Shown here piece by piece: positions 1 to 64,000 of a stretch of 64,000 nucleotides of DNA. The notes under the pieces were generated by a model. That model did not search any database. It was not told where the DNA came from and saw nothing but the letters and a program-made list of their open reading frames with translations. The position numbers and the translations under genes are program-made. Source of the DNA: Pseudoscleropodium purum (taxonomy: Eukaryota > Streptophyta > Bryopsida > Hypnales > Brachytheciaceae); assembly GCA_963969395.1 (NCBI GenBank), contig OZ017798.1, positions 26,466,173 through 26,530,172 on the forward strand. The letters run 5' to 3'. How positions within the stretch are numbered: the first letter of the stretch is position 1; every line of letters begins with the position of its first letter.

Positions 1-984
1 CAAAGAGGATGAATGTTAATAAATGGAGTTGGATGAATTCATATACTTAACTTTATTGAATGAAATTCATTTGTTGTTGAATGTAAAATAACATTGAATG
101 TAAAATAATTGAAATGATTATAATTTATGATTATTTATTTAGGGTAAGGTTTAAATACAAAGTACCTTATATCCAAGGTTTACTGTGACTTTTAAGGAAA
201 CTAGGGAATTGTGCTTATATCATATTATGAAACCATTTTAGAGAGGATATTTTTTCCATTTACAATTTATAATTCTTTTCAAGCATTCTTGAGATTTGTT
301 GAATTTATTTCTAAGTATGCTCACACCAATATTTACAAGCTCTAATTGCAACCCTATATCTAAGTTCTACACCTTATTTCCAATTGCAAAAAAAATATTC
401 AATCCACAAAAATTCCTAGAAGTTGTCTTCTAAAATAAAGATGTCTTTTAGAATGGATGTCAAATTACTCAAATAGAATGATGATGATCTTTACCACTAC
501 ACCAAAAGTTACAAGAATACAAAAGAATTCAAGAATGTAATAATGCGCAAGACTGTAGTGGCCTTTTTAATGTCATTACATCACATTAAATAATTAGATA
601 ACAACATTAGTGTTTAGAACAACATCAATTTGATCCAATACCACACATTGGAGAAGAAGAATCATTGGCTTCACTTCTATCATTAGAAGTAAGCCTTGGT
701 GTCTCAACATTGGCTTCAAAGTTTAAAAATTGTCAAATACTAACATTGTATGAACAACGTTTAGCAATAGAAACGAGTGATGAAGCCTTTGCTATAGCTG
801 TCGCTAAAGTCTCAATGTAACATGGCAAACTCTTCAGACTTAGAGAAGGCGACAACACAAACAAAATGCTGGAGAGTATCACTTCTATAAAATGCAACAA
901 ATAAATAATTAGAACAATTTGAATAGTTTAGGATATTGCAAAAAAAAAAGGAAATAAAGACATGTATAAAACCAAAAAAACAAC
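1..984. other. AT-rich intergenic, no gene seen
   Basis: The stretch is rich in A and T, with stop codons in all frames. I see no conserved motif, no terminal repeats and no coding island. It lies downstream of the minus-strand pseudogene that ends at 985. Confidence 0.5.
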
Positions 985-3900
985 TTATTTACAACGTCTC
1001 TTTTTAGGTCTTGCAAACAATCTCACAATATCCTCATCATCAAGATCATCAACCACTATAGGCATAGGGCCTTTGATTTGGATGGTTGTAGTAGAAGGAG
1101 GAGGGGTATTCAATGGTTGAAGGAGAGCTTTTAATGTCTCACCATCACTCTCTAAGGCCACCAAATGATGTTCAATGTTGTGACATGCATTGAAGGATGC
1201 CCTTATTCAATGAATGCAACATCATTAGTTTCAACAAAAATGTTATACATAATTTAGCAAAAATATGATTTAGATAATGATAACTAATGAGAGTTACCTG
1301 TAGATGCATAACAGTCTAGTACAACATCACTAGGTTTTGAGAATGCCTCAATTAGTAGCTATACAAATAGAAGATCATTTTTCATAGGTACCTCTCCATG
1401 GAACTATACCATTCATAAGTTGAGTTTGTATAGAGGTGAAGTTGTGGAGTAAATTCACTTCTTCAATGTTGGTGCCTACATTGCTAAGTTGTTGATTCCC
1501 GTAGATGGAAAACTTAAATGCCACTGATATTTCTTCCCACTTATTTTGTACAAAAAGAAGAATCCAAAAGCATTGCAACTACCAAGGATGAAGAAGATGA
1601 CAATAAGTACTTAATAAATTCAATGTTGGTAAGTAGGTTCAAGCATTAAAATTTATAAGTGAAGGGAATATGAATGGAATTTATCTAATGTTTATGTTTT
1701 TTGTAATTGGAAAACTTCAATTTGTTCATGCCCATCTAAGAATTAAGTAAATGAAAGCTATATGTATTAGCCTGCTCAAAGGTAAATTCCCTTATCTTCC
1801 CATTCTCTGAGTGGAACAATAAAATTGCTCCATCATTATGAATATACTTTGAAGTAAACTCAAAGATGGGTTTAATGACCTCCTCTTCATTCAATTATTT
1901 CAATATGTTCCAAGTAGAAACATGAGAAGGTGGAACCGAGACATTGGGAACTAGTAGTCCATCTAGGATATCGGCAACAATCAAATCAAAGTACAGACCA
2001 AGCTTCACATTGCCTCCAAAAGTTCGCACCCACTTTGTTCTAACTTTAACATTTGAAAATGCATACTTTCAAATGTATTAATGAATTACAATTCTATACT
2101 TATAACTTAATGTATAATGAAATGTGAAAATTACAAGAAGGCTAGAGAGTATAGATTTTACCTTCTTTGCAAAAGAAAACATTTGATTTCATGTTGGTGC
2201 ATTGTCTCCAGTTTTCTTTTTGACGCTAAACATTGCAAAAATCAACGACAGAAGAAATAGAGCTTTAGGCTCAATACCATGTCTATCAGGTTGAACTATA
2301 GATCTAGCAATGTACTTTGATGAAGCAAAGATGTCTTTTGAAAAAGACATAAAAGTTGGAGGGCAATAGGAGGAAGTTGTATCAATCACTTTGAGTGGAA
2401 GTTGAGATATGATAGAAGGAGGAGGTGGAAGAACAGATGCTAGCATGGATGAAAAGGGGGTGTCATCTTTTGTGGCAATGTTTTTCAGCATTTTCTTTGT
2501 AGTATTTTTTCCCTTGGTTAGTTGGTTTGCGTCCTTTCTTCACTGGTGCAATCTCTTCTGGCTCCTCTTCTTCATCAAGAGACTTGTCATGTGTGACTAG
2601 TCTAGGATGGTCTTTAGTAGCTTCTCTCTCAGGTCCCTCTAGTGTTGGTGCAAAAGTTCTTGAACACTAAAGGTACCAAGGGCAGGCTTGGAGTTCTTGG
2701 ACATAAAACACTCATTGTTGAGTCAATGTGAACATGCAACTGTTCAAAGATGTGTCAAGCCATCCTCCAAAAAGCTTGGGCATGAATTTCCTCTCAATCC
2801 CACCTTTCTAAATCAACTCTTGCTTAAAATATTTGCAATCATAGAGTAGCTATAATGAATGTAATGACAATGGTTCAAATGTCGAGTTATATAATGGATT
2901 TGTAAAGTAACTCCAATTTATACAAATAAATGTAACTAAAATAAAGTCTATACTTGTATAGAAGTCGTTTGATAGCAATATTTGCACCTTCTTGATCTTT
3001 GAAGGGAGTAGACCTCGAATATGAAGAGTCCTTCTTAAAAAGACACTCAAAAGCATGATTCCATAGCACAATGCACCATGTCTCTACATAGTCCTCAATC
3101 ATGTCCAGCTCATCATTGGCATTCTAATGAACTACAATGTTCTCATACTTAATAATGCTTATAAATTCAACTTTGGCAACCTCTTCCAACTACAACAAAC
3201 TCATACAATGTTAGTTGAAGACATTGTCAAGGCAAAATATATCATGGTACAACTATAGTTTAATAATCAAAATGTCAAGAAGCTTCCAAAAAAAATAATA
3301 ATTATGTGAATGAAAAAAAAGGTTGATAATATACCTCAGCCCAAAAAACAGCCTTAGAGAGCTAAATCTCTAAAGTCAAGGTATTGAAATTAGAGGCAGA
3401 AAATCTAAAGTCCTTTCTAGAAGTCTCAGTGGAGTTCTACAATCTAAGCCAACGAACTTTGTGGTTTGATTGAACAACACATGTAGAGATCCTCTAAAGT
3501 TTTTCCAATGACATCTTAGGCTTCTCATTGGTGCTATAATGCAAGTTAATCTGAAATTTTGAAGCAGAAATATATGATCAAAATCAACACCATAAATAAT
3601 CATATGAGGCATGTATTTGTAATAAATACAAAGTTGAATACCTCTTCTAGAAATCCAACACCATTTTTTGATTTGCAATGGTTGATTGCTTATCAAACTC
3701 TATTTGAAATCCCTTGATAGCTATAGTAGCAACTTGAGTCATGGCATCATGAACTCCCATTGGAGTTTGATCTTGTGGCTTTGTTTTCTCATAATATACT
3801 CACCCTGTCACATCAGAAATAATAGCAATCTCTTGCTGCACATTTAAAATAGGAAAGTCAATATTAAACGAATTGCACACTTTAATACAAATAAAAGAAA

Positions 3901-4650
3901 AACTTTAGTAGATATAAGACACTCATCCAATGAAGGAATTGTATGAAGACATTTGATGTCAATGGATACCAAGTACATGGCAGTTTTCTATTTTTGCATT
4001 TCTTGTAATCCTCATTATTTAAAAGACCCTTAAAGTCTTCGAGTTTCAAATTGCTACAGGTACTCATCCTGTGCAATTGTTGATCAAGTTGCTTTTCACA
4101 TGGGAATGTTTTGTAGACTTGCAGACACCAATATGAACAGAATACAAGATGAAAGAATTTGAAAACATGAAATACTACAATTTAGCAAGTCACCAAAGAA
4201 AGCATTAAATTGAAAAACAATAATGTTACTAGAAATCAAAACTAACCAATTGATGTCATTCATAGCTTCCAATAGAATACACGTGCAACCATCTGGCACC
4301 AAAAGCATACAATTAATTGGCATATGCCAATCGTAGTCATGATGGTGATGCCTATCAATGTAAGCACACCAAGCTGCCAATCTATGGTTGCCATCCCACA
4401 CAAAAAACAGATGGTTTGACAAATGTGCAATGGATGGTTGAGATTGCAACTAAGACTCAAACTCTTCATTTTGTTGTATCCAATGATTATCCCATGTCTC
4501 CACGATCTCAAGAGTCACTAACTTGCAAAGTCCCTTGTCATTTGTAGTTGACACATAAAGAATACAATCACCTGGTGTCGTGTTGTAAATAACTATATCA
4601 TTTAAAAACATCAAAAGATTAACCTTGAACCCTAGTTCAAGAAAAGGGTT
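985..4650 (-). pseudogene. Decayed ParB/sulfiredoxin-like + DNA amino-methyltransferase gene
   Basis: Reading the minus strand from about 4650 down to a TAA at 985-987, short coding islands separated by AT-rich intron-like sequence line up in a sensible order. The first island holds FVWDGNHRLAAW (DGNHR at 4381-4395), the signature of ParB/sulfiredoxin-like domains, and ends near a GTTAGT donor. Later islands hold an acidic stretch plus KKGRKP (near 2530), then LYFDLIVADIL (near 1970-2000), HNDGAILLFHS, LLIEAFSKPSDVVLDCYASTG-type motif X/I (1298-1360) and NIEHHLVALESD, ending in the basic tail RPKKRRCK. Motif order IV, X, I, II is that of beta-class N4/N6 amino-methyltransferases. Several in-frame stops, for example after the EEFES and WNILK segments, show that it is not functional. 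The usual DPPY-type catalytic tetrad is not evident at VADI. The exon borders are guesses. It could be a host gene or cargo of a mobile element. Confidence 0.5.
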
Positions 4651-4659
4651 GAGATAGAA

Positions 4660-4895
4660 AAGGTGGGGGTCATAGAGAAATCCACGGTCTTGGGTTGTAC
4701 TGCATCTTGTCACTTAGCTCAGGGGGACAGGGTGGCTGGCTGGTTGGCTAGTTATTTCCTGCTCTCACTAGCGGTGCCAAGTTGCAACTGCTCAGACCGA
4801 ATCAACGAATCCGACAAGATTCGAACCCGGAACCAGCTAGCAGCTAATTGGGGACTTCTCCAACCAACCAAGTCCGCAACTTGGCGGCCGTTGTT
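4660..4895 (-). repeat. Possible tRNA-derived SINE
   Basis: On the minus strand, GGGTTCGAATC (near 4810-4820) matches a pol III B box (GGTTCGANNCC). About 35-45 nt upstream lies CTTGGTTGGTTGGAG, which resembles a degenerate A box. That spacing fits a tRNA-like SINE head. The other end is not marked by a clear A-rich tail, and I found no target duplication. Part of the segment is also open in plus frame 4663-5055, but that frame has no recognisable product. The plus strand also has TTAGCTCAGGGGGA, which resembles a D-arm, so orientation is not certain. Confidence 0.35.
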
Positions 4896-5204
4896 GATCC
4901 CAAGGTGGTTTTATACCACTATTGATTGGCTGTTTGGTATATTGACTGACGGAACAGTGTTCCTAAGTCTATTTTTTTTATCACATAGGTTACCTTTTGA
5001 TACAAAAAAGAAAAAGAATATACGTTTGATTATTAGTATTTTGATTTTATTATAAAGATAGCTAGTATAGTGTGATTAGAGTATATAAAGCAAAAGTAAG
5101 CTTTTTAAAGAAGCTATTAGGTAAAGAAATAGAGGAACTGAGTAGTATTGCTTCTCATATTCTACTTTGAGTTGGTTATAGTTTGGGTTTTAGTATTCGT
5201 AGTT

Positions 5205-5618
5205 ATGGATTTACAAGACCCTGACGATTGGCAATTGCCATTATTGCAATTACCAGTTGATCAAAATCAACCATCTTCATCAAGACTGCGTATGCGAGAT
5301 GATGCTGGACCTTCTGAACGTCGTGTTCAACCACGAACAGATCTAGGTAACCAGCAAACTTTATTGCCAGTTTTGCAATTGGATAAAAAGTCTTTGGTAA
5401 TCGTTTTTGAGTCTGAACCCGTGCTTTCCGAGAACTATCAAATGGTGTTTAAAGGGTGTTTTGAAAACAACGGTGAAGAACAAATGGTCACCTGTATTTC
5501 CAGTGAAGTAGGCCAACGCCTTTGGCTTCAAGAACCACTCAATCTATTGACCGCGGAACGGAGAGCTAAATACATTGCTGCTTTACTTTTGCGTGTTTTG
5601 GAGTTCTTAAGTGTGTAA
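5205..5618 (+). CDS. Hypothetical 137-aa acidic/glutamine-rich protein
   Basis: An uninterrupted frame starts with ATG at 5205 (MDLQDPDDWQLP) and stops at 5616-5618. The frame is open further upstream to 5148, but only with hydrophobic, intergenic-looking codons. The N-terminal third is rich in L, Q, P, D and S. The C-terminal part (LVIVFESEPVLSENYQMVF and LLTAERRAKYIAALLLRVL) looks like a folded alpha/beta segment ending in an amphipathic helix. Composition and codon use look more gene-like than the surrounding AT-rich DNA. I do not recognise a family. It may be a lone exon of a larger gene or a domain from a mobile element. Confidence 0.4.
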   Translation: MDLQDPDDWQLPLLQLPVDQNQPSSSRLRMRDDAGPSERRVQPRTDLGNQQTLLPVLQLDKKSLVIVFESEPVLSENYQMVFKGCFENNGEEQMVTCISSEVGQRLWLQEPLNLLTAERRAKYIAALLLRVLEFLSV

Positions 5619-7240
5619 AGCAAATGATTTTGAAATCATATTTTGTGGTGTTAAGGTAATGGATTTTAGCCTTTGTTTTAGGATTTTTGGCTACCACCAA
5701 TTAAATTTTATTCACATTAGATGAAAGTAGTTGATTGTTTACCTTCCTTTTGTTGACTTTGGGATTAGTGGACCTAAAGAAGCATTTGGAATTTAGAATA
5801 AGTAGGATTTTAGGGAGCCTATAGGAGTTGAGATGCTCACATGGGCTGATGTGGCCCATGTGGAAGGAGAAAGGGGGGGAGATTCTCTCCTCTCTCGTTG
5901 TCGACGTTTGGTGAGTGTGTGAGTGTGTGGTGTGTTGTAGTGCAAAAAACCGAAAGTTTGTTCGGTTGCTGTGTGTTGCTAAAGACGAATTTGAATACAA
6001 AATTTGGTGAAGTTATACATGGTGGTGTTGCGCTTCTTTTGGCGGTATTTTCACTTGATTTCAATATTGTATGTGAATTTTATAGGCTTTTGAGTGAGGA
6101 GTAGTCTGTTACAACCCAAAAGGAGGAGCAAAGACTTTGTGCCTCTCCTAGAGTCACAAAAATTGTTAGAACAAAGTGAAAATCAAGTAGAATATAGATC
6201 TTGTTGCTAGCTTTCTATCAAGCTATCAAACTTCTCATTACCATGTTTTTATCTCAAGTTATGAAGAGAAAGGCGAAGTAGTGTACTACCGCTAGAATTG
6301 CATGTGAGTGATCTTTGAGAGCACATAACTCGTAGGCAGTAGCTTTGTTTTAAGTGAAATTTTGATGGATCAAAGCTTACTGTATTATCTTTTTAAAGAG
6401 CTATCTCTTACCTAAAGTGGAGCTTTAGAACGTTTTAGGTGCCCATTTTAGTACTGCTGATTTAGAAGAAGGTGAAAGAGACGATTGGAAGGTTAGAAGG
6501 TTGAAGATTGAAGTGAAGAATTGAAGAGTCAAGTGAAGACTTACCTTGCAAGGACCTAGCCTATGTTGTGGCTTGTGGCTCTATTATTCCAAGCCAGATT
6601 TGGAGGCTCGTTGTCAATTTGTGTGGTGGGCATGTGGCTTTGTTAATTTTTTGCATTATAAACCTTGTTTGCGGGTTTGGCCTGACATTGCGTACATGGC
6701 CTTACTCCATTTGTGTCGTGAGCAACGAAGTGGGGTTGATGGCCCACATGGTTGAATCTTATGTCGTTCTCACGGTGAGACTGGATTGATCACCAGTAGA
6801 CTGTGAATTTGAAAGTTTAGGAGCCATATTCACGGACGGTTCAGCTCGTGGTCTGCCGTCCGTTCTACCCGTCCCATATCCTATGGTTTCTTATCCCTTC
6901 CTTGACCCTTGAACCCCTAGAACCATAACAGGATAGGCCAACATGGAGCTGATTCAAGAAAGTTGAAGATTCGAGGTTCGAGAAGACAACGTGTTGAAGA
7001 TTCGAGGTGCAAATGTACGAAAAGACATTCTATTGAAGATTCAAGGTTCGAGACAAGATCAAGCTAGAAACCCTATCCTCAAGTCATTTCTAGCAGTAGC
7101 CAGAATCCCTGTGATTTCCCAAAGCAAACTCCTCTCAATACGACATCGGTCGATATCCACAAGTGAACTCATCCTCCAATCGTTTCACTTGACTTTGAAG
7201 AAGAGGACGCACCAATGGAACGCTAATCATCTTGCATAAA
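5619..7240. other. Unassigned region with short repeats
   Basis: No convincing gene is visible. The stretch 6107-6930 begins TGTTACAACCC and ends ACCATAACA, which would fit a solo LTR (TGTTA...TAACA). The flanks do not match as a target duplication, so this stays a suggestion. Near 6830-6870 the pair ACGGACGG/CCGTCCGT can fold. Confidence 0.3.
6961..7060. repeat. Three short tandem copies of TTGAAGATTCGAGGTTCGAG
   Basis: The phrase TTGAAGATTCGAGGTTCGAG recurs three times with small changes, starting near 6963, 6993 and 7034, at spacings of about 30-40 bp. It lies upstream of an unremarkable short open frame. Confidence 0.6.
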
Positions 7241-7244
7241 AGAA

Positions 7245-7765
7245 TATCAAATCAAGATACTGGCCTACCACCATCGAATAGCATACTCTTGATGATGGCA
7301 TTGAAGTCAAATTTTTTACCAATACGCACATCTCGTTCTACCTCTTCTATTATTTGTCCTTCAAAATTGGGATGTATGTCTTGACTTCTACTGATGGTCT
7401 CAACCTATAATGAATTGTATATTCAAAACAAATTACAATTAATACTCAGAGGTTATGAAAAAGCATAGGAAAATGAACTTAGATTATAGTACCAAAACAA
7501 TTGGTACAACATGCATACAACGATAATGGGAAATATATGTAACCTAAGGAATGATAAGTAAAAGCTTGGAATCATCATTGAAGACAAGCTCCAACCGCTC
7601 GTCCTGTATAAGCCCTCCATCAATGTCTATGGAGTTCTATATTGTGAGTGAAATGATGATTAGAAGGCCATATGAGCAATTGGAAAAATGGGAAGAAAAT
7701 GAAGACATTCACTTGAAACTCAAATAATTGAGAACTTGATATGAGACATGGTAAGTTTTGAAATT
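7245..7765 (-). other. Exon-like islands of an unknown decayed gene
   Basis: Two short open islands on the minus strand look more like protein than the flanks. One, near 7280-7400, includes IIEEVERDVRIGKKFDFNA. The other, near 7560-7640, includes IDIDGGLIQDERLELVFND. I recognise no family, and no complete reading frame connects them. They may be exons of a degraded mobile-element gene like those at 985-4650 and 12353-14395. Confidence 0.2.
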
Positions 7766-7769
7766 GACA

Positions 7770-8568
7770 CCTTGTTAACGAGGCCATGCTTTACAGCCCA
7801 AAGTGAAGAATTGCTAACAAACCACAAAACAAGTATTCTAATCTTTTATAAATTCAGTGAGCTCGTAAATCAGGGTTGACAGGACGTCCGGACTCGGACG
7901 CTGTGTTCGCAGCGTCCGTTGACATTCGCGTCCCGGCGAACGCATCGTCCGTCTGTCCCCCGTCCGCCTGTCCGCCCGTTCACCCGATTACGGCCGTCCG
8001 ATCGACGTGCAAACTGATCTGGTCCGCACGATCTAGGCGTCCGCCTCGGGCTGTCCGCCCTGCCCGTCCGCTTTCCAACGGCGGTCGGGACGCTGCGTTC
8101 GCTAGCGTCCGTGCGTCCGGACGTCCGGAAAACGGACGCTATTTTGGGGCGGACGTTGACATTCGTCAACCCTGTCGTAAATTGCCCAAAATAGTAACCT
8201 CGTTAACAAGGCCATGTTTTATAGTCCTAAATGAAAAATCACCGAAAAACCAAAAAGGAGTATTCTAATCTATCACAAATTTAGTGAGCTCTAAAATTGC
8301 CCAAAATAGTGACCTCGTTAATGAGGCCATGTTTTACAACCCTAAATTTAGAAATGCCAAAAAATGAAAAAGGAGTATTCTAATATGTTATAAATTTAGT
8401 GGGCCCCAAAATCGCCCTAAATAGTGACCTCGTTAACGAGGTCATGTTTTACAACCCATAGTGAGCAATTGAGAAGAAATTTGAATGAAATCTGAAAGCA
8501 CACACTTTGAATTTGTATCATCGGAGTGAGACTCTATAGAACTAGAATTAAACACCTCGTTAACGAGG
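7770..8568. repeat. 115-bp tandem array centred on palindrome CCTCGTTAACGAGG
   Basis: Five copies of CCTCGTTAACGAGG or a near match start at 7770, 8198, 8313, 8428 and 8555. CCTCGTTAACGAGG reads the same on both strands. Spacing is 115 bp between copies 2-3 and 3-4. Between copies 1 and 2 it is 428 bp, which becomes 116 bp once the 304-bp MITE and its 8-bp duplication are removed. The last interval is 127 bp. Each unit also shares GGCCATGTTTTACA, GGAGTATTCTAAT and AATTTAGTG. No gene overlaps convincingly. Confidence 0.85.
7871..8174. mobile_element. hAT-type MITE, copy 1 (304 bp)
   Basis: The element begins CAGGGTTGAC and ends GTCAACCCTG, giving 10-bp inverted termini. It is flanked on both sides by the 8-bp direct repeat TCGTAAAT (7863-7870 and 8175-8182). 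CAGGG-type ends with 8-bp duplications are the hAT superfamily pattern. The interior is GC-rich and full of CGTCCG/GGACG sub-repeats, quite unlike the AT-rich surroundings. It encodes no transposase, so it is non-autonomous. It sits inside one unit of the 115-bp array. A second copy lies at 34673-35038 in the opposite orientation. Confidence 0.9.
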
Positions 8569-10050
8569 TGACATAATCTAGCACAAATCAAAAATTGGTG
8601 AACAAAAACCCTATCATTGATGCATTTGTTATGATGAGACATAGTAGCCTATAGACACTGTGAACTTTAAAACTTAATATATGATCCATGCCGGACAACA
8701 ATGTGACTACTTTCCGTAGGAGTATTCAAGCTTTAGTTATTTTGTGAAGTTCAGGGTCTCTTCTATTGTAGACTTAGTTATATTGTAGTCATTCTTTGTA
8801 CTTGAAGATAGAGTTTTCTCTAGTCTAAGTCATTGTCTTGTCATGAAACCAACAGAGTGATTCATGCATGACTTTTATAAGTCATTTTATGTTGAGATTT
8901 AGCTCAAGCATAAACCATTGATTTTCTTTTCTACTAAACATTTCAACAATCATGAAGATTATGCTCAAATGTGCTAGTATTTCTTCCCACCATGATCTTC
9001 AACTTGTCTTTACAATTGTGACTTTGCAATAGGTTAAGCAAATTCACTGTGCAGATTACATAAGAGAAGCCTACCTCACACCGTCATGTTGCAATTGTGT
9101 TTGTAATGTACGAGGTGCCAACCCACATACATGTGGAGCAGTTTGGTTCATGCTTGCATGCATCTTACAAAAGCAAAGTTCCTTTCCATTGGATGTAAGT
9201 GAGTCCACAAGCTATGTGGATGTAAAAAAGAAGGACGACCTTGGTCTCTTTTGAAAAATTAACAGTCACTTATTGCAATTGTTGAAACAATTCCAGTGAA
9301 GCCCAGAAAAATGGGAGAAGGAGTGTTCCTCTAGCCCCCACCATGTCATAGAGTTGGACACTCTATAATATACATAGCCGAAGTAAACAAGGGAAGGGAT
9401 TGGGTTCAAAATTCTACGGTGTCATTCATGTAAGATGTTGTGATATTCATTGCTAAAGAATCATGTACACTATTCTGTACAAAAGATATGACGCTAGTGT
9501 GAATATGTAATTCAATTGGGTGCTACATTCTTAACAGGGTCGTATCAAACAAACCTATATTTCCAATAGAGGCTTCAATCATTCAATAGTTGCATGCCAT
9601 ATGTGATGATTGATTTGTCATTGTTTCTAGTCATATTGAAGTTGAGAATTCACTATAAGAGAATGGTGTCCAAATTGACAAATATTTGCCACAAATTTGT
9701 CTAAAATGACAAGAGTTGTCAATTTTGCCCATAATGCTATCAATTTGTACCTTTGTCATATTTTTGTCAATTGTTGTCATATTCTTGTCAATGTCCTTTT
9801 TTGCTTGTAATTTTCTTTATTAATTTCAACAGTACAATATCCAAAAGAACAAAATAGTTTACACTATTTTGTTCATTTTGAATTCCAAAAGTTTCAATTA
9901 AGTTTTCATTACATGGACAATGTTTAAGCTACCATGGATAAATGAAATTCTATAACAAAAAAAAATTTAATTACAAGAAACTGAAGAAAGATGACACTCT
10001 TTTCATACCCTCGTGAAAGAAGAGAAGTGTTTTCAGTGACATAAAAGAGG
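8569..10050. other. AT-rich intergenic, no gene seen
   Basis: No coherent coding island was found. A patch at 9670-9800 repeats TTGTCA/TTGTCAAT many times, which is low-complexity rather than a regular array. Confidence 0.4.
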
Positions 10051-10079
10051 ACATTTTAATAATATGAAAGAAGTGAAGA

Positions 10080-10217
10080 GAAGATCTTTAAACCAATGAA
10101 GTGGTAGAAGGTAGAACAAACCATATGGAATATGTGAATTAAGACTAAGTATGAATGGTTCACATATCCCATATGGTTTGTTCAACCTTTTACCACCCCA
10201 TTGATATAAAGATCTTG
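10080..10217. repeat. Long imperfect hairpin (about 59-nt arms, 20-nt loop)
   Basis: The left arm 10080-10138 and right arm 10159-10217 are reverse complements with about eight mismatches over 59 positions, around a 20-nt loop. The arms share CCATATGGTTTG and AAAGATCTT. Weaker pairing may continue outward for another 20-25 nt on each side. Such a foldback could be a MIR-type precursor, a small MITE or an accidental inverted duplication. I see no target duplication at the ends. Confidence 0.75.
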
Positions 10218-10749
10218 TCTTCCCCTCTACATTATCATCGAAATTATCAACAACGCTAGTGTATGAGCAAGAGCTTGAGAGTAGTGAGCACGGATTGTGT
10301 GAGCCTAGAAATTTAGAATATGATGTAATTTCTAATTTTATTTGTTTAAAAATCAAAAGATTGATGTTTTTTCACCAAAATTTAGTGAATTTAGCTGAAT
10401 TTGACCTACTACTACAAGATCCATGACCATGGGTTTTAAATCAAGTCCTTGGGAAGTTGGTGCTATATAGCTATTGGATGTTTTGAAATTTATATCATAA
10501 TTATTTGAGAAGCTATCCTAAGGTAGGTTGATAAAGTGAAAGTACAAATAATATAAAATCAAATCTAAAGGATGAGATGAAGACAAATGTAATGAAATAT
10601 CATAGGATTTGTAAAATTGTACATATAATAAAATATTCTTTTATTACAAAAGGGAATATACATTGGAATATAAATATAAGATTTTACTACTCGCATTTTG
10701 GGGATTTTGAAGATAATATATTGATACTACGTATCTACTTCATATTATA

Positions 10750-10959
10750 CTAATATCTGTCAATTAACTTACTCACTAGCAAGTCTTGATGATTCCACTC
10801 AGTAGTAAGAAACACTTGCTTAATTTCATCTAAGCTAAGGGTAGGAGTGTGGATGAACATATCTATCTTATAATCTAGTTTGTAGAAGTAATGAAAGATG
10901 TAATAAAGGTGTTTGCAGTTTATATACATGCCATGCTTTCCAATGGAGGTTCCATTCAT
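10750..10959 (-). pseudogene. Possible C-terminal piece of MULE-like transposase
   Basis: The open minus-strand frame includes YINCKHLYYIFHYFYKL and FIHTPTLSLDEI. It lies downstream, in transcript sense, of the transposase remnant at 12353-14395, in the same orientation and order expected of a C-terminal region. The CxxH spacing is reminiscent of a SWIM-like zinc site but incomplete. The segment 11020-11337 (minus) may belong to the same gene. Assignment rests mostly on position. Confidence 0.3.
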
Positions 10960-11019
10960 ACCTCCATAATGCGGACAAGTACAAGATAAAAAATTAGAAA
11001 GTATAATGTTGTAAACCTT

Positions 11020-11337
11020 CTAATTAGAGTCATTTCCAGACAAAAGTGTAATAATAGCACTGAATCCAGGATAAGGAAGGAAGTTTACTCCTATCATACT
11101 TGCAGTCACATTCCGTATACTTTCCCATTGGTTGCGGTGATTCTCAGTAGGCACCTTACTATTTCGACAAATTTGCTTGCCATTTTGAATGAAAGGGATT
11201 CTTCCAACATGTTCTGGTCGAGGATGAATCCACAACATAGGCTCAAATATTCTAAATGAGGTGAAAAGACGTTGAGGTGACATTAGAACGTTGGATTGCA
11301 AGCAAAACCCAACTTCTTCAAGCTCTATGATTTCCAT
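11020..11337 (-). pseudogene. Unassigned open minus-strand island
   Basis: This is an open frame of about 105 codons between the transposase-like body and the possible C-terminal piece. It holds FRIFEPMLWIHPRPEHVGRI and FLPYPGFSAIITLL, which look protein-like, but I do not recognise a domain. It may be an exon of the same decayed gene. Confidence 0.25.
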
Positions 11338-12352
11338 AAGGGTAAGACTAGTACTTATAAGAACAGGCCAGACCTCAAGAATCTCAGGTCAGGTAAGAAT
11401 ATGGAAAGGTTTAGGTCCCATACTACATCATGCAATTTGGTCTATACAAAACTAGAAATCCTAGGTCTGAATTGATGTGCCCTTATATTCACGCTTCTAC
11501 CCTCTATAAGTAGGGGCAACAATAGGTTTACTTTGCTTAACAATCAATAGTTTGCATTTTGCCTATGTATATTTCTGAATGGCATGACATTGTTTTCTTG
11601 ACTTGTATAAAATTCTTGCTATATGCCATTCTGATGTGTCACAATCCATTTCTACAACAGATTGACTTTGGGGTATAACATTTTCCAACTCCTAAACTGC
11701 TGACTCAAGTTGCATTATACCAATACTTGATCTAAATTGAACTTGGGGATGAGAGAAGTCAACCTTGTCAAGGTGATGAGAATCACCTTTAGAACCAATT
11801 GGAAGATCTAATTTTCTTTTGCTAGATCCAAATACTTTTTTTCCCTCCAAATGCAGAATTCAAGTGCACACTTCTTCTACTCCACACATCTCACTAAGTG
11901 CATTTGCTATTTTCTTTCCATTTCTAGATGCTATGGCCCTCTTCAATTTCAAATCTCCTTTAGAAGGGCTTTTTTTAGAAGGGCCTCTAGTAAGATAAGA
12001 CCTATAATTAGTCATCTACATGAAAGCTTAAATTTAGTCATCACATATGGCAATAAACAAATTAGATCCACGCTTCCTAGAAGCTTGTATCCATTTGTTA
12101 TGCATTTTTTCTACTAGGTTGCATGTTGGAGTGTCTGCTAATCCTTCTGTTGTCAAATTTTGCATCCATATGAAATGAAATTATTATTCAAGGCGTTCAG
12201 AGGATAGGGTAATAAAGAAAATCAAACAATGAGGATAGAAATCATACCATATCTATGATTGCACCCTATTGATGGTATTAGAAGTGCCAAAATGTCGGCC
12301 AATCCTCGAGTTCACGAATACCGAGTTCTGATGCAATTCTAGAAGAATACCA

Positions 12353-14395
12353 CTAAGCTTTGATTTCTAGATACATCTTGTCCACCTTAGACATCGATGT
12401 TGCATCTTTATATTTCTTGCAAAGGCGAACATGTTGCTTTTGGAATTCTTTAGCGATTAGTTTCTTAGTGTGCTTGTGCATGCTTATTGCCCAATGGAAC
12501 AAACAAGTCCTTTCAGAGTCCACCACTGGAATAGATGGATCCCTTGATTCATACACAATGTGAATTGCATTGAAGTTGGCTTGAGCACTATTGCACATGA
12601 ATCTCTTGAAGGTTGGATTTGACATCCTATTTTTGACCATGACCTTATTCAAACAACGTCAAAAAATGATTTGGCCTTCAATGCCCTTAGTATCTATATC
12701 ACATGCTACAATGGTCATGACCTCACAATAAGTGGAATCATAGACGTAGCAAGCAATAATTGTCCATAATCTCACCCTCTTGACATAATCAAACATGACA
12801 AAACAATTCTCAAGGTTGCCACCAAGTTGCATCTGTCATACAAGATCCACTCCACTTCTAGATCCATTTACAGGCATCTTGAACAAATAGACTTTGTCTT
12901 GCCCTTATCCTAGAAATATATTGTTGTAGATATATTCCATTTTAACACGTCCCTTCATGTCAAGAATTCAATCAATCTTGCCTCCACCCTTATTACTTTC
13001 AAAAGAAGATATGATGTTGTGCACATTGGACAAACTAAGGAGTTTGAACTTGTCCATGACATTCTCTAATGCATTGCCATGAAGCATCTCCTTTGGTCTG
13101 GGCCCATCATGAATGAGGAATGTATCGAGAAACTCCTTGCTAGCCACCATGTTAATTGCGGAAGTTTTGGTTGTTGGAGTCTTAGCCACTTTATTAGCAA
13201 TCAACTCAGTGATTGCTTCAAGAGACTCTCTACACTAACCGTCAGCAACTGGATGCAAATGAACACCCAAATGGATGCATATACATGATAGATCTCCAAT
13301 TCTAAATACATAATAAATTTGTGAGTTATATATACTAAAACAAGTAGGAGGTTGTCTACAAACTTTACAGAGTATAATAGAGTCAAGGGGAGGAATTTGC
13401 CCTATGCTAAAAAGATGTTTGGTGGTCCCAATCCACTCAGTTTCATTGCTTTTCAAAGCTCATGTACAATAATTACATTTTTTATTTTCACAGATCAAGT
13501 GTTCTATACAATGTGACTTTCTAAACTTTAAACCTAGGTCATTATAGATGTTAGATGTCATGGTACGACACCATGCATGACCATTATATCGTTTGTCCAT
13601 GCTTTCCATGCCTCTAGCCCCATATGTAGATCCATGATACGCTGACAATTCAAAGAGAATGTCACCATCGAATCTAATTGGGAGAAATTGAACCTTTTGG
13701 TGTTCAATGGCATCAAAATCAATTTGAGCAAGTTCATTCCATAAACCAAGCACCCAAGACAATTTACAAAGGCAATCTAATAGACTTAAAGAATTGCAAT
13801 GATTGGAAGGGAGAGAAAGACAAGAAAATCCAGTTGATGCAAAACTACTAAGTGAATTATGAAAGGTAGTAGGAATGAATGAATCCACTGTACATGGCAA
13901 AACAACATTTGAAGAAGAAGGGTGCGAAACTTGAATTGGTGTTTCGCATTCAGAATCACTAGATAACTCTATAACTAGTTCTAGGGACTTTTATTTAACA
14001 TTGTTGACATTGAACAGAATTGCATTCTCAGAGCATCCACTACCTAGAGACTCAACTTTTATAGGTCGTAGTCTTGGATGTTCACTGTTGGATTTATTAG
14101 CAACAGGTGTTTGAATTTCAATCGAAATTGGCAAGAATTCTTGCCAAAGATCGTAAACCCTATAGCGCCCTAGACGAAGGTGCCAAACATGGCCATCGTC
14201 AATTGCTACCTTCTGCATATGGACGGACTCCTTCAAATGGCGAGACTTGGACATGACTTCTTCTTCATCGTAACTATTAGATTGGAAAAATTTGAACCAA
14301 ATATGAGCAAAGTGTGAAGATAGAACAACGTACCCTTCTTCTTCAAGAGGGAGGGTTAGCAAAATTTCATGGCCATCTACTTGAATTGATGCCAT
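12353..14395 (-). pseudogene. Decayed MULE-like transposase gene
   Basis: From ATG near 14395 (MASIQVDGHEILL) the minus strand stays largely protein-like for about 680 codons, broken by roughly seven stops and a few shifts. In order it shows a charged N-terminal region, then HLICENKKCNYC (near 13460-13500, a zinc-ligand cluster of the type at the N-terminus of Mutator-like transposases). Next come a helical segment, YCEVMTIVACDIDTKG with the probable first catalytic Asp (near 12700), and NSAQANFNAIHIV followed by RTCLFHW, the MULE-type second block. In-frame stops replace what should be a Trp before RCLNKVM and residues near GVDLV. No terminal inverted repeats or target duplication were identified, so the element ends are unknown. 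Being open for so long with few stops suggests moderately recent decay. Confidence 0.6.
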
Positions 14396-14443
14396 TGATG
14401 CACAAAAGAAGAATATACTGGAAATGCATGTAAAATGACACAA

Positions 14444-15406
14444 AATAGGTAGAATAAAAATAAAAAGTGAGTGATCTTATTCAAGAGTCAAGACTATAAA
14501 GGAATGAGATTGTGGTGTAAGAAGAATTCAAAAGATAAAAACATAGAGTAGCCATTATTAATCAGAATGCAGTATTGTCAGTTGGCCCAAATTTTGTAAA
14601 TCTAAAAGTGCCATGTAAATATTTCATAAGTTAGATTGCTTTCAAAGCAACCAATGAAGCTTACCTAACTCATAAAAGAGGGTAATTCAAATTTCATAGA
14701 ACATATAAAGTGTATAGAGGTAGAGGATGCAATTACCACCAATTTGAAAGAAATGATGATCAATGTTATTGTTTATGTCGTGGTGAGTAGATTTTGTTTT
14801 ATCTCAAGAAGCTCTAATGAATGGGATGAAAATACATTCATCATCTTCTACAAGTGCTATATATTGGAGGGATTTAAAAATCCCAATCCCCCAAATAGAA
14901 TTAGTTGTCTTGTAGTGTTTTTCGTGAAAGGGATGCTAGAAGGTTCTTATAGAAAGAGAAGTAGGTCAAGTCTTCTTTTTTCTAGCAAGAAGCAATTACT
15001 AAAACTCAAAATGCTTAGATGGTTGCAAAAAGCCAATGGCATTGAGATTATTAGTACTATTCGGACCTTATCGTATGAAGTTGAGCATTTTCAATCTGAG
15101 GATAGTTTGATAGAAAATAGCAAGAGAACAAATATTGACAAGCTTGATAGTGTAGATGAAAGCAAGGAGGTTATATGGCAATTAAGTGCTCTACAGGGTA
15201 ACATAGTGCTAAAAAGCTTAGAGTTGGTATATCTAGCTATTTATAGGTACAAATAAAACTATGAGATTAAAAGAGTTGACTTAATACAAGACCATTTTTA
15301 TTTATTAGAGATGCATTAGATAGTAGACATTTAATTGTATAGCTCAAAGAGACGATTCTAACGGTATATAGTATGTCGAAAATGGAGAGTTTTTGAAGGA
15401 GTTATG
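14444..15406. other. Intergenic, no gene assigned
   Basis: The stretch is AT-rich. A plus-strand frame of 170 codons is open at 14744-15256 but has only a TTG or internal ATG start and matches no family I know. Confidence 0.4.
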
Positions 15407-16590
15407 TGTTGCAGCACAAGGCAGGTAAATTCCCCATTATACTCACAAAAATCGCTCTAGAGTATAACTAAGTGACTCTAAAGATCGAACCCACGAGATC
15501 CTGTGAAGTATCTAGCTCTATTAAGCAGTTAAGCTCAGTCAGTATCCCAATCTTACTTTCCGGTCCTAAATCTAGAACCAGAAATACCACCACACCGGAT
15601 AACTATAGACCGGATTACTCCTTCTTCCGATCCTATTAACTATCCGGTCTGTGCAAATATCCAAATCCCAGGATCTTTACAACTTCCGGTCTTGGAAATC
15701 CGTCCTGACCAATCCGGTCCGGATGGTCATCATGTATCCGTAATCCTATCTGGTTTGGTTTTGCCTCTATTTCACCATCAGAGGGGTCGCCACTTACATT
15801 TGAGAGTGGTAGGCCCACCACTCCTTCCGTGACTTATAGTGGCTGAAGACCCACTGTCCTACTTCCTAAACTCCTAAGCTAATCCGGATCCGGTTTGGTC
15901 CTTCACAACAACCCAGATAGCAATCCGGGTTGTAGGTCACACAAAGACTCCACACTCGACCCTCTCACACTACAACGACCTTGATGCTACTTCCAATCCG
16001 TGCGAAGATAGGTGGTAACAAGTGTACCCGTTCGTTCCAACATCGACTAAAGCTCTTCCGTTTGCCAACTAAGGCGGTAAGACCTCACAGGAGATCGGAC
16101 ACTCGACCGGATTTCCCACCCGGGAGTTCTAGCGCAGCTAAGGAATCCCTCCCTATTTGCCTAGCCTAACAACGGCTTTCTCACCTGGAACCTGGAACTT
16201 TAGAAGTACTGAGGAACTAAGTTCACTCCCAACTCTTAGATACCTACTCACATGCACATAGAATCGGAAAAGAAAACACCAAGGGGAGAAATCACTCGCA
16301 AACCGGCTCATACTATCCTAACTCCACATCATACAATCCTGTCGCGTTGGAGAGAGACACACAATGAGGAGAAGGGGAAGGCACAAGAGATTTACAAAAT
16401 GAAGACTCCCAGTTCCCATCGCAGGAACTGATTTATATACCAAATGTAAAAACCCTAAAAGTACAAAGCGGAGTGAAAAACCTGTGGGGGTCCGCCGCCA
16501 CCCTAATCTATCTTCCGGTCTAACCTAATACTGTTGAGCCAGATCCCAATCCGGATCCGCTCCTACTCCTAACTCAAATCAAAATCCTAT

Positions 16591-17304
16591 CTACTCTACA
16601 ACCCTAGATCCTACTGTCGGGCTTCTGCTCTGCGGATCCAACTGCTCGAAGACTTCACTCAAGTTCCGGTTCCGTTCCCCCTCCCCAGGGTTAGAACCGG
16701 GTGAAGACTCCAGGTCGATTGTAATATCCAGTCTCGTGCCCGGATTCTCAGTCCGTGCTGACTTCTTGGATTCGGGAGTCCAATCCTCCCACCCTTCGGA
16801 ACGGTCGCATCCGGAAAGGAATCCGGTAGCGAGAGGTCCGAGAGGTGTATCCCCTTGGAGCACGCTGCTCCAGTCAGCTTCCGGCTGCTTTCTTCAATCC
16901 GGTCCGCAGCCTTCCGCCCCTCCATCATCGCCGTCTCCACCTGCTCAGCAAAGTCAGTGAGAATCCGGACCATCCGGGAACCGGATAGTTTCTTCTCCTC
17001 GTGCATCTTCTCGTCGAAGAGCTTCGCTTTGGTGGCGGCCGTTCCGGTCGCTCCCAGGGTGACCTTGACTTGCTCGGCTATCTTCCGAGTCTCCTCCGCC
17101 ATCTCCCGGGTGGCTGTCACGTCTTCCTGATAGGCAAAGAGGGTTGCCTTCAGGGTGTCCACTTCCTCCTGCAGCCGGCGGATTTCCGCTTCCTGTTTCC
17201 GGGTCTCTTCCGGATTGGTGATGCACTCCGCCACCTGTTCCGCCAACTTACTGTCCGGTGGCGTATCTACCAACTTCCCGATCACCGAAAGCGTTCTGTG
17301 CTTG
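16591..17304 (-). pseudogene. C-terminal half of element protein (outer copy)
   Basis: The coding sequence resumes at HRTLSVIGKLV, directly beside the inner insertion, and continues through the coiled coil to a stop at 16591. A frameshift near 16800 separates the coiled-coil part from the tail (DWTPESKKSART, SEVFEQL). It is clearly homologous to the inner copy's residues from about 305 onward, but more diverged. Confidence 0.75.
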
Positions 17305-18487
17305 TGTCGCAGCACAGGGCAGGTCAATTCCCCATTATACTCACAAAAATCGCTCTAGAGTATAACTAAGTGACTCTAAAGATCGAACCCACGAGATCCT
17401 GTGAAGTATCTAGCTCTATTAAGCAATTAAGCTCAGTCAGTATGCCAATCTTACTTTCCGGTCCTAGATCTAGAACCAGAAATACTACCACACCGGATAA
17501 CTACAGACCGGATTACTCCTTCTTCCGGTCCTACTAACTATCCGGTCCATATAAATACCCAAATCCCAGGATCTCACAACTTCCGATCCTAGAAATCCGT
17601 CCTGATCAATCCGGTCGGAATGGTCATCCTGTACCCGTAATCCTATCCGGTTTGGTTTTGCCTCTGTTTCACCATCAGAGGGGTCGCCGCTTAATTTTGA
17701 GAGTGGTAGGCCCACCACTCCTTCCGTGACTTATAGTGGCTGAAGACCCACTGTCCTACCTTCTAGACTCCTAAGCTAATCCGGATCCGGTTTGGTCCTT
17801 CACAACAACCCAGATAGCAATCCGGGTTGTAGGTCACACAAAGACCCCACACTCAACCCTCTCGTACTACAACGACCTTGATGCTACTTCCGATCCGTGC
17901 GAAGACAGGTGGTTACAAGTGCACCCGTCCGTTCCAACATCAACTAAAGTTCTTCCGTTACCCATACGGGTGGTGAGACCTCACAGGAGATCGGACACTC
18001 AACCGGATTTCCCACCCGGGAGTTCTAGCGCAGCTAAGGAATCCCTCCCTACCCGCCTAGCCTAACAACGGCTTTCTCACCCGGAATCTCAAACTCTAGA
18101 CGTGCTGAGGAACTAAGTTCACTCCCAACTCTTCAATACCTACTCACATGCACCTTGGATCGGAAAAGAAACACCAAGGGGAGAAATCACTTGCCAACCA
18201 ACTCGTACTATCCTAACTCCACATCATACAATCATGTCGCGCTGGAGAGAGATACACAACGAAGAGAATAGAAAGGTACAAGAAGTTTGCAAAATGAAAA
18301 AACTCCCAATTCCCATCGCAGGAACCGATTTATATACAAAGGGTAAAAACCCTAAAAGCACAAAAAGGAGCGGAAAACCCGTGGGGGTCCGCCGCCACCT
18401 TAATCTAACTTCCGGTCTAACCTAATACTATTGAGCCGGATCCGGATCCGGATCCGCTCCTACTCCTAACTGAAATTAAAATCCTAT

Positions 18488-20146
18488 CTACCCTACAACT
18501 CTAGATCCTATCGTCGGGCTTCCGGTCTCCGGGACTAGCTCCTCGAAAACTTCACTCAAATTTCGGACCCGTTCCCCCTCCGCAGGATTCGGTCCGGGTG
18601 GAGACTCCAGGTCGATGGTGATATCCGGTCTCGTGCCCGGAGTCCCAATCCGTGCAGACTTCTTGGACTCAGGAGTCCAATCCTTCCTGTCCTTCGCCAT
18701 AGTTGCATCCGGAAAGAGGTCCGGTAGTGAGATGTCCGAAAGGTGAATACCTTTGTCGCACGTCGCTCCCGTCAGCTTCCGGCTGCTCTCCTCGATCCGG
18801 TCCGCTGCCTTCCGCCCCTCCACCATTGCCGTCTCCACCTGCTCGGCGAAGTCCACGAGAATCCGGACCATCCGGGAACCGGATAGTTTCTTCTCTTCGT
18901 GGATCTTCTCGTCGAAGAGCTTCGCCTTGGCCGCTGCCGTTCCGGTCTCTCCCAGGACCGCCTTGATCTGCTCGGCCACCTTCCGAGTCTCCTCCGCCAT
19001 CTCCCGAGCGGCCGTCACGTCTTCCTGATAGGCAAACAGTGTTGCCTTCAGTTTATCTACCTCCTCCTGCAACCGGCGGATCTCGGCTTCCTGCTTCCGG
19101 GTCTCTTCCGGATTCGTGATGCATTGCGCCACTTGTTCCGCCAAGTTGCTGTCCGGTGCAGCACCCACCAACTTGCCGATTGCCGCAAGCGTCCTGTGCT
19201 TGACCTCCCAATCCGCCCTGATGTTGCAGAGGACGTTGATCAGACCGTTGAACGGATCTTGCATATCCGGATCTCCCCCGGAATTGGTCTTCTTGGCTTC
19301 CGGTTTCTCCTCCGGGGCCGGTTTGTCTTGACCGGGAGGCGTCCCGCGCTTGTGTGGAGGCGTCAGCTTCTGTCGCTTGATCGGCGGCATCGGCTCCTCC
19401 TCTTCCTCGCTGGACTCCCGGTCTGACCCGGAATCGGATTCCGCCTCGTCATCCGTCTCCGACTCCCCATACTTCAGGAGCACTTCCTACGTCTTCCACG
19501 CCCTCTCCTCTATGTCGGTGAGGACTTGGTTCTCCCGATAGAGGTGGAAGAGATAAGGGCACACTGGAGTGGCCCTTTTCTTCCCAACCCTACTAACAAG
19601 CTGGGCCACGAGATCGGAAATGATCCGTGCCCAGTCCACTTTCTGGGTACCACTGAGGGCACCGAAAATGGTGTTGCCGAGGGTGATCGTCACCCTGGTC
19701 GGCTTTTCCGGGTGAAGAACCGGAACCAGGAATTGCAGGAGCCGACAGTGTCGGTCATCCAAGCAATCCTCGACCGCGTATCCGTCCTTCGGGTTGACGG
19801 CTCCCTTGAACTTCCCTCGGACAAACTCATCCTTCCGGCTCGCCATTCCCAAACCTCTTGCCCGGAAACCGTAAACCGCTCTCCACATCCCCTCGTTCCA
19901 GCTGACGGGAGCTCCCCTCACGGTGTTGTCAAACTGGTTGGACAACTTTCCGAGGAGCTCCTTGACCATTCTCTCCTCCCTAAAACCCCAAGGTTTCTCG
20001 GCAAACCCTACGCAACCCATGGATCTGAGATCATCCATGAGTTCAGCCTTTTCCGGCTCTGTGGAGGGAATAACCGGAATGACTTTCCAGAGCTTCACCT
20101 CGCCTCTAGAGGGACTCGCTTGTCTCGACCTACGTAGCTGAGGCAT
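18488..20146 (-). pseudogene. Element protein, about 552 codons, one nonsense codon (inner copy)
   Basis: The frame starts with ATG at 20146 (MPQLRRSRQ) and ends at 18488. A single TAG at codon 220 (19487-19489) interrupts it. The equivalent codon in the outer copy is CAA, so the ancestral gene was one open frame. The N-terminal 220 residues form a globular region with VTITLGNTIFGALSG and DWARIISDLV, which loosely resembles the 'putative plant transposon protein' type of domain (uncertain). Then come an acidic/serine stretch (residues about 225-245), the basic PPIKRQKLTPPHKR, likely a nuclear signal, and a coiled coil around RLQEEVDKLKATLFAYQED (about residues 340-400). The C-terminal tail is Pro/Ser/Glu-rich. 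There is no visible DDE, RT or RNase H motif. Confidence 0.7.
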
Positions 20147-20325
20147 TCCCACTCACATCTACCTCACTCTCTCCTAGCCGCACGTCCCGTTCCTCACTTC
20201 CTCTCTCCGATCTCAACCGGAATTAAAACGAACAGAACATAAATGCACAGACGCACAAACGACAAAAACTCAATCGTGCGCTCAAGGTCGAGTTTCTAAA
20301 AGGGGGTGCAACAGTGAAAGCTCCT

Positions 20326-20336
20326 CCTTTTATAGT
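20326..20336 (-). promoter_or_regulatory. TATA-box-like site upstream of element gene (inner)
   Basis: On the minus strand the sequence reads CTATAAAAGGAGGAGC, about 185 nt upstream of the ATG at 20146. The same block, as CTATATAAGGAGGAGC, is kept in the outer copy, which supports a promoter role. Confidence 0.6.
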
Positions 20337-20612
20337 CCCTGGACCCTTTCCGGTTTGTCATCATGAATCCGGTTTACCATCATAATCCGGTTCATCATCA
20401 TCATCCGGTCCTAGACCTAATCCGTGTTACATTCCGTTTCCGTCGTTAGTTACTCCTGACCGGATTAGATCCAAGAAGCCCACTACTTCACGTTCCGTGC
20501 TAATTCTGAGTTTTCCTTCCCCACCTAATCGGATCCGGTTAGCTAATGACTAGTTTCCGTTCCTATTTGGGTGTATACTAAGAAAATCAAAATTCTAAGC
20601 TACGACAGCTTG

Positions 20613-21542
20613 ACCTCCCAATCCGCCCTGATGTTGCAAAGGAGGTTGATGAGGCCGTTGAACGGATCTTGCAATTCCGTGTCTTCCTCGGAAATGGTCT
20701 TCTCGACTTCCGGTCTTTCTTCAGGGGCCGGTTTGTCGTGACCGGGAGGTGTCCCGCGCTTGTGGGGAGGCGTCATCTTCTGTCGCTTGATGGGCGGCAT
20801 CGGCGGCTCCTCTTCTTCCTCGCTTGACTCCTGGTCTGACCCGGAATCGGACTCGGCCTCGTCATCCGTTTCCGACTCCCCATACTTCAGGAGGACTTCT
20901 TGAGTCCTCCACACCTTCTCCTCCGCGTCAGTGAGGAGTTGGTGTTCTCGATAGAGGTGGAAGAGGTAAGGGCACACTGGATTGGCCCTCTTCTTCCCAA
21001 CTCACGAGATCGGAAATGATCCGTGCCCAGTCCACTTTCCGGTTACCACTTAGGGCACCGAAAATGGTGTTGCCAAGGGTGATCGTCACCCTTGTCGGCT
21101 TTTCCGGGTGAAGGACCGGAACCAAGAACTGCAGAAGCCGACAGTGTCGGTCATCCACGCAATCCTCGACCGCGTACCCGTCCTTCGGATTGACGGCCCC
21201 TTGGAATCTGCCCCGGACGAACTCATCCTTCCGGTTTGCCATTCCTAACCCTCCTGCCTGGAAACGATAAACACCTCTCCACAGTTCCTCGTTCCAGCGG
21301 CTAGGGGATCCTCTCACGGTGTTATCAAACTGGTTGGACAGTTTGCCGAGGAGTTCCTTGACCATTCTCTCCTCCCTAAAACCCCAGGGTTTCTCTGCAA
21401 ACCCTAGGCAACCCATAGAGGTGAGGTCCTCCATGAGTTGAGACTTCTCCGGCTTTGTGGAGGGAATAACCGGAATGACTTTCCGGAGCTTCACCTCGCC
21501 TCCAGAGGGACTCGCTGGTCTCGCCCTACGTAGCGGCGGCAT
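20613..21542 (-). pseudogene. N-terminal half of element protein (outer copy)
   Basis: This is the other half of the split gene. It starts with ATG at 21542 (MPPLRRARPAS) and runs to ADWEVK, where the inner element enters. A net loss of 17 nt near 21000, compared with the inner copy, shifts the frame. At the position of the inner copy's stop this copy has CAA (WRTQEVLL), which proves that the two frames were once joined. Confidence 0.75.
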
Positions 21543-21706
21543 TCCCACTCCAATCTACCTCACTCTCTCCTAGCCGCACGTCCCGTTCCTCACGTTCTTT
21601 CTCCGATCTCAACTGGAATCAAAGCCTGCAGCACGCAAACGCAAAAACTCTACAACGCGCGCTCAAGGTTGAGTTTGTAAAAAGGGGTGCAACTGCGAAG
21701 GCTCCT

Positions 21707-21718
21707 CCTTATATAGTC
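21707..21718 (-). promoter_or_regulatory. TATA-box-like site upstream of element gene (outer)
   Basis: On the minus strand the sequence reads GACTATATAAGG, about 170 nt upstream of the ATG at 21542. It is conserved in position and flanking sequence with the inner copy. Confidence 0.6.
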
Positions 21719-21974
21719 TCTGGACCATTTCCGGTTTGGTCGTCTTGAATCCGGTTCACCCATAATCCGGTCCTAGAGCTAATCCGTGTTGCATTCTGTT
21801 TCCGTCGATAGTTACTCCTGATCGGATTAGATCTAAGAGGCCCACTACTTCATGTTCTGTGCTAGTTTTGAGTTTTCCTTCTTCACCTAATCGGATCCGG
21901 TTCCCTAATGGCTAGTTTCCGTTCCTATTTTGGTGCATGCTAAGAAAATCAAAATTTTAAGCTGCGACATTATG

Positions 21975-23930
21975 GCCTAAAAATGAATTTAGCATATGAA
22001 AATCTTCTTTGAAATCTACCAAATTGAAGATTTTTTGGCCAAATCTTGCCCTTCATATTTTTGGTACACTTTGATGATTTCTATAAAATCTCTCGTGAGT
22101 CCCAAAAATCTGGAAAAAATTAGAATAAGTAGTGAGGTTATAATCTATGTATAAAAAAATTTTGGTCTAAAATCTTTCAAATCACAAAAGTTATTCAATA
22201 AATTCCCTGAGCCTACATCTACCAATTTTATACTCTTTTTTTTTTTTTTTTTTCTAGATCCCTATGTCTAGTACTTGTTACTAGACAATGTATCAATTTT
22301 TTTATTATAAATCAAAAAAATATATAATTATTATAATTAGTCTTGAGATATATAGGATTCTTATATCCATATGACACACCATATCTTTAGGATTAAATAT
22401 CCCACCATCTTGATGCATACAATAATGATCAAAATATAGACCATTATTTTATTTTATATCCATATTTTTCAAATACTTGTGGTGAAGCTAATACCAAATG
22501 TATGGAATGACTTGCACTTTGGGAGCCCAACAATAAATAAAAGTTTCTTGTATATGATAAAGAGTCTTTTATAAAACTCTATGTTTGAAATCTTTCTCTT
22601 GGTCTAAAGGCTTGGGAAGCAATCTGTACTAAAAGGAATTGATATGATAGCTCTAATAAGCTCATTAAAAATCATTTAGTATATAACTATATATTAATCA
22701 AACAATGTAATGAGCTAGTTAATGCTATTGAAGTAGAATTAGATTGAGGAGGTCTAGAGGCTATTGTTGAACATCAAGTTTGACAAATCCTCACAAGATG
22801 CCGGATACTAGTAGAGTGAAGTCTACAATAAGTGTCGATTAGGTATTAATAAACGAATTAAAATGGCGCCTGATTGTTAAGAGAGATAGTAATGTTGTTG
22901 TTACTGTATGGATCAATTTATTTTCTACATGGCTCAATATGAGGGTCCTTTGGCCTTGAATAAGGCACAAGGTACCACTTATCAAACACATTGTGTTTCC
23001 ATAGGGCTTAGACATGTTGCACTAATTGAGGCTTGGGTAATTTTACCAACATTTTTTTGCTTCGAGATACTGTAGGTGTAATAGGGATACTATGGCCTCA
23101 CAGACTAATGTGACTTCTTCACAAGTTTTGATGATGCTTTGTTTTATTGTAATGGTGGTTTTTCTTGAGTTTTCCGGGTGAAAACAATAATAAGTGATGT
23201 GGGTTGTAGGCACTTGTTGCATCGTCACTAAGTATTCATTGACTTGTTTGTGTTTTTGGGATGGGCATGGGTAAGGCCCACAACCTCTCGGAAGATTTAG
23301 AGAGACTTCTCAAATACTTTGTTTTTGCACTTGTTGATGCTTTGACCTTAGACTATTAGGATCAAAAACACATTTTTCTATCTATTGGTGAAAGCTTTAT
23401 GTAATCTTGTTTTATTTAGGAGATTTTACTTAGGCTAGATATGCTATTTTATACAAGCCTCATAGGTGGATACAATTGTAAATGATCTAAATGTACTAGT
23501 GTTGGATATATGGTGATATCAGATTGCTAGTCCATCTATAATTTTGAATTCTATTGATCAATTTGAGGTGGTAATACAATAAGTCTACCTTGATAGTAAC
23601 TATTTTTGTAACATAGGATCAATGGTTCATAAACTCCCATGGACAATGCAATGGCTTAGCATGGAAATGAACTACAGAACAATCGATATATGAAAGAGAG
23701 TCACATAGGTGCCTAGTGTCTGGGATGTATCAAGAAAGGATTTTATTTTATTCCCATTTCCAAACCCTCTCTAGCAAGTTTAGGGTTTGCTTTTGCATTG
23801 TTCTACTCCTTTTGCATTGTTGCGTTTTGATGAACATTGCTTGTGGTAGTTACAACCATGAACTTATGAAGCGCCTTGTTGTGCATGGCGGGAGAGAAGC
23901 ACGACGGAGGCGGAAAAGGTGTCCTTGAAT
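21975..23930. other. AT-rich intergenic, no gene seen
   Basis: The stretch includes a run of about 18 T residues ending near 22253. No coherent coding sequence was recognised. Some phrases recur in the other AT-rich deserts of the window in either orientation. Confidence 0.4.
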
Positions 23931-23984
23931 GCATTGAAAGTATCAATGCTTTAGAAATTCAAGCCATTGAAACTCCCAATTAGG

Positions 23985-24170
23985 TGCTCTTTTTTAACTT
24001 CTAATGCTACAAATTGACACTTCGGGTTTATTTGTTTTGTTAGGTCTCGACTTCTTTGCTTTGATCTTTTTAGTGGTTTATGTAGGAGCTATTGCCATTC
24101 TATTTTTATTTGTAGTTATGATGTTGAATATTAAAATAGCAGAAATTCACAATAATGTGGGAGACTTGTC
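23985..24170 (+). pseudogene. nad6: Mitochondrial nad6 fragment in nuclear DNA (NUMT)
   Basis: The plus frame reads SGLFVLLGLDFFALIFLV, then YVGAIAILFLFVVMMLNIK and IAEIHNNV. This is the conserved membrane core of NADH dehydrogenase subunit 6 of respiratory complex I. Only about 50 residues remain. Upstream codons are broken by stops (TTAACTTCTAA near 23995), and homology stops near 24165. The following 24550-24720 also has an organelle-like, more GC-balanced composition and may belong to the same transferred block. With no start, no targeting sequence and a truncated end, it cannot be functional. Confidence 0.85.
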
Positions 24171-24740
24171 ATATTTAGAATCTTTCTGTAGTGTGCTTTG
24201 TTTTTCATTATCTTGTACCTTTTTTTCATCATTTAAATATAGGTGCAATACGTGGGCAAACGAGGAGCGTGGGCTTGGAATGGAAGAAAAGGGAAAACTG
24301 CGTAGGTAGGCATAGAGAAGAAAGTGCTCTCCACAATTTTCGTTCATCATGAGGGCACGGGAAGAGATAATAAAGGAGAACAGTGAAAAACTAGAATAAA
24401 GAGCGAAGACACTGAAAAAAAAGTCTTTTTTCCATTTTTTGCGTCCTTTTCTTCTCTAAATAAAAAATTGCCAAGGGTAAAGCAGACAATAGAATCAAAT
24501 CTATATAGATTTTTTTTTACTGTGCTTTGTGACCTTTGCAAGCTTATTTTTTCTATTTATTAAAGGGACATAGACAAGAAAAGCGCCAAGGCACCCTCTA
24601 CCTTTGTGCTCCTCGTTCACGAAACGAACAGAAAAGTGCATAGCTTCAGGAAAGAAAAGCCTTAAAATAGCGCATTCCGTAGCAATTCGCTATGTATATA
24701 CTTCTCTACACGCTATGTTGATGAGTCCACAGTTGATCTT
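24171..24740. other. Probable further mitochondrial-derived DNA
   Basis: There is no open reading frame of note. The segment around 24560-24720 (for example CGAAACGAACAGAAAAGTGC) differs in texture from the AT-rich flanks and adjoins the nad6 piece, so it may be part of a rearranged mitochondrial insert. This is an inference from position and composition only. Confidence 0.35.
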
Positions 24741-25590
24741 CCGTCTCCTATTTGAATAATGAGAAAAATATAAATCATATTAATTTATCCAAAAGTGGTT
24801 GCAAGAGTATTATCCCAAATTGGAAATGAATGACATTTGTAGTTTTTATTAGTCTCAAATTGAAGTTAGAAAAGTCTAATATGTCCAACAATGGAGAATA
24901 AGAAGAAGGATTCCCAATCGGTAATTGAAAAATGTAAGTTTTGTCAATGTAGTAGTTTCATTAAGCCGAGTTGTAATGTGAAAGTTGTAAAACCAAAGTT
25001 GGTAGAAAAGACTATGTTGGTTCCCAAATCGGAAGACAAAACTAGTTTGGTGGAAAGTGATTCATTCCAAATTGTACTTGTGAAGACTGGATCAAGTTGG
25101 AGAAAGATTATAACTCAATCAATAAAGACCAAAGATCCAGATGGGAAGTGAAAGATTAAAAAAAAGAAATCATAAAAGATAAATAATAAAAGAAAAAAAG
25201 ATTTAAAGAATAAACTTAAAGAACCAATTTGGGAGATTTTCTTAACTCTTGTGGCCTTTAAGAGTGGAGAGATTTAATTTGGCAATTAGACTTTTTGCAT
25301 GAGTAAAACATGTGTATATGTGGTTAAGGAACAATATTTTTTATACTTTCTATAATTGCAATGGCCTAATAGGAATTAAAAGTAGAAGTAACCTTATTAA
25401 ATAGACCTCCCTAGGAACAAACTTTAACTATTAGCTTGGGTATAATTTTTAATTACCATTTAAGTTTATCTACAGCGATGCATAGCAGATGCTATTTTGG
25501 AAGAGCTAATTAGTTGCAGTATTATTCCAGGGGGGAGTCCATTGCGTACGGCATTCTGAGTTCGTGCACCTATTAAATCTTCCTCTGTAT
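24741..25590. other. AT-rich intergenic, no gene assigned
   Basis: A plus-strand frame at 24891-25151 (86 codons, with CKFCQCSSFIKPSC) is open, but its composition is not convincing and it has no recognised domain. Confidence 0.35.
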
Positions 25591-25593
25591 CTC

Positions 25594-26268
25594 AAGATGT
25601 TGTAAGTGGAATACATTGACCTTCTTCTTGAGTGACTAACTCATTGTTAGTATGGATATTGTAGTCTAATATTTGCATAGGATCATTGTGGTCTAGGTTG
25701 ATGCTAGCTTCCTTTCTATGAGCAGTATCTTCATTGTCACTCAGGAAGAAATTTGAATTAGATGGTGATAGACAATCATGCATGTGTGGTAGTTGAATTT
25801 GTGTCCATAAACCATAGTACTCGTGAATGGCATGGAAAAATTGCAGTGAGAATGTTCAGGGTAGCCCTTCTCCTCTATGTTCCACAACTATGAAATCCTA
25901 TAAATTAGAATTATTCCTGCTAATTCAGTTCAAGTAATTTGCCAAGCACTTGTAGTCGGGGAGCAATTGGTTCCATTTTGCTTTGCAAGCCACTCCATCA
26001 TGCAAGCATGGTAATGCCTTGGATAGCATGACAAACTAAGAAATTCTTTTCTACTTAATGGCATCAGAAATCATCAAGTTCCTTTGATCAGTTTTTTCCA
26101 ACTCCCGCTCAAGTTGCAAACACTTAGCTTAGATGAGTGCCTAGATCTCTTGATGTTGATAGTTTGGGAGTCTATCCTTTCGAGGACACTTGGCTTGGCT
26201 ACATCTTGTAATGTCATTTGATAAATGAATGGCAGTTCTTTGTTGTAATGTATTGCTTGGCGCTCCAC
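25594..26268 (-). pseudogene. Trihelix/Myb-SANT-like DNA-binding protein remnant
   Basis: On the minus strand, from about 26268 downward, the readable segments are KELPFIYQMTLQDVAK, then ACKAKWNQLLPDYKCLANYL, VEHREEGLP, FSLQFFHAIHEYYGLW and a tail ending near 25594. The pattern KWNxLLPDYK...REEGLPxxF...FxxxIHEYYG resembles trihelix or Myb/SANT-like DNA-binding regions. At least three in-frame stops break the central part. Such proteins bind DNA in the nucleus as regulators, or accompany mobile elements in plants. The family assignment is from pattern only. Confidence 0.45.
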
Positions 26269-26712
26269 TTCCTCTTGAAGTTGATGTCGATGGACCTACA
26301 CACAAAATGCCTTAGCTAAGCAATCAATGACTATTTTCGATCAACTTTCAGAACCCTGAGAAAGTAGAATTCAATATCAGAAGTGGGCTAATCATTTTGA
26401 GCAGTGACTTCAGACTAGGAGATTGTCAAAAACTTTGTCAATGAAATAAAAAGACAGAAAAATTTGCAAAGAAATGGAGTTTGGAAACGAAGCTAAAAGT
26501 ATTGGTAGTGCCATTATGCTATTATTTTGCATGTATGTGTATAGTAGGTTTTGCATTCATATGTATGCATTATAAAAAGGTAATTGGACCACTCCTTCAT
26601 CTACATTCAACTTGACTTATATAAGAAGGAATATAGAATTTGATAGAATAAGTGTTTGGCTAGAAAAGTCATACCAGAGTCTACCGAATCAAGTGGCCAA
26701 GTAGTAGGCCCC

Positions 26713-27804
26713 CCTCGTCACTAAGGGCGGGACGGTGGAGGGAGAAGGCACCCCCTGCCCATTGCCCGCCCTCCAGCCCTCGGGCACCGTCCCGCCCTTA
26801 GGGACGAGGTCGGCCCACCACCCCGTCCATCCGATCCCCATCCTCCCGTCTCTTCCACTCTACCGTCTCCAACCTCTTCCCTCTCCAGCTCTTCTCCATC
26901 TCCTCTCCGTCTCCTCTCCGTCTCCTCTCCGTCTCCTGCCCGCAGCTCTAGAGCCGTCACCGCGTCACACTGAAGATTGAAAAAACTGAAAAAATTGCGC
27001 TCAAATATTGATGGAGATTTAGACAAAATTCTCCAATACTGATGAATATTTCTATAGATTATTCTGACAATGGTTTATTCTATTCAATCAATCCATAAGG
27101 AAGTGGGGAAGTGATGATTTCACCAAACAAACGAAGCAGTGAGGCATTTCCAACTATAAAGATGGTCACTTTTTTAATAAAACTGAATTTGAAGCAATAA
27201 AAAATGAGGATTCTATTGCAAATAAAACTCTGAACTTCCTAGTTTGGAGTCTAAGCTTATGTTAGGAGAGCTAGAGAGATGTACTGTAATAAGTTACTTT
27301 CAATGGAATTTTTACAGGTAAGTATTATAGTCCTGAAATAGAATTGTTGTATCTAGTTGTTGAACAATAATAGATCAGTTTGCACACCTGAATGGAGTTT
27401 CCTTGGCCTGTGAGAATTTTGTGAGTTTGGAGGAGTTTGTGAGCTGGAAGGAGTATGTGGGCTGAAAAATGATGTGCATGAAAAATCTGCGCTTAAAAAA
27501 CTCCAAAGCATCAAGAAAATGCACTCAAACGCAACAAAGCTCCAATCAAGAGTCACAACTCCGAGTGCGCCGCGGCAATGGATCTAGAGCTACGGGCGGG
27601 AAATGGAGAGGAGATGAAGAGGAGACGGAGAAGAGCTGGAGAGGAAAGAGGCTGGAGACGGTAGAATGGGAGAGACGGGAGGACGGGGATGGGATGGATA
27701 GGGTGGTGGGCTGACCTCGTCATTAAGGACAGGACGGTGCCCGAGGGCTGGAGGGCGGGCAGGGGGTGCCTTCTCCCCCTACCGTCCCGCCCTTAGTGAC
27801 GAGG
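26713..27804. mobile_element. Non-autonomous Mutator-like element (long inverted repeats)
   Basis: The element starts CCTCGTCACTAAGGGCGGGA and ends with its reverse complement. The inverted arms extend about 245 bp (26713-26960 and about 27560-27804) with roughly 85% match. An exact 9-bp direct repeat GTAGGCCCC flanks it (26704-26712 and 27805-27813). Long terminal inverted repeats plus a 9-bp duplication are diagnostic of MULEs. The 600-bp interior has no transposase. The arms contain tandem TCTCCTCTCCG runs, and each arm itself begins with a hairpin (26713-26736 pairs with 26788-26812). Confidence 0.92.
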
Positions 27805-27995
27805 GTAGGCCCCCAACGCTATTCCGACGAGCAATTTCCAATGGAAGTCATTGATGCAATAACCCACCCTACGACAACAATCAACATCTTTAGTATTAGG
27901 GGAAAAATAAGAAAACTTTGGTGGACTTGTTGACTTTGTTTGGTGATGTGTCAATGCATTATTCATTTCTTTTAATAGTGTTCAAGTACATAAAG

Positions 27996-28251
27996 TGTTG
28001 AAGAACATGTACATATTAGTGTAGATTATGTACATTCAACCCTAGGAGTAGTATTAGCCTCTTAGTTAGGCTTAGAGTCTAATGGATATTGCTTGTAGTC
28101 AAAGGTAGCCCATGGTGTTTAGTTATCCCACATGGTTTGTGGATAACTAGGGAAAGGCTTTTCCCTTTTATGTTCAGCCCATGCATAGGCCTTGATATCA
28201 TCCTACCATCTAAGTAAAGCCTTTCATCCTTCTCATATTGTAATCTCAATA
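27996..28251 (+). repeat. 5' LTR of the copia element
   Basis: It begins TGTTGAAGAA and ends CTCAATA, not the usual CA. The end is set by the 5-bp duplication TAAAG; a 6-bp duplication ATAAAG with the LTR one base shorter is equally possible. Confidence 0.92.
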
Positions 28252-28266
28252 GGTTATGGGCCCACG
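28252..28266 (+). other. Primer-binding site matching mid-tRNA initiator Met
   Basis: GGTTATGGGCCCA directly follows the LTR. Its complement, TGGGCCCATAACC, is the anticodon-stem region of eukaryotic initiator tRNA-Met, not the 3' acceptor end. Drosophila copia is known to prime from a cut half of this tRNA with a similar site. Confidence 0.8.
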
Positions 28267-29146
28267 CACTTGAAGTTGCGTTTGAGGGAGGAATTCAAAG
28301 CATTTGGAGGAGGTCTTGGAGCTTGGAGGAGTAATCAGCCCTTTGTCACTTGTCACCTACAAACCATATGGTGTGAGTCATTTTTCAAAAACAAAAACTT
28401 TGAAGTGCATTTTTTTTTAAAAAGGAGGAAATGTTTTTTTGAGCTTTTGTTGGCTGGTTTGTGAGGTTTGGAGTACATTTTGGGTGGGACATTGCTTATG
28501 GTAGTAATCAGACCTAGAGTGGGCTGGTTGCATGCTCCTAGTTTGAGTTTGTGCTTAGAAAAGTACATTGGGAGCCCATTGTGGCTGATTTTGCACTTAG
28601 GTGCATTGTGGATAGTAATGGTGCCAATTGCCATCTATTGAGAGTCTTTGTGAGCCTTGGAAGCATATTTGAGTTGCTTGAGGTTTTTGCCATGCATGGA
28701 GGGCTGATTAGTGCCCTTATGAGTGTGTGAGGCAATTCATGGACTTTGTGAACCCAAGAGGGCTGATTTGTGGCCATGTGAGCCATTGAGGGCCAATTAG
28801 GGTGTTTGGGTGGATTGGTGATCCATTGAGGGCTGATTGGAAGGCTTGAGTGCCTTGGAGTGTGGAGTACCCTATTTGTGAGGAGCATTGTGAGTTGGCT
28901 TGCTGAATTGAAGTAGCACTAGCCCATCATGTCCATGTGGTGGATTTGAGCTCCATTAGGGTCTGAATTCGTGTTGAGAGGAGGTGAGGCACTTGTGAGG
29001 AGTGTTTTGTCCTTCCTAAGGTTGTGAGGATCTTGGAAGGGCTGATTGTTGGCATTTCAGCCCAATTGGCTTCCAAGGGAGTGTTTGGAGTCTGAATTGA
29101 CTTGGAGACACTTAGGGTGCTGCCAACAAGTGGGAGGTGCTTCATC
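28267..29146 (+). other. Long untranslated leader of copia element
   Basis: About 880 bp lie between the primer site and the first credible gag ATG. The leader is rich in G, T and the word GGCTGATT. It has no long sense frame; minus-strand frames here have no recognisable product. Confidence 0.7.
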
Positions 29147-32100
29147 ATGTCATCAAGTGGAGGAGAGGGCGTGCGCATCATTGACAAGTTCAATGGGGAG
29201 AACTTTGGCATGTGGAAGTTCAAGATGGAGATGATCCTTGCGGAGAAGGACTTGTGGGACGTGGTGGATGGGAGTGAGGAGCCTCCAAGTGAAGATGCGG
29301 ATCCAAAGACCAAGAAGGGGTTTGAGAGGAAGGAGAAGAAGGCCTTTGCTCTCATTGCCATCAACCTTGCGGACCGGCAAATTGCACACATCCGCCATTG
29401 CAAGGGACCAGCCCAAGCATGGACCACCCTTTGCAACATCCATGAGACCAAGAGCCTCTCCAACCTCCTATTTCTTCGCCGAAAGTTCTTCACTAGCAAG
29501 ATGGAAGAGGAGGACGATTTGTTGGATCACGTCAACAAGGTCAAGGCTCTTGCGGATGAGTTGGCTTGTTTGGATGCGCCCGTGACGGAGGGAGATGTGG
29601 TGATGACCTTGTTGGCAAGCTTGCCATCATCTTATGAGTTCCTCATCACCGCATTGGAGACAAGGCCCACCAAGGAGCTGACCTTGGAGTTTGTGACGGC
29701 TCGCTTGATGCATGAGGTGACCAAGCACAAGGAGAATGAGCCCCAAGGGGAGGGATCAGCCCTAGTCTCAAGACATGGCAAGGGAGGCAACACCAAGGCT
29801 TTCAAGGAAACAAGGACATGCTTCAAGTGTGGCAAACCAGGCCACATTGCTAGGCATTGCAAGATCAGCCAAGACAAAGGCAAGGAGAGTGCACACCAAG
29901 CTTCCAAAGAGGAGGAAGAGGAGGATTTCGCCTTTGCAGCCAATGGAAGAGGGGAGAAGGCCAACATGTTTACTTGGATTGTGGACTCGGGAGCCACTCA
30001 ACATATGACCAGCCATCGTGATGCCTTCCACACGTATCAGCCCATTTCGGGGAAGAAGATTTATTTGGGAGACAATGGCATGGTGGAGGCCCTTGGCAAG
30101 GGGGAGATCCTTGTGGAGGTGATGGTGAAGGGTCAGCCCAAGAGGATCCAAATCCATGAGGTCCTTCATGTCCCCAAGTTGCATGCCAACTTGCTTTCGG
30201 TAAGCAAATTGTCTTTGGGAGGTTTGAAAGTGCATTTCAACATGGTGGGGTGTGTTGTGAGGGCACCAAGTGGAGTCTTGATTGCATCAGCCCCTCGTGA
30301 GGGCAACTTGTACCTCCTCCATTTCACCAAGGTGAATGGCACTTCCTTGGCGTGTGTGGCCCAAGGATCAGCCCATGAAGACCTTGTGGAGCTTTGGCAT
30401 AGGAGGCTTGGGCACTTGAATGTGAAGAGCATGAAGAGCCTCCAACACATTGTGAAGGGGCTAAACCTCTCTTCTTGCAAGCATGATTGGAGTTCTATGG
30501 TGTGCAAGGGGTGCATTGAAGGCAAGCAAGCAAGGCAGCCCTTCCCCAAGGATGGGGCCACAAGGGCGAGCAAGCTATTGGAGCTTGTGCATTCCGATGT
30601 GTGCGGGCCAATGAAGACCACATCCATTGGAGGAGCAAGGTATTTCGTGACCTTCATTGATGATTTCTCTCGTAAGGTTTGGGTGTACATGCTGAAGTGC
30701 AAGAGTGAGGTGTTTGGGCGTTTTGAGACTTGGAAGGCCCTTGTGGAGGCCCAATCCGAGTGCAAGGTGAAGGTGCTGCGATCGGATAATGGAGGGGAGT
30801 ATGTGTCCAAGGCCTTTGAGGGGTACTTGAAGGCTCATGGCATTGAGCACCACACTTCAGCCCCTTACACTCCTCAACAAAACGGCGTAGCGGAGCGTGC
30901 CAATCGCACCATTGTGGAGATGGCAAGGGCCATGATTCATGGCCAAGGGTTGAAGTATGAGCTTTGGGAGGAGGCCGTGTCCAATGCGGTTTATACAAGG
31001 AATCGGTGCCCTACGCAAGCCTTGACAAGCAAGACACCCCAAGAAGCTTGGAGTGGGATCAGACCTCATGTGTCTCACATGCGCATCTTCGGGTGCATTG
31101 CCTATGCATTGGTTCCAAGTGCCAAGAGGACCAAGTTGGATGCCAAGGGCATCAAGTGTCTTTTCCTTGGTTATTGTGAGGAAACCAAGGCTTATAGGCT
31201 GATGTGTGTGGAGAGCAAGGCCATCATCAAGAGTCGAGATGTGACCTTCTTGGAGGATGGAGGTGCTGATCCTAAGCTCTTGGAGATGAGCCCAAGTGGG
31301 AGTAGTGGAGGACCAGCCGAAAAGGTGGGCACAACTCCAAGAGTGCACATGGAAGATGAAGGAGATGAAGATGAAGAAGATGAAGAGTTGGTGGAGCCCA
31401 AGAAGAAGGCGGCCACACCCCAAGGGAAGAGGCCATCAGCCCCTTCTCCAAGATCTTTACCAAGGGGGCAAGAGCGTGATCAGCCCTTGGAAGAGCAAGA
31501 TCAGCCTTTGGAGGAGCAAGACCAGCCCTTGGAGGAGCCACGTTATCCAACAAGGACCCGCAAGCCACTTGGAGATTGGTGGCTGAATCACATTCTTCCC
31601 CCACAAAATGAAGAACAAGCCAATGTGGCTTTCCTTGGAGATCCCTCCACACTAGGAGAGGTGTTGCGTTGTGAGGATGCAAGCAAGTGGGAGTTGGCCA
31701 TGCAAGAGGAGTACAAGGCCCTCATTACCAAGGGGACATGGGAGCTTGCACCCCTTCCTTCCAAGAGATCAAGTGTGGGTTGTAAGTGGGTTTTCTCCAC
31801 CAAAAGGGATGCTTTGGGTCATGTTGTGAGGTACAAGGCAAGGCTGGTTGCTAGGGGGTTCTCCCAAGTGGAGGGTGTGGATTTTAATGAGACTTTTGCT
31901 CCCGTTGCCAAGTTTAGCACCATCCGGTGTGTTGTGAGTCTTGGGGCAGCCATGGACTTGGAGATGCACCAAATGGATGTGAAGACGGCTTTTCTCAACC
32001 CCAAGCTCAAGGAGGTCATCTACATGGATCAGCCCCAAGGTTTTGTGCAAGAAGGCAAGGAGCACCTCAAGTGCAAGTTGAGGAAAGCCCTTCCCGGGTT

Positions 32101-33286
32101 GAAGCAATCGGGGAGGGCCTGGTACCAAGATATTGATGCCATGTTTGTGAGGAAGGGCTTCCTAAGAAGCCATGCTGATCACTCTTTGTACACCATGCAA
32201 AGTGGTGAGTTTTTGGTGATTGTGATCTTATATGTGGATGATCTGATCCTCCTTGCAAGTAGCATGACCAAGATGCTTGAGGTGAAGGCTATGCTCAAGG
32301 AGGAGTATGAGATGACGGATCTTGGAGAGCTAAGCTATTGCCTTGGAGTGGAGTTCAAGAGGGATAGGGCTGTCCGCACCATCACCATGAGCCAACGCAA
32401 GTACCTTGAAGAAATCCTCAAGCACTTCAACATGGAGGAGTGCAAAGCCATAGGTACACCCCTTGACACTCATGTGAAGTTGCCCAAGCTCATGGATGCT
32501 GAATTTGGAGAGGTGAGGGCTGAAATGCAAGGTGTGCCTTACAAAGCAGCGGTTGGGTGCTTGATGTATGCCATGGTAGCCACAAGGCCTGATTTGGCCT
32601 TTCCGGTGAGTGTTGTGAGTCAACACATGTCCAAGTATGGCCCAATGCATTGGGCAACGGTGAAGAGGGTGATGAGGTACCTTCAAGGCACACTTGGCAT
32701 GGAGTTGCAACTTGGAGGTGCCCATGTGACTTTGCATGGGTATTGTGATGCGGATTGGGCAGGTGATGAGGGGGATAGGAGATCCACCACCGGCTACGTG
32801 TTTATGCTTGGATTGGGTGCCATTACTTGGAATTCCAAGAGGCAGCCCACCATAGCTCTCTCTACAACGGAGGCTGAATACATGGCCATGAGCCAATGCA
32901 CCAAGGAGGCCATTTGGTTGAGGCAACTCTTGGCTGATGTTGGTCTTGTCCAAGAGGGGAGCACACCCATTTGGTGTGACAACCAAGGGGCCATTGCTTT
33001 GGCCAAAAATCCCACCCACCACTCTCGTACGAAGCACATTGATGTGCAACACCATTTCATTCGTGAACGAGTGGAGGCTGAGGTGATTGAGCTCAAGTAT
33101 GTGCCTACCCAAGCTATGGTTGCTGATGTGCTGACCAAGGCCCTTGGGAAGCTACAACACCACAACTTGATAGGGAAGATGGGCCTTGGAGCCTTTGACC
33201 ACTCTCAAAGTGGGAGTGTTGAAGAACATATACATATTAGTGTAGATTATGTACATTCAGCCCTAGGAGTAGTATTAGCCTCTTAG
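29147..33286 (+). CDS. Copia gag-pol polyprotein (1379 aa, uninterrupted)
   Basis: ATG at 29147 (MSSSGGEGVRIIDKFNGENF) is chosen because the frame upstream to 29102 has only a TTG. Gag comes first, with CFKCGKPGHIARHC, a CCHC zinc knuckle, at residues 225-238. The protease active site DSG is at 280-282. The integrase zinc-type His/Cys region and catalytic core follow, with SDNGGEY (Asp 547) and YTPQQNGVAERANRT. A variable acidic linker contains three tandem copies of DQPLEEQ. Reverse transcriptase has YVDD at 1029-1032, and RNase H starts near YCDADW (about 1199) with DNQGAIALAKNP further on. The single-frame gag-pol without a shift is normal for copia. Products act in cytoplasmic particles to copy the RNA and insert DNA in the nucleus. 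No stop or shift was seen. Confidence 0.95.
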   Translation: MSSSGGEGVRIIDKFNGENFGMWKFKMEMILAEKDLWDVVDGSEEPPSEDADPKTKKGFERKEKKAFALIAINLADRQIAHIRHCKGPAQAWTTLCNIHETKSLSNLLFLRRKFFTSKMEEEDDLLDHVNKVKALADELACLDAPVTEGDVVMTLLASLPSSYEFLITALETRPTKELTLEFVTARLMHEVTKHKENEPQGEGSALVSRHGKGGNTKAFKETRTCFKCGKPGHIARHCKISQDKGKESAHQASKEEEEEDFAFAANGRGEKANMFTWIVDSGATQHMTSHRDAFHTYQPISGKKIYLGDNGMVEALGKGEILVEVMVKGQPKRIQIHEVLHVPKLHANLLSVSKLSLGGLKVHFNMVGCVVRAPSGVLIASAPREGNLYLLHFTKVNGTSLACVAQGSAHEDLVELWHRRLGHLNVKSMKSLQHIVKGLNLSSCKHDWSSMVCKGCIEGKQARQPFPKDGATRASKLLELVHSDVCGPMKTTSIGGARYFVTFIDDFSRKVWVYMLKCKSEVFGRFETWKALVEAQSECKVKVLRSDNGGEYVSKAFEGYLKAHGIEHHTSAPYTPQQNGVAERANRTIVEMARAMIHGQGLKYELWEEAVSNAVYTRNRCPTQALTSKTPQEAWSGIRPHVSHMRIFGCIAYALVPSAKRTKLDAKGIKCLFLGYCEETKAYRLMCVESKAIIKSRDVTFLEDGGADPKLLEMSPSGSSGGPAEKVGTTPRVHMEDEGDEDEEDEELVEPKKKAATPQGKRPSAPSPRSLPRGQERDQPLEEQDQPLEEQDQPLEEPRYPTRTRKPLGDWWLNHILPPQNEEQANVAFLGDPSTLGEVLRCEDASKWELAMQEEYKALITKGTWELAPLPSKRSSVGCKWVFSTKRDALGHVVRYKARLVARGFSQVEGVDFNETFAPVAKFSTIRCVVSLGAAMDLEMHQMDVKTAFLNPKLKEVIYMDQPQGFVQEGKEHLKCKLRKALPGLKQSGRAWYQDIDAMFVRKGFLRSHADHSLYTMQSGEFLVIVILYVDDLILLASSMTKMLEVKAMLKEEYEMTDLGELSYCLGVEFKRDRAVRTITMSQRKYLEEILKHFNMEECKAIGTPLDTHVKLPKLMDAEFGEVRAEMQGVPYKAAVGCLMYAMVATRPDLAFPVSVVSQHMSKYGPMHWATVKRVMRYLQGTLGMELQLGGAHVTLHGYCDADWAGDEGDRRSTTGYVFMLGLGAITWNSKRQPTIALSTTEAEYMAMSQCTKEAIWLRQLLADVGLVQEGSTPIWCDNQGAIALAKNPTHHSRTKHIDVQHHFIRERVEAEVIELKYVPTQAMVADVLTKALGKLQHHNLIGKMGLGAFDHSQSGSVEEHIHISVDYVHSALGVVLAS
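33207..33216 (+). other. Polypurine tract
   Basis: AAAGTGGGAG ends exactly at the 3' LTR boundary, the expected site for plus-strand DNA priming. Confidence 0.75.
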
Positions 33287-33472
33287 TTAGGCTTAGAGTC
33301 TAATGGGTATTGCTTGTAGTCAAAGGCAGCCCATGGTGTTTAGTTATCCCACATGGTTTGTGGATAACTAGGGAAAGGCTTTTCCCTTTTATGTTCAGCC
33401 CATGCATGGGCCTTGATATCATCCTACCATCTAAGTAAAGCCTTTCATCCTTCTCATATTGTAATCTCAATA
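33217..33472 (+). repeat. 3' LTR of the copia element
   Basis: It is the same length as the 5' LTR with five transition differences. The gag-pol stop codon (33284-33286) lies inside it, so the last 23 codons are LTR-encoded. Confidence 0.92.
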
Positions 33473-33477
33473 TAAAG

Positions 33478-34664
33478 TACTATAGTAAAAATGGTCAAAT
33501 AGCTGGTTTGACATGCGTCGATGTCAAGGGAAAGTGGAGCCAAGATTAGTGATACATAATTGGACATGCAAGTGATTACGTAGAAATAAAACAATTTTTT
33601 TTTATTGTAGTGAACTATTCAATTCATCAAATTCATCAAAAATTGGAAAAAACGATGAACACTATCAAGTAGACGACAATCTAATCTACATTTGTTTAAA
33701 TTAATTCCATGGTAAAGGAACATTACCTTTGAGTATACAATGAAATCTTATTTCTGTAACTACACACTCCAATGATCACGCACTTCCTAGCTGTAAATTC
33801 CTCAATCTCACGTAGCGCAATCATCACTACAGTCTCTTAGAAGGTGTAGCGGAACGCTTCTGGGCTCTCTAAAGAATCCAATCAATCGCAAGAATCACCA
33901 CCAATCGCAAGAAATTGCTTTTTTGTTTTTTTGATAATAAAATTACGATGCATTAAATTTATGGGCCTCATCAATTGATATTTTTTGTAATCCATGTCAT
34001 TGTTGTTACATAATGGCCCTCCAATGCTTCACTCCATAAGAGCGACTCTATGTTTTTGAAATCTTCAAATTCCAAGATTTTCAAGAACTTGCTCTCTTTT
34101 TTGTAGCGCAAGCTTATTCTAGACCGTCCTATATTGAATACAATCCTACGAATCTACCACATCAAGCAACACTTCAGCTCAGCAAACAACTACGTCTGCT
34201 AGTGGGAATGCCAAGTTCTGTATTTTCGCTAAATGCACTCTAATCTGCTCAATTAGCAGCAAGTGGGAAGATACCTTAAGGTAGAAACACTTATAACCGA
34301 CCAAATTAAATAAGTAATTCAACAAGTTGGAAGCACCTTTTTCTAGAATTTTTTTTTAATACTATAAGTAATTGAAAATCATTATTTTCATAACAGAATT
34401 AGAATTTTCAAATATAATATATAATTTCTATGTATTTTTCAAAGTAGAAGCTCCCTAGACCCTAGGTCATGAAACTATCATATAATTGAATCTAAAATTG
34501 TAATATAGAAAAATCAAAAGTCAACCAATTGTAGTTGAGTATTACAACAATTTAGTGACACTTTAATGGAAGTCTATTATGTGAGAGTGGGTATAGGGAC
34601 GACTTTGGGTATTTTCACCTTATTTTCCTCCAATTCTTGTTGCCAATTGTTGTTTCAAGTACCC
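33478..34664. other. AT-rich intergenic, no gene seen
   Basis: No coding island or element ends were recognised. AATCGCAAGAA occurs twice near 33880-33915. Confidence 0.4.
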
Positions 34665-34672
34665 ATTCTAGT

Positions 34673-35038
34673 CAGGGTTGACGAATCTCTACGTCCGCCC
34701 CAAAATAGCGTCCATAACCCAGACGTCTGGATGTTCGGACGCACGGATGCCAGCGGATGCAGTGTCCCTCCCGCCATCGAAAGGCGGACGGGCGGGGCGG
34801 GGCGGACGGCCCGAGGTGGACACCCAAATCGTGCGGACCACATCAGTCCGCGTGTCGATCGGACAGCCGTAACCGAGCGGACGGGTATCGGGGCGGACGT
34901 TGGACAGGGTGGACGGGCGGACAGGCAGACAGAGGACAGGCGGACGGGGCGGACAAGTGGACGCGAATGTCAGCGGACGCTGCGGACACAGCGGACGCAT
35001 CCAGACGTCCCAAACGTCCGACCGTCCTGTCAACCCTG
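34673..35038. mobile_element. hAT-type MITE, copy 2 (366 bp)
   Basis: It begins CAGGGTTGAC and ends GTCAACCCTG, with the exact 8-bp duplication ATTCTAGT on both sides (34665-34672 and 35039-35046). It is related to 7871-8174 but lies the other way round: CCGCCCCAAAATAGCGTCC near its left end matches, reversed, GGACGCTATTTTGGGGCGG near the right end of copy 1. It is about 60 bp longer, mainly through extra GGACGG/GCGGAC units. No transposase is encoded. Several frames stay open across it only because of its GC content. Confidence 0.92.
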
Positions 35039-35046
35039 ATTCTAGT

Positions 35047-37930
35047 TATTTTCACTATTTTTTTTACTAGAAATAAAAAAACTTCTATATTTTTTACATT
35101 GGATTTTTTTCTATACTTTCAAAATCCAACCAATTAATTCCTCATTTTCACTAGCAGTCACTTTGCACTAAACTCCATTTTTTCCTAACCATTAATGCAA
35201 AGGTGCAACTAAAGAAGTGGATATACACTCATATCTTGAATACTAGCTAACCTTTGACCACCTAGAGGCTAAAGTCCCCCCCCTCCAAATTATATGATTA
35301 TCATTCCTCTTCCAAGGTGTAAACAATGAATAAGTTATGAAATTTCACCTTAGGCTCTAAAAACCTCTTGCATTCTAATTGTGTAACATTTTGCATCATT
35401 AGTATCTACTTTTGGGGTCCAAATGTAGAAGTTGCTTTAAGGGCAATGATGATTTAGGTATATTTATCTTACATTTGGCTAAAGATATTGGAGATATATC
35501 CAAATAGAATGTTATCAATAAGTTCTAGGTGGCAATTTTAAAAGCACATATAGACCTTAATTCCTAAAGCTCTTTCATATTAAGAAGCCCTAAATTGCTA
35601 AAATAATAGTTTCTAAAGCAAGGCTAAAATCTTCATCTATATTTCTTCATCAACAAATTTAACCATAGGATCTTTTAGTAAACTTGTTAGAGTACATTTT
35701 CTTCAAATTTTAGAACAAGAATCTTTACCAATTGCAAGTTCATGATGCTTGGATTTCAAAAAGAAATTTTTTCAACTCTTCCCAAATAGTTAGATTTTAT
35801 ATTTCAAAACTTTTACTCAAAAATGTATAGATCCTACAACTTGAAACTCTTTGTAATATATTTAAAAAATAAGTGGGGAATATGTATAAAAAAATTTGAC
35901 AAAAAATATTTCATATTCATGCTTGAAAATAATAGTAAGCAAAAAGAAATAAAGAATGATTTAAAATACTAAATTGTTAAGAATTTAGTTATGGAATTGA
36001 AAAGTTCCAATCCTAAATAATGGTTGTAATGTAATGTTGTAATAAACAATCTTCATCCTCTAAATTTATTTATTTTACAATGATATTAAAAATTGAATTA
36101 AATAAACAACTTCAAAGTTTATTTTAGAATAGAGATTCCATAATTGCTCACAAACTATAATTCCTTATAACTTTCATCTCATTGATCAAAATGAAATGAT
36201 TCAAAGCATTCCATGTATGTTTAAATGTAGAAAATCAATTTCAAATTTTTATTTCTTTAAAAAGTGAATTTTCTGAGTTTTCCACATTGTTTGGGCTCCA
36301 AAAGAAATTACATATCATACAATAACTTTTTAACCATGTGGTCAAAAAGTCATGAAAATTGTTACACCTTAAAGCTATTCCTTGACTACATATGTGAAAA
36401 TTTCAAAGAAAAAAGATGAAAATTTGGTTTGCAAATAGATTACTAAAAATGCTATGTTACCAAAATGTCATTTGGTGCTTTAAGGGCTGAAAAATTGAAA
36501 CCACATACCCTACTATTTGAAAAAAAATTGAACCTCCTTGGTTGATTTCTTCTTTCTATAGAAATGAACCATTTTTTCTTCAATGGTCATTAGTTACATC
36601 CTCTCAATTGCCCAAATCTCTCAATTGCTTGTATTTCCTTCTCTAATGCTCACTTTCAATAAAAACTTGCAAGGTTATGTGTCCCTTGAAGTTTATTTAT
36701 TGTGGTAAAATTTTCATGTCAATCCAAGTTGTTTTGAATATTTGGGAACAATTCAAAGTTCAAAATCTAGACATTTTTGGAATACAACGAACTTTGGTAG
36801 CTTGTTTCTTCTTCATAGAGTATCTTTTTCTAATAATTTTTTGGTGGAAAGTTGCACATACTAGTCTAGTTTGTGTGGTTAAAATTTATATCAATCCAAA
36901 AAATTATGAGTGACTAAGAAGCCTTTAGTAGAAGGAGGTTCAACCTTTGATGCATTTCTTGTAACTTTTTTCTTGTAACTCTTTTTACATTTAAAAATTT
37001 TCAAAGCCATATTGCACATACAATGAGTCTATTGAATGGTATTTTCTTTCATTAATGTATTTTTATGCTGATTTTGAAGTACTATATAGTTTGGAGTTTT
37101 TTCATTTGAATGGGTTTAGAAATACAATTTCACCTCCAAATGAGTTGCTAGGAAATAATTTAGCATCCTTATTCAACACTAAAACATTATAATCTTCCAA
37201 TCTATGTGGCCAAACGACTCTAAACTCAATTCACAACATTTACAACACATACACTACAAGATTGCACAATTGAGATTTCTATACTTTAGTCATACTCAAA
37301 CCTATAACACTTCAAAAGCAATGATATTGCTAGTTTTACTAGAACTTAATGGAAATTATTTTGTTCCCTAGTTAGATTTTTGGATGTGAGCTATTTGCCA
37401 ACAGCAAATCACGCAAAGTAATACTAGATTTGCGGATGAACAAAAAATGCCTTGAGAGCACCCACAGACGCCCGACGATAGCACCTCTAAAAATCAACTT
37501 TTAAATCCTTAAAGGCCTTTAGCCTTTAAGAATTTAAGAGTTGACTGCATTTGACGGGAAGCTAAACTCTTTAGAAAAAAATTCAGTAATTTTTGTAGGA
37601 AGAAAAGTAGAATTGGCATCTAACTCAAGTTGTTTCATATTTTTTGAACCTTGGTGGAATAAGTTACGAATTTTTGAAGTTGAAACTCAAAGGTCACTAA
37701 AAACGACGACCTCCTGAAATGTATACTATTAGTACATTGAAAAAAGCAAAATCGGTACCTCTATGTTAGTGGTCGCTGATAAAGCAGAGTTGCTTTCAAA
37801 GCACCCTACCTTAGACTCTTAAGCTCTCTGATCTTGGAGTCAACGTTGACAGGAAATGCCAACCCTGACCATCGGGTACGGTACAGAAACTCAGCCAGAA
37901 CGGCGGTAACTTGGGGACCCAATTACTGGA
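35047..37930. other. AT-rich desert, no gene seen
   Basis: Long AT-rich intergenic DNA with homopolymer runs. Some phrases, such as AGATTTTAG/CTAAAATCTTCATCTATATTT near 35620-35640, recur inverted near 44435-44460, so part of this is an old dispersed repeat. Confidence 0.4.
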
Positions 37931-38389
37931 ATGGGTGAGTAACAATAAGCATGGACAGACTAGATACTGAAGAAAGAAAGCGCAAACAAGCCGAATTAGG
38001 AAGAGCCCTAGAAATCGCAGAAAAATGGTTGCAACAATGCAACCGACCACAGCAGCTTGTTCGATTTCGCAACCCAAATTTCACAAAATCGGGATGCTAC
38101 AGGAAATTCTCCAAGCATTTCCACTTCAGAAATCCACCCAGGCGCATGAATCCAAGCCTCCCCCGCCGCATCAATCTGCGATTTTTTCGGTGGGATTTCC
38201 GTTAGTGGCAGCAGAATCATCGGAGCAAGCGCAACAAGAAGTCGCCAAGATTCGATTTCCAAGTGGAAATCCCAAAGACTACGTGAAGAAACAGAGAATG
38301 TGATGGGTAGAAGACGACGAAGGAGGCGTTGAAGGAGGAGTTGAAAGGAGGAGGTGTGAGTTTGTGGTTTTTTTTCTAGGGTTTGGAAG
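37931..38389 (+). promoter_or_regulatory. Promoter/5' leader region of PAN-domain gene
   Basis: GC content rises here compared with the desert to the left. It contains a plus-strand ATG-started 92-codon frame (38025-38303, ending NPKDYVKKQRM) upstream of the main ATG, which could be an upstream ORF in the leader. Another overlapping frame starts at 37951. I cannot tell whether either is translated. Confidence 0.35.
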
Positions 38390-41300
38390 ATGGCGCACGC
38401 AGTCGCCGATCTGCGATTTCGGTGCTCGTACAAGCATGCTACGTTGCTTCTGTGCGCGGGGAATGTGTTGATCGCGCTTTACATGTTGCACGCCGTTTTG
38501 GCGCCTGTTTGTTTTGATTCTTCGTCTTCGGCGCCAATCGTTAGTCGCGTTATAATTGATGGTGCGCTCCCTCTTCGGATTTCGGGTTGTGGTTGTGACT
38601 AAGGTTTTGGCTCTCGAATTCAGTCCTGTGCTCACATTTGTGGTGTGAGAGTCGTGATTTCGGTTTGAATTTCTTCATGTTTTTAGAAAGTACAAGAGGA
38701 TCGTACAAAATTGCAGTAGAAATTTATACAAATGCTTTTTCGGGGAGGAGTCTGCGTTAATAGAAATTCACAGGTGTGGAAGAAGCACCAAGTAAGGAAG
38801 AGCTGGAGCGTATTGAAGATTCGAATCGGCTTCGGCGGGAGCTCCTTCCGTCGACGTTGATTGAACGGGTAGGTTTTAGGGTTTGTGACTTTTGTGACTT
38901 TTGTCCATTCACTTCGCGTCTTTGCTTCACTACGATTTGTAAAGTTCAGAAGGTTCCGGAAGCAATGTAAGCTTATCATAGTCCTAGTAGACTTTTTCAT
39001 GGGATGCAGTCGAACTACTATACTGACACACTCTGTCACTGCACATTTACTGCACATTCCCTGAGAATCTGACATATTTTGTACACATCTGATGACAACT
39101 TCCACACACGTACAAGGAGGAACCCAGTGTCAGTAGTGAGGGTTGAGTGTAAATAACTTACTCGGCAGGAGAATATTATTCTGAAGTTCTTCAAGATAGA
39201 AATATTGATTGTGGATTATGAATGGGCGAGATTATGACGTAGCCCTAATTGCTGAACCTCAGAGTCTGACAAGGAATGTTGTGCTGGTTTCTGAAGATTG
39301 ACGAAATTCGACAAGAGACGCAGGAGGAGATCAATAAAACGGAGACTTTGAATTTGGAGAAGAAAAAGTCAGCCTCGGAGCTCACTGAACATCTGCTTGA
39401 GCTCCACAAAAACGGTAATTGGGGAACCTAACCTTCACGGTTATTTTTATTTTTATTTCTACTTGTTTAAATTCGACTCCGTAATTGCAAAGTTGGAGGA
39501 TATGATTGATCCTAACTTGGAAACGATGAGATCTGACAAATTTATGAACCTTGTCCCTGTAATTCAATAGGCTTTTTCTCCACTTGCATAAAGTTTTAGA
39601 TGGTTCATAATTATAAAGCTTGAAGAGAAGGAATGAAAATCTATAGAAGAGAAACAACGTTACTAGGGCACGGTACGAATTATGTTCAAGAAATATTTAT
39701 CACTAGTTGGTGAATTATTTATTAATGTATTATAGTCTCAATTATAATGATGAATGCGATGTCCCTTGAGTCCTACAATTTGATGTTTTATGATCTGCTG
39801 GATGTCGCAGACGATGAGCTGGTTGAATCGAACTTGGTTGTCTCTGACGATGGGCTAAATCTATCAGTAAACGAACTCGAGATTGATTCAGGTATAAATT
39901 GAGCTCATTCACTTTTTGAAATAGTTTGAACTTTGAAGGGGCATTGCTCAATATCACTTTTAGAAAACCCACCTCTAAAATGTACTCTTGAAAGCCTTGT
40001 CGCATTACAACTAATAGGTTTTTTACATTAGAAATGACCTTAAATGGTGTTGCGATTGGTAAGGTTTATCGTGACTAGAATTTTCTAGAGTATCTAAACC
40101 TAGGTTTCTTTTCCTATTAGTGTTTCTAGACTGGTTGATGCATTGGCGTTTCCGTTGGAATTTTTAATTATTAGGCTTCCGGAGATTGCACTTCAAAGCC
40201 CAAGCTTGACAGTACTGGTTGCAGCATGTTTGTCGTGAAAAATGCGACTTTGAAGATCAAACGAGAAAGCTTAAATGCACTCCAATATACTTTTCAATGA
40301 ACATTTAGGCTTGAGATCCTGTTGATTTACTTGTATGTAGTAGAGTTGATTCCAGAATGACTTCAGTGCCGTTTTGTATCACATAATTAGCAATATGCAA
40401 CATGCTGTGCATATATTGAACCGTTAGTTCGTCCATTATCCAGTCTCAGCTCCAAGATTTTGTTTGAGTTAGACAAGTTTTTTTTTACTCTTCTTTCAAC
40501 GTGCTGAATGTGATTTGAGTAGCGCAATCTTCCTCAATCTCGCCAATCACTTTTTGTCCTTGCGGTTCCTTAGGTTGTAAAGGTGCTCTATGGGAGGTCC
40601 TGCTTCATCTACAATTATTTTACAATTGAGTGTCGAACTTCCAGGCCTGTTCTGATTCTGAATTTTCTATGCCAATTTTTGCAGAGGACGATACCATACC
40701 AGGGAGACCTCTGCCTCCAGAGTGTCACGCGGAGGCACACACTGATTATCGAGGGGCAGCAGTTCGATGGGGGCTCACGCATCATGTCGACAGTGCCGCT
40801 GATTGTTGTCAGGCATGCCTGGACCAGGCCAGAAATGCAACAGCTGATCAAAAGAAATGCAACATTTGGGTCTATTGTCCGCGTAAAGGTGGATGCTATT
40901 CTCCTGACAAGTATACACACGAGAATCACGAATGCTGGCTCAAGCAGGTTAGTCCTTGCTGCATTCTGAATTTTCGTCACTATTCATGAAGGTAGCGGAT
41001 ACTATTGGCATCACTGCAAGCATTTTAACAAATATGTAGGAGCGGAATCTTTGAGAGATCAGTATTGAGCTGTGGAGAGATCACCTTGCATACCGACAAA
41101 AGGCATATCTGTTTTGATCCTACTTTTATGACTATGCATCAATATCTTATGCAATTTCAAAGTGCGAGGCTGTAGATTACTATGGACAGGACAGTAGGCA
41201 GCCTCATTTCCATTCAAAGATTAATGACCATCAAGATTTAGCCAAGTCATGCCTGCACCTCCTGTTAATTTGAAGTCCAACCACGTGTTTGCTTGGAAGA

Positions 41301-41607
41301 GATGAGTTGGTAACAGGGGTCAATCAACAGACACAGGATCAGGTCCGTAATTGTTTGAGTATCCTCTTTCGCAGATGCTCTTAGAGTGCACAAAATGACA
41401 GGTCATTTCTGATTCTTAGAAAAATTAATATTTTTTAGAAGCAGAAAGGGCCGGCCCAATGCTAAGATTCTGAGTCCCTTTGATGATTGGTTGTGGCAGG
41501 CTGACGAGCCAACGCTGAACTTCAAAGGGCACTACGGCGAAGAATACAGACGACAACACCCAACAGCACCTGCTGTTGTGCCTTGGGCGTCAGGAGTTGT
41601 ATCATGA
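38390..41607 (+). CDS. PAN/apple-like cysteine-rich membrane protein, 278 aa
   Basis: Six exons join in perfect phase: 38390-38561, 38774-38868, 39297-39414, 39811-39891, 40685-40947 and 41500-41607, all with GT/AG borders. The ATG gives a short cytosolic start, then one membrane segment or signal anchor (about residues 16-40, LLLCAGNVLIALYMLHAVLA). A charged coiled-coil region follows (EELERIEDSNRLRREL to KKKSASELTEHLLELHKN). The C-terminal half has eight cysteines between PPEC and HECW and includes CCQACLDQA, CNIWVYCP and GGCY, a pattern of PAN/apple-like domains, which bind protein or carbohydrate outside the cell or in the secretory lumen. It ends YRRQHPTAPAVVPWASGVVS. I judge it to be a conserved land-plant gene of unknown function. 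The family assignment is from cysteine pattern. Confidence 0.82.
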
Positions 41608-44600
41608 CTCTGATGATCTGCCACAGTTGATTCTAGTTGCAGGGAATGTTATAAAGGGAACTGAAATATTCTTTCGGACTGAGTTACGCCCCTTCAGAAC
41701 CTAGTCTCCACTCTTTCACAAGTGTGCCTGAGCACAGTGACTGGTGCAGTGCGATTTTTGCTGATGAGTTATCAGCTTTTGATGCAGGTAACTGTTGCCT
41801 GTTTGAACTTCTTTTTCTTAATTCAGTCAAACATTGTAGGATCCAAGGTGCTGTGTACTTGGCTACTTTGCGTCTATTTTACTTGAATTACGGTTAAGTT
41901 AGTGTTGTTCCTAATGCATCGGAACTCCGGAAGAGTATTATTATCACACGTAATATAAGTGGGAGATGCTGCCTTGCACATATTCATGCGAGAGAAGAAT
42001 TTGCGTAGATTCTGGGAGGTATATCTCTTGTGTGTTTGATGTACAATATATGTGAAAATTACACAATTTCAGCGTATTTATAATTATTAAAGCTAGATGA
42101 TTCTATGTAAAATATGCAAAAGAGTTATTTTCCTTCTCACTAAATTTGAGATGCAAGATGTGTAACTCATCAATTGATCATAATTGGACTAAGAAATGTT
42201 GAATATACATTAGTTGCATAATTGTGCAAGCAAATGTTATATTGGAAGGGGTTGAAAGGCAAGTGACAACACTTCTCCACCTTCAATGCACTGTAATTGG
42301 TAAGGTAGGAAGATTCATTTTAGGCAACTAGGAATGGGCTTTTATTATTCATGCATTCAACCTAGAGCAAATATTTTTGAATACTAAAATTGAAATTTGG
42401 GCTACCGCGGGATTAATAGTGGAGACAATAATAGAGGGAATTAGTAAACACAATAAAAAAATATCTTTAGTGTATTTAAGGTCCTTTACAAAGAGTGACT
42501 ATGGGTAGAATTTTTCTTAGTGAGTGGTGCTAAGACTATGCACTATGAGAAGTTTACACAGTTATAGAATTCACATGTCTTTTCTAGAGGGGCTACAAGA
42601 ACACATATATCTCCATCTTGATTACATGTGCAAGCCCACCTACTCTTTGCAAACTCTCTTATTGCATATTATGTAGTGAGGTTCTACCTATATTATAATT
42701 TGATGAATAGTGCTTGCTAGAGGATAATTTTGTAACCATTTCAAGTAACTTGACTATAATAGATACTCTTTATTGATATTGGATTTTCTAGTGACGCTTT
42801 TAGGAGTTGGGGTGGTATACTTCAAAATTTTGTAACAAAATTATACTTATTCAAAAGTATATAATTTCAATTGTTATTGCCTTCTTTTATGTTTGTCTAT
42901 CTTTGGAATAAAATTAAGTTTTTTTGAGTGTTGATCACATTTGAATCATATATACCATATCAAATTGTAGTAGCATCTATAATTTGGTCTTATTTGAGAT
43001 AAAGTGTTGGAACTAGAACAATTGGATATGATTTTCTACTACATGTCAAGGCTTTTTTTTTGGCTTTCTAGTACCAAATTGCACCAAAAAAAAATAATTT
43101 GGCTATTAAATGGCAACAAAGTGAGAAATTTTTTGCCATAAGACTTTCAATTAAAAAAAAATGGTGGATGAAATCACCAAATTGTAGATGAAAATAGAAT
43201 TATCAACTCTTCATAAGTTCATATGTATTCAATGTGAAATTTTCTATCCAATATGTAGATGAATGTTGAAATTTGGAGCACCACTAAAAAAATTTATATT
43301 GACACTTTCATAAAAAATGAAAAAAAAGTTTTGACACATATAGTAAGTGTTTTAACCCCTAAAAGACCAAGGCCTTTTTTGAGCCAAAAAACACTTAAAA
43401 TTGCCATTTCTAAAGCAAAAGGTAAAAAAAATTCAAATTTTTTTTTTCACATTTAATTGTAGGATCTTACACCTAAATAGTATGAGAATGTGTGGAAAAA
43501 ATTTCAGAATTTTTGACCATACAGATTGCATGATATCTGCGTTTAAAGTAGAAAAAACAAGTTTTTCAGCACATTAAGGGATTAGAATTTTTGACTTTGA
43601 ACATTTTTCACTTAAATTTTTTGCACTACAGAGTTTTGAGCTTTAAATCTTTATGGCATAAAATTGAGTTGAGAGTATAGGGAAAATTCAAAATATTCAA
43701 AATCACTTAATATTTAATCTTTAAAAAAATTCTTAAGTAGAAGTAGGTACAAGATAGAAAGGAAATCTAAATTATTAATATCTCTAAAATGGAATAAAAA
43801 TGCACTAATTCTAATTGTGAGATTCTTTTAGCAAGCAAGGTAGACCATATAGAAATTCTATTTTTGAAAAATTGTAAAAATTGCATTTAGAAATGAATCC
43901 TACAAGTTATTTTTTCAAGAAAATGCTCTAATTGCCCCCAAAACAAGATTGTCCATAACCTTCTCATAAAAAAATTCAAATGGAATGAATCAAAGCTTCA
44001 CATGTATATAAAAATATAATTTATGAAGAAAAGAATTGAAAATTTAAATTTTTGAAATTTTTTTTGCTGCCTCCCGTCCTTTGTATTGAGCTTATTTGGA
44101 CATAACTTTTGTTCCCAAGCACCAATTGAAAAAAAAATTATATTCTCAAAAAACTAATCAATTTTTCTATCTTTGAAAAGAAGTTTAAAAAAATAAGAAA
44201 AAAATTTCAGCCCGTAGGTACTTGCCTAAAATCCCATTTGACCCTCAAAGGGACAAAGGTCCTTTAGAGGTTAGAGTTATTATGAAAAAAAAATATTAAC
44301 TTTAAAATGACTATAAAGCCTACTTTTTTTTCCCCTAAGAATGCTCTATTGACTACTTAAAGAGCCTATTGATTTTTGGAGGGATGTATTTGAACAAGTT
44401 AACTAAAAGCCCCCATATAAGATTTATTAAAAAATAAATATAGATGAAGATTTTAGTCTTGTTTTGGATACGAGTAATTTGAAGCATTTTTTGTCTTCCA
44501 AATATTTCAATCTTTTTAGAATGAATAATACATAAATAATTAGAAATTCACTAACCAATATCAAATTCATTTACAAGAATTGAACAATGAACAATGAACA

Positions 44601-47050
44601 TTCACTCCTTCACATATACACACACACACACAAAAATAAATAAATAAATAAATAAAATTATATATATATATATATATTATTATTACTTGTTTTTTTAATT
44701 AAATGACTAAAAGCATGCATTGCTTTTGGGAAAATGAAAAGGAATGGGTGAGAAAATTGTCAATTGCACTAAAACTCATCTTCGCTATTCAAAAATATTG
44801 TTCTTAAAAAGAAATTATTTTATGAAATTTTTGTTTGAATTTTTTTTTAATGCTACTATCATTGTTATTATTAAACTTACTATTTATAGAAAAACATGTT
44901 AATCAATTATAACAAGATTTATTTCTAATAAAATGCATTTATTTCTAAAGTTTAGAACTAATATTTTGAATTAATTTAAAAAGTCCTAAAATACTATCTC
45001 AAAGACAAAGTTTTAATACTTCTAGATCATCATTCCCTATAAATAGAAATTAATATGTAAGTGGCTCTAATAAAGTCTTGAAGGAGTTGGCCCTTGCTAT
45101 TTACTTATTAATAAAAATTTAAGTCAATAATAAACTTACACCATCAATATTTCCTTAAATGTGTGAGGATCACATGGAAATTGTATTTATGAGATAAAAT
45201 ATGCACACACACCCCCCCAAAAAAAAAAAGAATCTAGCACTAATCCAAAACTACTGTCATTGCTATGGGTAGATCTCCAAAATCAATATGTAGTTGCATA
45301 GAAGAAACAATTTCTACCAAAAAAACACTTTGACCCTACAAAAGTATAGTATCCTTTTTTTACCATTCATAACTTTTGCATATGGTATCCAAATGCCACA
45401 TTCATTGGTGTGTTGGAACTCCCTTGCCCTTGCCAACAAAAGAAATATGAAAATATGACCAGTGTAATAATAGTAACTAGACACGGTAGGAAAAGATGGC
45501 GGTTTATGAGTACCCACCTTATGATAAAATCCACCTCTATGGTACAATAAGCTTAGTACCTGCCGTTTTCCTTGAAATTGTGGAGGTGTATCCACTGACA
45601 TTGAGATTGGCAACCAGAGCATATAACTTATTCATCTCTAAGAGATCACAAATGAGAAACGGAATTCCCAAATATCAGCAAATTGTGACCATTCGCTGAA
45701 ACTCTGAGATTCACTATCAAATTGGGTCCTCAATTCCCACATAACGGGCCAGCTCTAGGGGATTTGGATCTTCCTGGTGACCAAATTAGAGGATCCTCCG
45801 TCACACTCTATCTCCTTGAGATCTAGGAAATTTTTTCAAGAAGGTTCCAATTAGGTAGGCATGATCAGTTCGCAAGATTGGTTTGGATTTCTGACTTTGT
45901 CTTCCATACAAAAAATGAAGGACTCAAGGTATCAGAACCCAGGGTGAACTCACGGCGTCTCTCGTGCCTTGCTCGCTGCTCAGCCTCCCCTGTTCGCGAT
46001 TGTCTCCCCTGTGTCCTGCTGTCTTGCTTGTTTGTGTTCTCCTGCCAAGCAACCTGTGGCTGCCAGGCTTGTATTGTACCTCTTAGCAATGAAATTTCGT
46101 TTCATTTGTTTAAGAAATAAAAATAAAGAAAGAAAGCAAAACCAGGGTGAAGACAGTTCTGACTAACAATGGAACAATAATGACCTGACAGAAAACGTGT
46201 ACGTTTGGGGAATAAACGTGCCATACTTGAGATAATAGTATTTGAAAAATTGCCAGTTCAGCACCCAATGAAAGGGTGCCTGCCAGTAGTGAGCATAGTG
46301 AACAATTAATTGCATAAGGTGTGGTACACCCCAAATCGCACCGTGTAAAACAGCCATCCTCACACTTTGTACATCTCCAAAAGTAGTATGTACGCATGTT
46401 GAAGAACTAATTTTAGAACATCCACCAAAAAATACTTGGACCCTTTCTAACGTTTGCATAAATTTGAATACAGTATGCAAATGATGTACTTGTCAACAAG
46501 AAAATATGAAAAATTGATTGAAATAGTAACTACGCACAGAAGCAAAAAGTAGCAAAAAGTGGCGGTTTGGGGGATACCCACCTTAATAGCACCATAAACT
46601 TGCCGGCAAAACAGGCTTCTAAAAATGCAGAGCCCTGAAGTCCACATCACTTTGTTTGCAGACTCTTCAATGATCCACTAAAGTACCTACTAATAAAATT
46701 AAATGGAATAATAGAAAGGGGTGTGGGAATCATCTCCTTTTGAGGTTTCCCTAATCAAGTGCTGGTAGTTTGCAGAAGTTCCTAGTCCCAATTCTTCATG
46801 TCCTGCAAAACTAAGTTGTAGGACATGATGGTTTCCCAAAGCAAGCCCCAAATCATTCTATACTCATAATTAATGTACACGCACTCTATCTGGTGGAGTG
46901 CAAATACGTGTCCAAATGGGCTACAAAGAGGCTTGAAAATGCGGCCAGCAGGATTGAGAGTGCAAGTTGCAGATGCTTACACTTAAGGCATTGGTGTTGC
47001 ATCTCCATGATCCTTGCACATTTGTTGCAATGTACCATCCTGGGTACTAC
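41608..47050. other. AT-rich desert with degenerate repeats
   Basis: No gene was found in 5.4 kb. Many homopolymers are present. Segments 45300-45545 and 46420-46610 are diverged direct copies of one another (both have ACCAAAAAA, ATATGAAAA, AATAGTAACTA and GGCGGTTT...TACCCACCTTA in order). Near 45929, GGTATCAGAACCCAGG resembles a plant copia primer site and may mark an old retroelement scar. Confidence 0.4.
44612..44692. repeat. Compound microsatellite (CA)n-(AAAT)n-(TA)n-(ATT)n
   Basis: A run of CACACACA is followed by AATAAATAAATAAATAAAT, TATATATATATA and ATTATTATT. Confidence 0.9.
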
Positions 47051-49602
47051 CTACTTCTTGGCAGCAATCATCGCAATTTCAACTAAGACTTTATGCAGCG
47101 TCTGAGGCTTGGAAAAGAAAGGAGAATGGTCCCCGCTTTTCAATGTAAACACCAGTTCAGGAGGGTTTTGGTCGATGATTTTGTGTTGCAGATCTGGTGG
47201 TAATGCCTGATCCTGAGGTGTTACAATATAAAACCGCCGCACACTGCCGTACTTTTCAGGTGTCAAAGTGATGTTTTCCATGGCTGGTGAGAAAGGGATG
47301 GGCCTCATGGACACCATTGCTAGGGCTACATCCTGCACAATATCCACACCCACAAGTGTAAGCTTGGACGATACCACTTCATTTGCATCTTCAAAATTGG
47401 AAAAGGGATCATCACAACCAGAGCATTCTTGATCAAATTTCAGAATCATCTCTCCTTAACCACTTTGTGACCAAATGGTGAAGAGTGTCTGCTTACATTT
47501 CTTTAGGATTTGAAATTAATCATTTAGGAAGGCGTACCAAATAGAAAGAAGATACTATACCAAACAATTTTCAATCATAAAAATACGTTTCGAAAGTTAG
47601 TAAAACTAGAAGCTGGGCCACTCGGGTTAAACCTACTGCAAATCTGACTGAGCAAATTATTTCCGATTCACGACAAAGAGAAAAGGATGCATGTATGGAC
47701 TTATATACTAGATGAAATACCTTAGCTGGGGTAACATTGAAGAACAGATCCCTAACTAAAGTTCTGTCAAGTTCCACTGCTGTTGGTGTACTGGAAGTTC
47801 CATTCCCGTAAAGAAATTTCTGTGCCTTGGGCATCAAATCGTCTTCCGTCTTCTCCTGCACAAATCCAGTTCACGCGTAGTTGCTTAGAAAGTATACACA
47901 GTAAGTAATTGCCAGACAAACAAAAAACATCATAGAGTTGAGTCATATCAACAATGACATTAGCACAGATCTTCGAATGATCACAATATGCCATGAGTTG
48001 AATACTTGTTCATACATTTTAATTTGAGTTGCTAATTCATAAGTACCTTCACTCTTCATTTGTGCACAGTGGAGCAGTCAAAAAACGACTAAGTTAAATA
48101 CCTGCCGTACAAACACATCGAATGCCCGTTGACCATTGCATATCATGGCAGCCGCCACAAAGATGGCTTTGGATATTTTACTTGGGAAGCACTCCATCGC
48201 ATAGGATACACAAGCTCCTCCAATGTTATGCCCCACTAGAATTACCTGCATTGTCAAAACCACTACTAAGTGACCAGCCACTTATAACACAGACTTACGA
48301 AAGTATAGTACCACTCCAGCATGTAATGACGTACATTGAGTATACTCGGAACGTGAACATTTATCCATCCCTCAGTGACAATCTGTAGAAACATAATGTA
48401 AAGAAAGGCTGGGATCGAATCCTCAAACTTCTGGAAAGAATGCGTACCGACCTTTTCATCAGAACCCAACTGTTCCAGAAATTCCAGAAGAGGCTTCACG
48501 TAGACGGCCATGCTATTGATCTGATTGGGATCCGTGGAGTCAATCCCCGAGCCCTTCAAGTCAATAGCTGTAGCCACCAATCCAGCTTCCTCAAGTAACG
48601 CTATGGACTTGTACCAGCACCAGGCTCCCAGGCCTCCTCCATGCACCAACACAAAATGCTTCGTTTCAATATTCGCTTTCACAATTCCGTCCTGCAAAAC
48701 AGCAAAATCATTTTCATAAGAAACATAAAATGTTAAAAAAGTAAGCGCCTCTGAAGAAGTGCTCAACATTTGGTTACTGTACAATCTCACTTGAGTAACA
48801 TGAAGAGTACTAACTCAGAATAAAGCCGTACTCTTCCTTCAATCTACATTTTGTTATTTTTTCGTATAAAGAATCTCATACACGCTGGTGGACACAAGGA
48901 AAAAACCAAGGAATACACAGAACCAGAAAGGGATCATCCGTCCTCTAGGGGCAAATTCGCACTTGCAGAGATGACAACAAGACGTGAGAGAAGCCCACAC
49001 AATCATAAATCTCATAGAGGCGAGCAAGAGATAAAATGCAGGGAAAAGCAAACAGAGCAATCCCTGGTGTACAGAGAGCAGAATTCAAATTCCAGCGTCT
49101 GAGAGTTAAGCAGCGCAATGTGGATGAAATTGGCTATCACAACATCACTGGCGGAAAATTGCGCAACAAATTAACTACAAAGGAACCAATGCGGCCAAGA
49201 TTGAATGCTAAAAAGAAAGCAGAAGACGACCTTGGAGCCATTGATAAGCTGTCCAGGATCGACCATCAAGTCATCGAGACGCCGAAACCGACTACTGTTA
49301 CTCCTCTTGATGTCCATCTTATTCTCGGCGCTGAGCGACCTCCCGGCATAACTCTTCCGCGGCGGTTGAATCGACGGGTCTCGAATCGCATTGCTACTGT
49401 CGTTGTTATTGTTGTAGCTGCGCTCAAATCTCATCTGCGCCTTGTGCTGCTGCTGCAACGCCATCGCCAACGCCTGCTGCTCAATGAGGCCAGTCTCCCA
49501 GTCCCCGCGCTTCCGCGACCCCGTCGTCGTCCCCGCCTTCTTCGTCCTCGTCTTCGGTCTCCGCGCTTGGCCGCTCCCAAAACACGCCATCTGATTCCCC
49601 AT
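47051..49602 (-). CDS. MES11-type methylesterase-like alpha/beta hydrolase, 390 aa
   Basis: Five exons on the minus strand join in phase 0: 49602-49231, 48691-48452, 48245-48102, 47855-47721 and 47332-47051 (TAG). The N-terminal 124 residues start MGNQMACFGSG and are rich in R, S and Q, like the plastid-targeted N-terminus of putative methylesterases 11-15. The hydrolase fold follows, with FVLVHGGGLGAWCWYK and IDLKGSGIDS. At the nucleophile elbow the sequence is VGHNIGG, with Asn at about residue 211 where active esterases have Ser. The later Asp (PQDQ, about 338) and His (GDHSPFFSKP, about 366) remain. From memory, Arabidopsis members of this subgroup also lack the Ser (Asp instead), so it may be a non-catalytic binder or use different chemistry. 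Total length equals that of the family. It appears intact. Confidence 0.9.
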
Positions 49603-52560
49603 GGCCGCCCTTCCAGCTCAAAAATCCATCAATGAAGCTCCATCACTTCGGAATTTCGAAACAGTTTTGAATCCCGAAGCATCGTGCTGCTGCTGTCCGC
49701 CATGGCCACCACAGCAGGAAGTGCAAGACTTAACTGAAAGGGGACACGCGGTCCTAAGTGTGAGCTTAAGAAGGGACTAATCAGGGCTTAGGACTTACTA
49801 ATTAGGTCACTAAGTTAAGAAGAGGCGAGACTTGGGGATCGACGGAGTCCTTGACCGCGCGGGTCTTCGTGATTAGGGAAATTCGGAAAAGACGGGGTCT
49901 AAATCTGACGTGGCCGTACGATTTGGCGGGATGTGCTGACGTGTGGGCTTTGACCCGCTTTGGCCGTCGTTTTCAGTCTATGAAAGGGCGGCTCTCTGCC
50001 ATTTTGACGTGGCTTTCTGACGTGGCAGTTTGGAACCTGGAGGCTGTCAGTGCTGTTGTTCCCCAGCTTCGCAAAATTTATCAGTATGGAATGGCGACCC
50101 ATTTCCGACCACTTAAGGAATTTAGCATAGATGCTGGATGGGTATATTCAAGGAAATATTTTTCCCACGTAGGGAAATTGATTTAAGAAGGATATAAAAA
50201 ATTTTACATTTTTTTGGTCAAAATTGAAATTACTCTGAATTTTTTTTCTAGAGATTTTGTACAACTTATTCTTCTTATGTAGGCCATTGTAATTCTGACC
50301 ATAAGCTAGTCACAAAATTGATGTAAGTGATAATTATGTACATGCTGTGACCATTCTATGCTTTTAATGTACACTTCTTGCACATTTCTACACTTCCTAC
50401 AAATCTTGCTATACATGAGCTGTAATATAAACAGAGCTATGATTGAAAATAGAGTAGCCTATACTATAGAAATGGGTTGCCTACTTTAATATTTGGAACC
50501 ATAATAAATTGCTTATTTGTGCAATTTTGGGTGTAGTTATCTTACCTCTATTTCAAAATAAGGAAATTTACCTATTTTCAACCAGAGACCTATTCCCATT
50601 ATATAGGCTACACTCTTTTTAATTAGAAAGAGCAAGTAGGATGGAGATTAATTATGGCATAATTTCCAATGTAGACATAGCACATTACGATTGGCTACAA
50701 TCTTAGTCAATTTTGGAACCAATCCATGGTTGGAAATAGGAAGCCCTATATGACAAGAATAGGTCAAAGCAAATTTTCAACTAAAAAATTAATAGTAATT
50801 ATGTTTTGAGAAATAAAATTCTAGAAAAATATAGAATCCTTTTGAAATCTATTTTTGTATATGAAAAAATTTCTCCACTTAAAAAACTTGTACACCAAAT
50901 ATGTGTAATTACTTAAATGGTATGAAATGGGTCAACTCTCTTAATACCCATGTATTCTTTGTGTATTATAAAAGAAACATAGGTATTATTTATTCAAAAA
51001 CAAAAGGAATAACTATTAGATTGATATGGATTTGAACTTGAATACTACACTATAAAACTATATTTAGTGTAACCTACACTAATCGATTTTAAATTCTAAA
51101 GTTTTTTTTACTAATGATGAATATTTTTACTAACTATGTTTATAGAGATCCTCTTTTTAATTTGAATAATATTGATATCTATGCTATTGGTAAAAAGTAT
51201 TCATCTATCATAAAAAGTTATAGCCTTTAGTAAATAGTTAATATAAGTGATACGAATTGCAATTTTTAGTTTATCATTAAAAAGACAATGTGGAAATTAT
51301 TATGGATTTGAACATCAAATGATTGGAATACACTTCATTAGAATTGTGTTAACATAAAAAAAACTAGAGGCCACAATCAATCATTTTTTAGAAGAAGAAA
51401 ACCATGTAAATGTCATGGCAATTGCACATGTTTAACCCTAGAGGACTAGGTATAGTCTAGGTTTTAAAAATTAGAAAGATGTATTATAAAATCTAATTTG
51501 AAGAATAATTTAATTATAATTCTCAAACAATAGTTGAAAACTATGATCTATATATCATGTTCATACAACTAAATCAATGGATATATAAACCAATATTTTT
51601 CAATAATTACATTTGACACCAAAAATAAAAAGTTCCTTCTAAAATTGATTATAGATTGTATATTTGTGATTTTTACAAGAATTTTTCTCACAAAGATAAA
51701 ATATTACTCTATAAATTTTAATCATAGGGATTTTTGAAGTTTTTTATTTTTATTCAAGGCATTTTTGAAGGGTCATTTTTTGAACTGAAAAAGTCACTTT
51801 TGAAGCCAAACCTACCAATCCCCTTTGAAATATAGAATATTTAGAAAGAAAAATCTTTAGAATCTATATTATACAAATGTTCAAGAATGAATACAAGAAT
51901 CTTCAAAAATCTTAATGAATGAAAAAATACACCTTTGCATACTTGGAATGTGTTTGCATTCATCCATTGTTTGAAATTTGAATGCTTGGTCCTTTTAGGG
52001 ATTAAATTCTACCTTCAAGTGTTCATCATAATCAAATCAAGAGTTGATTATGATGAATGTGTTTGTTTCTCTTATTGTACTTCCTAAGAGACCAACTGAC
52101 ATGCACTTGGTGATGATGATTGTTTTCAATAATTTTAGTACATAGGAGCTTCTATCATAAATGAATGGGGTACATCCAAACACGTCAAGAAAGCAAATTT
52201 TGTCTATATTTTGGCAATGTGATTGGCTTGGTTACTCATTGCTTCATGACTCTTTGTGCAAGGTTTTAAATAACCTCGTATGGGCAAGGGAAGAAAAGGA
52301 AAATTTGCACAGACGAAGATCTTATATCTGGACTCTTCTCAAGTCACAATCTATTTCACATACAATACTCCAAATCTACATCCCCCGTCTTACCAAGGCT
52401 CTCTTTTCAACCTGCTAATGGTGCTGAGAATCACATTCAAGTACGTCCAACTCAAAATGCACAGTTTAAACAGGTACGGGACAGTCACCTGATGAATTGA
52501 AGCATAAACAGTCGGGAAAAAAATTGGGTAACGATTTTCGTGTCACCAGCATCACCACAG
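49603..52560. other. Upstream region and AT-rich desert
   Basis: The first about 550 bp (49603-50150) is GC-richer and probably contains the methylesterase promoter. Beyond that the DNA is AT-rich with no coding island. Nothing supports the short plus-strand frames here. Confidence 0.4.
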
Positions 52561-52562
52561 GT

Positions 52563-53435
52563 AAGAAATCATTGTATGGAAAGAAAGTCGCCCTCCACTC
52601 CGAAATTGAGTACACATAAGCATGTTTTCACCAAGAATACAGCAAGGATTCCAGAATTGGATTGAAGCTAAATCATGATACATGACGAGGGCAATTTTGA
52701 AAACCCCTGATTGTAGAATTCTCCAAATTTTCTTGCGCCATAGTAGACACTGGACACTACTCCAGAATGTTATGAGCATAACTATCACACTAGACAACAA
52801 GTCGTTGGATGAAAAGTAAACTGCACTCGGACCTCACGTATCCATAAACAACTTTTTTTTCTGCACTAGGAATGCTACTAGGACTCCAGAACAGTACTGA
52901 AGCTAACCAAACAAGAGGACCACGGATACATGATGAAGGCCATTAAAGACTCCCTGATTCTAAAAGACTTCAGATGTTTTTCTGCAATCGTAGAACGGAT
53001 ACAAGCTGTATGGCACTCCAGAATGTCAAGAGCACACTATCATCGCCACTAAGAAATCATTGTATGAAACAAAAGGTGCCATCCGGCCTTCAGTATATAT
53101 AACCATTCCTTTCTTTTCTAAGAATACTACAAGGACTCCAGAACGGGGCTGAAGCTAACCAAACAAGAGCGACTACAGATACACGATGAATGCAATTGAA
53201 GACCACTTGATTGCAGAAGACTCCAGATGTTTTCATGCTATACCGGAAAGGGTACAAGTTTTATATTACTCCAGAATGATATAAGAGTATACTGTTACTG
53301 CAGGCAAGAACTCATTGTATGAAAAGGAAACTGCGATCCGGGCATGAGTACACAACAATAGGGACATGATGAATCCAATGGAAGACCGCCTGATTCTAGA
53401 CGAGGGAATACATATTTACAAGAGTCTGGCTCCAC
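52563..53435. repeat. About 250-bp tandem array, roughly 3.5 copies
   Basis: The start word AAGAAATCATTGTATG or a variant occurs near 52563, 52797, 53051 and 53306, giving periods of about 234, 254 and 255 bp. Each unit shares the order: GACTCCAGAA, GAAGCTAA, ACACGATGAA-like, CTGATT, CTCCAGATGTTTT, CTCCAGAATG. Copies differ by many substitutions, so the array is old. It abuts the stop of the DUF716 gene (53436), and the last partial copy must lie in that gene's 3' untranslated region. Confidence 0.8.
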
Positions 53436-55348
53436 TTACGGTCGCTCCAACTGCGGCTTGGGAAGTTCCCCATCTGCAATGGCATCGTAGCCGCGGCGAG
53501 GCCCGTGCAGCTTGGCCACGACCGCGAACACCAGCACAGAGACAAGCAGTACCAGGATCACGTGGAAGTTGAAGGCCAGGTTCATGAGCGCCACCGCTCG
53601 GATGCGGGAGATCTCCACGTCGCACTGCGTAGACCCGTCGATTCCTGTCGGTAGGTCCAGTCGGTAATGGCAACCCTCTGGGATGTAATTCTCCACATAC
53701 AGGAACAGCCCAATCTGGAACATCCAGGTGCCTTGCAGGATGATCCCCATGCACAGGACCAAGTCCACCAGGAACAGCTTCGGTCGGAGGGCTAGCAAAC
53801 CTGTCAATGGAGAGTTCCAGTTTCGGAGATTGAGGAGAGTGAAAACAAATGCGAAAGTGTTTGAAAACTGCATTTCTAGTAAATCTCTGAAATGGAGTGT
53901 TTCAGTTTTGAAGCTTGAGGAGAGTGAGACCAGATGTGTGAGAGAGAGTGGGTCTGAAATGTGTACATTTAACCCTATAGACCAACGATTCATGGTTTTA
54001 AGTGATCACTTTGAATGATCTTATTGTGAGAAATATGATCCAGATGGTGCCCAACTTAAGATCACCAGAATCAGCAAAGAACATCAAATGCAAACCTGAA
54101 CAACACAGGGATTGCTCTAGAAAACCTGCACTTACAAAGCTCGAAGTCCTCTAACTTGAATGCGAGAGAAGAGAATCTGAACAGTGAGCACTTGACCCCG
54201 AAATGAACAGGGTTTTAATGTTTTAACGCGACCAATTTGATTGATCGTATTGTGAAAAATATATAATCCAGATGGTGCCAAATTTTAGATCACCGTATGC
54301 GTCGGTCAATTTTTTTAAAAGTACTAAAGAAAGTCCCCACACGACTTACTCAAGACTGCTAAAAGAACATATGAGACCAAACTTCAGCTTTTTGTTCCTT
54401 TTAAAGTATAATCAGGGATTCAAATCCTAAACTCTGAACATTGAGATTGGGTTGGGGGGGATTCGCAGAGAGGAACTGGATTGCGCAAGGCAGTGATGAT
54501 CTACGGAGTAATAATAATGAGTTATACTGAAAATCACAGCGTGCAATCGAAAGTGCGCGTTGGACATGACAGCACACATTTCAGTGAGCCAACAAACAGT
54601 TCGATTCTTTGAGACCTCTTGCTCGTTTCTGGGTAAAATCATGCGAGCGATACTTTGTTGGAAAGCTATGAACAATGCACATTCTGACGAGCCATTTCCC
54701 ATGTTCTGATACTCAGATCGCAGCGACCGCTTAAAGTTTTCTAGATAGGGTTTCTACAAGGTTTTTATACCCGGAATTGAGAACTTCAAACCCTAAACCC
54801 TAAGAATTGAGAGGAAATTGTATAGCAGACAAACTCTTACCTGTGCAAACAGCACACAACGCGGCGACGTAGGCAAGTAGCAAGTTGCACTGGCTCTCGA
54901 GCCCAGTATTGCGCACGGCCTGGTGCGACAGCGAGATCCACTCCAATCCGAATGCGATGCTCGCGAACAGGAAGGACGCATCAGTGGGCAGCGGCAACAC
55001 TGCGGTGGTGTCGCTCACCAGCACAATCACGGCATACATCCAGAACATGACGAGTGTGGTGGTGTGCTCAAAGCTGGACACGCGGTTCTTGGGGATGGCA
55101 CCGTCCACCACAGGCCGGAAGCTGGTGGAGATTCCGAGCTCGTAGAACACAGCCAAGGGGATGAACAACACCAGGAAGTAGAGCTCGGCGTGCTTGCCGC
55201 GACGGGGAAGCCAGTACACCGGGTGCCATGCCTTGGCGACATAGTCTCGAGGCGATTTCATAAAATTCGTGAACAACGAGACCAAGTGCCATAATCCTAC
55301 CAGGACCAACACCAGCGACGACGCGACGTGGCCCACAAGAGTCCCCAT
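53436..55348 (-). CDS. DUF716/TMEM45-family membrane protein, 290 aa
   Basis: Two exons, 55348-54841 and 53800-53436, join across a 1040-bp intron with GT/AG borders and phase 1. The first ATG is at 55348 (MGTLVGHVASSLVLVL); codons further upstream offer no ATG. About seven hydrophobic helices are visible, for example SLVLVLVGLWHLVSLF, AELYFLVLFIPLAVFY, TTLVMFWMYAVIVLV, LVDLVLCMGIILQG and FHVILVLLVSVLVFAVV. GH near the start and the overall length match DUF716 (TMEM45-like) proteins, which are expanded in plants. They sit in membranes; some are linked to virus or stress responses, but no reaction is known. The short tail ends KPQLERP. It appears intact. Confidence 0.88.
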
Positions 55349-56439
55349 CGCTTGCACCTGCAATCCCTCTCTAACCTCGCAATTCTCGCAGCGGGATCAC
55401 ATCACACCCACCCTATTCATTTCCGTGGAAACATTGCAAGACTGTGCTTGCAGATTCTAGCAAAATGCTCCAGCCATGGCCAAAGCTGTCTTCGATTGAC
55501 GAAGAATTCAACCTAAGACGTGATACTGCGTCATGGTGCAAGACTGGCAGTCAATCATAACCAGGCTTGAGAGATCCACAAGCGGGAGATCAAACTGTAC
55601 CAGAGAAGAGAAACCCTACTATAGGGACAACGAAACCCTAGGCCCTGACTTGTTAGCTTGAGAGAGGAAGTGTTCGGACTTCACTGTAGCTCGATGCTCC
55701 TTTCAGAGCTGATGAATTACAGTACTGAATGTTGTCACAAAGGAGGCTCAAGTAGCTTTTTCTTCGTTGCTTTGGTACCGTAATGATTTAGGGAATGTTG
55801 TCTTTCGGACGAAGACGACGACCTAGTTTGACGTGACTTTATCGTTGGGTTAAGGCAGTGGTTTGATTGGGGAGCGTGCCGACCGAGCATGCCGGACGTA
55901 AAGTTCATTTTAGCTTAAACGGGGGCATCAATGCTCTAATCCTCTGCTTCGAGGATCTGCAGTACTAATTTCCTCCAGAGTGTCACACAAGTAGGGCCCT
56001 GGAGATTCAAGTACTTCTGTTCGCCCTTTGAGACCATGATAAGTTATTGGCAGGCTTGATGAAGAAGTGATTTCTGTTCTCATCACTTCCGAAATCCATG
56101 CTGTTGCACTTTACTTTCTTTTGCAACTTCAGAGCCGGGAGCTTAGCATCTTTGCAGCTGCATGACCCAATGGGGAAGGGTCTTGGAAGATGATGAGGTC
56201 TTCCGTCTAACACGGAGGCTTGCCAAGTAGACAAAGCCTGACCAGGCGAAGCTGTTAGTTAGCGAGCAAAGATAACGTGTCCGGCCCTCGGACTAGCAGA
56301 CGAAGATTCTTACATTGCGACGAAGCAAATGCGCTTGCAGTATGCGAGCAACGCAGCGGAATAAAATCTGCTATCCTCTAGTGTGATTGAATTCTGTTAC
56401 ATCACATTTTCAGTTGCTTGAATTACGGAACTAATTGTC
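55349..56439. promoter_or_regulatory. Divergent intergenic region between DUF716 and PAI genes
   Basis: The two flanking genes point away from each other, so both upstream regions share this 1.1 kb. GC content is moderate. I see no clear TATA box at a convincing distance, and no other gene. Confidence 0.4.
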
Positions 56440-57929
56440 ATGCTGCCTGCGTGCGGGTGTAGCCATTTGGTTACTGAGACTCCTCGCATTTCTCCTTTAA
56501 TCCCATTTCGTAATCCTGCGTTGACGCCGCGGCTCCGTAATGGCTGTCACACTTCCGCAAACGGGCGACAAGCGACTGCTATTGCGTCTCTGCAAGTGCA
56601 AGAATCCGGAGAATCGGTGCGCCGCTTGATAAAAATGTGCGGGATCACGAGTGCAGAAGATGCAGCGGCAACTGCTATCACGGGGGCGGATTACGTTGGC
56701 ATGATCGTGTGGCCGAAGTCCAAGAGGTCTGTGAGTGTGAGCTTAGTAAGGGAGATCGCGGCTACGGCGAGAGAAAACGGTGCAGAGCCGGTTGGTGTGT
56801 TTGTGGATGAGAGCGCGGTGGAGATCGAGAGAGTCTGCAGTGATGCCAATCTCGCCATCGCCCAGGTTGGCTCCTGAACTTCACAGAAAAATCCATTGGA
56901 ATCACAAGAGAGAGAATCATTTTGCTTCGAGTCTTGTCAATGAAATAGCAAATTGGGAAAAGTTTTGCCTTTCTGTGAAGTATGCAAGGGCTTAGGGTTT
57001 AGGGTTTCTGGATCGGCATTTCATGAATGAGGAAGTTTAACTGAGGGGATCGTGTCGCAGTTGAACTTCAGAAAATATTGCTGGCAATCAGAAAGGTGGG
57101 AGAATCATACTTCAATTCTGTACTCAATGAATCATTCTTCTAATTTTCAAATTGAGAGAAACTTTTCGATTGGGTACAGAATTGAAGGTTTGAATATTTA
57201 AGATCCAAAACTTGAATCTTGGATCCTCGATCTAAGTTTGAATTGGGGGTATCAGGGTGCAAACAGAAGAGGTGGTTCTCACACGCGATTTGATTACTCT
57301 TAGGTGGGGGTAATACATCTAGGATTAGATTCTTGGGATATGAATTGCGTGGGGCAAAGTAGAAAGAAATTTATGAAATCTTGCATTAGACGTTGAGTTC
57401 TGTGACACCCTTATAGAACACAATTGAGTTTGCGATCAATCATGCAATCGGGTTGTTTGTTTCCAAATGTCGCTACGTGCATTCTGAACTCCAGACTCTT
57501 GTCTCCATGCACTAACTTCCTCGTAGAGATTTCAAATCGAGTCACACCCAATGAGATTCTTCTTTCCACCAAGTTCTAGGCCCATTGTAGAGTTTTGGAA
57601 CCTGAAACTGCCTGCTTCTGCTCGCCAACTCTGATACCCCTGATGAGCGATTTTTCTTACATGAGACTAATCGAGTTTATGTTGTGAGTTGACTGCGAGA
57701 GGTTTTCCACCAGGGGATACAAAGTTCTTGCAGCTCTTGACACTGTTCATGGGTTTTCAGTTGCACAGCGATGGCGCAAGAGCTTTTTTCTACAAGGTTT
57801 ACCCGTGTCCTTGAAGGTGATCTATGTATTGCACTCCAACCAAAATGGAGTCATTCAAACTTCCCTTCCCCCAAGTGAGGGTGGCCCTTTCGTAGACTGG
57901 GTGTTGGTTGATGATTTACAAGGAAGCAG
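56440..57929 (+). pseudogene. PAI1: Phosphoribosylanthranilate isomerase (TRP1/PAI), frameshifted and truncated
   Basis: Exon 1 (56440-56865) starts MLPACGCSHLV, has a Ser/Arg-rich presumed plastid transit region, then IKMCGITSAEDAAAT with the catalytic Cys, ADYVGMIVWPKSKRSVS and VGVFVDES. Exon 2 (57761-57929) starts LHSDGARA in the right phase, but a missing base in the T-run after GAGC shifts the frame. The remaining reading frame (QGLPVSLKVIYVLHSNQNG to DWVLVDDLQG, with the catalytic Asp) is clear only in the shifted frame. The exons expected to follow, with the GWLLAGGL and DVSSGVE-type phosphate-binding loops, are not found before 59050. Intact enzyme would convert phosphoribosylanthranilate to CdRP in tryptophan synthesis. 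This copy cannot. Confidence 0.8.
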
Positions 57930-59050
57930 GTATGCACGACTGACTGGTTTCTAAATTTTACTTTTTTTTGTCTTGGAAGTGCGTTTTTCTGTGGTGCTGA
58001 CATGAGATGCTTTGTTAACCCGTCGCTTAATGGTGATTTGGATACGTACAATCAAAATCAAAATCACGAGTTATTTTTTCTTTTAGACACAATAGAAGTC
58101 TAAATTTTTGAAAAAGAATTACAGACTTTGGAGTCTCTTTGTAGTTTCTGGTCATTTTCGAAGTCCGAAATTTGTACCTGAATTCGGAATCTTGTCATTC
58201 TTGGGCCTTGCCCACCAAGTAGCACCAGTTAGCTAACTAGGGCTTTAAGGTCTATATGCTTTTGTAGTTGGAAGTCAAGGAACCTATTGTGTGACCATCG
58301 TTGCAAGCAAACTAATCGGGAGTTCGGCTTTCAAGTTAGCTAACTGCCACCGCTTGGTTTGTGTGGACGGATTTCGCACTTCGAACCGTTGGTTTCGGCA
58401 TTGTGAATTGACTTGCCCGAAATTGGGGAGTTCAGTGGTGGAGAGCAGGTATATGTGTGATTCGAATTCTCTAGTGATACTGCAAAAATAGTATTCAACC
58501 ATACTAACTTTGAATTTACTCTTTTCTAGTTTCTACTTTTAGTTTAATAGTCTTAAAATGATCTAATATTGTGTATTTTGTTGTGCTCTCAATGTTTGTG
58601 GATCACAAGGTTTACGTGTGAAGATGACAAATTTAATACAGATGCAATGATTTTCTTGTTATGAACTGCGTTTTCTATGTAATACGAAGATGTACGATAT
58701 GATATTTTTTGCATTATTCAATGATAGGAGTCAAAGATAAATGGGAGATGGCAAGACGTGCAGTGCTTAAAACTTGGTGTTTGGCTCTTGGAGACGGACG
58801 AAATCTGAATTTCTTTGCGCAATTTTCTTGCACAGAGTGTGGTGAGGTTAACCAGCCTGTGACAGGCAGAATGATTGATTGGCACTATTGACGTTGTTGA
58901 AAAATTATAAAAAAAATTCTATGAGGAGATAATGTGAGAAAGTTGGGAGAGCAATTGAAATTTCCTTTTTATGATAAAATACAAATTTGTTCTGAATTTT
59001 TCGAAGTGTCCTGCCCAATTGGCAGGCGGCAGGAGGAGGCAGCGACGAAG
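57930..59050. other. Intergenic, no gene assigned
   Basis: No missing PAI exons were recognised. A 60-codon frame at 58709-58891 (CTECGEVNQPVTG) is open, but I know no match. Confidence 0.35.
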
Positions 59051-59450
59051 TCAGCCCGAGAAAATCGGATCTAGAGCATTCGGCGGGGCAGGCCCGGTTT
59101 GACCAGGTTGCCCTAAGCAAAACCAGAAGAAGCATAGCGTGTTCATGGTGCCCTTAGCTGAGCTTCCGAACGAGAGCTCCGAGGCGATGGAGGTCAGGAT
59201 CATGAGCACGAGCGTGTATTGGTAGACGCGCTTGCGGCCCAGGCAGTCACTCAGCCAGCCGAAGTAGAACTGCCCGCCGAAGGTCCCGCAAAGGGCGACG
59301 CCATTCACGGCCGCGGTCACATTCGGGGGAAGCACACTGGGCGGTGAGAATTCGGGTCGTAGTAAGGCAGTATCATCGCCCAAGGAGACGAGCCACTTTA
59401 GAGATACTCCTGATGAGGGTTATGGAGATCCAAAGGAGCCGCGAGCAGTC
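59051..59450 (-). pseudogene. PHT1-type phosphate transporter fragment
   Basis: The minus strand reads [20 protein letters not shown], then [36 protein letters not shown] and [14 protein letters not shown]. This is the second-to-fourth membrane helix block of PHT1 proton/phosphate symporters, including the GWLxDxxGRKxVY signature of the major facilitator superfamily. Upstream, LLGR and YYDPNS-like codons lie in other frames, and downstream of WFCLG the reading frame leaves the family (PHT1 continues GFGIGGDYP). Only about 110 of roughly 540 residues remain, so it is a dead fragment. Confidence 0.85.
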
Positions 59451-62400
59451 CACTGTCATTGCCAACCTGGTCTGTACTCACTCGGACTGACGAAGTACTT
59501 TACAGAGGAGCTTGAGCCGGTTTCGTCTCAAGACTATCCATTGATCTCCTGATCTCCTCTTCTTGAGTTGTGTGTACAGTCTGCTCGCTCCCTGTCTTGA
59601 GGTTGAGCTCCCTTGTGTTCTCTTGTCCTTATTGCTGGTATCGGTTTGCGTAGAACTTAGCACGAGGCTGTGAGAGTTTTCAAGACGAGCTTGTTTTGCT
59701 CAGATCTAGTTGCAGATGTCAGGGATGAACATAAAGGATTCAAAATGAAGAGGGGTCGCGAAGAAGAGGAGGATCTCTCTGAGGTGCGTTTCATGCTTCT
59801 GGAATTGTGATTTGATGCACTAAGAGGAAACCACCTAATGACTGGCTTTAAGGAATCCTGTTTGTGTGCATGATGGATCATGATTCGTGCCTGTCTTCTT
59901 CTGCAGCATGTTGTTTCGATTGACATATGAAAGAGAAAAATTTGGATGGGTCACCTAATTTAGTAACGCATCATCTCTGTTGTATGTCTGCAGCTGCTCC
60001 AATTCTTGGATGAGGAAGCGGCGGGTCCTTCCAACGATGGTGACAATCACTGGTGAGATGCGGATCACTGAACACATGATGTGTGAGGTTTCTCAGAATG
60101 GCTAGTTTGTACTGCAGAGGACCTGCTAGTTTGTAGTCCAGAGGACCTGGAGAAAGAAACGAAGAAACCCGGCAATCCACAGGGGTTCTTTCTCCTGATT
60201 ATTTCATGAAAATCCTGACAATGTAGATCACCTCCTAGCTCTAGGGTGTTCTTTCCAGTCGGAATGCCAAATCCTAAGGCATGGAGCTCGGAGGGTTTGT
60301 AAATTAGCTTGGAACGGCCCGCTTGAGGGTCTAATAATTTTTTTCGAAAAAGGGCATATTATCCTCAATCTCATTAACCTTGGATTTGTATTTATTCAGT
60401 AGGGTCCTCCGTACCGTGGATTGGACTTTGTTGCCCTCCCCACCTAATTGAACACATGGTTTGCACAGCCGGTGCACTACACTACTTGTGTCCGTTCAGA
60501 CGTGTGGTTCTTATTTGTTGGCAATTCTAAATTGTTGGTTTTGTCAGGGAACCGGAATTGGAACCCAAACATACAATATTTCTAAGTCACAGTGGAGTTC
60601 AGAAGAACTTTACCGAGCAATTGTGCGTTGATTTGGAAAGGTGGGAGTACTCGCCATTCTTCGACAAACGGCCTGATAGTTTACCAAAGGGCCAAAAATT
60701 TCCTGAACTTATATTTCAAGCTGCTCAACAATGTCGCGTTGCAGTACTGGTATTATCTGAAGATTTTTTCACCCAGACAAAGTGGCCCATGCTAGAGTTG
60801 GAGGCATTTGTGGAATCTCAAAACGACAATCTTGGAAAGCTTGCAATTCTCCCGGTGTATTTGGGACTCTCACGCCATGAATGCACAAGGAATGAAACAA
60901 GACACCAACATTGGTTATCTGTGTGGAAAGATTGGGCCCAAAATGATGATGGGATTGATGTGTGCAAGTGGGAGGATGCATTGAAGGTGTTGGGTCCTTT
61001 GAACGGAATTGAGTATGTGGAATCTTTAGCTGAAGTAGCATTGAGAGAGCAAATTGTGAGTGTTGTTCGTGGCCTAATTCCATTGGAGAACTTATGGAGT
61101 GGTGCACATGTCCAAGGGAGAAAGCATGTACTTAAGGTGAGAAATCATTGTGAATATACTAAAGGTAATGAATGTGAATGCTCTTGTACAATGCAAGGGA
61201 TGCTTGCTATTGCAAGTGAAAACATGGTGTATGTAGACTAGTAATGACTCTCAAGAAGATGGATAGTGCTATTGGGTGACTTGCTCTTGTCATTTCTTTG
61301 GCCTATGCGAACCTTGGGTTCACTTGTGTATATGTGTGCACAAGCAAAATGGAACATATGAAATCATGTCTAATTCTAGCAAGGGATTCTATCTAATTTG
61401 GTTGGCTTGGTTATTATTGACCAATTCCAACAATTTTGGGTGCACTCTTGGGTGAAAAACACAACATATTGTCATGGGCTAGAGTAATTCTAATAGTATT
61501 TATTTACTTTTAGCTACAATATTTGTTTGAAAGTATCATTTCAATGTATACAAATACAAAATGGATCATAGTGAAGTCTTATATGATTTAGCTATTCACA
61601 CATCAATGAACTTCTTGCAAATAAGAGGTTACACCAAAATATGAAACATAATTGAATTCCAATGTTTCGTACAATAATTGTAAAAAAATATGTTAGATGG
61701 AAAATACAATAAGAGGTAGTTGCCTAGACCTAACAAAATGATTTACATTGCTTCTACTTGAATGTAGGCTATAATCAACAAGTTGGTGAGTACAAAACCA
61801 TCACCATTTTATGGTGTTCGTGTGGTGGGTATTTATGGTATGGGAGGAATTGGAAAGACCACTTTTTGCAAAGCACTTTGTGATGAGTTGTATATGAAGT
61901 TCCAAGGAAGAGTGCCATGTTGAATTAGGAAGCAAGAGTGAAGCAATTGAGTTGCACAAGGAATTGTTGCAAAGATTGATGGATCTAAACTATGACAGTT
62001 TAATGTTTATGAAAGAAGCTATGGTTAGTTGAGCATACCCCATCTATATTGAACATGACATTCCTTAGTTGTGTTGATGTATTTATATTTTGATATCTTC
62101 ATCTTTGAGAAGGCATCAATCATGGAAAAGTATTCTGATGTTCAAAGTAGTCAATCTAAAGTATTAGAGCTTTGAATTATTTAAGCAAATGAATTCTACT
62201 TATAAATCTAGAAATGTATAATTGTAGAATATGGATCTTCTCAAACGACACATACATCAACAAGTGTTCTTAGCTTTGGATAATGTGTGGCAAGAGTCAC
62301 TAGAGCAAGCCAAGGATTATCTTAGGGTAGGATTTCACCATAGCAACATTATAATGGTGATGGCTTGTTCTATTGACATACTTGGTCGCTTAAACATCAA

Positions 62401-62804
62401 CAAAAGTGATTGTTTAGAGATGCTTGATTTAGAAGAGGAAGATGCAAAGCAACTGTTTCTTCATAGTACAACACCTCACCTTCAATTGATAAGTGAAAGT
62501 GATCAAGTGATGAGTCCAAAATCCAATATTGCATCAAGCAATGCCAGTTTTGCAAAGGTGTGAATATGGAGGAGCATTTTCATCCTTAAGCCCTCAAAGT
62601 TTTGGATGCTCAATTGGAAAACCTTGGATGTGATCCAAGCCTTTAGATGGAGAACTTATCTAAAGATGATAAATTCAACCAATTTCAAGAGAGGGACCAT
62701 CTGATATTCAACATTCTTCAAAAAGGTTATGACTCTTTGTGTGAAGAGGACCAACTTTTATTCATGGATGCAATTCTTTTTTGTCCATCTCAAAGACCTT
62801 TTGA

Positions 62805-62970
62805 TACTAATGGTCACCTTAATATTTCTAAGAGGTTTTTATAAAAAGTACAACTTGTCGGAAGTGAGGTGCATCAAGGATTGGGATATTGATGGCCGCC
62901 TTAATATTTTTAAGTGGTTATGTATAGTGCACAACTTGGTGGAAGTGAGGTGCATTAAGGATTGGGTAAG
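62805..62970 (+). repeat. Tandem duplication of an NB-ARC exon end (about 75-80 bp)
   Basis: Two adjacent copies share GTGAGGTGCAT and AAGGATTGG (copy 1 ends near 62884, copy 2 near 62966), with CACCTTAATATTT / CGCCTTAATATTT at their starts. The second copy ends in a GTAAG donor. The duplication repeats the segment read as NIxKxL...VEVRCIKDW. Confidence 0.75.
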
Positions 62971-62984
62971 AATTTTAAATATTG

Positions 62985-63470
62985 ATCATTCAAATCTTTT
63001 GTCCTTTACAAATTAATACAATTTTATGTAGCTAAATCTGGGTTTGAATCTATTGTAACTATCCATTACCTTTCTTGATATTTGGCATGTTCACCTAATT
63101 TGTGCCACTTTTATATGCATTCTTTGCAAAGAAGCCAATGGAACTAGGATCCAAGGTCTAGATACTAAAAAGGTTTCTTGATCAATAATTTCACCATAAC
63201 AAAGTAGAGCCGATTTTCTTGATCAATTTGGTTGCTTTTGCATTCAAATCCTTTGTCTTTTGCAATTTAATCCAATTCCATGTAACTAGATCTTATTTTG
63301 AATCCATCACTACTATTCTATTAACTTTCTTGATATTTAGTTTGTTAATCCATTGATAACTCAATTTCATGCTACCTCTATATGTGTTTCATTGCAAAGA
63401 AGTTGCTCCAACAAGGTTTTGAGGGTGGGATTTTGGAAAAGGGTTTACATGGTTAATTTCTCTATAAGAA
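62985..63470 (+). repeat. Tandem duplication within a TNL intron (about 240 bp)
   Basis: Segments near 62985-63235 and 63236-63490 share, in order, CATTCAAATC, TTTGTC, CATGTAACTA/TATGTAGCTA, TTTCTTGATATTT, GCAAAGAAG, AAAGTAGAGC and TTGATCAATTTGGTT. They are diverged by many substitutions. Confidence 0.7.
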
Positions 63471-64000
63471 AGTAGAGCTAAATGTCTTGATCAATTTGGT
63501 TACTTTTTTGATTTGGCTTTCCCAACATGGTCTTGTATTGTGTGGTAATTGCAGTTGCAAGTTCTGAAGGCCAAATCATTGATTGAAGATATTGGTGATG
63601 GTTTAAATGGTATCAATGTTCACGACTTGTATCTTGACTTTGCCAAATTTGAGGTGAGAAAGGGTGCTCTAGATGCCCAACATTGGATGTGGTCTGACAA
63701 AGAAGCCACATATCCTACCAACCTAGTGAGAAGACCATTTGGAAGTTGTTGGTCTAATGTCGAGAGAATCTCTATGAAGTATGTCGATTATAATTATAAG
63801 AAGTCCATCCAATGGTCAGCAACTATGGAAGGAATGAAGTGGCACCAATTTTGCAATGTTGTAGTGCTTCAACTTTTTATTGGAAGGAATGTTGTGTTGG
63901 ATTTGCGAGGCTTACAATGCCTCAAAAGCATGGAGCTAAGATGGGGTTATGAAGGCTGTAAAGGTCATAAAAGTGGAGGCCAACTAATTGGACTTGGATC

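Follow-up and report, generated by a model that had tools for sequence, protein, structure and literature searches.

Among transposable elements, the named example of an encoded anti-silencing factor is VANC of the VANDAL DNA transposons, presented as such in passages of a May 2026 review (PMC13317346) and of an article from January 2026 (PMC12844716). VANC proteins are described, in passages of two papers (PMC5735166, PMC10398659), as binding short motifs that fill the non-coding DNA of their own element, frequently as arrays whose units are gained and lost. Plant LTR retrotransposons can carry additional genes as well: Grande (gene23), Retand and RIRE2 have additional ORFs, some with nuclear products, whose roles are called unknown (PMC7264820), and the extra ORF of sunflower Tekay resembles dsRNA-binding proteins, its authors asking whether proteins of such extra ORFs shape methylation and whether the extra ORFs of LTR elements act like VANC (PMC12844716). 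The family described here resembles Grande, Retand and RIRE2 in being an LTR retrotransposon with an extra gene; according to PMC7264820, however, their ORFs are internal, in most cases downstream of pol and before the 3′ LTR, whereas here the gene lies wholly in the LTR, in one sense with gag-pol. With Tekay it shares the plan of an LTR element with an extra ORF and differs in the predicted fold of the product, the passage on Tekay not stating a position of the ORF in the LTR (PMC12844716). Retrosat2/RIRE8 of rice is alike in its long LTRs (>3.2 kb in Retrosat2), in the ends TGTCACACCC..GGGCGTGACA and in having an extra ORF0, which the pertinent passage places upstream of gag-pol and does not say to be in the LTR (PMC3485330). 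In searches of open-access text, we recognised no described gene inside a plant LTR, which does not imply absence from print; two candidate precedents, PMC1560396 and PMC13195028, turned out to be something else.

The window, by which we mean the whole analysed stretch of 64 kb (40% GC), holds two equally oriented copies of one unit, the inner nested in the outer, 88.3% alike over ungapped columns. A sequence-only reading had placed the ends, the nesting and the 5-bp duplications (TTATG outside, GCTTG inside), and all of these are exact. The features of the pair are the following:

15402–15406, no strand: outer target-site duplication TTATG, left; identical to 21970–21974
15407–17304, minus strand: outer solo LTR, 3′ part (gene end, second TATA box, proposed R-U5); 88.5% to inner copy
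17300–17304, no strand: inner target-site duplication GCTTG, left; identical to 20608–20612
17305–20607, minus strand: inner solo LTR, complete, 3303 bp; LTR identity from full-length genome elements
17305–17458, minus strand: conserved U5 end, adjoining the PBS in full elements, with hairpin TTATACTC..GAGTATAA; 5 differences in 154 sites between window copies
18331–18336, minus strand: TATA box 2, ~150 bp after the stop codon, proposed genomic-RNA promoter; outer counterpart begins at 16439
18436–18456, minus strand: array of CCGGAT x 3.5 between ORF and TATA 2
18488–20146, minus strand: inner ORF, 552 codons plus stop, with one in-frame TAG; N-domain VANC-like in predicted fold, acidic and basic linker, coiled coil
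19490–20146, minus strand: 219-aa N-terminal domain; pLDDT 88.3 and pTM 0.83 when folded by itself
20329–20334, minus strand: TATA box 1, 188 bp ahead of the start codon ATG; begins at 21715 in the outer copy
20349–20409, minus strand: array of 18 bp x 3.3 with ACCGGAT, just upstream of TATA 1; 4 units in the inner copy, 3 in the outer
20608–20612, no strand: inner target-site duplication GCTTG, right; identical to 17300–17304
20613–21969, minus strand: outer solo LTR, 5′ part (U3 start, TATA 1, N-terminal gene part); 85.2% to inner copy
21970–21974, no strand: outer target-site duplication TTATG, right; identical to 15402–15406

The class of the family follows from full-length elements in the host genome. 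A search of that genome (313 Mb, 52 contigs) with the unit listed 47 matches, and the best 40 of 1131 first-look candidates were scored. One direct LTR pair lies at C47:7004939-7008244 and 7014157-7017462 and a second at C45:9312340-9315644 and 9321557-9324861, and in both cases the LTRs enclose 5912 bp; the LTRs differ at 1 of 3306 sites within the first pair and at 3 of 3305 within the second, the interiors are 99.4% alike, and the two elements are flanked on both sides by GAGGT and AAAGC, respectively. The 5′ LTR is followed by TGACAAAAATCTGGCGCCGCTGCCGGGGA, with TGACAAAAATC and then TGGCGCCGCTGCCGGGGA, a stretch that we take to hold a primer-binding site type of plant Ty3/gypsy elements; before the 3′ LTR is the purine-rich tract GAGGAAGGGGTAA. 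One interior ORF (536 aa) contains Retrotrans_gag and a zinc knuckle, and another (1369 aa) has reverse transcriptase (RVT_1, 531–684), RNase H (774–878), an integrase zinc-binding domain and the integrase core (1073–1171), the order of Ty3/gypsy; it stops no more than 40 bp from the 3′ LTR, and gag and pol are read in the same direction as the LTR gene. The unit has TG..CA ends, a short inverted repeat and a 5-bp duplication, where 4–6 bp are expected of Ty3/gypsy elements, and both full-length elements have direct LTRs around a PBS-like site, gag, pol and a polypurine tract. With gag-pol between near-identical direct LTRs, the family is thus a Ty3/gypsy LTR retrotransposon, recently active and with 3.3-kb LTRs, and the window copies are solo LTRs. 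Direct full-length pairs 5–15 kb apart with PBS and RT between them were what the sequence-only reading had proposed to look for, and the first of its three candidate classes, a solo LTR with its own gene, was the right one; the idea of a new group falls with the full-length Ty3/gypsy elements. The ends that it had placed also coincide with element ends in other copies, the point on which it had offered to be refuted: 26 of the 40 genome copies fetched stand as single units between two identical 5-bp flanks (one of these, L030, in a short repeat). The interior's first bases follow the LTR directly in 4 of the 40.

The remaining candidate class was a single-unit DNA transposon, Ginger-like or other, and not an LTR at all. 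Ginger-type transposons carry an integrase-like transposase inside single TIR units and make a 4-bp duplication, whereas VANDAL/MULE elements make one of ~9 bp and encode a MuDR-type transposase. Both window copies are single units, and TGTCG, at their ends, agrees with the TGTNR of Ginger1 (PMC3601003). The duplications are 5 bp long, however, and, as had been noticed from the letters, the unit holds no transposase or integrase above the Pfam cut-off, Transposase_29 in the coiled coil staying below it (E 0.2; 10.3 bits vs a cut-off of 27). We therefore rejected both Ginger-type and VANDAL/MULE identities, and since gag-pol lies between near-identical direct LTRs, the chance that the family is a DNA transposon is negligible.

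Some copies are arranged in other ways. L011 and L012 (G000 C1:29707573-29715619) form an inverted LTR pair, 99.9% alike and ~1.4 kb apart, with CACTT in common in their outer flanks, perhaps an element with inverted LTRs after inversion or faulty integration. Abutting LTR pieces are also found at G000 C48:273620-280217, C45:8614342-8620919 and C41:2502433-2506969, and may be nested like the window pair.

One 552-codon gene per copy had been claimed for the nested pair. The ORF of that length is there, and neither window copy is intact, the inner having its in-frame stop and the outer being split by the inner copy and having deletions of 17 bp and 1 bp. Of the 40 genome copies, 35 have the gene open, as do 23 of the 26 single LTRs bounded by a 5-bp duplication, shares that are biased upwards because the copies are the best-scoring of 1131 candidates. 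The protein is clearly under constraint: pN/pS is 0.25 over 595 pairs of open copies (a simple count, multiple changes in one codon being taken singly), polymorphic sites at codon positions 1, 2 and 3 number 73, 50 and 141, and dN/dS between the two window copies is 0.20. As the gene is wholly inside the LTR, each element has two of them; an ORF of the Grande/Retand type is ruled out by this position inside both LTRs and by the end of pol so close to the 3′ LTR. Mouse mammary tumour virus has an accessory gene, sag, within the U3 of its LTR; the position is likewise in U3, while host, protein and role differ.

The protein has relatives. Searches returned at least 163, at least 76 and at least 60 of them in overlapping sets, and the aligned ones, some partial, are built alike, with an N-domain that is conserved, a linker both acidic and basic, and a coiled coil; P0194–P0196 form a diverged branch, 29–30% identical to P0043, that keeps this layout. 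From its sequence, the product looks like a nuclear, acidic, coiled-coil protein. Among the matches listed, no Pfam family scored above cut-off in the protein, in 8 N-domains or in 9 relatives, and one relative among the 120 listed has a precomputed PF03999. Comparison with PHROGs and PDB sequences yielded either no match or weak ones that lie chiefly in the coiled coil, and the viral structure library had no match at E≤0.001. No relative with DNA context outside the host was found in viral contigs (searched with the protein, the alignment and the pol of a copia element in the window) or in genome contigs. Pairs of relatives on contigs of equal size were also compared, for 116 proteins and then for 133 of 222 (contigs >5 kb): of the 8180 pairs that could be aligned, 14 are on one contig, these hold ranks one and two, and 5 of the 14 are below 80% identity. 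The same-contig pairs agree with genes in both LTRs and are secondary to the full-length elements.

The conserved TATA box that had been reported is present, as one of two: each window copy has exactly two TATAWA sites on the gene strand, one on either side of the ORF. TATA 1 is present in 39 of the 40 genome copies and TATA 2 in 38, L028 adding both once turned round. TATA-like sites exist on the opposite strand as well; despite these, the sense of gag-pol settles the orientation of the LTR. We read TATA 1 as a putative promoter of the LTR gene and TATA 2 as probably that of the genomic RNA. Between the window copies, divergence is 13.1% in the first 461 bp, 13.4% in the ORF, 8.5% after TATA 2 and 3.2% in the last 154 bp. 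The RNA fold of this U5 end is not notable (z −1.26), Rfam gave nothing at gathering score in the window and one weak match in the element, a U5-end pattern had 0 matches in viral contigs, a result that we give no weight as evidence, and the window's copia LTR is without this U5-like end.

The predicted fold of the N-domain resembles the VANC21–DNA structure, the sole structural match over this domain, which is therefore predicted to be VANC21-like; a hidden nuclease fold, for which a check had been proposed, was not found. By sequence, VANC/DUF1985 was absent from the matches listed for 8 N-domains (E≤10) and 9 relatives (E≤1), and DUF1985 also from the 25 listed of 68 families in a further Pfam search. 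Sequence does not identify the LTR protein as VANC, and it would work most like VANC. Both are element-encoded and go with a dense short motif, partly in arrays with gain and loss of units, and their N-domains may be alike in fold, as predicted here; the LTR gene, unlike VANC of Arabidopsis VANDAL (MULE) elements, lacks a DUF1985 match and is carried by an LTR retrotransposon, and its motif is WTCCGGW, with a CpG and also in the ORF, whereas the VANC motifs are YAGTATTAY or AGTTGT(C/A)C.

The motif is in excess. The 1644 non-coding bases of the inner copy have 26 occurrences of TCCGG vs 4.3 in shuffles and 12 of ATCCGGT vs 0.3; in the outer copy's non-coding DNA, the counts are 20 vs 3.2 and 9 vs 0.1. 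For the 5′ part alone, TCCGG counts were equalled by the best of 200 shuffles and ATCCGGT counts were unmatched. Elsewhere in the window, ATCCGGT occurs a single time vs 2.6 expected. The short motif is clustered in the element's own non-coding DNA and yet not limited to it, since TCCGG occurs 31 times in the ORF, above all 1000 synonymous shuffles; motifs extend across nearly the whole LTR. The 18-bp array has 4 units in 35 of the 40 genome copies, 3 in 4 and 0 in 1. Of 57 motif sites, 39 are retained between the window copies, compared with 396 of 740 sites of other words with a single CpG (p 0.02, with overlapping words), a hint only of preferential retention. We regard it as quite improbable that the VANC21 match arose by chance, from two mixed helical folds looking alike, in a protein that does not bind DNA, with a CCGG excess arising from, for example, repeat slippage.

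The main rival to anti-silencing accepts the LTR and its additional gene and makes the protein a plain activator of the LTR promoters, or a helper of integration or RNA export. A nuclear-looking, acidic, coiled-coil protein would suit such a role, as would arrays adjoining both TATA boxes, and retroviral-accessory-like roles have been proposed for plant additional ORFs (PMC7264820). Against this, the sole structural match over the N-domain is an anti-silencing factor and motifs cover nearly the whole LTR, and we consider this alternative unlikely, if a serious one. We lean, if only slightly, towards the reading that these are Ty3/gypsy solo LTRs whose U3 gene encodes a VANC21-like DNA-binding protein keeping the LTRs unmethylated in trans. 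The U3, of ~2.3 kb, would hold the additional gene with its own TATA box, and the second TATA box, past the gene, would start the genomic RNA and leave an R-U5 of ~1 kb. With the gene lying in U3, reverse transcription would place it in both LTRs, and LTR–LTR recombination would leave a solo LTR retaining it, often open. The protein may multimerise through its coiled coil; its VANC21-like domain would bind WTCCGGW, notably in the arrays before both TATA boxes, and, once bound, could act in trans against host methylation of the LTRs, the part that VANC plays for VANDAL. Self-insertion, as in the window, is compatible with open LTR chromatin and proves nothing.

That such an anti-silencing factor is sequence-specific and housed in the LTR, with two gene copies per element and each solo LTR both source and target, and that it represents a VANC-like system outside VANDAL DNA transposons and an undescribed, widely spread protein family, is to our minds a little short of an even chance. 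If true, the question on extra ORFs posed in the relevant passage of PMC12844716 would be answered by this VANC-like LTR gene. The gene's location also suggests a strategy: solo-LTR recombination, a common route by which genomes shed such elements, leaves gene and targets behind. The motif, the domain and the two promoters are directly testable.

Elsewhere in the window, an intact-looking Ty1/copia element occupies 27996–33472 on the plus strand between duplications TAAAG (27991–27995 and 33473–33477); its 256-bp LTRs are ~98% alike, and its ORF at 29102–33286 (1394 aa) has gag, integrase and RT domains. After its 5′ LTR stands GGTTATGGGCCC, presumably a match to the inner part of initiator tRNA-Met. 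An ORF at 48266–48790 (minus strand) has an alpha/beta-hydrolase match just below the Pfam cut-off (25.2 bits vs 25.8), and one at 60558–61241 (plus strand) has a TIR domain (PF13676, E 4.3e-15). This TIR-domain ORF and the types of retroelement present point to a host that is probably a land plant. A long inverted repeat at 26758–27766 has arms of 175 nt, 87% complementary and 659 nt apart, and two dispersed copies of a repeat, in inverted orientation at 7882–8174 and 34673–35010, are 81–84% alike, the former lying beside a 115-bp tandem duplication at 8179–8408.
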